Assembly: GCA_002780795.1 (NCBI GenBank)
Contig: PEUF01000055.1
Span: 1 to 39,913 of the forward strand
Source: Candidatus Roizmanbacteria bacterium CG02_land_8_20_14_3_00_36_15
GTDB taxonomy: Bacteria > Patescibacteriota > Microgenomatia > UBA1406 > GWC2-37-13
Length of the DNA: 39,913 nt
Reading direction: 5' to 3'
Below the pieces are notes generated by a model. That model saw only the letters and a list, made by a program, of their open reading frames with translations. It had not been told where the DNA came from and did not search any database. This document shows, in pieces, positions 1-39,913 of this stretch. Numbering within the stretch: the first letter of the stretch is position 1; each line of letters starts with the position of its first letter. The position numbers were made by a program, and so were the translations under genes.

Positions 1-87
1 AGATGGTTGATCAAAGTTGTTTAATAGGAAGCGTTTAAAAGTTATTAAGTTAAGGGAAAAACAAATTACCCTTGACATTTATCATAG

Positions 88-909
88 ATGAAAAAATTAA
101 TTGTTATAACTGATTGGGCTGATGATAGCTTGACTCGGCAGGAATTCCGATCGGCAGTAGAGGGATTTCTCCAGCAGCCAGAGTTAGCTAACATAAATTA
201 TGTATCCTCTACTCCGTCGACGATTCATACAGGATATCTACTAGCTCAAGTGGTAGAAATAGAAGAACAATATGGACGACCTCTTAAAACGATTATTTTC
301 CAAAATACTGTGATTCATTCATCAAACCAAGAAGATAGTTCACAGACTAAGGGAGATAATTTTATTGTTATTAAGCTAAAAACCGGTATTTATGTTTGTG
401 GGCCAAATGCTGGTTACGATTTTTCTTTAATAAAACCAAAAATTGACGAAATTTTTGTTTATCAAGGCTTAATAGATAAAGACACTCATTTTCGATCCCG
501 TGATCTTTATAGTCGAGTTTGTGCTCATTTAATAGATGAAATGGAGGATGAAATGGGGTTGGAAGAAACACATATGAATATCGTTCCATATTTAAAAGGT
601 TTTTATATTGGTCATATAGATAATTATGGCAATATAAAGACCACCATTATTCATGAAGACATTAAGGGAAAATATGAATTTGGAAATGAGATAGAGGTTG
701 AAATTAATAAAGTTAAAAAAAAAGTTACATATGTCCCCAGCTTATTTGTTGGATCGACTGGACAACTAGTTATTTATCCTGGTTCATCTGGTTCTAAAGA
801 CAATCCTTATCTTGAGATTTCGGTTTGGCGCTGTTTTGACGAAGAAAAATGTGATGACATCTTGGCAAAATTTAATTATCCTCGCCCGGGAATGGAGATA
901 AAGTTTTAG
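88..909 (+). CDS. SAM hydroxide adenosyltransferase-like protein (DUF62 family)
   Basis: The 273-residue protein resembles the DUF62 family, whose members hydrolyse S-adenosylmethionine to adenosine and methionine. Seen in the sequence: an N-terminal ITDWADDS stretch where the family has its first substrate-binding Asp, a central GIYVCGPNAGYD segment matching the family's G-x-Y-x-VGP-x-NG element, and a C-terminal GHIDNYGNIKT matching the D-x-FGN-x-x-T motif of the second domain, followed by FVGSTGQLVI. Length is normal for the family. It is a single gene read toward the 16S gene and ends in a strong terminator just downstream. There is no clear Shine-Dalgarno sequence. The exact substrate is not certain, because distant homologues include halogenases. 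Confidence 0.65.
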   Translation: MKKLIVITDWADDSLTRQEFRSAVEGFLQQPELANINYVSSTPSTIHTGYLLAQVVEIEEQYGRPLKTIIFQNTVIHSSNQEDSSQTKGDNFIVIKLKTGIYVCGPNAGYDFSLIKPKIDEIFVYQGLIDKDTHFRSRDLYSRVCAHLIDEMEDEMGLEETHMNIVPYLKGFYIGHIDNYGNIKTTIIHEDIKGKYEFGNEIEVEINKVKKKVTYVPSLFVGSTGQLVIYPGSSGSKDNPYLEISVWRCFDEEKCDDILAKFNYPRPGMEIKF

Positions 910-942
910 TTTAGCAAACGGGTTAGGTGATGTTTATTTTTA

Positions 943-974
943 AGTCCTCCAGATTTTGGAGGACTAATTTTTTT
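943..974 (+). terminator. Rho-independent terminator after the DUF62 gene
   Basis: A perfect 9-bp stem (AGTCCTCCA at 943-951 with TGGAGGACT at 957-965) is followed by two A and seven T (968-974). It lies 34 nt after the stop codon of the upstream plus-strand gene. Read from the other side, it also lies just past the 3' end of the 16S gene. Confidence 0.8.
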
Positions 975-989
975 CTAAAGAAAAAAATT

Positions 990-991
<2 letters not shown>
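964..991. repeat. Perfect inverted repeat abutting the 16S 3' end
   Basis: Arms of 12 bp (964-975 and 980-991, CTAATTTTTTTC and its complement) surround a 4-nt loop. The inner arm ends at the presumed last base of the 16S rRNA. It shares the T-run of the adjacent terminator. It could serve as a minus-strand 16S terminator or processing signal; that role is inferred. Confidence 0.6.
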
Positions 992-2507
<1,516 letters not shown>

Positions 2508-2510
<3 letters not shown>

Positions 2511-2561
2511 CAGGCACAAGTCTGCGCCTGGTTAAAAGTCAGGTACCGAATGGTACCTGAT
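2508..2561 (-). repeat. Two hairpins upstream of 16S
   Basis: Two tandem inverted repeats lie in the 16S leader. AACCAGGC/GCCTGGTT spans 2508-2532, and TCAGGTACC-GAAT-GGTACCTGA spans 2539-2560. The second belongs to the same hairpin family found near 6.05, 30.5 and 33.2 kb. They may act in pre-rRNA processing or be dispersed repeat elements. Confidence 0.6.
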
Positions 2562-2572
2562 TCCTAACCCGA

Positions 2573-2599
2573 TTGATAAACTAAAAAATTTATTGTCAA
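2573..2599 (-). promoter_or_regulatory. Putative 16S promoter
   Basis: Read on the minus strand, a perfect -35 TTGACA (2599-2594) is followed after 15 nt by TATCAA (2578-2573), upstream of the two leader hairpins. The -35 is perfect, but the spacer is short and the -10 weak, so this is a candidate only. Confidence 0.4.
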
Positions 2600-2647
2600 A
2601 GTGCAATCATTATTATAAATGAAAAATAATAAAAAGCAATGGATTTT

Positions 2648-3712
2648 TTATATGGGGGAAATGGTCAATTTTGACAGCTGGTCTTGGTTTTTACCAATAT
2701 TAATGATACCGTTAATAGTAACATCAGAAGGATTAGTGGCGATGTTGACTTTGATTTTAATTTCTTTGGCAATAAAAGTTTCAATTCCCTTGACGTTAGC
2801 CAACCCGCCAGTTAAAACAACTCCTTGGGTATAGATCTCATCAACAATCTCGGGTTGAGCAATTTCCATCAATTCCTTAATAATATCGATAATTTGGGTC
2901 ATTGAAGTAAAAAGAGCTTCTTTAATTTCTGAGGATTTTAATCTAATTGATTTTGGTAACCCCGTTTCCAAAGATTTCCCCCTGACCGTCATAATTTTTT
3001 CTTCGTTTTGAAAATTCAATAATGAAGTTTTTACCAAATCGCATGTGGCATCGCCCAGAATAATACCGTGTTTGAGATATAAATAATTGGCTAAAATTTG
3101 TCCAAAACCTTCTCCAGCCGTTCTTAAAGTCTTTTCACTGACGATGCCTCCTCCACTGATGATGGCTGCCTCAATCAACCCGCCGCCCAAGTCAACAATT
3201 AAAATGGGATGGTGTGATAAGATGTCGCCACTGACACCGGCCGCGTTGGCCACCGGTTTTTCGATCAAAAAAACCGAAGAAAAGTTTAGTTTAAAAAGAA
3301 CTTCTTCAACCGCCTTCTTTTCGATTTCAGTAGCCGAATAGGGAACGGCCGCGATCGCTCTTAAAAAAGGTTTAAGAAGTCTAAAATTATTCAAATAAAT
3401 TTTTACCGATTTAGAAAATAAATATTCGATTAAAACCAATTGGGCGTCAAAGTTAGAAATGATGCTGTTAACGATTGGGTGAATTATTTGGATAAAATCC
3501 GGCGTCTTACCAATGATTTTTTTTGCTTCATTGCCAAAAAAAATATACTCTTTTGTTTTGGTATTTAATCCAATCACTGTCGGTTGTCTTAAGACCACTC
3601 CTCTATCCTTAATGGCAATCCGTGTGTTAGTCGTGCCAAAATCAAAATAGACATCAAATGGCGTTAAAAAAGACCGTTGCAGTTTTTTAAGATTTTCAAT
3701 AAAATTAAACAT
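2648..3712 (-). CDS. mreB: Rod-shape-determining protein MreB
   Basis: A 354-residue actin-fold ATPase expected to polymerise under the membrane and guide cell-wall synthesis. Motifs in family order: phosphate-1 loop FDFGTTNTRIAI near residue 23, PYSATEIEKKAVEE near 118, LIEKPVANAAG near 143, phosphate-2 loop VDLGGGLIEAA near 173, RGKSLETGLPK near 244, and the adenosine-binding GVVLTGGLANVKG near 304. Length matches MreB (about 340). It is somewhat diverged (GGGLIEAA instead of GGGTTEV), so an MreB-like paralogue is possible. It stands alone without mreC or mreD and is divergent from the O-antigen ligase-like gene across 44 bp. Confidence 0.87.
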   Translation of the reverse strand: MFNFIENLKKLQRSFLTPFDVYFDFGTTNTRIAIKDRGVVLRQPTVIGLNTKTKEYIFFGNEAKKIIGKTPDFIQIIHPIVNSIISNFDAQLVLIEYLFSKSVKIYLNNFRLLKPFLRAIAAVPYSATEIEKKAVEEVLFKLNFSSVFLIEKPVANAAGVSGDILSHHPILIVDLGGGLIEAAIISGGGIVSEKTLRTAGEGFGQILANYLYLKHGIILGDATCDLVKTSLLNFQNEEKIMTVRGKSLETGLPKSIRLKSSEIKEALFTSMTQIIDIIKELMEIAQPEIVDEIYTQGVVLTGGLANVKGIETFIAKEIKIKVNIATNPSDVTINGIINIGKNQDQLSKLTISPI

Positions 3713-3756
3713 GGTAAAGAAAAATCAAAATTCAAAAGTCAAAGATCAAAAATAAA

Positions 3757-6024
3757 ATGCTAAAATCAAGACTGATTGATTATATAAATAAATTCCTTAA
3801 ATATTGCTTTTACTCTCTTTTTATTTTTACCCCATTGATCATGTCATCTCACACCTCGGAACTCTTTGAATTTAATAAAGTGTTGCTTATTTATATCATT
3901 ACTACTCTTATTTTATTTTTCTGGTTGTTAAAGATGATTGTCAACAATAAAATTATAATAAAAAAAACTCCTTTTGATATCCCGATATTTTTATTTTCTC
4001 TTACTCAGTTGATATCGACGGTTTTCTCCATCGATCGCCACACTTCTTTTTTTGGTTATTATGGACGTTTTAATGGCGGTTTGCTCTCTCTTATTGCTTA
4101 TTTGATTTTGTATTATGGGTTTGTTTCCAACTTCCCAGATTTTGGCGAGCGTTTTATTTTTAACTTGCTTAAATTATCTATTTTTTCCTCCGTTGCAGTT
4201 ATTCTTTGGGGTTTGCCGGGAAAGTTTGGCTATGATCTTTCCTGCTTTGTTTTTACCGGTAAGCTAACCGATAGTTGTTGGACGGATCAATTCCGTCCGG
4301 CCGAAAGATTATTTTCGACCCTCGGTCAACCAAACTGGCTAGGTGCATATTTAACTATTACTTTTTTTCTCGGCCTTTATTTTTTCCTTAAAACAAAAGA
4401 TTCCAAATACTTAATATTGAATACAATATACTTAACAGTCAATTTTATTACTCTTCTCTTCACCAGATCACGATCGGCTTTATTAGCTTTAGTTTTAGGA
4501 ATTTGTTTTTTTATCGTTTTATTTTATTCCCACTTTAGACACTGTCGTGATATAAGTCGTGTCTTTAAACGAGCCATCGTTTTAACAATTCTTTTAATAA
4601 TATCAGTTTTTATTTTTAAAACGGGTATTCAATCTATTGATCAATTAATAGACTGGGTAACTTATCAAAAAATTTTTGTTAATGAAAAAATAGATAATAT
4701 TCCCAATGTTACTAAACAGCCTTCGAGCGGCATCAATTCTGACGTGACTGAATCGGGCGATATTAGAAGAATAGTTTGGCAAGGAGCGGTTGAGTTAGGT
4801 AAACGTTACCCATGGTTTGGTAGCGGACCGGAAACTTTTGCTTACAGTTATTATTTTGTTAGACCAAAAGAACATAATCTTACCTCAGAATGGGATTTTC
4901 TTTATAATAAGGCGCATAATGAGTACCTTAACTACCTTGCAACTACAGGTTTTGTAGGATTAGGAGCATATTTAATTTTCATATTGGTAGTGGTAATTTT
5001 TAGCATTTATAATCTCAAAGCTCAAAACTCAAAGCTCAAAACTAAATCTAAAAACTTAAATCTTAAAAAAGATTTAAAGATTGAGGATTTGGATTTGAGT
5101 TCTAGGATTTTAGTTCTAAGTTTAATATGTGCTTACTTATCTATTCTGGTGACCAACTTTTTTGGTTTTTCGACGACAACGATAAACCTTTTCTTTTATA
5201 TCATTCCCGCTATCTTTATTTCACAACTCTCAAACCCAGTTCTTGACGAAAATCAATTATCAAACATTAATAATCGACAATCATCAATAGTTTCATCTTT
5301 AAAGCAAAAAGTTTATACCGGTTTTATTATCCTTTTTACTTTCTATCTGCTTTTCTCTATCGGTCGTTATCGGCTTGCCGATATTAATTATGTTAAGGGC
5401 GACAACCTGTATAAGACAGGAGACTATCAAGAAGCGGCTAAATTTTTATTTAAGGCTTTAGAGTATAAATACGAACATGTTTATGAAGATAAGCTTTCTA
5501 GCGTTCTAGCCTATTTAGCCTTTGTCAGCTCGTATCAAAAACAAACAAAAACGACCAAACAGTTGATCGACCTGTCTAAATTTTATAACCAGAAGAGTCT
5601 GGCGGAGTCAGCAATGAATATCCTTTATTGGAAAACTAAAGCCAAAAATGCCTATCTTTTCTACCAAATAAACGGAGAGATTGACGAGATTAATAATGGA
5701 GTTGATGCTTTGAAGCACGGTGAAGGATTGGCGTCGACCGATCCAAAAATACCTTATAGTTTGGCTATTTATTATTCGCTTTTAGCTGACCAAAACATAA
5801 ACAATCAGCTGACAGAAGAATATCAAAATTTATCTATTGAAGAGATTAACAAGACGATAGACTTAAAGGCTAATGATAAAGGTTATTACCTTCTTAAGGC
5901 CCAGTTATTAAAAAAATATCATCGAAAGGAAGAGGCACGATCGGTCTTAAAATTTATTCTAAATAAGATAGCTCCCGACGATCCAGAAGCGATTAAAGAA
6001 CTTCAGAATTTAGATCGTCTATGA
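3757..6024 (+). CDS. O-antigen ligase/polymerase family membrane protein with TPR tail
   Basis: A 755-residue protein with about ten or more hydrophobic helices, followed by a soluble C-terminal part. The family hallmark HNEYLNYLATTGFVGLG, near residue 387, is the Wzy/WaaL-type motif in a large extracytoplasmic loop. The C-terminal part has TPR-like helices (GDNLYKTGDYQEAAKFLFKA near 547). Such proteins join or polymerise glycans on the outer face of the membrane; the acceptor in this organism, which probably lacks a classical outer membrane, is unknown. Two low-complexity stretches near 5008-5100 and 5240-5300 look like intergenic repeat DNA read in frame. No clear ribosome binding site is visible. 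Confidence 0.82.
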   Translation: MLKSRLIDYINKFLKYCFYSLFIFTPLIMSSHTSELFEFNKVLLIYIITTLILFFWLLKMIVNNKIIIKKTPFDIPIFLFSLTQLISTVFSIDRHTSFFGYYGRFNGGLLSLIAYLILYYGFVSNFPDFGERFIFNLLKLSIFSSVAVILWGLPGKFGYDLSCFVFTGKLTDSCWTDQFRPAERLFSTLGQPNWLGAYLTITFFLGLYFFLKTKDSKYLILNTIYLTVNFITLLFTRSRSALLALVLGICFFIVLFYSHFRHCRDISRVFKRAIVLTILLIISVFIFKTGIQSIDQLIDWVTYQKIFVNEKIDNIPNVTKQPSSGINSDVTESGDIRRIVWQGAVELGKRYPWFGSGPETFAYSYYFVRPKEHNLTSEWDFLYNKAHNEYLNYLATTGFVGLGAYLIFILVVVIFSIYNLKAQNSKLKTKSKNLNLKKDLKIEDLDLSSRILVLSLICAYLSILVTNFFGFSTTTINLFFYIIPAIFISQLSNPVLDENQLSNINNRQSSIVSSLKQKVYTGFIILFTFYLLFSIGRYRLADINYVKGDNLYKTGDYQEAAKFLFKALEYKYEHVYEDKLSSVLAYLAFVSSYQKQTKTTKQLIDLSKFYNQKSLAESAMNILYWKTKAKNAYLFYQINGEIDEINNGVDALKHGEGLASTDPKIPYSLAIYYSLLADQNINNQLTEEYQNLSIEEINKTIDLKANDKGYYLLKAQLLKKYHRKEEARSVLKFILNKIAPDDPEAIKELQNLDRL

Positions 6025-6053
6025 ATTTACAACCTTAGCGGTTCATGGGCGCA

Positions 6054-6104
6054 GTCCTATACCGAATGGTATACGGACGAAGTCCTGTATCAAATGGTAC
6101 AGGA
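6054..6104. repeat. Two tandem hairpins of the intergenic family
   Basis: Hairpin one, at 6054-6078, is GTCC plus TATACC-GAAT-GGTATA plus GGAC with one bulged C. Hairpin two, at 6083-6104, is TCCTGTATC-AAAT-GGTACAGGA. Both begin with AGTCCT and share CAAAT/CGAAT-GGTA loops with the hairpin at 2539-2560. They follow the stop of the plus-strand membrane gene, but no T-run follows, so a terminator role is doubtful. Confidence 0.55.
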
Positions 6105-6189
6105 ATAAAATATCAAGATGAATTATTGTCTGCGGAAAAAGCGACGAAGGAAAAAAGAGCTGGGATTTGGAGTTTATAAATTGTTTTAT

Positions 6190-6726
6190 CTATTTTATAA
6201 AATAACCAAAATATGCACTTCTTAATCCCTCATTAGGAAAACCATTCTTTTTGAAATCTTCAATCTCATCTTTTGAAAAAAATCTTATCATTGCACATTC
6301 TGCTTGAACTTTATTCCCTACTAGTTTATGAAGAGTTTCAAAATCTTCTTGGGTCGTGTATTGTCCGTTACATTCTCTTGTAAAACGTTCTAGCTCTCTC
6401 TCTGCCTCCGTATATTCTGAGATATCGTAAGCAGAAAAGCCCTGTTCTCTAAGAGTAGAAACAAAAGCCAGTCTTTTTTCTACTGATACTTCATCTTTTG
6501 AGACGACTAAACCACCATCAATATCCGAATCCTTAATAGCTAAATCTCTAGCAATTGAACTATCCGTTACGCACTTAAATTCTAAAAAATCAACAAGTTG
6601 CCTTAAAGATTTAGTGTTTATTTTTATTCTTAGTTCAGGATGTTTTTGAAGCAATTTCGATCTTTCTTCGATTTTAAAATGACGAGCCTTTTCAAATTCA
6701 GCAGTAATCGTATCAACAATGGGCAT
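6190..6726 (-). CDS. Putative nucleotidyltransferase-fold protein
   Basis: About 178 residues from the ATG at 6726. The segment DSSIARDLAIKDSDIDGGL matches the pol-beta-type nucleotidyltransferase signature (GS-x-x-R ... SDID). The two Asp of SDID would be metal ligands, and a possible third Asp lies in SAYDISE about 35 residues later. The first Gly of GS is replaced by Asp-Ser, so activity is uncertain. A GTG at 6783 would add 19 residues and overlap the upstream nuclease by 44 nt; the ATG gives a 13-nt gap and is preferred. It lies directly downstream of the PD-(D/E)XK nuclease gene, apparently cotranscribed. The target is unknown. Confidence 0.55.
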   Translation of the reverse strand: MPIVDTITAEFEKARHFKIEERSKLLQKHPELRIKINTKSLRQLVDFLEFKCVTDSSIARDLAIKDSDIDGGLVVSKDEVSVEKRLAFVSTLREQGFSAYDISEYTEAERELERFTRECNGQYTTQEDFETLHKLVGNKVQAECAMIRFFSKDEIEDFKKNGFPNEGLRSAYFGYFIK

Positions 6727-6739
6727 AATTTTAACTGTG

Positions 6740-7489
6740 TTATAAATTTTTTCTAAACAATGAGCAAATTTCCTGGTAATCACAATAATTACATAAAGAA
6801 TTTCGTTTTGGTTTTAGTTCAATATCGTTCTTGATAGTTTCAGCATAATTAATAATTTCCTCTTCAACTTGATTTAAGTCTTTGCTACTTTTATATTCAT
6901 CAATCTTATTCTCTTTTAAATAGAAAAGAATTTTTTTATCTACTTTATATTCTGGGTATTTTTTTGTAAGTAAATATTCATAAAAATTAAGCTGGAATTC
7001 ATAATTGTTTTGGCCGTCTTCTTTGTATTTACCAGTTTTATAATCAATCAAAGTTAATTTATTATCCTTCAAATCAACACGATCAAATTTTCCCCCGAGT
7101 TCCAGTTCAGAACTAAGTTGATATTTTGGAAAATCTTCCGTCAATAAAGGTTCCCCCTCAGAAAATTTACTTTTAAGAAATACTTTAAATTGTTTTTTTG
7201 ACTCTTCAACATACTTGATGATATTTTCTTTGTTTTTAAATATTTTGTTATGTTTTTGAAAATTATATTTGAATTTTGTTTCAAATAATTTTCTTAATGT
7301 TTCAAAATTTCTGCCTTCTTTTTTAGTCCTTTTATAAAAATCATTTAAACATCCGTGAATTAAATTACCAAAAACCAAGTCAGGAGTATCTTTTCTATAT
7401 GCTAATCTTATTTGCATATCAGTTTCGCATTTATATTTAAAAGGACATTGCTTATAAGTTGCGATTTTACTGGGTGAAAGTTTAATCAT
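6740..7489 (-). CDS. PD-(D/E)XK (RecB/Cas4-like) nuclease with probable Fe-S cluster
   Basis: About 249 residues from the ATG at 7489; a TTG two codons upstream (7495) is an alternative and lies 5 nt after a TACAAT box. The N-terminal LSPSKIATYKQCPFKYK is the usual opening of RecB-type nucleases. The catalytic core is LGGKFDRVDL ... LTLIDYKTGKYK (Asp, then D-x-K), followed by a Q-x-x-x-Y motif (FQLNFYEYLL). One Cys near the N-terminus (YKQC) and three near the C-terminus (CNYCDYQEIC) form the layout of the 4Fe-4S cluster seen in AddB and Cas4. It is probably a single-strand exonuclease. No cas genes or CRISPR lie nearby, so Cas4 function is not supported; it forms a pair with the nucleotidyltransferase-like gene downstream. 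Confidence 0.8.
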   Translation of the reverse strand: MIKLSPSKIATYKQCPFKYKCETDMQIRLAYRKDTPDLVFGNLIHGCLNDFYKRTKKEGRNFETLRKLFETKFKYNFQKHNKIFKNKENIIKYVEESKKQFKVFLKSKFSEGEPLLTEDFPKYQLSSELELGGKFDRVDLKDNKLTLIDYKTGKYKEDGQNNYEFQLNFYEYLLTKKYPEYKVDKKILFYLKENKIDEYKSSKDLNQVEEEIINYAETIKNDIELKPKRNSLCNYCDYQEICSLFRKNL

Positions 7490-7543
7490 AAACAACTCTT
7501 ATTGTAGCAAAAGTTTTAAAAAACTCGTCAAATTTTGAAGATT

Positions 7544-7630
7544 ACAACTTTACACCTTACAACTTTACACCTCAGAGGTGGGAATAGGTGGGAATAATTT
7601 ACACCTCAGAGGTGGGAATAGGTGGGAATA
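7544..7630. repeat. Left direct-repeat array
   Basis: A 15-bp tandem pair (ACAACTTTACACCT plus T/C, at 7544-7558 and 7559-7573) runs into two identical 33-bp units at 7564-7596 and 7598-7630. Each unit consists of TTTACACCTCAGA plus two GGTGGGAATA decamers and contains the palindrome ACCTCAGAGGT. The stop codon of the next gene lies inside the second unit. The same unit recurs on the far side of that gene. Confidence 0.9.
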
Positions 7631-8586
7631 CGCCTCCGACTCTTCGGATGAGAGAGTATAATATCAGCACTGTAATTCATAACTGGATTAGTTAAGACTG
7701 ATTGGAACTTCATAAGGACTCTTATAAAATTATCTGGTGATAAACCCTGCCTAGAAAATGCAAGGAGCGCTAATTGATCATATACAAAATTCCAAACGGT
7801 ACGAACTCTATCGATTTTTGGATGATTATAAAATCTGCTTCCATAATCAGTGATTTCATAAATTGATTCCTGTGGATCTCTATAAGATTGGGTAACGTCT
7901 TTTGCCCTTCCTTCTTCGACTAGCGTTTTTAACGCAAGATTTGCAAAGTTAACAAGTTGAGCTCTTTGTCTGTCACTATAAGGAGAATCAACGAAATAAG
8001 TTTTCATACTGCTCCATCTCCATGGTTCGGCGTATAAGTCTTCTTCTAGAAGTAACCTTGCGGCTCCTGAAGGGGTTAAGTATTTAAGAGAGCGGCGAGT
8101 GGCGCCTCTCTGAATTAATTCTTCACAGGACTGAACTTTATATCGAGTATGTTGTTCTTCATTAAGTATTGTCCAACCGGGTTGCACGAGCTTTGTGGTT
8201 AGAAATGTACGATACCGAGTCCGTTGTTCGTCTCGAAGGCGTTGTGGGGTAAAAAATAATATGTCGATCTCTCTTGGTCTAGATTGATCGGGTAAATGAA
8301 TCTGGTAAATAAAGTAACCAGCTCCTATTTGATTTGCATGTTCTGTTATCGCGTAAATATCAACGTCGCTCTTACGAGTCCGAAAATTCATACGACCTTC
8401 CGGAGACATTAAGGCTGCTGTTGAACCTCTCAAAACAGCTGTGTGTGCATTTTTTCCTTGCTGTGTAGAAGGAAATCCTGTAATTTGGTACAAGTCAAGC
8501 ATAGAATGGGGATCTGGTTGTTGAAATTTAAAAGAATTCCTATTACTGGGAAGTATTGGATTGTAGTTTAGAACTTCTTGTCTCAT
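7606..8586 (-). CDS. Putative nucleotidyltransferase-domain protein between repeat arrays
   Basis: A 326-residue protein. An N-terminal nucleotidyltransferase fold is suggested by LRGSTAALMSPEG, then RKSDVDIYAI and later REIDILFF: the GS, the D-x-D and the third carboxylate of the pol-beta superfamily, in the right order and strand context. The C-terminal two thirds are helical and unrecognised; DYGSRF and the following helices might be a winged helix or HEPN-like module, but I cannot tell. It is richer in Arg and Gln and poorer in Lys than its neighbours, which suggests recent acquisition. The last eight residues (RIPTYSHL) and the TGA stop are encoded by the direct repeat. Confidence 0.6.
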   Translation of the reverse strand: MRQEVLNYNPILPSNRNSFKFQQPDPHSMLDLYQITGFPSTQQGKNAHTAVLRGSTAALMSPEGRMNFRTRKSDVDIYAITEHANQIGAGYFIYQIHLPDQSRPREIDILFFTPQRLRDEQRTRYRTFLTTKLVQPGWTILNEEQHTRYKVQSCEELIQRGATRRSLKYLTPSGAARLLLEEDLYAEPWRWSSMKTYFVDSPYSDRQRAQLVNFANLALKTLVEEGRAKDVTQSYRDPQESIYEITDYGSRFYNHPKIDRVRTVWNFVYDQLALLAFSRQGLSPDNFIRVLMKFQSVLTNPVMNYSADIILSHPKSRRRIPTYSHL

Positions 8587-8650
8587 AAAATATAAAATTC
8601 ATCAGTTAATAGTATTATAAATTATTGACAAATCCTTTTATATAAGGAAC

Positions 8651-8725
8651 TTTACACCTCTGAGGTGGGAATAGGTGGGAATAAGTGGGAATAATTTACA
8701 CCTCAGAAGTGGGAATAGGTGGGAA
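8651..8725. repeat. Right direct-repeat array
   Basis: Two further copies of the 33-bp unit lie in the same orientation as the left array. Copy C (8651-8693) has a CTCTGAGG centre and three decamers (GGTGGGAATA twice, AGTGGGAATA once). Copy D (8695-8725) has one changed base in the palindrome and ends truncated. Together with the left array they bracket the nucleotidyltransferase gene. Confidence 0.9.
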
Positions 8726-9009
8726 CTCTTATAAATTGGCAAAATGATTTTCAACCCAAAAAAAATGAAAAAGTAGTTTTATTTCATGAGGGAATTAATT
8801 CATAATAATAAAGTGTGTTTAATCTTTTGTCTGTAGATCATACGCAACAAAAATAGATGTTTAGATTGTTATAGTAATAAAAAAATGAGGAAGTACTACT
8901 AACAAGAACTCCTCGTCTATTAACTTTCTGTAGGTCATAAATCGAAAGGTTTATGGATTTTTTCGAAAGATTAAACCAGATAGCAGGGAGCTTTGTTTAA
9001 AATTCGAAG
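8726..9009. other. Non-coding stretch, no gene recognised
   Basis: With the repeats before it, the gap between genes is 423 bp. I find no reading frame longer than about 16 codons and no tRNA. Visible structure is limited to a near direct repeat CTGTAGATCATA (near 8832) and CTGTAGGTCATA (near 8931), a GAGGA/TCCTC pair around 8886-8915, and GGTTTA/TAAACC around 8949-8980. It lies downstream of the minus-strand pilin and could hold that mRNA's 3' end or an unknown small RNA. Confidence 0.5.
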
Positions 9010-9486
9010 TTAATTGGCTGGAAGAGGAGTAATGTTGGGGCTGGAAATAGTATACTTGCAAAGCCCACAATTTCCACAATCAGGATTACCACTATAACCA
9101 GTTTGACTGACTCCCGCTCCTTGGTCAAGGGAATTTTCGATACAGGAGAATAATCGATAATAACTACCATCAGAAGATTGATAGAGATAATTATTGGTAC
9201 TAATTGGGTCATTAGAAACAACCTGCATATATATCTTTTCTGTTGCTAAACAACTTACAGTCTCACATAATTTACCACCAAAAGGGAATGAAAAAGTAGG
9301 ATAACTTCTTTTATCCTCGTAATACATTTCTACCGCTCTCTGAATTTGTTCCAGATCTGTTTTTCGTCTGGCATCTCGGCCTTTTTTCAAAGAAGAAAAA
9401 AAATTACCGGCGATCAACGCCACCAGAACACCCAAAATCACAATTACAATCATCAACTCCATCAAGGTAAATCCTTTTTTGTTCAT
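9010..9486 (-). CDS. Type IV pilin-like protein
   Basis: A 158-residue prepilin. The class III signal is MNKKG followed by FTLMELMIVIVILGVLVAL, with cleavage expected after Gly5, Phe methylated as residue 1 and Glu5 conserved. The helix continues through KGRDARRKTDLEQIQRAVEMYY, the usual N-terminal alpha-helix of major pilins in these bacteria. The C-terminal half holds six Cys in two clusters (CETVSC, CGNCGLC) plus a Cys in FSCIENS, likely disulfide-bonded. It stands apart from the main pilus cluster. A TTGCAA/17 nt/TACAAT promoter ends 6 nt before the ATG. Confidence 0.9.
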   Translation of the reverse strand: MNKKGFTLMELMIVIVILGVLVALIAGNFFSSLKKGRDARRKTDLEQIQRAVEMYYEDKRSYPTFSFPFGGKLCETVSCLATEKIYMQVVSNDPISTNNYLYQSSDGSYYRLFSCIENSLDQGAGVSQTGYSGNPDCGNCGLCKYTISSPNITPLPAN

Positions 9487-9492
9487 ATTTTT

Positions 9493-9521
9493 ATTGTAAA
9501 GAAAAAAATAAATAATTGCAA
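9493..9521 (-). promoter_or_regulatory. Leaderless-type promoter of the pilin gene
   Basis: On the minus strand, -35 TTGCAA (9521-9516), a 17-nt spacer and -10 TACAAT (9498-9493) are followed by 6 nt and the ATG at 9486. Transcription would start at or next to the start codon. Confidence 0.6.
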
Positions 9522-9544
9522 ATAAATGTATAAGTCACAGACAT

Positions 9545-9680
9545 TACCCATGTACCAGCCCCGACGTAACGTCGGTACGGTACAGGGTTTCGCACTCAGA
9601 AACCCTGTTCGGACTGATGCCCCGAGCGCCACAGTGGGATACCCCACGTGGTGTCCCATAAGCTCGGGGAGTGCTTCACG
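9545..9680 (+). repeat. Structured multi-stem element, copy 1
   Basis: A 126-nt core (9551-9676) aligns without gaps to a second copy at 21686-21811, with about a dozen differences. Stems: TGTACC (9551-9556) with GGTACA (9579-9584); CCGACG-TAA-CGTCGG inside it (9561-9575); GGGTTTC with GAAACCC (9585-9605); CCCCGAGC (9620-9627) with GCTCGGGG (9662-9669), enclosing TGGGATACC/GGTGTCCCA (9635-9658). Flanking arms ATAAGT/ACTTAT may close the whole element. It lies between the pilin (minus) and the methyltransferase (plus). No known RNA family is recognised; it could be a non-coding RNA or a non-autonomous mobile repeat. Confidence 0.75.
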
Positions 9681-9712
9681 TTTCACATGTTTCGTAACTT
9701 ATTCAGTATATG

Positions 9713-9718
9713 TATAAT
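9713..9718 (+). promoter_or_regulatory. -10 box of the methyltransferase gene
   Basis: TATAAT at 9713-9718 is followed by 8 nt and the ATG at 9727, the same short spacing as in many genes here. No good -35 is visible; the region before it is the tail of the structured element. Confidence 0.5.
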
Positions 9719-9726
9719 ATTTATTT

Positions 9727-10386
9727 ATGGGTAATAAATTTAATAACAACATTATCACCAAAGTACCACCAGATTATTATTATCAGGGTATAAAAAAAAA
9801 TGTTTTTCAGAGCAAATGGCATTATGGAAAACTTAATGCAGTTCTAAATTTAATTAAATTTAATTTTAAAAAAGTATTGGACGTAGGTTGTGCTTCAGGT
9901 TGGTTTACATATCAAATAGCTCAACGTTTTCCTCATTGTCAAATAGTCGGTATAGATATATACCGTAAGGCAATTCAATATGCTAAATCGATTAATGAAA
10001 ATAATAAAAAGATACATTTTCGACAAGCAAATGCTAATAAATTACCTTTTAAAAATAATCAATTTGATTTAATTATATGCGCAGAAGTAATTGAACATGT
10101 CAACAATCCTAAAAAAACTCTTATGGAGATTAAAAGAGTTCTCGCTCCCCGAGGATTTTTATTAATTGAAATGGATACGGGGAATTGGTTATTTAAAATT
10201 ATTTGGTACCTTTGGACAAAGTTTCTTAAGGGAAAAGTTTGGAAAAAAGCTCATATAAATTTATTAAATACTAAAATACTCGAAGAATTATTAGTCAGCT
10301 CGGGGTATAAAATAAAGTCAAAAAAAATATTCAATTATTCAATGGGAGTTATTTTTCTATGCTCCAAAATTCTTAAAACGTCGTGA
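9727..10386 (+). CDS. Class I SAM-dependent methyltransferase
   Basis: A 219-residue Rossmann-fold methyltransferase. Motif I is VLDVGCASGWFT near residue 55, the acidic end of strand 2 is IVGIDIYRKAI, motif II/III is the ANANKLPFKNNQFDLIICAE stretch, and EVIEHVNNPKKTLMEIKRVL with APRGFLLIE is the usual Methyltransf_11 core. The substrate cannot be read from sequence. Surrounding glycosyltransferase-like membrane proteins suggest envelope glycan or lipid modification, but that is inference. Its 3' end overlaps the convergent membrane gene by 30 bp. It has a leaderless-type -10 box. Confidence 0.85.
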   Translation: MGNKFNNNIITKVPPDYYYQGIKKNVFQSKWHYGKLNAVLNLIKFNFKKVLDVGCASGWFTYQIAQRFPHCQIVGIDIYRKAIQYAKSINENNKKIHFRQANANKLPFKNNQFDLIICAEVIEHVNNPKKTLMEIKRVLAPRGFLLIEMDTGNWLFKIIWYLWTKFLKGKVWKKAHINLLNTKILEELLVSSGYKIKSKKIFNYSMGVIFLCSKILKTS

Positions 10387-11637
10387 GAAGTTAAATAAAT
10401 AATCAGTGAATAAAAACAAACAAACTAAGTAATAACTGTTGAAAAATGCATGATACATAAAAATATTGAAGAGAAGTAAAACGGTACTTAATTTAATTAA
10501 AATATGTCTTTTTTGTAAATAAACGAATAAATATAATAATAGAAAAAAAAGATATCCTGTTAAATAGCCATATTGGTTGTTTGATACAAATATCGTTTTG
10601 TTTAATAAACTAGGTAAAGTTAGACTGTTGTAGATTGGGCTAGTAATTTTATTTGGATTAAGATTAAAGAATACATCTTCAAGAAAAGCTTTTGGATTAA
10701 ATATAAAAAATAAAAATACTATCATAAACGGGAAAAAGAATAATATTAATTTCTTTAAAGTAATAATTTCCTGTAGTTTTTTTATTCCTTGTAATAAGAT
10801 AGGTAGTAAAATAATCAATGTTTGGCGAAAACTAAAGAAAAAGCCTAAAAATAAAATCGCCCAACCGATTTTCTTATTTAAATAAAAATATAAGAAACAA
10901 ATAAAAAATAAAAAAATAATTGGATCTAAATAGCTATGTTCTAAAATATAGAAGGATCGGGGTAAAAAAAGAAAAACCAATGTTAAGATATTTAAGGAAT
11001 ATGGATTAATCTTATTTTTAAATAATTTACGGAGGAGAAAAATTGAAACGAGATTAGCACAAATTATCCCAAAGCGAGGATCATTAAATAACAAAACAAA
11101 TGGTAAACTGTATAAAAAACTTGCCGGTAAATAATTATAGTAATTAGGTTCTATCCCCGGATATACTCGACTGTACTCTTCAGAATAAGGATTTTTTCCT
11201 TGGATTAACTTCAATGGTGCCTCTTTCAAAACAACTACGGTGTCAACATGTGGATGTGGCGAGTTATATATAGTCAAAAAGGAAATAATAAGGTAAAATA
11301 CGATTATTCCTTTAAAAAGATAGTGATCATAGTTTGATTTTACGGGAATTAAATTAAATAGACTAACGATAATCAGCAAAAAGAAAATAATATATTTCCC
11401 TATCAAAATAGACCCTTGATTTTGATATAATCCTCCATAATAGATTAATCCGTATATAGGTAAAATTAATAAGCCCAGAGTGGATGATTGTTTAAAAATT
11501 ACACGATTTTTATCTTTAAAAATAAGTAAATTAATTAGAATAAAAACAATAATTAATAGTGATGCATAATTAAAAAAACCTAAATTAGGAACGATGGAAA
11601 AAAAAAGAAGCAGTAAAATAAATAATTTTCTGTTCAT
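10357..11637 (-). CDS. GT-C fold glycosyltransferase-like integral membrane protein
   Basis: A 426-residue multi-pass protein with about ten hydrophobic segments. The first large extracytoplasmic loop contains APLKLIQGKNPYSEEY and NYYNYLPASFLY, the pattern (GxNPY ... Y-x-Y-x-P) of polyprenyl-phosphate-dependent GT-C mannosyltransferases (GT87/DUF2029 type). It likely transfers a sugar outside the membrane; donor and acceptor are unknown. Its start overlaps head-to-head by 44 bp with the divergent YfhO-like gene, and its end overlaps the methyltransferase by 30 bp. A TATAAT lies 15 nt before its ATG, and no Shine-Dalgarno sequence is visible. Confidence 0.7.
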   Translation of the reverse strand: MNRKLFILLLLFFSIVPNLGFFNYASLLIIVFILINLLIFKDKNRVIFKQSSTLGLLILPIYGLIYYGGLYQNQGSILIGKYIIFFLLIIVSLFNLIPVKSNYDHYLFKGIIVFYLIISFLTIYNSPHPHVDTVVVLKEAPLKLIQGKNPYSEEYSRVYPGIEPNYYNYLPASFLYSLPFVLLFNDPRFGIICANLVSIFLLRKLFKNKINPYSLNILTLVFLFLPRSFYILEHSYLDPIIFLFFICFLYFYLNKKIGWAILFLGFFFSFRQTLIILLPILLQGIKKLQEIITLKKLILFFFPFMIVFLFFIFNPKAFLEDVFFNLNPNKITSPIYNSLTLPSLLNKTIFVSNNQYGYLTGYLFFLLLYLFVYLQKRHILIKLSTVLLLFNIFMYHAFFNSYYLVCLFLFTDYLFNFSRRFKNFGA

Positions 11638-13771
11638 AGGAATTTATTTTCTATTATACTGCATTATATTTTTTACTATTAAAAATAAACTGCTGTTTAC
11701 TCCCGACTTTGGCGAAAGTGACGCATATCATCTCAATTTATCTTTAAAATATTTTCTAGCGCAAAACTTAAGGCAAGGGAAAATTCCTTTTTGGACTAAC
11801 CAACTTCAAGGAGGCTATCCCTTGTTTTCCGAAGGGCAAATTGGGACACTCTTTCTTCCCAACCTCTTATTTTTTAAATTCTTAAATTTTCCCGATGCCT
11901 ATAATCTTGTTTTTGTTTTTTCACTATTTCTTATCAGTTCTGGTTTCTATCTTCTTTTGAGGGAGTTTAAAGTTAAAGCTTTGATTTCTTTACTATTAAG
12001 TTTAATTTTTACTTTTAGCGGAACGATATCATTGCGTTGGGTTCATATTAATCTAATTCAATCATTCTCTCTCACACCCTTACTGTGCTATGTTTTAATT
12101 AAATATTTCAACTCAAAAAAAAAGAGTTTACCTTTAATCGCCACTCTAGTTATTTCGCAGATTATTTTTGCCGGACACCTGCAAATAGTCTTTATTAGCC
12201 TATTTGCTCTTTTTTTGTTTTGCGTTGTTTATCTTATTCTTAAAAAAAAGAGTCTTAGCGAAATTTCCATCAATATCGTTTTTCTATTTTTTATAATAAT
12301 AAGCGGATTTATCCTGTCTTTATCGCAGATTTTGCCAACATTTCTTTTGACGCAAAACTCATCAAGATTACTGTCGTTAGATTATAACATCGCCACTTCG
12401 TTTCCCTTTACCTGGGCCCACCTAATTTCTTATTTCACTCCCTACTATTTTGGTAGTCCGAAATTAGGTACCTATCCGCCATATTCAAATGATTGGGGCA
12501 TTTTTTGGGAAAATACGCCCTATTTGGGATGGCCTCTTTTTCTTTTAATGTTTACTTCTTTGATTATTACTATTAAAAAAAACTTTTCAAAAAAGCTGGT
12601 TTTTTTTGGATTGTTGTTGACAATTTTTTTTATATTTTTAGCCTTAGGGAAAAATTCTCCTTTTTACTTTATTTTCAGTTTTTTTCCATTCAATAGTTTT
12701 CGTACCCCTTCAAAATATCTTCTGGCCGCCAATTTTTTTCTCGTTTTTACCGCTGGAATAATTATCAATAACTTATATTTATCTTTAAAACACCAACTAT
12801 CAAAGATAATATTAATTATTTTGCTTTTGTTTAATATCGTTATATTAATTAAATTTACATTTAATTATCAATTATTTTTAAATAAAGACATAGTTTTATC
12901 AACACCAAAATCCTCCAATATTATTGATAATAATTCTTTGTATTTGACATTGGGTCAGGGTAATGATTGGAACGATGTTTTTTTAAATAAAGGTTGGCTG
13001 ACGGAAAATAGTATTAATAATTATTTATTTTTTAAAAATTATTTGTACCAAAACTCTAATCTGTTATTTGGCAAAAAAATTTTCAATATTAACACCGGAA
13101 CATTTAAATTAAGAAGACCAGAATATTTAAAAGATTTGGTGGAGAAAAACATTAGTTTAGAAGATAAAAAAACAATTATTATAGATAGGAAACTACAAAA
13201 TCTTTTAGAAATCATTGGAATACGATATATAATCTCATCTTTACCAATTCAAGATGATGCCTACAAGCTTTTAACCAGTTTACAAAATAATAAATATAAA
13301 ATTTTTATATATAAGGATAGTCAAATAGGATCGGAATTGTTTTATGTCCCAAAAAAAATAAAGAAAATTACTTTTCTTAACGAATTTACCGAAAATTATC
13401 AAGATGACAAAATTTCCCTTTCTCATTCTTTGATTGAAGATATTCCTTTTGCCGCCATTACCAATAATGAGAAATATTCGCTTTCCCACATAGAAACTTA
13501 TGGCAATAATCTAAAAATCAAAGGCAGCTTTAAAAATAAAACGTTTTTTGTCCTGCAACAAAATTATTATCCAGAGTGGTCGGTTTATATTGATGGGAAA
13601 AGGACATCAATCTATAAAACAAATTTAATTCATATAGGTTTTTTTATTCCAAAAGGAACACATGATATTGAATTGAGGTATGAGAATTTTTATTTCAAAC
13701 TAGGTTTAGTCATATCTTTTATGTACCTTCTCCTGTTTATTTTTATATTATTTAAACTAAAAAGACTTTAA
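11594..13771 (+). CDS. YfhO-family membrane protein (GT-C like)
   Basis: A 725-residue membrane protein with about a dozen helices followed by a C-terminal extracytoplasmic domain and a final helix. The N-terminal loop has DFGESDAYHLN and TNQLQGGYPLFSEGQIG, and the C-terminal domain has NYYPEWSVYIDGKRTSIYKT and a GTHDIELRYE segment, both typical of YfhO proteins, which are linked to glycosylation of cell-wall polymers. An AGGA lies only 3 nt before the ATG. The start overlaps the divergent gene by 44 bp and the stop overlaps the next convergent gene by 15 bp. Confidence 0.8.
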   Translation: MEKKRSSKINNFLFIGIYFLLYCIIFFTIKNKLLFTPDFGESDAYHLNLSLKYFLAQNLRQGKIPFWTNQLQGGYPLFSEGQIGTLFLPNLLFFKFLNFPDAYNLVFVFSLFLISSGFYLLLREFKVKALISLLLSLIFTFSGTISLRWVHINLIQSFSLTPLLCYVLIKYFNSKKKSLPLIATLVISQIIFAGHLQIVFISLFALFLFCVVYLILKKKSLSEISINIVFLFFIIISGFILSLSQILPTFLLTQNSSRLLSLDYNIATSFPFTWAHLISYFTPYYFGSPKLGTYPPYSNDWGIFWENTPYLGWPLFLLMFTSLIITIKKNFSKKLVFFGLLLTIFFIFLALGKNSPFYFIFSFFPFNSFRTPSKYLLAANFFLVFTAGIIINNLYLSLKHQLSKIILIILLLFNIVILIKFTFNYQLFLNKDIVLSTPKSSNIIDNNSLYLTLGQGNDWNDVFLNKGWLTENSINNYLFFKNYLYQNSNLLFGKKIFNINTGTFKLRRPEYLKDLVEKNISLEDKKTIIIDRKLQNLLEIIGIRYIISSLPIQDDAYKLLTSLQNNKYKIFIYKDSQIGSELFYVPKKIKKITFLNEFTENYQDDKISLSHSLIEDIPFAAITNNEKYSLSHIETYGNNLKIKGSFKNKTFFVLQQNYYPEWSVYIDGKRTSIYKTNLIHIGFFIPKGTHDIELRYENFYFKLGLVISFMYLLLFIFILFKLKRL

Positions 13772-15787
13772 CTTAATCTTAGCGTTTTGCTGGTAAGATT
13801 TTATCTTTTGCCGCATTTTATTTTTCTCGGACTCTTTTTGATAACAGTTATCAGCAATATCTTTCAATTGATTAATGTAGAGCGAGTCGGTAGATTCAGC
13901 TAAAGCCTTTTCAATTACCATTTGGGAATTAAGACAATCACCAGCAATTTCATAATACTTTGACAGTAGAAAATTATTATCTAAGTCATCAGGTTTGAGA
14001 ATGATCGAAGTGTTTATATGGCCAAGCGCTTTTTCCAGTTTTTTTTGTTCTAAGTAGAAGTAGGCAGTATTTTGGTGAGCGATTGAGTAAGCGCGCAAAA
14101 TATCAGCAGTAAAGAGATTTTTAAATATTGGATTGTTATTAATCACCTGCTGTTCGATTCCCATATTAAAATAATTTTTCCAAAAAAAATCTAATATCTG
14201 CTCGGTTGAAGTATTACTGATGGCAGATTTTTTTTCTAATTTATATAGAATACCCTGGGGAACCCACAGATAATTAGCTAAATTTGGCAGAGGGTATTTT
14301 TCATTTGAGTAAATATTAAACCGATTCTTATTAATCTCGATTAGCTTTTCAATTCTATTACCCTTTTTTAATCCAAGTTTTAACTGGGGATATTGAGATG
14401 ACAGAACCGGTCCATAAAAATCGGTTAACAATTTATTGGCGTGAATAATTATTTTATTTTTTTGAAAACGTGGTTGTGAAAAATAAATGTATTGAGTATC
14501 AAACAATACCGTATCTTGAGATAATAAAATAATTGAGGGTGGCTTGGTAAAAGTTAGCACATCTCGTCCAAGATTTTCGGCAAAATTATTGTTCTTCAGA
14601 GCTAATATTGGCCGAATATTTCTTGCTAACTGACCAAAGGGATAGATAAGAAAGAAAATTGATACAACAAATAAAGAAAATTTTTTTAAGAACAAGTTTT
14701 TAATTAAAATGTTTAATATTTTTTTTATTAAATCGTAGATTACCCATAAGCCAAAATAGATAAATATGGCCAAAAAAAAGTAAAAACCATGTAAAAATCT
14801 TTCCATGGTGGCAAAAAAAAAGCTGCCGGATAAAGGAAAATTGGCATAAAAGAAAAAGAAGGGTCCAAACGAAACTATATTTATTAATACGGCTGTTAAT
14901 AGCAACTTTAAATGTTTATTTGTTGATTTATAGTAATAAATAAAAGCGGCAGCAAAAGCGATGATTCCTAAAAAAGTAAAGTCGCTTAGTATAAATAAAA
15001 ACAAATTTTTTAGTTGTAAAAAGCGGTGAATTGGTAAGTTGGTAATAAACGAACCGGCAGTAAATGTCCCATATCCCTGTCTAAGGAGGATGTAGATGAT
15101 TCCTTTTAGGCTAGTCGCATTGCCCCAGATGATCGGGGCTTTATTATTATAAGCAATAATCAACTGCAGATTGGGAAGAAGGCCGGTAAAAAACATTAAC
15201 AGACAGATAAATAGAGAGAATATTGTTACCCTTATTTTACGTCGTTCTTTCCACAACAAAAACATCAGAGCCGGCAATACCAAAAAAAAAGTATGGTGGT
15301 GTGAGGTTGCCAGGCCGATTATCAAAGATAAGATATATAAGTAGAAAACTTTATTCGATTTATAAAATAGGATGGATAAATAAAAACAGCTGGTGATTAA
15401 TAAAGTATTTAGGGGAAACACCTCGGGGACGATGGCGTATAACCAGATAATATAATTGAAAGCTAAAACGCCAACAGTGATAGTCAATATCCAGCCTGAG
15501 TAATATTTAGGCTTAAATAAAACCTTGATAATTTTGATAAAGAAATATAAAGATAAAACGGTGGAAACGATTGATATTAGAGTGACACGACCGGCCGGGC
15601 TAATAGTAATAAAATTTAAACTGTTTACCACTATTCCTAGCAAAGTAAATAGACTGTAGCCTGGGGGATGAGCAAAGCCTTTGGTGATTATCGCCGATAC
15701 CAAGTCTCCCGCGTCACCGCCAAAAATAGTTTTTGAGAGTGTAACTAAATAAACCAATAGCAAAAAAAACAACGTAAAGCTAGACAT
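13757..15787 (-). CDS. DUF2723-family GT-C membrane protein with TPR tail
   Basis: A 676-residue protein. The N-terminus carries the DUF2723 signature: GGDAGDLVSAI followed by GFAHPPGYSLFTLLG in the first loop, the place of the catalytic acid in protein O-mannosyltransferase-like enzymes. About ten to twelve hydrophobic helices follow, then a soluble tail with TPR-like repeats (EQKKLEKALGHINTSIILKP near 580). It probably glycosylates exported proteins or cell-wall components; the pilins encoded beside it are possible targets, which is speculation. A TATAAT ends 6 nt before the ATG. The gene converges with the YfhO-like gene with a 15-bp overlap. Confidence 0.78.
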   Translation of the reverse strand: MSSFTLFFLLLVYLVTLSKTIFGGDAGDLVSAIITKGFAHPPGYSLFTLLGIVVNSLNFITISPAGRVTLISIVSTVLSLYFFIKIIKVLFKPKYYSGWILTITVGVLAFNYIIWLYAIVPEVFPLNTLLITSCFYLSILFYKSNKVFYLYILSLIIGLATSHHHTFFLVLPALMFLLWKERRKIRVTIFSLFICLLMFFTGLLPNLQLIIAYNNKAPIIWGNATSLKGIIYILLRQGYGTFTAGSFITNLPIHRFLQLKNLFLFILSDFTFLGIIAFAAAFIYYYKSTNKHLKLLLTAVLINIVSFGPFFFFYANFPLSGSFFFATMERFLHGFYFFLAIFIYFGLWVIYDLIKKILNILIKNLFLKKFSLFVVSIFFLIYPFGQLARNIRPILALKNNNFAENLGRDVLTFTKPPSIILLSQDTVLFDTQYIYFSQPRFQKNKIIIHANKLLTDFYGPVLSSQYPQLKLGLKKGNRIEKLIEINKNRFNIYSNEKYPLPNLANYLWVPQGILYKLEKKSAISNTSTEQILDFFWKNYFNMGIEQQVINNNPIFKNLFTADILRAYSIAHQNTAYFYLEQKKLEKALGHINTSIILKPDDLDNNFLLSKYYEIAGDCLNSQMVIEKALAESTDSLYINQLKDIADNCYQKESEKNKMRQKIKSYQQNAKIKLKSF

Positions 15788-15793
15788 CCATAA

Positions 15794-15799
15794 ATTATA
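15794..15799 (-). promoter_or_regulatory. -10 box of the DUF2723 gene
   Basis: On the minus strand TATAAT (15799-15794) is followed by 6 nt and the ATG at 15787. It sits in the 23-bp gap after the upstream pilin stop, so the gene can be transcribed on its own as a leaderless mRNA. The -35 is weak. Confidence 0.5.
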
Positions 15800-15810
15800 T
15801 CAAACAGACT

Positions 15811-16323
15811 TTATTGGAAGCAGATAAAGCAATCGGTAGCAGTAGCTTGAGGACACGCATCAGTAGTTCGTTCACTTCCTGATTGATCGAATCTTGTATT
15901 TTGATCATTTCTAAACGATTTAGATTGAGGTTGGAAACAAACAACCAACTTCTCAGAATTAGGATAATAAACAGAGATATTTTTTAAATTACTTGATCCG
16001 CCGGCTAATGAATAAAAGTCGGCCTTTAATTCCCCAGCCGAGGCTGTCTCGGTAATAGAAGCAGACAGAGCTCCTAAATCAGTAACGCTTCCAGTAGTAA
16101 ACCCAGCATCCGCCACTACCCAGGGGAACTGATTTCTTTGGGCATAATAGCGTATGCCTGCCTGATAAAATTCTGCCGCCGTATTTCTCATTGAGGTATC
16201 CTTACCTTTTTTCAGTTGTTCAAATGGATCAACTGCCGCAAGCAATCCGACTGCTAAAGCACCAAGAAGAGCGATAACAATTAAAATTTCAATTAGGGTA
16301 AAACCTTTAAGCAATTTGCCCAT
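15811..16323 (-). CDS. Type IV pilin-like protein
   Basis: About 170 residues from the ATG at 16323. The leader MGKLLKG precedes FTLIEILIVIALLGALAVG, with Gly at -1 and Glu at +5. The region after the helix is KKGKDTSMRNTAAEFYQAGI, and the C-terminus carries four Cys (CFQPQ, DACPQ, DCFICFQ). An in-frame ATG at 16374 would add 17 residues, but that stretch contains a TTGACA/18 nt/TAGTAT promoter ending 8 nt before 16323, so the shorter start is preferred. It follows pilB-pilT-pilC on the same strand but has its own promoter. Confidence 0.88.
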   Translation of the reverse strand: MGKLLKGFTLIEILIVIALLGALAVGLLAAVDPFEQLKKGKDTSMRNTAAEFYQAGIRYYAQRNQFPWVVADAGFTTGSVTDLGALSASITETASAGELKADFYSLAGGSSNLKNISVYYPNSEKLVVCFQPQSKSFRNDQNTRFDQSGSERTTDACPQATATDCFICFQ

Positions 16324-16331
16324 ATAAATTA

Positions 16332-16361
16332 ATACTAATACTATTGATTTTGGTTTGTCAA
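16332..16361 (-). promoter_or_regulatory. Leaderless-type promoter of the pilin at 16323
   Basis: On the minus strand a perfect -35 TTGACA (16361-16356), an 18-nt spacer and -10 TAGTAT (16337-16332) end 8 nt before the ATG at 16323. It lies 40 bp after the pilC stop codon. Confidence 0.65.
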
Positions 16362-16400
16362 GGGGAATTTTCAAAGTAGAGAGAAATTATGTTATCTTAA

Positions 16401-17600
16401 CTAAAAGCTGCTCGTTAGTTGATAGATGGGTGTGATTACCGACATGACCAAAATACCGACGGCGGCGCCAAGTACTACTAAAATTGATGGTTCAATCAAC
16501 GACGTCATTGTTTTGACGGCTAAGTCCGACTCCATTTCAAAGTAGTGCGAAATTCGCCCAAGGGTTTCATCAAGCTTACCGGTTTGCTCACCGACAATCA
16601 CCATTTGGACAAGAATGGGCGGAAAGATCTGTTCTTGAAGCATAGCCGAACCAAGAGAGACGCCTCTTTCGACCTCTTTATAAACGTTTCGAAAAGCTTT
16701 TTGATAAATAACATTATTGACGGTTTCGATTATAATTTCGAGACTCTCAAGAATAGAAACACCCGAGCCAATTAAAATAGAAAGAGTTCGGGTAGCGTCA
16801 ACCAAAGAACTAATCTTGACCACATTGCTGATTGCCGGTAATTTTAGGACTGTGGAGTCGGAAAAAAGTTTTCCTTGATTGGAACGGAGAAATCTCTTAA
16901 CTAAAATATATAGACCAATAAAAAAAGCAATAATTATTGGCCAATATTTAGCGCTAAAAGACGAAGCTGCCATCAGAATTTGAGTGGTTAACGGTAATGA
17001 TAAATTAAAATCTTTGTATAAATTTAGAAGTTTTGGGATAACAAATGTAACCATAATAAACATAACGCCAACCATACCCAGAATAAGAATCATTGGATAA
17101 ATCATTGCTCCTTTGATTTTTCCCTGAAACTCACGCTGCTTTTCTAGATTCTGAGCAAGTTTAAGAAGAATATCGCTAAGTTTGCCTGATGCTTCTCCTG
17201 ACTTAACTAATGAGATATAAAGGTTAGAAAAAAACTGGGGATACTTTTTTAAAACCATAGAAAAACTATCACCTTCTTTAATTTCTTTTTCGATATTATT
17301 AACCAACTTCGATAAACCTTTTTTACTTACTTGTTTTTTTAAAATATCAAAGGAATCAACTAAAGTTAGACCGGCGTTAAGCATGATGGCCAACTGTCGG
17401 GTAAGATCAACGATATCGGTGAAAGAAACACGGTTAAAAAAGAAAGCTAAATTAGATTCAATTAGATTTTCTTTAGGTTTTATTTCAATCAAAAAAAAAC
17501 CCTGCCTTTTTAAATTAAAGGCAACTGTTTTTTCATTTTCTGCCTCAACTGTTTTAGAGATTATTTTATTGTTTCGGAATGCTCTATAACAAAATAACAT
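16401..17600 (-). CDS. pilC: Type IV pilus inner-membrane platform protein PilC
   Basis: A 399-residue GspF/PilC protein with two repeated T2SSF domains. The first (about 60-185) includes RQLAIMLNAGLTLVDSFDIL and GEASGKLSDILLKLA; the second (about 265-390) includes TRTLSILIGSGVSILESLEI and VGEQTGKLDETLGRIS. Three membrane helices are visible (about 165-190, 215-235, 370-395). It forms the membrane platform on which PilB and PilT act. Length is typical (about 400). It starts 3 nt after the pilT stop, so the two are cotranscribed. Confidence 0.95.
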   Translation of the reverse strand: MLFCYRAFRNNKIISKTVEAENEKTVAFNLKRQGFFLIEIKPKENLIESNLAFFFNRVSFTDIVDLTRQLAIMLNAGLTLVDSFDILKKQVSKKGLSKLVNNIEKEIKEGDSFSMVLKKYPQFFSNLYISLVKSGEASGKLSDILLKLAQNLEKQREFQGKIKGAMIYPMILILGMVGVMFIMVTFVIPKLLNLYKDFNLSLPLTTQILMAASSFSAKYWPIIIAFFIGLYILVKRFLRSNQGKLFSDSTVLKLPAISNVVKISSLVDATRTLSILIGSGVSILESLEIIIETVNNVIYQKAFRNVYKEVERGVSLGSAMLQEQIFPPILVQMVIVGEQTGKLDETLGRISHYFEMESDLAVKTMTSLIEPSILVVLGAAVGILVMSVITPIYQLTSSF

Positions 17601-17603
17601 AGA

Positions 17604-18659
17604 TTAAGGATTCATTAATTTAGAAAATTCCTTAGGTCGTAAAGCGCTGTTAACGGCTGTTTCTTTAGAAATGAGATTCCTTTTGAGTAAAGACAAAAGA
17701 TAGTTTTCAAAGAGAATCATTCCCTCTCCTTCACTCGTAGCGATAACATTATTTAGCATGTGGAAACGACCATCACGAACGATTGTTGCCACCGCTGAGT
17801 TATTCAATAATATCTCAAGCGCGGGAATTCTTTCTGTATTGGTAAGATTAGTAATTAATCTTTGAGCGATAACAACCTTCAAGACCGATGAGAGTTGTTT
17901 GCGTATCTGAGCCTGTTGTGGTGAGGGGAAAACATCAACAATTCGGTTGATGGCCTCAACTGTATTTCCGGTATGGAGAGAAGAAAAAACCAGATGTCCG
18001 GTTTCCGCCAGAGTTAAGACAAGTTGAATTGAGTCGTAGTCTCGCATCTCACCAACTAAAACAACATTAGGATCTTCACGTAGCGCCGCCTTAAGAGCAA
18101 TATTCCATGAAGGAGCGTCTTGATAAAGTTCTCGTTGAGAAACAAGAGATTTAGCTGGCGGGTAAACATATTCAATCGGATCTTCAATGGTAATAATATG
18201 CTTGCTTTGGTCAAGGTTTATTTCATTAATTAAAGAAGCTAAAGTGGTTGACTTACCTTCACCAGTAGGACCGGTAATCAATATTAATCCTTGATTAAAG
18301 TGAATAAAATTATGAAAAATCGGTGGAAGGTTTAGTTGCTCGATGGTTAATATTTTATTATCTAAAAGACGAATTGCGCTAGCGAGTTTACTGTTGGCAA
18401 AATACGCATTACATCGAAAACGGTAATTATTATATTGATAGGCAAAGTCGATTTGTTTATTAGAAAAAAGAATTTCCTTTTGTTGATCGTTTAATATCGA
18501 TAAAATTAATCTTTTACTTTCCTCTTCAGGAATTATCATCAAGGTTTTGAGTTGATAAATAGTGCCGTTAACTCTAATTGCCGGATAGTAACCGGGAATG
18601 ATATGCAGATCGGAAGCTTTTTTTTGGATACAAATGTCCAAGTATTGCTTAATTTCCAT
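17604..18659 (-). CDS. pilT: Type IV pilus retraction ATPase PilT
   Basis: A 351-residue hexameric ATPase of the PilT/PilU family that drives pilus retraction. Motifs: KASDLHIIPG near residue 14, Walker A GPTGEGKST near 129-137 (Glu replaces the more common Ser), Asp box ITIEDPIEYVY, Walker B VVLVGEMRD near 197, and the His box TGHLVFSSLHT near 217. The C-terminus lacks the tetracysteine zinc site of PilB, as expected. It lies 11 nt after pilB and 3 nt before pilC. A separate retraction ATPase implies a dynamic pilus, which fits DNA uptake or host attachment. Confidence 0.95.
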   Translation of the reverse strand: MEIKQYLDICIQKKASDLHIIPGYYPAIRVNGTIYQLKTLMIIPEEESKRLILSILNDQQKEILFSNKQIDFAYQYNNYRFRCNAYFANSKLASAIRLLDNKILTIEQLNLPPIFHNFIHFNQGLILITGPTGEGKSTTLASLINEINLDQSKHIITIEDPIEYVYPPAKSLVSQRELYQDAPSWNIALKAALREDPNVVLVGEMRDYDSIQLVLTLAETGHLVFSSLHTGNTVEAINRIVDVFPSPQQAQIRKQLSSVLKVVIAQRLITNLTNTERIPALEILLNNSAVATIVRDGRFHMLNNVIATSEGEGMILFENYLLSLLKRNLISKETAVNSALRPKEFSKLMNP

Positions 18660-18670
18660 AATTTATTTTT

Positions 18671-20380
18671 TTAGGTTTCTGCCACTCTCAAAACTTCTTC
18701 GATAGTGGTTAAACCATCAAGAACTTTTAAATAACCGTCCTGTTTCATTGTGATCAGCCCCTCGTTTTTGGCTTGGTTTTCTATCTCCTTACCACTGTTT
18801 TGTTGGATGATCATTTTATTTATCGTTGAAGTGATTTTCAAAACCTCAAAGATAGCGATTCGGCCAAAATAACCACTATTACTACATTGATTGCATCCGA
18901 CGCCTTTTGTTAGTAATATTGGTTGACCAGTTCTATACGCAACCGGAAGAAGATTTCCTAATACTTCTTTGATGTTGTTTTGGATTTCTTCGACCGGCGT
19001 ATAAGTTTTTTTGCAGTTAGGACAGATTCTTCTGACAATTCTTTGAGCCATCGCGGCGTTAAGAACGGACGCAATAAGAAAAGTTTCTCCCCCTAGATCA
19101 ATCAGACGGGGAATGGCCGTAGCCGCATCGTTAGTGTGTAAAGTAGAAAAAACTAAGTGACCTGTCAAAGCCGCCTGAATCGCCAATTGTGTTGTTTCCT
19201 TGTCTCGAATTTCACCAACAAGAATAATGTTCGGATCCTGTCTGAGAAAGGCGCGCAGTCCATTAGCGAAGGTTAAACCTGCTTGAGGATTTATCTGAAC
19301 TTGATTGATGCCGGCGATTTGATATTCGACCGGGTCTTCCAAAGTGACAATATTGACGCTAGGCGTATTTAAATTAGTCAATATAGAATATAGAGTGGTT
19401 GTTTTACCAGATCCGGTCGGACCGGTAACCAAAATAATTCCATACGGTCTAGTGATGGCTTCTTGCAGATCGCGGTACTGAGTTCCCCTAAGTCCTAGTT
19501 CAGCCAAAGTCGGTAATCCTCCCGTTTTTTTTAATAATCTCATGACCACTTTTTCTCCATGAACCGAAGGTAAAGTAGAAACACGTAGATCTACTTCCTC
19601 ATCGGTCAACTTAAATCCAAAACGACCATCTTGAGGAATTCTTTTTTCATCAATCTTCATTCCGGAAAGAATCTTTATTCGGGAAACCAAAGCTTCGTGT
19701 ATCCCTTTAGGTAGGCTAAGTTTTTCATGCAAAATTCCATCGATACGGTAACGAACCCGAGTTTTTGTCTCTTCTGGTTCGATGTGTACATCAGAGGCTC
19801 GACTTCTAATGGCAAATTCAAGGATAGTATTGACTATTTTGGTAATAGGGGCCTCTTTAATTAATAAATCAGCAGATTCAACTGTCCTTTTATTTATTGG
19901 CGACACCTCTCTTAAAGCTTCTTTAACCTCGGGTGATAGGCTTTGGACATAAGTAGTTTCGATTGTTTTCTTAATATCGGGTAGATAAGATAGAACAGGA
20001 ACAATTTTTTTTCCGGTTTTTTTTTCAAGAAATTCAAAAAGAGTGACATTGAACGGATCACTGGTAGCAATAGTTATCATCTCGTCTTTAGGGTTATAAC
20101 TTACGGGGATGATATCATATCGACGAGAAATTGATTCAGGGATGAAACCGAGAGCTTGAATATCAACGGCCACGGAAACAATATCAATAAAATTAACTTT
20201 TAGAATACTGGCTATGGCTGCTAAGATATCGCTTTTTTTTAGAGTGGTTTGGTTAAAAAGATATTGATCAATCGGTTCGTTTTTTTTAAGACTTTCAACC
20301 TCATATTGATTTGCTTGTGTTTGAGTAATTACCTGCTTATCAACGAGAATTTTTAGTAATTGTTTTGGAGTTATCGTCAT
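18671..20380 (-). CDS. pilB: Type IV pilus extension ATPase PilB
   Basis: About 569 residues from the ATG at 20380. The N-terminal T2SSE_N domain is followed by the ATPase core: RASDVHIEPEE, Walker A GPTGSGKTT near 320, Asp box LEDPVEYQ, Walker B ILVGEIRDKET and His box TGHLVFSTLHTND. The zinc site is CPNCKK near 450 and GCNQCSNSGYFGR near 495. A frame extending to 20449 would add 23 residues, but the added DNA contains a TTGCAT/17/TATATT promoter placed 6 nt before 20380, so that extension is rejected. It heads the pilB-pilT-pilC run and is divergent from the holB-like gene. Confidence 0.95.
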   Translation of the reverse strand: MTITPKQLLKILVDKQVITQTQANQYEVESLKKNEPIDQYLFNQTTLKKSDILAAIASILKVNFIDIVSVAVDIQALGFIPESISRRYDIIPVSYNPKDEMITIATSDPFNVTLFEFLEKKTGKKIVPVLSYLPDIKKTIETTYVQSLSPEVKEALREVSPINKRTVESADLLIKEAPITKIVNTILEFAIRSRASDVHIEPEETKTRVRYRIDGILHEKLSLPKGIHEALVSRIKILSGMKIDEKRIPQDGRFGFKLTDEEVDLRVSTLPSVHGEKVVMRLLKKTGGLPTLAELGLRGTQYRDLQEAITRPYGIILVTGPTGSGKTTTLYSILTNLNTPSVNIVTLEDPVEYQIAGINQVQINPQAGLTFANGLRAFLRQDPNIILVGEIRDKETTQLAIQAALTGHLVFSTLHTNDAATAIPRLIDLGGETFLIASVLNAAMAQRIVRRICPNCKKTYTPVEEIQNNIKEVLGNLLPVAYRTGQPILLTKGVGCNQCSNSGYFGRIAIFEVLKITSTINKMIIQQNSGKEIENQAKNEGLITMKQDGYLKVLDGLTTIEEVLRVAET

Positions 20381-20386
20381 AATTTT

Positions 20387-20415
20387 AATATAAGTATAAT
20401 TTTGGTAAAATGCAA
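20387..20415 (-). promoter_or_regulatory. Leaderless-type promoter of pilB
   Basis: On the minus strand -35 TTGCAT (20415-20410), a 17-nt spacer and -10 TATATT (20392-20387) are followed by 6 nt and the ATG at 20380. A plus-strand TATAAT at 20395-20400 overlaps it and may serve the divergent gene at 20424. Confidence 0.6.
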
Positions 20416-20423
20416 GAATATAT

Positions 20424-21101
20424 ATGTTGCCTTTAATTATAGTTTCCAAAGATCAAAAAAATATTAGTCGATTTATAAAGAAATTCATAGAAGAAAATTC
20501 ATTTTCTGCCCCGTTCGTATTCGAAATACGACCAGTTAAAGAGGAGATTTCGATCAATCAGATTCGGGAACTAAAACACGATCTAATTATAAGCGAAAAA
20601 AACAAAAGATTAATAATTTTCTATAACTTTGATAAATCAGGTTTAGATACTCAAAATGCTCTTCTCAAAATCTTAGAAGAACTGGTAGAAAAGAATCAGT
20701 TTTTATTGATGGCCGCAAATGCGGAAAAGATTATACCAACGATACATTCAAGATCTAAATTAATAAAAATAGACAAAGCGGAGTTTCAACCCACTCTTGA
20801 TAAGGACTGGCAGAAATTAGTTCAAACAATTGTTTTAGCCAAGAATCTGGATTTTTTAACCGAAGCGAAAGTTAACGTGACGACTAAGGAACAAGCCTTA
20901 ATTTGTTTAAACCGATTTTTGGTTTTCTTTAAAAATGAGCTAAATAACAACGTAGATCGGTTACCAATTATAGTTAAGATTATCAAGAAAATTTTTTTGC
21001 TAATGAATCTCTTAGAAAATAACAATCTCAATCCCCAACTGACGGTTGACGAACTGTTGATTTTTATCTGGAAAAGATATAATGTAAGTGTTAGGAGTTA
21101 A
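20424..21101 (+). CDS. holB: DNA polymerase III delta' subunit-like protein
   Basis: A 225-residue clamp-loader-type protein. SINQIRELKHDL, then LIIFYNFDKSGLDTQNALLK with ILEELVEKNQFLLMAANAEK and IHSRSKLIKI, is the conserved sequence of delta' and gamma/tau AAA+ domains (Walker B-like region, sensor 1 and the SRC-like motif as SRS). The Walker A segment is absent, so it is a non-ATPase subunit, and it is shorter than typical delta' (about 330). It is divergent from pilB and followed 23 nt later by a pilin, an arrangement that would couple replication and pilus genes only by position. Confidence 0.75.
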   Translation: MLPLIIVSKDQKNISRFIKKFIEENSFSAPFVFEIRPVKEEISINQIRELKHDLIISEKNKRLIIFYNFDKSGLDTQNALLKILEELVEKNQFLLMAANAEKIIPTIHSRSKLIKIDKAEFQPTLDKDWQKLVQTIVLAKNLDFLTEAKVNVTTKEQALICLNRFLVFFKNELNNNVDRLPIIVKIIKKIFLLMNLLENNNLNPQLTVDELLIFIWKRYNVSVRS

Positions 21102-21124
21102 GAGTTACTGTTAATAGGAAAAAA

Positions 21125-21610
21125 ATGAAAAAAAAATTTTTAAAAAAAACGTATCCACCTAACACCTATCGCATAACACTTAACATAGGTTTTACTTTGA
21201 TAGAGCTTCTTGTTGTCATTGCCATTATCGGTATTCTTTCGGCTGTTCTTCTGCCTAATTATGTCGCGGTGCGTGAAAGAGCCAGAGATGGTCAACGGAA
21301 AAGTGACTTAAAGAAACTGCAACAGGCCTTGGAGTTATACCGTCAGGATAATAAAGATTTCCCAGCCGCCCTTCCTACTCCAGGTGGAGGTGCCTGGACC
21401 AGTGAGTCTGGACTTACCTATCTAAACAAAATACCATTTGATCCAAGCAATTTAACCCCTACTCCTTATTCATATGAACGCGGGGTTGATACCTTGATTT
21501 ATACTCTGTGTACTTGTTTAGAAAACAGCGCCGACGCCGATGGTCAAAGTGGTAACTGCACTGCCTATAATTGTGGCACCGGGAAAAAATATGAGTTGAA
21601 TCAACCATAA
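21125..21610 (+). CDS. Type IV pilin-like protein
   Basis: A 161-residue prepilin with an unusually long leader of about 22 residues (MKKKFLKKTYPPNTYRITLN, then I and G) before FTLIELLVVIAIIGILSAV. Gly is at -1 and Glu at +5. The helix continues RERARDGQRKSDLKKLQQAL, a conserved pattern of these pilins. The C-terminus has four Cys (CTCLENS, NCTAYNC). The leader DNA is repetitive, with a CCTAACAC that complements GTGTTAGG upstream of the gene. AGGA lies 5 nt before the ATG, one of the few good ribosome binding sites in the window. Confidence 0.9.
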   Translation: MKKKFLKKTYPPNTYRITLNIGFTLIELLVVIAIIGILSAVLLPNYVAVRERARDGQRKSDLKKLQQALELYRQDNKDFPAALPTPGGGAWTSESGLTYLNKIPFDPSNLTPTPYSYERGVDTLIYTLCTCLENSADADGQSGNCTAYNCGTGKKYELNQP

Positions 21611-21680
21611 AATTAAACCGTTAAATATTAAAACTTAAACAGATAAAAAAGTTTTAAAGTTTAAAAGTTTAAAATGGTTT

Positions 21681-21815
21681 TACCATGAACCAGCCACGAC
21701 GTAACGTCGGGACGGTTCACGGTTTCGCACTCCGAAACCCTGTTGGTGCTGAAGCCCCAAGCGCCACAGTGGGATACCCCACGTGGTGTCCCATAAGCTC
21801 AGGGAGTGCTTAACA
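21681..21815 (+). repeat. Structured multi-stem element, copy 2
   Basis: The core (21686-21811) is colinear with the copy at 9551-9676. The outer stem here is TGAACC with GGTTCA instead of TGTACC with GGTACA, a compensatory T-A to A-T change that supports a folded RNA or DNA hairpin. CGACG-TAA-CGTCG and GGTTTC/GAAACC are kept. The 39-nt stretch covering TGGGATACC/GGTGTCCCA is identical in both copies. The CCCCAAGC/GCTCAGGG stem has two mismatches. It lies between two pilin genes on the same strand and is flanked by AT-rich TTTAA repeats. Confidence 0.75.
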
Positions 21816-21842
21816 TTTAACAGTTTAACTATTTAACCGTTT

Positions 21843-22241
21843 ATGAAAAGAGCATTTACACTGTTGGAAATTTTAGTTGTTATCGGTATTATCGCCATTC
21901 TAGTAGGTTTGGGTTCGGTATCATTTTCTACCGCTCAAAAAAAAGCAAGGGATACTAAAAGAAGAGAAGATATAAAAGCATTACAAAATTGCTTTGAACA
22001 ATATTACGCGTATAATAATAATTTTAAATATCCTGATAATGGTAACGACGCTAAATTGGAAACAACTGATTCGTTTGATTGCGGTGGCAGTGTCAATTTA
22101 TCTATTCAAGATCCTCTTAACAATGCGACACATTATTACTATTTAACGGACACAGATGCAACCGATCATCTTACATATTCTATATGTGTATTCGCATTAG
22201 AAGCGGGAGGAACAGCTCCATGTTTAAATCAACAGCAGTGA
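21843..22241 (+). CDS. Type IV pilin-like protein
   Basis: A 132-residue prepilin with the very short leader MKRA before FTLLEILVVIGIIAILVG. Ala occupies the -1 position where Gly is usual, and Glu5 is present. The helix continues AQKKARDTKRREDIKALQNC. Three Cys occur in the globular part (QNCFE, DCGG, SICVF) and one near the end (APCLNQ). It overlaps the next pilin start by 22 nt. It is separated from the previous pilin by the structured element, which may insulate or regulate this downstream pilin group. Confidence 0.88.
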   Translation: MKRAFTLLEILVVIGIIAILVGLGSVSFSTAQKKARDTKRREDIKALQNCFEQYYAYNNNFKYPDNGNDAKLETTDSFDCGGSVNLSIQDPLNNATHYYYLTDTDATDHLTYSICVFALEAGGTAPCLNQQQ

Positions 22242-22666
22242 AAAAATTTAACGGATATACTTTAATCGAGATTCTCGTTGTTACAACTATCATTGGTCTT
22301 TTAGTTGCAGTTGTATCGGCATCCTACACGCAATTGATGAAACGATCGCGCGACGCTAAAAGAAAAGCCGATTTAGAGCAAGTGAGAGCTGCCTTAGAAA
22401 TGTATCGAAGTAACGATGTCAGTGGACAATACCATGCTTATAGCGGCGACTGTTCTAATTATACCGACTTAACAACGCCCACAAAATATATTGAGAAGAT
22501 GCCGAGCGATCCCAAAAGCACCTATTCATACGGTTGTAGCATTACCACGAGCGATTATACCATTGGCGCATTTCTAGAGTCGACCACGGGTGCCGACTGC
22601 GGCATTGGTAACTGCACCGGATCAGCCGCCTGTAATTATTGTCTAGGTCCATATGGTCAGAAGTAA
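22220..22666 (+). CDS. Type IV pilin-like protein
   Basis: About 148 residues from the ATG at 22220. The leader MFKSTAVKKFNG precedes YTLIEILVVTTIIGLLVAV, with Gly at -1, Tyr at +1 and Glu at +5. The following helix is MKRSRDAKRKADLEQVRAAL. The C-terminus is Cys-rich (DCSN, YGCS, ADCGIGNC, ACNYC). A frame beginning at 22184 lies inside the previous gene and lacks a sensible leader, so it is rejected. The start overlaps the preceding pilin stop, consistent with translational coupling. Confidence 0.88.
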   Translation: MFKSTAVKKFNGYTLIEILVVTTIIGLLVAVVSASYTQLMKRSRDAKRKADLEQVRAALEMYRSNDVSGQYHAYSGDCSNYTDLTTPTKYIEKMPSDPKSTYSYGCSITTSDYTIGAFLESTTGADCGIGNCTGSAACNYCLGPYGQK

Positions 22667-22676
22667 TACCAGACAG

Positions 22677-23162
22677 ATGAAGGCACGCAAATCTTTTAGC
22701 CTGATTGAATTAATTATTGTAGTTGCCATTATTGAATTAGTTTATGGTATTAGTTTGGCTTACTACAAAAACTTTAGCCAAGAAAAAATCTTAGGCGTTG
22801 AAGCAGAAAAGGTAAGTGATGTTTTAGGTTTAGCTAGAACAAAAACCTTGGCGGCCGATCTAACCCCCAAAACCGGTTGCACCGACTTCAATGGTTATCA
22901 AGTTGAGTTTTCCGGTAATGATTTCATTCTTGTTTTTTGCTGTAGCGCCAGTTGCACGGGTCTAGATAGAGTCGTCGTTTCTTCGTACAGTTTACCTGGA
23001 ACGGAAACATTTCTTAGCTCTTCGACCGTTATGTTTAAGCCACCGATTGGACAGACCGATACGACGACAATTACGATAAAAGATTCAGTAATAAACAAAT
23101 GTTATCAAGTTATGGTTTCAGCATCTGGATTAGTTGATACGATTAAGTCTATTTGCCCATAA
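22677..23162 (+). CDS. Minor pilin / pseudopilin (GspH-like)
   Basis: About 161 residues from the ATG at 22677; an ATG at 22653 is possible and would overlap the previous gene by 14 nt. The leader MKARKS precedes FSLIELIIVVAIIELVYGI, with Ser at -1 instead of Gly and Glu at +5, plus a second Glu inside the hydrophobic helix. The globular part has the size and beta-rich look of GspH/FimT-type minor pilins. It is in a tight run: its stop overlaps the next ATG (TAATG). Confidence 0.78.
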   Translation: MKARKSFSLIELIIVVAIIELVYGISLAYYKNFSQEKILGVEAEKVSDVLGLARTKTLAADLTPKTGCTDFNGYQVEFSGNDFILVFCCSASCTGLDRVVVSSYSLPGTETFLSSSTVMFKPPIGQTDTTTITIKDSVINKCYQVMVSASGLVDTIKSICP

Positions 23163-23617
23163 TGACAAAAAATATTTCAAAAAGCTTTTCCCTAATTGAA
23201 GTTTTAGTATTCATTTCTATACTATCAATTCTTTTTGTGGCGGCAGCCAGTACAACCATTTTTGCTTTACGGAACATGAAGATTAATGAACATAAGATTC
23301 TAGCTACTTATTATGGCGAAGAATTATTGGGTTGGTTGAGGGGAGAAAAAGAGAATGACTGGAATAGTTTTCTTCTTCAATCTGACACGTTTCCTTTATA
23401 TAAAGTTTATTGTTTTAAAGAAACACCAATTAGCGATTGGGGAAGCAATAATTCTTGTCTGGCCGACGACTGGTTATCGGCGATCTATAAACGTGAACTT
23501 TATCTGTCTAAAAACGATGACTCTTCGCAAGTAAATGTCCGCATCGTTGTCAGCTGGACCGAGTTAGAAGTTAACTATTCTGTACCTTTAAGTACTGTCT
23601 TTACTATATGGGAATAA
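23162..23617 (+). CDS. Minor pilin / pseudopilin (GspI or PilV-like)
   Basis: About 151 residues from the ATG at 23162, which overlaps the preceding TAA. The leader MTKNISKS precedes FSLIEVLVFISILSILFVAA, with Ser at -1 and Glu at +5. The sequence after the helix, NEHKILATYYGEELLGWLRG, resembles the A-x-x-x-AEELL-type segment of PilV/GspI minor pilins. It overlaps the next gene by 10 nt. It probably belongs to the tip complex that primes pilus assembly; this assignment rests on gene order as well as sequence. Confidence 0.78.
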   Translation: MTKNISKSFSLIEVLVFISILSILFVAAASTTIFALRNMKINEHKILATYYGEELLGWLRGEKENDWNSFLLQSDTFPLYKVYCFKETPISDWGSNNSCLADDWLSAIYKRELYLSKNDDSSQVNVRIVVSWTELEVNYSVPLSTVFTIWE

Positions 23618-24186
23618 AAAGATTATTGATGAAAAAATGGTTAGCGTTTACCCTAATTGAAACAGTGGTAGTAATTGGAGTTATTGGTTTAGTCCTACCA
23701 GTTTTATTTACCATCCTTTTTGTAATTTTACAACAACAGTCAAAACTAAATCGTTTACAACAGGTTAAAAAAAATGGTGATTTTGTCCTTTCTATTCTCG
23801 AAAAAACAATCAAAAACAGAGCTAATTCTATTTATGAGAACACTCCCCCGACCGATGAAAGATGTGGAAAGAGAGAAGCTTCCTATCCTATTACCTTTTC
23901 CGATCCCGGCGGAAGCAATTTTTATTTTTTGGATAAAGACGGTAATTGGTTTAGATTTTATTTAACTGGTAATAAAATAGCTTCCTCATCGGCTGGTGGT
24001 GATATTTTTATGACTACTGATTTAACTAAAGTTGATTCATTTGATATTAGTTGTGATCGATCTTCTGCGTTCTCTCCGGCCACTGTCTCCGTTAACATAA
24101 CAATTAGTTTTAACACTAGTTCAACCCGGGTAGAAGATACTGCTTCGTTAACATATCGAACGAGAATCAAAATGAAAAATTACTAA
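23608..24186 (+). CDS. Minor pilin / pseudopilin (GspJ or PilW-like)
   Basis: A 192-residue protein. The leader MGIKRLLMKKWLA precedes FTLIETVVVIGVIGLVLPVL, with Ala at -1 and Glu at +5; an internal ATG at 23629 is the alternative start. The larger globular domain (about 140 residues after the helix) and its position as the last of the minor pilins fit GspJ/PilW. It overlaps the previous gene by 10 nt. It is followed by 56 bp containing the pilM promoter. Confidence 0.78.
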   Translation: MGIKRLLMKKWLAFTLIETVVVIGVIGLVLPVLFTILFVILQQQSKLNRLQQVKKNGDFVLSILEKTIKNRANSIYENTPPTDERCGKREASYPITFSDPGGSNFYFLDKDGNWFRFYLTGNKIASSSAGGDIFMTTDLTKVDSFDISCDRSSAFSPATVSVNITISFNTSSTRVEDTASLTYRTRIKMKNY

Positions 24187-24205
24187 TCTGAGGTTATCGA
24201 ATAGA

Positions 24206-24234
24206 TTGATATTTTATTTTTTTTAATTTATATT
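24206..24234 (+). promoter_or_regulatory. Leaderless-type promoter of pilM
   Basis: -35 TTGATA (24206-24211), a 17-nt T-rich spacer and -10 TATATT (24229-24234) are followed by 8 nt and the ATG at 24243. It gives the pilMNO genes a promoter separate from the pilins. Confidence 0.65.
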
Positions 24235-24242
24235 TAATTTAT

Positions 24243-25271
24243 ATGGCCAATGACTCGTTTTGCTTAGAATTTGGGGATGCATATGCTAGAGTAGCTGATA
24301 GTTCACTCAGTAATCAGACTATAGAAATAGACTCTTTAGCGATGGAAACCAAACCTCTGACCTTTTTTACTAATGCTAACGAAACATCAATCAATGAGGT
24401 GGTGAAGGTCGTCGACAGTTTGATTAATAGTCAAAAAATAACAAAAAAAAACGTTAACATTGTTATCCCTGATACTTATACCTACTCTCAGATTTTAACT
24501 ATGCCTTTTTTGAAAGAAAAAGAACTTCTTTCGGCAATAAAATATCAGGCGGATCAGTTTATTCCCCTGCCCTTAGACCAGGCAGCCATTGATTTAGACA
24601 TCCTCTTTGAGGACAAAAAAAATAATAATCTTCTGGTACTGATCGTTGCCACAACACAAAATCTAATTGATAACGTTGCTCGAATCATTGAAAAAGTTGG
24701 TCTAATTCCCTTGAGTATTGAAAACGAATTAAGCGCCGTTGGAAGGCTAATAAATCTGATTAATCAAAATCATTCGCTTACCCAATCATCACTCTTGTTA
24801 AATCTCGGCTCTTTCTCTACTAGTATATATTTTTATAACCGACAAAAAAATTTAATAAGCTATATCCATAATTTTAAGATTGGTTTCGATCTTTTTTCTC
24901 GAGAAGTGCAGGTGAACTTTAATCTCAATAAACAAAAAGCCGATGAAGCTTTGAAATCAATTGGTTTTGGTAAAAATGGATCGTTAGATCTTGGTCAGAT
25001 TCTTAAACCAGCCTTTAGTGAGTTTATTGGCGAAGTGGAAAAGTTTAGTATCTCAGTTAAAGAGAAAGAAAATATTACTAATGCTCTACCAATATTGTCT
25101 TTCAATTTGTCCGATGAAATCTATTTATTCAACCAAAGCTTAAAAACACAGTTAGGTATGGAGGCAGGCTTGCTTGATATATCAACTTTAATTAGGAAGA
25201 ATAATAATTCGGAAATATTTAAACAGCACCAGTCGTCATACATATCCGTAGTTGCCGGTAACATTAAATGA
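24243..25271 (+). CDS. pilM: Type IV pilus assembly protein PilM
   Basis: A 342-residue actin-like cytoplasmic protein of the inner-membrane alignment complex. The N-terminal LEFGDAYARVAD is the phosphate-loop strand. MPFLKEKELLSAIKYQADQF followed by IPLPLDQA is the conserved PilM segment, and SSLLLNLGSFSTSIYF near residue 185 corresponds to the second phosphate loop (D-x-G replaced by NLGS). It recruits PilN via its N-terminal peptide, and the adjacent gene's INLI start fits that interaction. It overlaps pilN by 4 nt (ATGA). Confidence 0.9.
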   Translation: MANDSFCLEFGDAYARVADSSLSNQTIEIDSLAMETKPLTFFTNANETSINEVVKVVDSLINSQKITKKNVNIVIPDTYTYSQILTMPFLKEKELLSAIKYQADQFIPLPLDQAAIDLDILFEDKKNNNLLVLIVATTQNLIDNVARIIEKVGLIPLSIENELSAVGRLINLINQNHSLTQSSLLLNLGSFSTSIYFYNRQKNLISYIHNFKIGFDLFSREVQVNFNLNKQKADEALKSIGFGKNGSLDLGQILKPAFSEFIGEVEKFSISVKEKENITNALPILSFNLSDEIYLFNQSLKTQLGMEAGLLDISTLIRKNNNSEIFKQHQSSYISVVAGNIK

Positions 25272-25843
25272 AAAAAGGAATTAATTTAATTACCAGACAT
25301 AAAAAATATCTTCATTACGAAGGTTTTTTCCTAAAGTTGCGAATCGGTCTCATTATCGTGGCCGTAGTTTTTTTTATTGTTTTTAGTGGTTTTTTTTATT
25401 TTTTGCTGCATAAAAATAACCAATATAATCAACTTATCTTAGAAAAGAAAAAATATCTAGAATATTTAGATGCTCATAAGGAAGTAGAGGCTGAATTTGC
25501 CTATTTTCGTAATAAACAAAATCAATTAGTATCGATTCTTGGTCAAGACGTCCAGTTTCTACCTTACTATAACTTGGTTGTGGAAAGTTTAAAGACAGCT
25601 AGTCCCGAACCAAAATTAGAGTCGATAATTATCTCTAAGGATAGAACAATAAACTTTACCTTAAGATTTGAAAATTCTGGCTCGATTATTAATTTTTTGA
25701 GGTTTGCCGAGTCGGATAATTTTCTAAAAAGCTTTTCTCAACTAGTAATATCGTCTTTTAATATAGAAGAAAAAAAAGATAATAAAAAATATCAGTTAAA
25801 TTTTAGCGGAACGCTAATTCCTTTTAATGAAACCAAAAATTAA
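25268..25843 (+). CDS. pilN: Type IV pilus assembly protein PilN
   Basis: A 191-residue bitopic membrane protein. The start MKKGINLI is the PilM-binding INLLP-type motif. One membrane helix (about residues 25-48) is followed by a coiled coil and an alpha-beta ferredoxin-like domain. It overlaps both neighbours, pilM by 4 nt and pilO by 17 nt. It is recognised largely by context, topology and the INLI motif, since PilN sequence is poorly conserved. Confidence 0.82.
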   Translation: MKKGINLITRHKKYLHYEGFFLKLRIGLIIVAVVFFIVFSGFFYFLLHKNNQYNQLILEKKKYLEYLDAHKEVEAEFAYFRNKQNQLVSILGQDVQFLPYYNLVVESLKTASPEPKLESIIISKDRTINFTLRFENSGSIINFLRFAESDNFLKSFSQLVISSFNIEEKKDNKKYQLNFSGTLIPFNETKN

Positions 25844-26528
25844 TTACTATCTGATCAAGTTGGCTAAAGAGAACGTCGTTTATCTTATCTCTTGGGTAAT
25901 AATATTTTTTATAATCTTTATCTGCGCTATCTTGTTTTCTAATAAATTTTTATCAATTAATCAAAAAATTAATCAAACTAAAACTGAAGCTTCCGGATTG
26001 AAAGAAAAAGCAGACTTAGTTAATTATAAAGAGGAAATTATTAATGAGGGTATTAACTTGGATGAGGTTAACAAAGTTTTTACGCGGTTAATTCCAAACG
26101 AAGAAGACTTTTTTTCAATAATTGTCGCCCTGGACACAATTTCAAAAAAAACTAATTTTATAATTACTGGTTACTCTATTAATCTTCAGACAACAAATAA
26201 AAATAAACTGGCCCTTACCATAGGGGGAGCTGGTGACAATGAAGCGTTTTTTAATTTCTTAAGAGATTACCGATATGTTGGCGGTCGATTAATAACCATT
26301 GACAAGATTAACTATAATACCACCACCTTTGCTCAGACACAACTGGGCGTAAATTTCTATAACGGTAACGAATCAAAATCAACCCTGATTACAGCTGCTA
26401 AGTTGAGCCAGGCCGATAAGAAATTGATTAAAGAAATTCTCAATAAAGTTACCTTAGAACTTAAAGGCGGTGACGAAGATAAAAGTGCCTCTAGTTCTGC
26501 TTATTCGATAAAGAATAATCCTTTCTAA
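25827..26528 (+). CDS. pilO: Type IV pilus assembly protein PilO-like
   Basis: A 233-residue protein with one membrane helix (about 15-40), a coiled coil (LSINQKINQTKTEASGLKEK) and a ferredoxin-like domain containing LIPNEEDFFSIIVALDTISK, a typical PilO pattern. It partners PilN in the periplasm-equivalent space. Assignment is by topology and order pilM-pilN-pilO. The C-terminal tail is Ser/Lys-rich and low in complexity. Its stop overlaps the convergent rpsP gene by 4 bp. Confidence 0.8.
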   Translation: MKPKINYYLIKLAKENVVYLISWVIIFFIIFICAILFSNKFLSINQKINQTKTEASGLKEKADLVNYKEEIINEGINLDEVNKVFTRLIPNEEDFFSIIVALDTISKKTNFIITGYSINLQTTNKNKLALTIGGAGDNEAFFNFLRDYRYVGGRLITIDKINYNTTTFAQTQLGVNFYNGNESKSTLITAAKLSQADKKLIKEILNKVTLELKGGDEDKSASSSAYSIKNNPF

Positions 26529-26788
26529 GAAACAGCCACCCGTTCCCGACCGCTTCGGTCGGTCTTTAGAAGTTTTTGCAGACCTTCGCTGACGACCGCT
26601 CCTTTTTTAAGCCATTGTTTTAATTTTTCCTCGTCAATATTTATGACGGCCGGATCAACATTTGGATTGTAAAAGCCTAATTTATCAATATAACTACCGT
26701 TTCTTTTTTTTCTTTTATCCATGACCACAATTCGATATGTGGCATATTTTTTTTTTCCGGTTCGGGCTAATTTTATCGATGCTGACAT
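26525..26788 (-). CDS. rpsP: 30S ribosomal protein S16
   Basis: An 87-residue S16 homologue. The N-terminal IKLARTGKKKYATYRIVVMD and DKRKKRNGSYIDKLGFYNP are the family signature. It binds 16S rRNA helices 15 and 17 during small-subunit assembly. The C-terminal codons contain a 7-bp hairpin (26546-26562). It has its own TATAAT 6 nt before the ATG and lies 12 nt after rnc. The usual rpsP partners rimM and trmD are not adjacent. Confidence 0.95.
   Translation of the reverse strand: MSASIKLARTGKKKYATYRIVVMDKRKKRNGSYIDKLGFYNPNVDPAVINIDEEKLKQWLKKGAVVSEGLQKLLKTDRSGRERVAVS
26546..26562. repeat. Hairpin inside the rpsP 3' coding end
   Basis: CCGACCG (26546-26552), loop CTT, and CGGTCGG (26556-26562) form a perfect GC-rich stem just beyond the convergent pilO stop. 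It is coding for rpsP and could also slow or end plus-strand transcripts from pilMNO, though only a short T-rich stretch follows. Confidence 0.45.
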
Positions 26789-26794
26789 TTATAA

Positions 26795-26800
26795 ATTATA
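26795..26800 (-). promoter_or_regulatory. -10 box of rpsP
   Basis: On the minus strand TATAAT (26800-26795) is followed by 6 nt and the rpsP ATG at 26788. It lies directly after the rnc stop codon. No convincing -35 is seen. Confidence 0.5.
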
Positions 26801-27499
26801 TCAAATTTTATTTTTGTTGAGGACTATTTTAGCCGCCTTTTCTTCTGCATCTTTTTTTGATTTACCAGAAGCAACAGCCAGTTTTTTATTTTTAATTGAA
26901 ACCTGGATGGTAAAGGTTTTGTCATGTTCCGGGCCGGTCGTTTTAATTAACTGATAGACGGGAACAACTTTAAACCTGGCTTGAGAAATTTCCTGCAGTC
27001 TGGTTTTCGGAGCGAGGTAAAGTTTCTTACTGATAATTAAATCAAGTTTATCTTTAAATAAATGATCAATGACAAACTGATAAGCTCTATCAAAACCGAA
27101 CTCGATAAAAATTCCGGCTATCAACGCCTCAAAACAATCAGCTAAAATATTGATATTGTTGCGCCCGCCACTTTTATATTCCCCTTTTGAAAGATATAAA
27201 TAATTACCTAAATCCAGTTTTTTAGAAGCGAGAGTAAGACTTTCAGTACAGACTATAGCGGCTTTTATATCGGTGTAATCCCCTTCTTTCAGTTGTGGAT
27301 AGTTTTTATACAAATAGATTGAGGTAATGAGAGACAGAACACTGTCTCCAAGAAATTCTAATTTTTCGTTAGAAGGGAGATGATAGCGCTTATGTTCATT
27401 TAAATAGGACCGGTGAATAAAAACATTTTCAAACAACTCCCTGTTACGAAAATGTAAATTTAACGACTTTTCTAGATTGGTCAATTCATTATTAGCCAT
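26801..27499 (-). CDS. rnc: Ribonuclease III
   Basis: A 232-residue RNase III. The catalytic domain includes the signature NEKLEFLGDSVLSL near residue 43, with Glu and Asp metal ligands, and ADCFEALIAGIFIEFGF near 115 with the second Asp/Glu pair. The C-terminal double-stranded-RNA-binding domain begins near 160 and ends ASGKSKKDAEEKAAKIVL. It cleaves rRNA precursors and structured RNAs, so the hairpins flanking the 16S gene are plausible substrates. It lies 15 nt after nusB. Confidence 0.96.
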   Translation of the reverse strand: MANNELTNLEKSLNLHFRNRELFENVFIHRSYLNEHKRYHLPSNEKLEFLGDSVLSLITSIYLYKNYPQLKEGDYTDIKAAIVCTESLTLASKKLDLGNYLYLSKGEYKSGGRNNINILADCFEALIAGIFIEFGFDRAYQFVIDHLFKDKLDLIISKKLYLAPKTRLQEISQARFKVVPVYQLIKTTGPEHDKTFTIQVSIKNKKLAVASGKSKKDAEEKAAKIVLNKNKI

Positions 27500-27514
27500 G
27501 GAATTTATATGATT

Positions 27515-27886
27515 TTAAGTTGAAATTTTTGCTTGTTCATCAAGAATCTTTCCCAAAACCGCGTTGACAAAGGCAAATGATCGTTCAGCCGAGAGTTCCT
27601 TAGCGAGCTCGATTGCTTCGTTGACAACAACCTTAACCGGCAATTTCTTCTGGTATTTTAGCTCAAAAATCGCCCAACGGAGGATGGCCAGGTCGGTTTT
27701 GACAATTCTTTTAACCGGAAATTTCGACGCATATTTAACAATAAGACTGTCTATATCGTCAATTTTTTTAATAATTGCTAAAGTATCTTTTTCATTTTTG
27801 TAAGGAAAATTGTTTTTTTTAACAGAGAAACTGGAAGCATACAAATTTTGAATTATTTTTATTCTCTTTTGATGGCGTACGTCCAT
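27515..27886 (-). CDS. nusB: Transcription antitermination factor NusB
   Basis: A 123-residue all-helical NusB, slightly shorter than the usual 130-140. Recognisable segments: N-terminal RHQKRIKIIQNLYA, VKRIVKTDLAILRWAIFEL, VVVNEAIELAKELSAERSFA and FVNAVLGKI. With NusE it binds boxA RNA and supports rRNA transcription. It lies between rpmF (24-nt gap) and rnc (15-nt gap) in one minus-strand run. Confidence 0.93.
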   Translation of the reverse strand: MDVRHQKRIKIIQNLYASSFSVKKNNFPYKNEKDTLAIIKKIDDIDSLIVKYASKFPVKRIVKTDLAILRWAIFELKYQKKLPVKVVVNEAIELAKELSAERSFAFVNAVLGKILDEQAKIST

Positions 27887-27910
27887 AATATATCAAAAAT
27901 CAAAGACAAA

Positions 27911-28060
27911 CTATTTTTTACAATACCCGCAAAGTTTATGAGGCAACATTAATTTACCACAGTTGCCACATTTTACGAGTTTAGGAAAGTTTATTAACCT
28001 TGTTTTCATTCGCTTACCTTTGCGTTGGGTAGAATGTCTATGTTTAGGTAAAGGAGCCAT
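27911..28060 (-). CDS. rpmF: 50S ribosomal protein L32
   Basis: A 49-residue protein. It starts MAPLPKHRHSTQRKGKR, the typical basic L32 N-terminus, and has a zinc ribbon with two CxxC pairs (CGNCGKLMLPHKLCGYC) near residues 31-47. It is easily missed because of its size. It starts the rpmF-nusB-rnc run and has a TTGATA/16/TATTAT promoter ending 8 nt before the ATG. Confidence 0.95.
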   Translation of the reverse strand: MAPLPKHRHSTQRKGKRMKTRLINFPKLVKCGNCGKLMLPHKLCGYCKK

Positions 28061-28068
28061 AGTGATAA

Positions 28069-28096
28069 ATAATAAATTTTAAATAATAAATATCAA
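28069..28096 (-). promoter_or_regulatory. Leaderless-type promoter of rpmF
   Basis: On the minus strand -35 TTGATA (28096-28091), a 16-nt spacer and -10 TATTAT (28074-28069) are followed by 8 nt and the rpmF ATG at 28060. Confidence 0.6.
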
Positions 28097-28195
28097 TTCA
28101 ATTAAATAATTATAACATAAATTTTTATTCTTTTTTTCCTTTTTTCTTAACTCAATTTTATACCGATCAAACGTTTCCATAATGTAGGTTTTAAC

Positions 28196-30319
28196 TTAAT
28201 TATTAGCGACAGTGTTCACTTGATAGTTCTTAATTCGTTGATTGAGAAGTTTACATTGGTCTGTTTTATAATGGGACAGAAAATAATCAACGGCCGACCT
28301 GGTTTTGTTAATTAACTGAAAATCAGTTAACGAGGCAATTTTGAGGTTAAGATAGCCATGCTGTTTTGTCCCATAGATGTTGCCCGGACCTCTGATTTCC
28401 AAATCTTTTTCCGCTAACCGTTGCCCATCCTGATTTTTGACAAAGAAGTCGAGACGCTGGCGATTCTTTAGTTCCTCACTTTCAGTGAATAAAAAACAGT
28501 ATGATTGTTTTTTACCTCGACCAACGCGGCCACGCAATTGATGAAGTTGAGCTAATCCAAAACGTTCGGCGCCTTCGATTATCATGATGGTAGCATTTTC
28601 AATATCGACACCAACCTCGACCACCGGCGTGGTTACCAAAATATCAAAGAGATGATTTTTAAAATCAATCATAATTTGTTCTTTATCTTTCGATTTGAGT
28701 TGACCGTGTAGTAAGCCAAGACGAAACTCGGAAAAGATTTTTTTTAGAGTCTGAAATTCTTTTTTAGCGGCTTTAACGGATTTCATAGTTTCACTTTGGG
28801 ACTCATCAATTAAAGGACAGACAATAAAAACTTGAGATTTAAAACTGGAAAGTTGGGACTTGATCCACTGATAGCAAGCATGTCTTTTTGATTTTGAAAC
28901 AAAAAAAGTTTTTACCGGCAGCCGGCCAACAGGCATTTCGTCGATGAGAGAAAGATCAAGTTCACCATATAAAGTTAAAGCTATGGTTCGCGGAATAGGG
29001 GTAGCGGTCATGGTTAAAAGGTGAGGATTGATGCCTTGATTCTTTAAAGCGGCTCGTTGGGCGACGCCAAAACGGTGTTGTTCATCGACGATGACTAATC
29101 CAACTTTTTCAAAAGATCTTTTTTTAGCAATTAAGGCGTGAGTGCCGATAATAATGTCGAAGCTAGAAACTAGATGTTGGAAACTGGAAGCAGGTTTGGA
29201 GGTGGGAAACTGGAAGCTGGAAATTTTTTGTGAGCTGGTAATAAGAGTAATTTTAGGATTTATAATTTCGGATTTTTTAAATAAATTAGTAATAGTATGA
29301 TAGTGTTGTTGGGCTAATATCTGCGTTGGCGCCATTAAAAGGGATTGATAGCCGTTTAAGTAAGTTAAATAACAAGCTAAAGCGGCAACGACGGTTTTTC
29401 CCGAACCGACTTCACCCTGTAAAAATCTGTTCATAGGAGTAGTTTTTAAAATGTCTGACCTGATTTCACCCCAGACGCGTTTCTGAGCACGGGTTAATTT
29501 AAAAGGTAGATTTTCGACGAAATCTTGTAGGTAGCGGTCGTGGCCACTCCCTGCGGTAAAGCGATTGCCGACTTTTTCTTTTTTCCACTCTTTCTTGACC
29601 AGTTGCGATGACAGTTGAATCAAAAATAATTCGTCAAAAGCCAATCTTTCTCTTGCTTTTTGAGCTAATTCTTTTGACTTGGGAAAGTGAATATTTTGAT
29701 AAGCGCTCAACTCATCAATCAAATTATTATAAATAGTTATTTTTGAGGGAAGAAACTCCTCCAAACAACTTTGGATACGATCATAATCAAAATGGTAAAG
29801 CAGATAGAAAATTTTTTCACGGATAGTTCTTGATGACAATCCCCTTATCTCAGGATAGACCGGTACAAGCCTGCCGGTATGGATCAAGTGATCACGATTG
29901 GCAATTTCATAAATTTTAGGTTCCATCACCATTTTTTGGCCAAATAGTTTCACCTCACCGGCGACACTTATTGACAGCCCTTTTTTAAGTAAGCGCATAA
30001 GATAGGGTTGGTTATAAAAAATAAGTTGCATCATGCCGGTTTCATCAGCAATTTTGAAATTTTGGATACGCAAACCCCGTTTACTAATTTGAAATTTAGC
30101 TTCGGTGATTTTTCCTTTGATAGTCACCGTCTCAGCGGGCTGGATTCTATTGATAGATGAAATCAAAGAATAATCTTCATATCGAAAAGGAAAATAGTTT
30201 AAAAGATCGAAGTAGGTTTTAATCTCAAGAAATTTTAACCGGCGAATGGTAAGAGGACTAGTATTCGGTAGTTTTTCAATCGGAGAGTTTATTACTTCAT
30301 TTTCCATGATAAACATCAT
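28196..30319 (-). CDS. recG: ATP-dependent DNA helicase RecG
   Basis: A 707-residue RecG that remodels stalled replication forks and Holliday junctions. The wedge OB-fold occupies about residues 55-150 (GKITEAKF ... GEVKLFGQKMVMEP). The helicase core has Walker A GEVGSGKT near 300, DEQHRFGV near 412, MTATPIPRT near 436 and QLRGRVGRGKKQ near 597. Its start directly follows the stop of a 37-codon gene. ATGs at 30316 and 30307 are alternatives. Residues about 364-386 (SFQFPTSKPASSFQHLVSSF) are encoded by tandem-repeat DNA inserted in frame. Confidence 0.95.
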   Translation of the reverse strand: MMFIMENEVINSPIEKLPNTSPLTIRRLKFLEIKTYFDLLNYFPFRYEDYSLISSINRIQPAETVTIKGKITEAKFQISKRGLRIQNFKIADETGMMQLIFYNQPYLMRLLKKGLSISVAGEVKLFGQKMVMEPKIYEIANRDHLIHTGRLVPVYPEIRGLSSRTIREKIFYLLYHFDYDRIQSCLEEFLPSKITIYNNLIDELSAYQNIHFPKSKELAQKARERLAFDELFLIQLSSQLVKKEWKKEKVGNRFTAGSGHDRYLQDFVENLPFKLTRAQKRVWGEIRSDILKTTPMNRFLQGEVGSGKTVVAALACYLTYLNGYQSLLMAPTQILAQQHYHTITNLFKKSEIINPKITLITSSQKISSFQFPTSKPASSFQHLVSSFDIIIGTHALIAKKRSFEKVGLVIVDEQHRFGVAQRAALKNQGINPHLLTMTATPIPRTIALTLYGELDLSLIDEMPVGRLPVKTFFVSKSKRHACYQWIKSQLSSFKSQVFIVCPLIDESQSETMKSVKAAKKEFQTLKKIFSEFRLGLLHGQLKSKDKEQIMIDFKNHLFDILVTTPVVEVGVDIENATIMIIEGAERFGLAQLHQLRGRVGRGKKQSYCFLFTESEELKNRQRLDFFVKNQDGQRLAEKDLEIRGPGNIYGTKQHGYLNLKIASLTDFQLINKTRSAVDYFLSHYKTDQCKLLNQRIKNYQVNTVANN

Positions 30320-30433
30320 TTACCTAATAAATAAAAGTGGTGCCAGTGAAGAAAGAATCAAAAGGACTGACGATACGATGACAATAATTTTCCACACCTC
30401 GTCTCTTTTAATCTTTTTCCCAAATAGTTTCAT
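30320..30433 (-). CDS. Small single-helix membrane protein upstream of recG
   Basis: A 37-residue reading frame: MKLFGKKIKRDEVWK, then a hydrophobic helix (IIVIVSSVLLILSSLAPLLF) and IR. Its TAA is immediately followed by the recG ATG, so the two are probably translationally coupled. A TATAAT box ends 6 nt before its ATG, meaning this micro-gene would be the first cistron of the recG mRNA. The positively charged N-terminus predicts an inside-facing start. The function is unknown; it could be a real small membrane protein or a translated leader. Confidence 0.55.
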   Translation of the reverse strand: MKLFGKKIKRDEVWKIIVIVSSVLLILSSLAPLLFIR

Positions 30434-30439
30434 ATTCTA

Positions 30440-30445
30440 ATTATA
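30440..30445 (-). promoter_or_regulatory. -10 box for the micro-gene/recG unit
   Basis: On the minus strand TATAAT (30445-30440) is followed by 6 nt and the ATG at 30433. The upstream 17 nt are T-rich with no clear -35. Confidence 0.5.
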
Positions 30446-30489
30446 AAAAAAATTATTTAATTTAGTGAGGTATTTAGTGAGCACAAGTT

Positions 30490-30561
30490 GCGTAAAACGC
30501 TTCGTCAGGTACTATACAGTACCTGACTTCGCTAGATTCTTCCAGGCGTCCTTCCGAAGTC
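30490..30561. repeat. Intergenic hairpin cluster with 24-bp palindrome
   Basis: GCGT-AAA-ACGC (30490-30500) precedes a palindrome at 30504-30527 (GTCAGGTACT, loop ATAC, AGTACCTGAC). The last GAC of that stem also starts GACTTCG (30525-30531), which can pair with CGAAGTC (30555-30561), so the two folds compete. The cluster lies between divergent recG and the penicillin-binding protein gene, upstream of the latter's promoter. Confidence 0.6.
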
Positions 30562-30597
30562 TTGACGTAGTAGGATGGACTTTATGAACATTCTTGC

Positions 30598-30603
30598 TAT
30601 AAT
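30598..30603 (+). promoter_or_regulatory. -10 box of the penicillin-binding protein gene
   Basis: TATAAT at 30598-30603 is followed by 6 nt and the ATG at 30610. TGGACT at 30576-30581, 16 nt upstream, is a possible -35. Confidence 0.55.
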
Positions 30604-30609
30604 TTTCTT

Positions 30610-33171
30610 ATGTATCATTCTCGCCGACTAAGAATCAGAAATAGTTATCTACGACAAAGACTGATCACTAAAGGCTTGATTTTTGTTACCGGAGCCATTG
30701 TCGTCGGTTTTATTTTTTCCTTCCTGCTTTTTGCCTGGTATGCTAAAGACCTGCCATCTCCCTCAAAATTATCGCAAACGACCGGCAACTCCACTGTTTT
30801 TCTTGATCGCGACGGAAAAGTTCTTTTTGATCTTTATAAAGATAAAAATAGAATGCCGGTTTCAATAGACCAGATTCCCCCATCCCTAAAAGAGGCAACG
30901 ATTGCCATCGAAGATAAAGATTTTTATAAACATCAAGGAATCTCACAGTTTGGTATTCTCAGAGCTTTGTTCAATATTCTTTTAGGACGAGGGTTACAAG
31001 GCGGTTCAACTATCACTCAGCAATTAATAAAAAACGTTCTCCTTACTTCTCATCGCACCATCTCACGTAAAATTCAGGAAATGATTCTTGCTTTTGAGGT
31101 AGAAAGACGTTATAAAAAAGACGAAATACTATTAATGTATTTAAATGAATCTCCTTATGGTGGATCTTTTTGGGGAGTAGGGACGGCCGCTAAGGGATAT
31201 TTTGGTAAGGAGGTTAAGGATCTGAATCTGGTTGAGTCGGCCATATTGGCTGGTTTACCTCAAAGCCCTTCGGTTTATTCCCCGTTTATCGGAGAGAAAA
31301 ATACATGGAAAGAGAGGACTAAAAGTGTTCTACGCCGGATGAGAGAAGATGGATACATTACCAAGCTTCAAGAACAAGAAGGTCAGAAAACGGTCGATAA
31401 AATTAAATTTACTTCACCTAAGTTAGCGATTAATGCTCCGCACTTTGTTTTTTATGTAAAAAGTTTGTTGGAAAAAGAATACGGGGAAAAAATCATCGAC
31501 CAAGGTGTAAAAGTTAAAACGACCCTGGATTTAGATGTTCAAGAGATAATAGAAAAAATTGTTAAAGACGAAATTAGTAAACTTAAAGATTACCATGTAA
31601 CCAATGGGGCGGTTGTTGTTTTAGACTCCAAAACCGGAGAAATTTTAGCTATGGTTGGTTCATATGATTTTAATGATGATAAGTTTGGCAAGTTTAACGC
31701 CGTCTTGGGTTTACGTCAACCTGGATCGGCCATTAAACCAATTACCTATGCTTTAGCCTTTAAAAAAGGCTATACTCCCTCAACTGTGCTTTTAGACGTC
31801 AAGACAGAATTTAGTTCAGGCAGTTCCAATGATAAGCCCTATATTCCGGTTAATTATGATGGTAAGTTTAGAGGTCCGATGCAAATAAGGTTTACTTTAG
31901 GTAATTCGGAAAATATCCCGGCGGTAAAAATGTTAGCCATGGTTGGAGTCCACGATTTTCTACAAATCGCATATGATATGGGGTTAACCACCTTTTACCC
32001 GTCTGATGAAAGTTTGAACCGCTTTGGTTTATCTGTAACGCTTGGTGGTGGAGAAACAACGTTGCTTGACTTAACTTCCGCTTTTTCTGTTTTTGCCAAC
32101 AATGGATACAAAAACGAAATCTCCTCAATTTTGGAAATAGGTGACTTTCAAGGAAAAAAAATTTATAAAAAAGACGGCAGCCATCAGAAATCAATCATTT
32201 CTCCCGAAGTCGCTTTTCTAATCTCTCATATTCTATCGGACAATAATGCCCGTCTTGAAGTTTTTGGCCCGAATTCATATTTGAATATTCCCGGTCGGAC
32301 GGTGGCGGTCAAAACGGGGACAACCGATGACAAAAGAGACAACTGGGCGGTTGGTTATACGAAGTCGATAACCGTGGGGGTTTGGGTTGGTAATAACGAT
32401 AACAGTCCGATGAACACCAAGATTGCTTCGGGTGCGACCGGAGCCTCACCTATTTTTTATCAAGCGATGAGAGAATTACTTAACTTGACCGATGGAAAGC
32501 AAAAGAAATATAGTGACGGAATTAATGATAAGCCGGATAAAGTCAAAGCGTTGACAATTGATGCCTATCTTGGTGGTTTGCCAAAAGACGGTTATCCCAA
32601 CCGAGCCGAATACTTTATTGAAGGAACAGAGCCGAAAGATATTTCTCCTTTTTACAAAAAAATAAAAATTTCAAAAAATAATGGTAAACTAGCCAATGAT
32701 ATCGAGATAAAAAATGGACAGTATGATGAAAAAGAGTTTGTTGTTTTTACGGAGAATGATCCGGTGTCAACTGACGGGAGAAACCGTTGGCAAGAAGGAA
32801 TTGATGCTTGGGCTAAAGAACAAAGCGATGATAAGTTCAAACCACCGACAGAAACATCCGATGCTTCGGCTGAAGATATAGTTATTTCGATTAAAAATCC
32901 TTCCGGTCAACAGACAGTTAATTCTAATAATGTCGAAATCAAAGCGAAAATAACTAGTACTCCTAACATTAAAAATGTCAAAATTAAAATTAATGGATCT
33001 GAGGTAAAGTCTTTAGACGGGGATCGCGATGAGATTGACGAAACGATTAATTTATCAGATGGCGCTTATGAACTTCAGATAGTTGCTACGAACGAGAAAG
33101 ATAAATCGAGCGAGTCTACTCTTAAATTTGGTGTTAACAAACCGTGGGATTACTTGACACCGACGCCTTAA
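30610..33171 (+). CDS. Class A penicillin-binding protein (PBP1A-type)
   Basis: An 853-residue bifunctional peptidoglycan synthase. One membrane helix (about 22-45) is followed by the GT51 glycosyltransferase domain (EDKDFYKHQGI near 100, with the GGSTITQQLIKN motif near 136) and the transpeptidase domain with SxxK (PGSAIKP, Ser near 373), SxN (NSEN near 431) and KTGT (VKTGTTDDK near 567). The C-terminal tail (about 760-845) looks like an Ig-like domain (IVISIKNPSGQQTVNSN ...). The gene shows that the organism makes a cross-linked wall, in line with MreB. It is convergent with pheT. Confidence 0.94.
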   Translation: MYHSRRLRIRNSYLRQRLITKGLIFVTGAIVVGFIFSFLLFAWYAKDLPSPSKLSQTTGNSTVFLDRDGKVLFDLYKDKNRMPVSIDQIPPSLKEATIAIEDKDFYKHQGISQFGILRALFNILLGRGLQGGSTITQQLIKNVLLTSHRTISRKIQEMILAFEVERRYKKDEILLMYLNESPYGGSFWGVGTAAKGYFGKEVKDLNLVESAILAGLPQSPSVYSPFIGEKNTWKERTKSVLRRMREDGYITKLQEQEGQKTVDKIKFTSPKLAINAPHFVFYVKSLLEKEYGEKIIDQGVKVKTTLDLDVQEIIEKIVKDEISKLKDYHVTNGAVVVLDSKTGEILAMVGSYDFNDDKFGKFNAVLGLRQPGSAIKPITYALAFKKGYTPSTVLLDVKTEFSSGSSNDKPYIPVNYDGKFRGPMQIRFTLGNSENIPAVKMLAMVGVHDFLQIAYDMGLTTFYPSDESLNRFGLSVTLGGGETTLLDLTSAFSVFANNGYKNEISSILEIGDFQGKKIYKKDGSHQKSIISPEVAFLISHILSDNNARLEVFGPNSYLNIPGRTVAVKTGTTDDKRDNWAVGYTKSITVGVWVGNNDNSPMNTKIASGATGASPIFYQAMRELLNLTDGKQKKYSDGINDKPDKVKALTIDAYLGGLPKDGYPNRAEYFIEGTEPKDISPFYKKIKISKNNGKLANDIEIKNGQYDEKEFVVFTENDPVSTDGRNRWQEGIDAWAKEQSDDKFKPPTETSDASAEDIVISIKNPSGQQTVNSNNVEIKAKITSTPNIKNVKIKINGSEVKSLDGDRDEIDETINLSDGAYELQIVATNEKDKSSESTLKFGVNKPWDYLTPTP

Positions 33172-33238
33172 AAAATTTATGTGTCGTGAGTGAAAAGTGT
33201 CATCGAGAAGCGGATGGTGTTATTCAAAGCAGAGCCTC

Positions 33239-33262
33239 GTCAGGTACAGTACTGTACCTGAC
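33239..33262. repeat. Perfect 24-bp palindrome of the TCAGGTAC family
   Basis: GTCAGGTACAG and CTGTACCTGAC around a central TA form an 11-bp stem. Flanks (CTC before, CTCGTAGA after) resemble those of the copy at 30504-30527. It lies between the convergent penicillin-binding protein and pheT genes. There is no T-run, so it is not a standard terminator. Confidence 0.65.
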
Positions 33263-33296
33263 CTCGTAGAAGAAAAGAGTTCACGAACGACAGAAT

Positions 33297-35243
33297 CTAA
33301 ATTTTTTCAAGCTCTCTCTTTGCTTCCTCTTCCGTGATGTTCTTTTGGGAAGATGAATAATAAAAACGAAGGCTGAGCTTATTTCTAAATATAGAAACAA
33401 CTTCGATTTTTTGCAGCAGGTTAGATTGGAAGGCTAATTTTTTTATCATCTGGAAGGTGTGTTTGGGTTCTAATTCAAAGGTTTTATCAAGCTTGATGAC
33501 AGCATAAGGAGTAATTGGTTTATAATTAGGTATTTGGCGGTAATCATCAATCAGCTTTTGTAAGTCAATTTCTGTTAAAAAAACGCCATTCTTTTCTTCT
33601 ATTTTTATTTCATTCGTTATCATTTGTCCAAGGCCGTCGTTAATATTTAATTCTTTATACAACGCTTCAACAATTCCTTTAAGATCAAAATAGTCCGTAT
33701 TGACAGCAATTCCTAATTTATAAACTTCTCTACAAGGACTGTCTTTTAAAACACTGTTCTTAAAATAAACCTTGGCAATTTCAAAAAATCTCATTACCCC
33801 TTTTTCACCAGGTGCAGTATTGTATCTGGTTTTAACGCTATTGTCTTTAATATTTTTGTAAAGAGAAGGTAAAAGACTCATCCTCATGTATTCGATTTCT
33901 TGAGAAATGCTATTTGAAAGTTTTAGGTGTTTTTCGGTTTTCAATCCCGAATCCTCGATCATTTCCTTTGAGATCATCGAATAGTTGATAAATTCATTTA
34001 AACCAATATATTTTAAAAAGTATTTTATTTTTGATTGAATTTTGAATAACTTTTCAATTTCTGGCGGTTGTCTTAGATAAACAATTGGTTGAAGTTGATT
34101 AGGAAGTTTATTGTAACCATAGATTCTCGCGACCTCTTCAACCAAATCCTCTTTAATATCAATATCATACTGTCTCCAAGAAGGTATGCTGACCGATACA
34201 ATCTTGGTGCGATCGTCCTCAAGATTGTTAATTTTAAATCCCAGAGAAGTAAAAATGCGCTTAATTTTTCTTGGTTCTATTGTAATTCCAATAATTTTAT
34301 TGAAAAATTCATAACTGACCGAGATTGACTTTCTTTTAAAATAGGGGTTTGGGTAGATGTCGATTATCTGAGAAGCAATTTTCCCAGCGGCAAATTTTTC
34401 TAAAAGTTCTCCTCCATAAACTAAGGTTGGTTCGACCCTTTCTTCATCAAGGCCTTTTTCAAATAAAGTGGCTGCCTCGGTCCTCTGACCAGTCGTCATA
34501 ATTGTTTTTCTGACGAGGTTTTTGTTGTAGGTTTGGACAAATAATATAATACTCTTTGTCTTGTTAGATACCGCCGAATTAGCTCCACCCATAATACCGC
34601 AAAGATCGATGAGTCTTCCCTCTCCATCTTCAATAACAATATCATTGCCCGAAAGAGTAATTTCTTTTTCATCAAGCGTGATAATTTTTTCTCCTTTTTT
34701 GCTTCGGCGCATAATCATCATCGATTTTTTTACTTGATCATAGTCAAAAACGTGAACGGGTTGACCCAAAGAAAGCATGAGATAATTTGAAATATCAACC
34801 ACGTTATTAATCGACCGAATACCGCAAAGCGTAAGTCTTTTACTAATCAATTCGGGCGATGGTTTCAAATTCAAGTCTTCAAAAACAAGGGCGGTGAATC
34901 TTGAGCAAAGATCCCTGTCTTTAATAATTACTTTTAAAGAATTTTTATTACAGTACTTTTTTTGGATGTTAACAAATTTGTAATCGTTTAGAGGATCAAA
35001 CTTTAGTTTTGCTTTTTTACCAAACTCAGGTAAAATAGCTTGGCACTCTTGGGCGATACCAAAAACTGAAGCAGCGTCAACGCGGTTAGAGGTGATTTCA
35101 ATGTTAAAAACATAATCGTCTCCCATCTTATCGACCTTCTCTACTGATGGACCGCATAATGAAAGGTATTTTTGGATATCATAAGGACTGGCATCAGTGT
35201 CAAGATATTCCAAAAGCCAGTTATAAGTGATTTTTATATTCAT
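33297..35243 (-). CDS. pheT: Phenylalanyl-tRNA synthetase beta subunit, short form
   Basis: A 648-residue beta subunit, shorter than the usual 780-800. The N-terminal KITYNWLLEYLD runs directly into FNIEITSNRVDAASVFGIA, so the roughly 110-residue EMAP-type tRNA-binding insert is missing. The B3/B4 editing region (LTLCGIRSINNVVDISNYLM), B5 domain (near 290-360), catalytic-like core (SIPSWRQYDIDIKEDLVEE) and a C-terminal FDX-ACB domain (PYAVIKLDKTFELEPKHTF) are present. It pairs with pheS two nucleotides upstream to charge tRNA-Phe. Confidence 0.93.
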   Translation of the reverse strand: MNIKITYNWLLEYLDTDASPYDIQKYLSLCGPSVEKVDKMGDDYVFNIEITSNRVDAASVFGIAQECQAILPEFGKKAKLKFDPLNDYKFVNIQKKYCNKNSLKVIIKDRDLCSRFTALVFEDLNLKPSPELISKRLTLCGIRSINNVVDISNYLMLSLGQPVHVFDYDQVKKSMMIMRRSKKGEKIITLDEKEITLSGNDIVIEDGEGRLIDLCGIMGGANSAVSNKTKSIILFVQTYNKNLVRKTIMTTGQRTEAATLFEKGLDEERVEPTLVYGGELLEKFAAGKIASQIIDIYPNPYFKRKSISVSYEFFNKIIGITIEPRKIKRIFTSLGFKINNLEDDRTKIVSVSIPSWRQYDIDIKEDLVEEVARIYGYNKLPNQLQPIVYLRQPPEIEKLFKIQSKIKYFLKYIGLNEFINYSMISKEMIEDSGLKTEKHLKLSNSISQEIEYMRMSLLPSLYKNIKDNSVKTRYNTAPGEKGVMRFFEIAKVYFKNSVLKDSPCREVYKLGIAVNTDYFDLKGIVEALYKELNINDGLGQMITNEIKIEEKNGVFLTEIDLQKLIDDYRQIPNYKPITPYAVIKLDKTFELEPKHTFQMIKKLAFQSNLLQKIEVVSIFRNKLSLRFYYSSSQKNITEEEAKRELEKI

Positions 35244-35245
35244 AG

Positions 35246-36283
35246 TTAGAACTGTTCTAAAAATCTAATATCTCCATCGTATAAGAGTCTCATATTATTA
35301 AGTCCTATTTTAATCATGATTAAACGTTCCAATCCAAAGGCAAAGGCCCAACCGTTATATATTTCAGGATTAATTTTTCCCTCGATTAATACGTTGTGGT
35401 GAACCATGCCAGCACCAGCCAACTCAAGCCAGCCTGATTTACAGACTTTGCATTTTTGATGGCCGATGGTACCTTTCCCTTTACAAATACTACAGGTAAT
35501 ATCGACCTCAAATGAGGGTTCAGTAAATTGAAAATGAAATGGACGAAGGCGAGCCTGATAGTCTTCACCAAAGTATTCTTTGACGAAATAGTTGATCGAA
35601 GCTTTAAGGTTTGTTATTGTAATATTTTTATCAATGCACAATGATTCAAATTGATGGAACATTGGTGTATGAGTGGTATCCCAATTTGGTCGATAACATT
35701 TCGCGATACTGACCATTCTGATGGGTGGCCTACCGCAGCGCCACATTTCTCGTACTTGACCGGAGGAAGTATGCGGAGAAAGGATCATTTTACCCAGTTT
35801 TGGTGCCGGCGGAACATCGATAAATAACGTTTCAAAATCATCGCGGGCTGGATGATCAGGAGGCATATTTAATGAATCAAAAGAAAAATACTCCCATTCC
35901 ACTTCCGGATAACTCATCCGAATAAAACCGATTCTTTGAAAGGTTTTAGATATTTTCTCAACTGTAGATGTAATTAAATGGAGACTGCCTCTAGGATAAG
36001 GCTTACCCGGCAAAGTCGCATCAAAAAATTCATCAGTTTTATTATTGGTTAACTCCAATTTCTTAATTTTTATTATTCTTTTAACTTCGTTTTTTAATTG
36101 ATTAATTTTTTGTCCATAAGCTTTTTTTTTATTAACTGGAACATCTTTTATTTTTTGCAGTAGCTTATTTATAAGGCCCTTTCGACCTAAATACTTAACT
36201 TCTAATTGATCAATGCTAGTTAAATCAGTTAAAGAAGAAAGTTCTTTATTGAGCTCGATGATAATATCCTTATTGTTTTGCAT
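35246..36283 (-). CDS. pheS: Phenylalanyl-tRNA synthetase alpha subunit
   Basis: About 345 residues from the ATG at 36283. The N-terminal coiled coil is followed by the class II core: motif 2 (MVSIAKCYRPNWDTTHTPMFHQFE), FTEPSFEVDI, and motif 3 (GWAFAFGLERLIMIKIG). A four-cysteine site (CSICKGKG ... CKVC) precedes GWLELAGAGMVH, as in some bacterial PheS. A frame reaching 36319 would add 12 residues, but that DNA holds a TTGTTA/17/TATAAT promoter, so the start at 36283 is preferred. It is cotranscribed with pheT. Confidence 0.95.
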   Translation of the reverse strand: MQNNKDIIIELNKELSSLTDLTSIDQLEVKYLGRKGLINKLLQKIKDVPVNKKKAYGQKINQLKNEVKRIIKIKKLELTNNKTDEFFDATLPGKPYPRGSLHLITSTVEKISKTFQRIGFIRMSYPEVEWEYFSFDSLNMPPDHPARDDFETLFIDVPPAPKLGKMILSPHTSSGQVREMWRCGRPPIRMVSIAKCYRPNWDTTHTPMFHQFESLCIDKNITITNLKASINYFVKEYFGEDYQARLRPFHFQFTEPSFEVDITCSICKGKGTIGHQKCKVCKSGWLELAGAGMVHHNVLIEGKINPEIYNGWAFAFGLERLIMIKIGLNNMRLLYDGDIRFLEQF

Positions 36284-36290
36284 AAGTAGA

Positions 36291-36319
36291 ATTATAGAGA
36301 AGAATCGATAAAATAACAA
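36291..36319 (-). promoter_or_regulatory. Leaderless-type promoter of pheST
   Basis: On the minus strand -35 TTGTTA (36319-36314), a 17-nt spacer and -10 TATAAT (36296-36291) end 7 nt before the pheS ATG at 36283. This leaves no room for a T-box or attenuator leader. Confidence 0.65.
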
Positions 36320-36357
36320 TATCTCTATTATATGATATAATATAGGTCTAAAATATT

Positions 36358-38124
36358 ATGACACATCTTAGCTCTGAACAAAAGACGGTATCAATGATGC
36401 CTCTTTTAATTACAGGACTATTAAATCCTGTCAAATTATCATCGGTCCAATCTCTTAAACAACTTCCTTTAATACGATTCAATCCAGATTTGATAAACAG
36501 AGTATTGAACCATTCGGTTAGAAGAAACGGGGAACAACATATAAATCCGAACCTTGTCGGTGGAGTTAGCCAAATTTTTAATCTTTATGACTTGTTTTAT
36601 TCTGGTGCCCCGCTTAGACAGTATTTACAACAAGACAAACATATCCCAGGTGCCCTGGATAGAAAAGCTAAGAAGGGCTTGATGCAGGCAGTAGATAATT
36701 TAAGTCAATTTATTTTAAATGGAGCCGATATTTTATATGCCACTCACACAGGTCAGAAGATTGGAGAGTCTCAAAGCTTAAACTCAAAAAAAATTAAAGG
36801 CCATACATATGACTCAAGCTTAAAATTTTTAAAGGATTTACGTGAGATAATTCAAGAAAAGCCTGAATTTTTAAATAATGTTTTTCATTCTCTTGAGAAT
36901 TTAGTGACCGTTCTTCAACAAGAGCAGGAGCATGACTTAGTTAAAGTTTTGTCTCAAGCCAATCTTCATTCTGATTTTTTCCATTTTATCACTAGATTTT
37001 CACAAACAATCAAAGATACTCTAGTTGCTGTTATTGGAAAGGAACATTACACAAGGTCGCTGCAAGCTAATTTTGTTTCGACCAAAACAAAAGATCGTAA
37101 AACAAGATTAAAAATTCCATCCGGTCTCTTACCTATAGTCGGAGTGATTGCCTTGGCAATTATACTAGGAGCTTGTGGTCCCGCTCCAAGCGCTTCTTCC
37201 CAAGAAGTAGTCGCCAATGCCCAGTCCACTGCCCAGGCGGTATGGGATCAAAAGACGTTTGAGTTCTGCGCGATGCAAAGTAATGCAAGTGTCTGCTATG
37301 AAGCCATGGAAAATCCACTTTCTGTTCCTGATGCTGCTGGAGCGGCCGAACAAGCAGCTAAAAGTTATGCTGTTTCTAATGGTATTACCCTTGACCCAAG
37401 AATTATTGAAGCGGTGAAAACATCTCAAAAGAGATATCAACAGTGGGGTGGAATAATCACAGACATTTATTCTAGTATGGATGATGGAACATTTTATGGT
37501 TGGGATTTTTCAACTTTACCAAAAGAGAGTCAGTATGATATGTTAGATGAGGTAGTCACTAAGGCAGAAGAAACTGATACACGTGTTATTCTTGATATCG
37601 GTCATGGTGGAGTCTACAGCCCTTGCCCTGCAGGCACACTTTGCGTTGCTATGGATCCAGTTTCGACCGCGCCTGGTTATATTTATGAAGAGGAGGATGT
37701 CGGCGCCACTGGTTGGTTTAAACTGCTTCTTGATAAAATCAGCGCTTCGTTTATCGGATCACGAGCCGATGAAGTTATTTACAGACTACCTCACACAATT
37801 AAACACCAAGATATCAGTCAATTAACTGCCTTAGATCAAATGTTTGATATAAGATTAATTTCAACCGACGCGGTTTCTACTTTAAAGCCGGGCGGATATT
37901 ATGTTGTGATTATTAGTTCTAGTAGACCCTCTGATGCAGATACTTTATCAGATTATTTAACTGAAAATCTCAATCCTGAAGAATTTGAAATATTTAATGT
38001 AGTATCATTAGCCGAAGCACAAGAAAAATTTTCTGGACAAATCCAAGCTCTTAGAGGAGTACAGCGTTCTGCTTGGCCTAATGTAGAAGATATTTCGCGT
38101 GCGGTAATTGTGCGTAGAAAATAA
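36358..38124 (+). CDS. Unrecognised protein with internal lipobox and amidase-like C-terminal region
   Basis: A 588-residue protein of unknown family. Residues 1-255 are helical and soluble. Residues 243-273 look exactly like a lipoprotein signal (Lys/Arg-rich stretch, hydrophobic GLLPIVGVIALAIIL, then lipobox LGAC with Cys273) but lie in the middle of the protein. No in-frame ATG precedes it closely, so this is not simply a missed start. The C-terminal region has VILDIGHGGVY (near 410) and an acidic YIYEEED (near 441), weakly recalling the metal site of Amidase_3 N-acetylmuramoyl-L-alanine amidases, but the expected SIHAN motif would be ISTDAV, lacking His. It is divergent from pheS; TATAAT lies at 36336-36341. 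Confidence 0.5.
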   Translation: MTHLSSEQKTVSMMPLLITGLLNPVKLSSVQSLKQLPLIRFNPDLINRVLNHSVRRNGEQHINPNLVGGVSQIFNLYDLFYSGAPLRQYLQQDKHIPGALDRKAKKGLMQAVDNLSQFILNGADILYATHTGQKIGESQSLNSKKIKGHTYDSSLKFLKDLREIIQEKPEFLNNVFHSLENLVTVLQQEQEHDLVKVLSQANLHSDFFHFITRFSQTIKDTLVAVIGKEHYTRSLQANFVSTKTKDRKTRLKIPSGLLPIVGVIALAIILGACGPAPSASSQEVVANAQSTAQAVWDQKTFEFCAMQSNASVCYEAMENPLSVPDAAGAAEQAAKSYAVSNGITLDPRIIEAVKTSQKRYQQWGGIITDIYSSMDDGTFYGWDFSTLPKESQYDMLDEVVTKAEETDTRVILDIGHGGVYSPCPAGTLCVAMDPVSTAPGYIYEEEDVGATGWFKLLLDKISASFIGSRADEVIYRLPHTIKHQDISQLTALDQMFDIRLISTDAVSTLKPGGYYVVIISSSRPSDADTLSDYLTENLNPEEFEIFNVVSLAEAQEKFSGQIQALRGVQRSAWPNVEDISRAVIVRRK

Positions 38125-38130
38125 TTTTTT

Positions 38131-38478
38131 TTAAGATTTTGCTTTTTCCACTATTTTTTCGAAGACAGGAGGATATTTGAGAGCAATTTGAGATAATATC
38201 TTTCGATCAAGTTCAACCTTTTTTTCTTTAAGCTGATGGATAAAGTGGTTGTATTTTATGCCTTTTTGAGCTAAAGCGGCGTTTAAACGAATGATCCAAA
38301 GCTTGCGGAAATCGTGCTTTTTGTCCTTTCTTCCGGTAAAGGCATACTCACCGGCATGGAGAACCACTTCTTTCGCCTTTCGGAATGATTTATGACGGGT
38401 TAACCAATAACCTTTAGCCAGTTTTAAAACTTTTTTATGTTTCTTTTTAGTGAGAATTCCCGATTTTACTCTTACCAT
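38131..38478 (-). CDS. rplT: 50S ribosomal protein L20
   Basis: A 115-residue L20. MVRVKSGILTKKKHKKVLKL, YWLTRHKSFRKAKEVVLHA and RLNAALAQKGIKYNHFI are the family's conserved stretches. It is an early assembly protein that binds 23S rRNA, and in many bacteria it represses its own operon. It is last in the thrS-infC-rpmI-rplT run, 44 nt after rpmI. It converges on the unrecognised gene with a 6-bp gap. Confidence 0.97.
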   Translation of the reverse strand: MVRVKSGILTKKKHKKVLKLAKGYWLTRHKSFRKAKEVVLHAGEYAFTGRKDKKHDFRKLWIIRLNAALAQKGIKYNHFIHQLKEKKVELDRKILSQIALKYPPVFEKIVEKAKS

Positions 38479-38522
38479 ACTTTAAAAACTTAATGAACTT
38501 TTTAACTTTATAACTTTATAAC

Positions 38523-38717
38523 TCATCTGCCTAGCATCTTTTTTATTTTTTTCTTGTACCGACCTTCGACTGTTTTCATTAATTTGAGTTGGCGAATTCG
38601 CCTTTTTGACTTTTTGCTACGTAAATGTCTAAGATACTGAGAACGATGTAAAATCTTTCCCCCCTTAGTCATCTTAAATCTTTTAACCGCTGATTTATGA
38701 GTTTTTTGTTTAGGCAT
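38523..38717 (-). CDS. rpmI: 50S ribosomal protein L35
   Basis: A 64-residue basic protein beginning MPKQKTHKSAVKRFKMTKGG, the L35 signature, with SQYLRHLRSKKSKRRIRQLK following. It lies 24 nt after infC and before rplT in the conserved operon order. Confidence 0.96.
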   Translation of the reverse strand: MPKQKTHKSAVKRFKMTKGGKILHRSQYLRHLRSKKSKRRIRQLKLMKTVEGRYKKKIKKMLGR

Positions 38718-38741
38718 AGTATTTTTACTCTTAACATCTAA

Positions 38742-39275
38742 CTATTTTTTTCTAGCAATCACCGTTCGAATAACCCTTCCTTCCAAACGTGGGGGTTTGG
38801 GCAGATTAACATCTCCCAGCTGGCTAATAAACTTATTAATCAAATCAAAACCCATATTTTTTTTAATAATCTCTCTACCGCGCAAACCTAAGTTAAGCCT
38901 TAATTGATTCCCGTCAGATAAAAACTCTTTTCCTTTATTAATCAACCTGTTTAGATCTGCTGGCCCAATAAAAAGCGATAACTTTAAATCTTTGACAACA
39001 CTTTTCTTTATCCCCTTTTTCGCTTCTTGCAACTTTTTTTCTTCCTGATATAAAAACTTTTTAAAATCGATTATTTTAGCAACAGGAGGATGGGCGTTGG
39101 GTGCAATTAACACTAAATCAACCTCTTGTTCCTGAGCTTTCCTCAAGGCTTCGGCTTTGGATATTACTCCTATCTGTTTACCTTTATCATCAATAACTCT
39201 CAAACTTTCAGCCTGAATTCGATAATTGGTAAAATAAAACTTTCTTACCTGACGATGTCTATGCGAAATTCTCAA
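38742..39275 (-). CDS. infC: Translation initiation factor IF-3
   Basis: About 177 residues. The N-terminal domain has NYRIQAESLRVIDDKGKQIG and LRKAQEQEVDLVLIAPNAHP with PVAKIIDFKKFLYQEEKK, and the C-terminal domain has VKDLKLSLFIGPADLNRLIN and DGNQLRLNLGLRGREI. No ATG is available upstream of the conserved start: the candidates are TTG at 39275, overlapping thrS by 17 nt, or ATT at 39269. A rare start (AUU) is the classical means of infC autoregulation in E. coli. It is followed by rpmI. Confidence 0.95.
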   Translation of the reverse strand: MRISHRHRQVRKFYFTNYRIQAESLRVIDDKGKQIGVISKAEALRKAQEQEVDLVLIAPNAHPPVAKIIDFKKFLYQEEKKLQEAKKGIKKSVVKDLKLSLFIGPADLNRLINKGKEFLSDGNQLRLNLGLRGREIIKKNMGFDLINKFISQLGDVNLPKPPRLEGRVIRTVIARKK

Positions 39276-39913
39276 TTTGTTTTCTAAGTTTTTCGATAAA
39301 CTGATAAAGGTTAACTAATCCTAAATCTTTTCCTTCCCTTGTTCTAACGCTTACTTTATAAACTTTATTAACCTTATAACTTTCTAACTCTCGTTCTCCA
39401 ATTATAACCATGTATGGCACTTTTTGCAAGGTAGATTCTCTGATTTTAGATCCCAAAGTCTTATTATCAAGGTTTAATTCAGCCCTAATATTATTTTTTA
39501 ATAAGACATTTTTAACTTTTAAGGCATAATCCTGAAATTTGTCTGAAACCGGTAAAATTGCAAGCTGGATAGGTGAAAGCCATAAAGGAAACGCTCCGGC
39601 GTAGTGTTCTACGAGAATCGCAAAAAAACGCTCCAATGAACCGGCGATTGCCCGATGAATGACAACCGGTCTTTTAATTTCCCCCTTTTCATCAATGTAT
39701 TCAAGTTTAAATCGTTCCGGTAAGGAAAAATCTATTTGGATTGTGCCACATTGCCATTCCCTTCCAAGTGCGTCTTTGATTATAAAATCGAGTTTTGGAC
39801 CGTAAAAAGCCGCCTCTCCTTCCTTAACAGTAAATTTAACTTTTTTCAAACTAACCGCTTTTTTGATTTTATCTTCAGCGTTTTTCCAGACGGCATCGGA
39901 CCCTAAATATTTG
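39259..39913 (-). CDS. thrS: Threonyl-tRNA synthetase, C-terminal part (cut by window edge)
   Basis: The frame stays open to the window end, where it reads KYLGSDAVWKNAEDKIKKAV, so the 5' part lies outside. The visible part includes GEAAFYGPKLDFII, the motif 3 region PVVIHRAIAGSLERFFAIL, and the anticodon-binding domain starting LSPIQLAILPVSDKFQDYA. It charges tRNA-Thr. It overlaps infC by 17 nt, giving the classic thrS-infC-rpmI-rplT order. Confidence 0.96.
   Translation of the reverse strand, partial: KYLGSDAVWKNAEDKIKKAVSLKKVKFTVKEGEAAFYGPKLDFIIKDALGREWQCGTIQIDFSLPERFKLEYIDEKGEIKRPVVIHRAIAGSLERFFAILVEHYAGAFPLWLSPIQLAILPVSDKFQDYALKVKNVLLKNNIRAELNLDNKTLGSKIRESTLQKVPYMVIIGERELESYKVNKVYKVSVRTREGKDLGLVNLYQFIEKLRKQIENFA

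Follow-up and report, generated by a model that had tools for sequence, protein, structure and literature searches.

A short palindromic repeat of Patescibacteria and Omnitrophota, very probably a transposase-less relative of IS200/IS605 elements

Several families of small palindromic or single-strand mobile DNA elements have been described in prokaryotes. The insertion sequence IS608 inserts 3' of TTAC and keeps this target on its left; its guides lie 5' of hairpins, guide GAAT matching the right cleavage site TCAA and guide AAAG the left site TTAC, and a C is preferred after the target (PMC5934647). Palindrome-associated transposable elements (PATEs) are known from Haloquadratum walsbyi. They are too short for a transposase, have neither terminal inverted repeats nor target duplication, carry palindromes near both termini and a target-like terminal oligonucleotide, and resemble IS605-type transposons in their ends (PMC3119063). 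REPs and BIMEs are small hairpin elements linked with the Y1 transposase TnpA_REP (RAYT), and the Marinomonas enzyme selects its cleavage sites through a tetranucleotide (PMC8266576). Rickettsia palindromic elements (RPEs) are short palindromic repeats that occur in frame in unrelated genes (PMC10969869).

Here we describe a repeat of Candidatus Roizmanbacteria bacterium CG02_land_8_20_14_3_00_36_15, found in a stretch of 39,913 nt (contig PEUF01000055.1) that is hereafter called the window. All of the above features of PATEs recur in it and by these features it fits their definition (PMC3119063), but it belongs to another host group, has another sequence and some in-frame gene insertions, and is set apart by two extra clamps, the stems P1 and P2. 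We conclude that it is very probably a non-autonomous IS200/IS605 relative of the PATE kind. With IS608 it shares insertion 3' of a TTAC kept on the left, the position of the guide 5' of the hairpin and a three-position pairing between guide and cleavage site, which is seen nearly always at the right end and, in the long forms, at the left end (PMC5934647). Unlike IS608, it has no tnpA or tnpB, and hence lacks the Y1 tnpA gene of its own that marks an autonomous IS200/IS605 element; its right site is TCAC and not TCAA, C is not preferred at +1, and the short forms have no left guide. Like REPs and BIMEs it is a small hairpin element with Y1 transposases in most host genomes (PMC8266576), but it is one composite unit of approximately 60–150 nt with no transposase gene inside, rather than a single or paired REP, and as a rule no RAYT gene is linked to it. 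Instead of the GTAG tetranucleotide and CT cleavage site it has GAAG, GATG, GATA or GGTG together with TCAC, TCAT or CCAC. RPEs are of similar length (PMC10969869), and the likeness drawn to them here concerns behaviour. The element matches neither a classical MITE, a GTAG-type REP nor a known RNA family, and it has no TnpB partner in its own genome.

Two ungapped copies of a 126-nt core (9551-9676 and 21686-21811) had been recognized in a sequence-only reading of the window, and the dozen or so differences estimated there are exactly 12. The wider repeat around the core is 140 nt long, with 89% identity between the copies. Its parts are as follows, all on the forward strand of the window.

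9544-9547 (+), target TTAC, held once, left of copy 1; TTAC precedes 41 of 52 copies and is single in empty sites
9548-9679 (+), copy 1, element proper, 132 nt, both ends intact; boundaries sharp across copies, 103.5 bits with the covariance model
9546-9556 (+), 5' arm of P1, ACCCATGTACC, its first two bases AC being part of the target; P1 pairs over 40 elements
9579-9588 (+), 3' arm of P1, GGTACAGGGT, including A9582 of the compensatory pair T9553:A9582
9561-9575 (+), apical hairpin of P1, CCGACG TAA CGTCGG, the short form without left guide AAxG, as compared with long forms
9585-9605 (+), lineage-specific hairpin GGGTTTC/GAAACCC, not conserved; absent in genomes G224, G051 and others
9592-9596 (+), 5' arm of P2, GCACT; 24 of 28 genome-distinct P2 types are fully paired
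9616-9619 (+), right-end guide GATG, placed by the guide:cleavage-site rule
9620-9669 (+), P3, the right-end hairpin CCCCGAGC ... GCTCGGGG, placed by alignment
approximately 9628-9659 (+), extra lineage-specific hairpin in the P3 loop; missing in loci L014, L015 and most relatives
9670-9674 (+), 3' arm of P2, AGTGC, from the P2 pairing counts
9675-9679 (+), right cleavage site TTCAC, which terminates the element; from copy ends, pairing rule and empty sites
21684-21814 (+), copy 2, element proper, 131 nt, from sequence, alignment and 83.4 bits; TTAC ahead at 21680-21683

The covariance model, built from seven homologous cores, two of them from the own genome and stripped of the loop insert, found these two convincing matches in the window and no others. 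Copy 2 has lost one C at its left end and has TTAAC for TTCAC at its right end, and because of this damage it is probably inactive. The compensatory change reported for the outermost stem is real, T9553:A9582 of copy 1 being A:T in copy 2. The sequence-only reading also saw several perfect stems. The repeat does fold better than shuffled sequence on either strand (z -2.7 to -6.4), but the perfect second hairpin at 9585-9605 is not conserved in homologues. The same is true of the TGGGATACC/GGTGTCCCA hairpin on which that reading laid stress: it exists in both window copies, but is a lineage-specific insert in the P3 loop, absent from L014, L015 and most relatives. Missing from its list of stems was P2 (9592-9596 with 9670-9674), which is conserved, and the feature taken to be present in two copies occupies approximately 17 loci in the source genome.

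The boundaries of the element are sharp. Nearly all copies end in (T)TCAC, and outside TTAC and (T)TCAC the flanks hold little information, with a mild T/A bias on the right, where T or A most often follows the insertion. No inverted repeat is formed by the termini, TTACCC... and ...GCTTCAC. The left and right 5-mers are identical in only 2 of the 52 copies, and therefore there is no target duplication; TTYAC on both sides was considered as such a duplication and rejected, since the two sides vary independently. At the nucleotide level, empty sites matching insertions of G224 were found in G162, G180 (two loci) and G190, each with a single TTAC. The G162 site reads AAAGCAGAACGTTAC and then directly TTTTTAT, while those of G180 and G190 read GCTGACCCAC or the like and then directly CTGCA. 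A third site, in G215, could be aligned across at lower identity and is a more diverged empty site. A single TTAC is therefore retained, to the left of the insertion, and the TTCAC at its right is part of the element.

Comparison of 41 elements from 18 genomes revealed three common stems. P1 has the form ACCC(MW)GNACC ... GGTNCRGGGT with one bulged base, and its most variable pair is AT, TA or CG and is paired in 38 of 40 elements. P2 links the stretch after P1 to that immediately before the right end. It occurs as GCAC/GTGC, GCGC/GCGC, GCCT/AGGC, GCTC/GAGC, GCCC/GGGC, ATCC/GGAT, GGAC/GTCC and ACTC/GAGT, and the 24 fully paired types compare with 6.5 when partners are shuffled; P2 was absent from the model by which the elements were located. 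P3 is the right-end hairpin, with GATG or GAAG directly 5' of it. Judged from this covariation, P1 and P2 appear to be two conserved clamps additional to the standard IS200/IS605-type ends. In the own-genome copies the hairpin GGGTTTC/GAAACCC competes with the base of P1. A pseudoknot, in which a loop pairs with the 3' end, was rejected, as P2 is simply nested in homologues without the second hairpin. Elsewhere in the window (approximately 6040-6106, minus strand) tandem hairpins with TGTACCATTTGATACAGGA and GCCCATGAACCG, which look like degenerate P1-type stems, lie between two genes.

The right end consists of a guide GAxG, the hairpin and TCAC. The four nucleotides 5' of P3 pair with the right cleavage site at the three IS608 positions in 29 of 34 elements (18.4 by shuffling), and compensatory double changes are seen in GATA/TCAT and GGTG/CCAC. 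Among 20 IS200 elements carrying tnpA, 19 from Patescibacteria and one from Omnitrophota, 19 obey the same rule (5.5 by shuffling). In the 54 right ends the guides and hairpins were delimited by hand, and the first YYAN after the hairpin was taken by rule as the cleavage site. The IS200 of G453 came to light through its right-end match to the orphan-element model, and this end, GATG-hairpin-AG-TTTCAC, directly overlaps the end of tnpA. At the left end, long and short forms can be distinguished. The long forms, found in ten genomes (G006, G051, G171, G224, G227, G250, G260, G414, G494 and one Omnitrophota MAG), have a P1 that encloses AAxG, then a hairpin and after it usually ATGAATGG. In all of them AAxG is the left guide required by the IS608 code for TTAC, and a tnpA-carrying IS200 of Omnitrophota (L177) has a similar left end. 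The short forms, both window copies included, have no AAxG and seem to have lost the left-guide part. Whatever the form, the last two bases of TTAC, AC, can pair with a GT at the base of P1. The genome G112 holds near-identical IS200-type copies (L206, L207, L224-L226) with the right end GATG-hairpin-AGTGTCAC and 13 Y1 matches, at least 10 of them identical in score; this is apparently an active autonomous element obeying the same right-end code.

The source genome (1.06 Mb in 59 contigs) has 19 matches at its approximately 17 loci, which were read locus by locus. The copies share sharp boundaries, a left TTACCC and a right GCTTCAC, between unrelated flanks, and are dispersed in both orientations relative to neighbouring genes. 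The search of related CPR genomes with a covariance model, suggested together with the sequence-only reading, yielded further homologues of like architecture, in which P1 and P2 covary. Within the class, 29 of 281 genomes have homologues at E <= 0.01 and 17 of these at E <= 1e-4; matches at E 1e-4 to 1e-2 are not all genuine members, and the G103 copies have the left stem alone in common. G224 has up to 13 near-identical copies. In other classes of Patescibacteria 13 of 380 sampled genomes have a match at E <= 1e-4, and a degenerate-pattern search of the named GTDB collection found the element in Gottesmanbacteria, Roizmanbacteria, Chisholmbacteria, Kerfeldbacteria and four Omnitrophota MAGs, with five matches each in a Kerfeldbacteria genome and one Omnitrophota genome. 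From these matches, Patescibacteria and Omnitrophota with strongly reduced genomes appear to have one very small mobile element family in common. A phage or virus as its carrier was rejected: phage records contain no match to the element, and an exact-pattern search of IMG/VR gave none either. Open-access text on RAYT or IS200-type miniature elements in Patescibacteria contained nothing on it.

Most copies are intergenic. Three insertions keep the reading frame, introduce no stop and allow the host gene's frame and length to be restored exactly, and it is by this behaviour that the element is likened to RPEs. In the own genome a hexokinase gene carries a 132-nt insertion (44 aa) that is absent from nine aligned homologues of other genomes; in Kerfeldbacteria a UvrD helicase gene carries one of 84 nt (28 aa); and in a prepilin gene of Omnitrophota the TTCAC end of a 123-nt insertion rebuilds the FTLIELL motif. 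Selection against frameshifts is the simple reading of these insertions, and adaptation is not claimed on three cases. A second P1-like stretch lies in frame near the 3' part of this same Kerfeldbacteria uvrD-like gene (L142 / L170, GAPHRATKGGSGAG region), which suggests that two insertions of the family are present in it. The hexokinase (L163, G000:C10) also contains in frame, at residues approximately 367-411, a second and unrelated dispersed repeat of approximately 115 bp. The latter is likewise in frame in an acetyl-CoA synthetase-like gene, its loci include L162 (G000:C42) at 2340-2453, and a relict of it stands beside an element copy in L003 (1638-1737); in-frame repeats may be common in this genome.

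In the window, the neighbours of copy 1 are a divergent pilin-type gene on one side and a methyltransferase gene on the other, and copy 2 has a pilin-type gene on each side. The sequence-only reading had offered a cruciform site near pilin genes as one explanation. Pilin-type genes do adjoin both window copies, but other copies stand in unrelated contexts and the pilin neighbourhood looks incidental. On contig G000:C43 two paralogous genes starting MKIPKSLHRYFWDVN / MIIPKSLHRYFWDVN (L007 and L016) each have an element copy just upstream.

Which enzyme moves the element is the point on which the strongest competing explanation turns. In this view the element is of the REP/REPIN kind, and it is mobilized by the TnpA_REP (RAYT) encoded in its host genomes instead of an IS200-type TnpA; the single-strand mechanism would be the same. 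RAYT-length Y1 genes are indeed present in genomes with many copies, five in the own genome, which has no other Y1 genes, and others in G224, G250 and G260, and the two own genes that were scanned match NCBIfam REP_Tyr_transpos, below the cut-off. Y1 genes are also somewhat commoner in genomes with the element (25 of 29 vs 166 of 252, p = 0.018), but two MAGs with five copies each yielded no Y1 gene, although MAGs are incomplete. In G171 a related element with the right end GATA/TCAT (G171:C90, L123 39-131) is separated by 14 nt from the start codon of a RAYT gene downstream of it, and the tetranucleotide-dependent choice of cleavage sites by the Marinomonas TnpA_REP is a parallel (PMC8266576). 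However, the tetranucleotide is GAxG, GAxA or GGxG and not GTAG, the site is TCAC or TCAT and not CT, and the element is not built of two REPs in inverted order. In the own genome it flanks none of the five Y1 genes, which are flanked instead by other short palindromes. We therefore regard movement by RAYT as possible, if rather unlikely. Nor did the scanned loci reveal a cognate transposase gene within the element or linked to it. An IS200 TnpA of G218, approximately 500 nt from an element, was considered as cognate and set aside as a coincidence, as it has hairpin ends of its own.

Some further observations concern the neighbourhoods of these transposase genes. The GATA/TCAT element of L123 recurs on several G171 contigs. 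The short contig G218:C31 (L139) combines an element copy, an IS200 and a DDE-type transposase-like gene, and may be a contaminant or a mobile-element cluster. Immediately ahead of the start codon, the five own-genome RAYT genes (L020-L024) all carry similar versions of a 20-bp motif, TTGTAG(A/C)NTATAGTC(C/T)(G/A)TTGA-like, perhaps a promoter or an autoregulatory site. In the window, repeats that contain the palindrome TTTACACCTCAGAGGTG plus GGGAATAGGTGGGAATA (7542-7628 and 8629-8725) stand on both sides of an ORF at 7606-8586 (minus strand) that has no Pfam match. They look like dispersed REP-like repeats of the RAYT of contig C54, because the same palindrome also flanks that gene (L023).

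A small structured RNA, one of three options in the sequence-only reading, or a cis-regulatory RNA, in either case spread by recombination, is very unlikely. The stable folds and the strong covariation of P1 and P2 would be expected of an RNA as well, but the orientation of the copies to adjacent genes varies, some copies are located within coding sequences, the TTAC target is fixed, and covariation between guide and cleavage site is of no use to an RNA. That code and the insertions in coding sequences point to a single-stranded-DNA transposon. As that reading had supposed, the repeat belongs to no known RNA family, and Rfam 15 gave nothing at the gathering score or at permissive E-values. A new RNA family was rejected, there being no Rfam match and the distribution being accounted for by mobility.

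IS605-type right ends serve also as omega-RNA 3' ends in TnpB systems. Together with the target-like TTAC at the left, this could favour an omega-RNA-like guide RNA, a remnant of a TnpB transposon that now serves a TnpB nuclease in trans; such an origin is nevertheless highly improbable, as the own genome (G000) has no match to the TnpB C-terminal domain PF07282 and the copies have left ends too. Least credible of all is a classical MITE of a DDE transposon, which would likewise be short, multicopy, dispersed and without a gene of its own, but should have terminal inverted repeats and a target duplication, in conflict with the termini, the 5-mers and the single TTAC of the empty sites.

Among the options first offered it is thus the non-autonomous mobile palindrome that stands, on the evidence of sharp ends, dispersed copies, empty sites and IS200/IS605-type ends; the other two are not supported. 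A match to a known transposon end, which the sequence-only reading had set against its proposal, is found in architecture and pairing rule but not in nucleotide sequence. Points that count against the IS200/IS605 reading are the lack of a linked transposase gene, the RAYT length of every Y1 gene in the own genome, the two MAGs with five copies but no Y1 gene, the missing left guide of the short forms, the departure from the IS608 preference for C after the target, and the manual delimitation of the right ends. As a transposase-less IS200/IS605 relative, the element would be mobilized by a Y1 (HUH) tyrosine transposase supplied in trans, which would bind the end hairpins of the single-stranded element while each guide recognizes its site, TTAC or TCAC, by base pairing. 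We infer that the excised element is a single-stranded circle, which is then inserted 3' of another TTAC. With P1 enclosing the left hairpin and P2 the right, it would fold into a compact single-stranded unit, and in the long forms P1 could pair with the left guide as well. Our guess is that these stems give stability, or hide the guide until the enzyme binds.

A more specific proposal is that P1 and P2 form a built-in control layer which keeps the single-stranded unit shut until a host RAYT opens it. Within P1, CxTT would be paired to the left guide AAxG, and the target AC would be paired as well, while P2 would close the right end. We consider this proposal speculative and improbable. If it were true, REPs would not be the only mobile substrate of the supposedly domesticated RAYT, and in minimal genomes new protein segments would arise from recurrent in-frame insertion.

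The element would read its cleavage sites by DNA-DNA base pairing, and its guides and cleavage sites, changing together, provide naturally occurring material for comparative work on the IS608 pairing code. With its ends and target known, such repeats can be annotated and need not be mistaken for new RNAs. The in-frame, stop-free insertions into conserved genes extend RPE-type behaviour to another branch of the bacteria.
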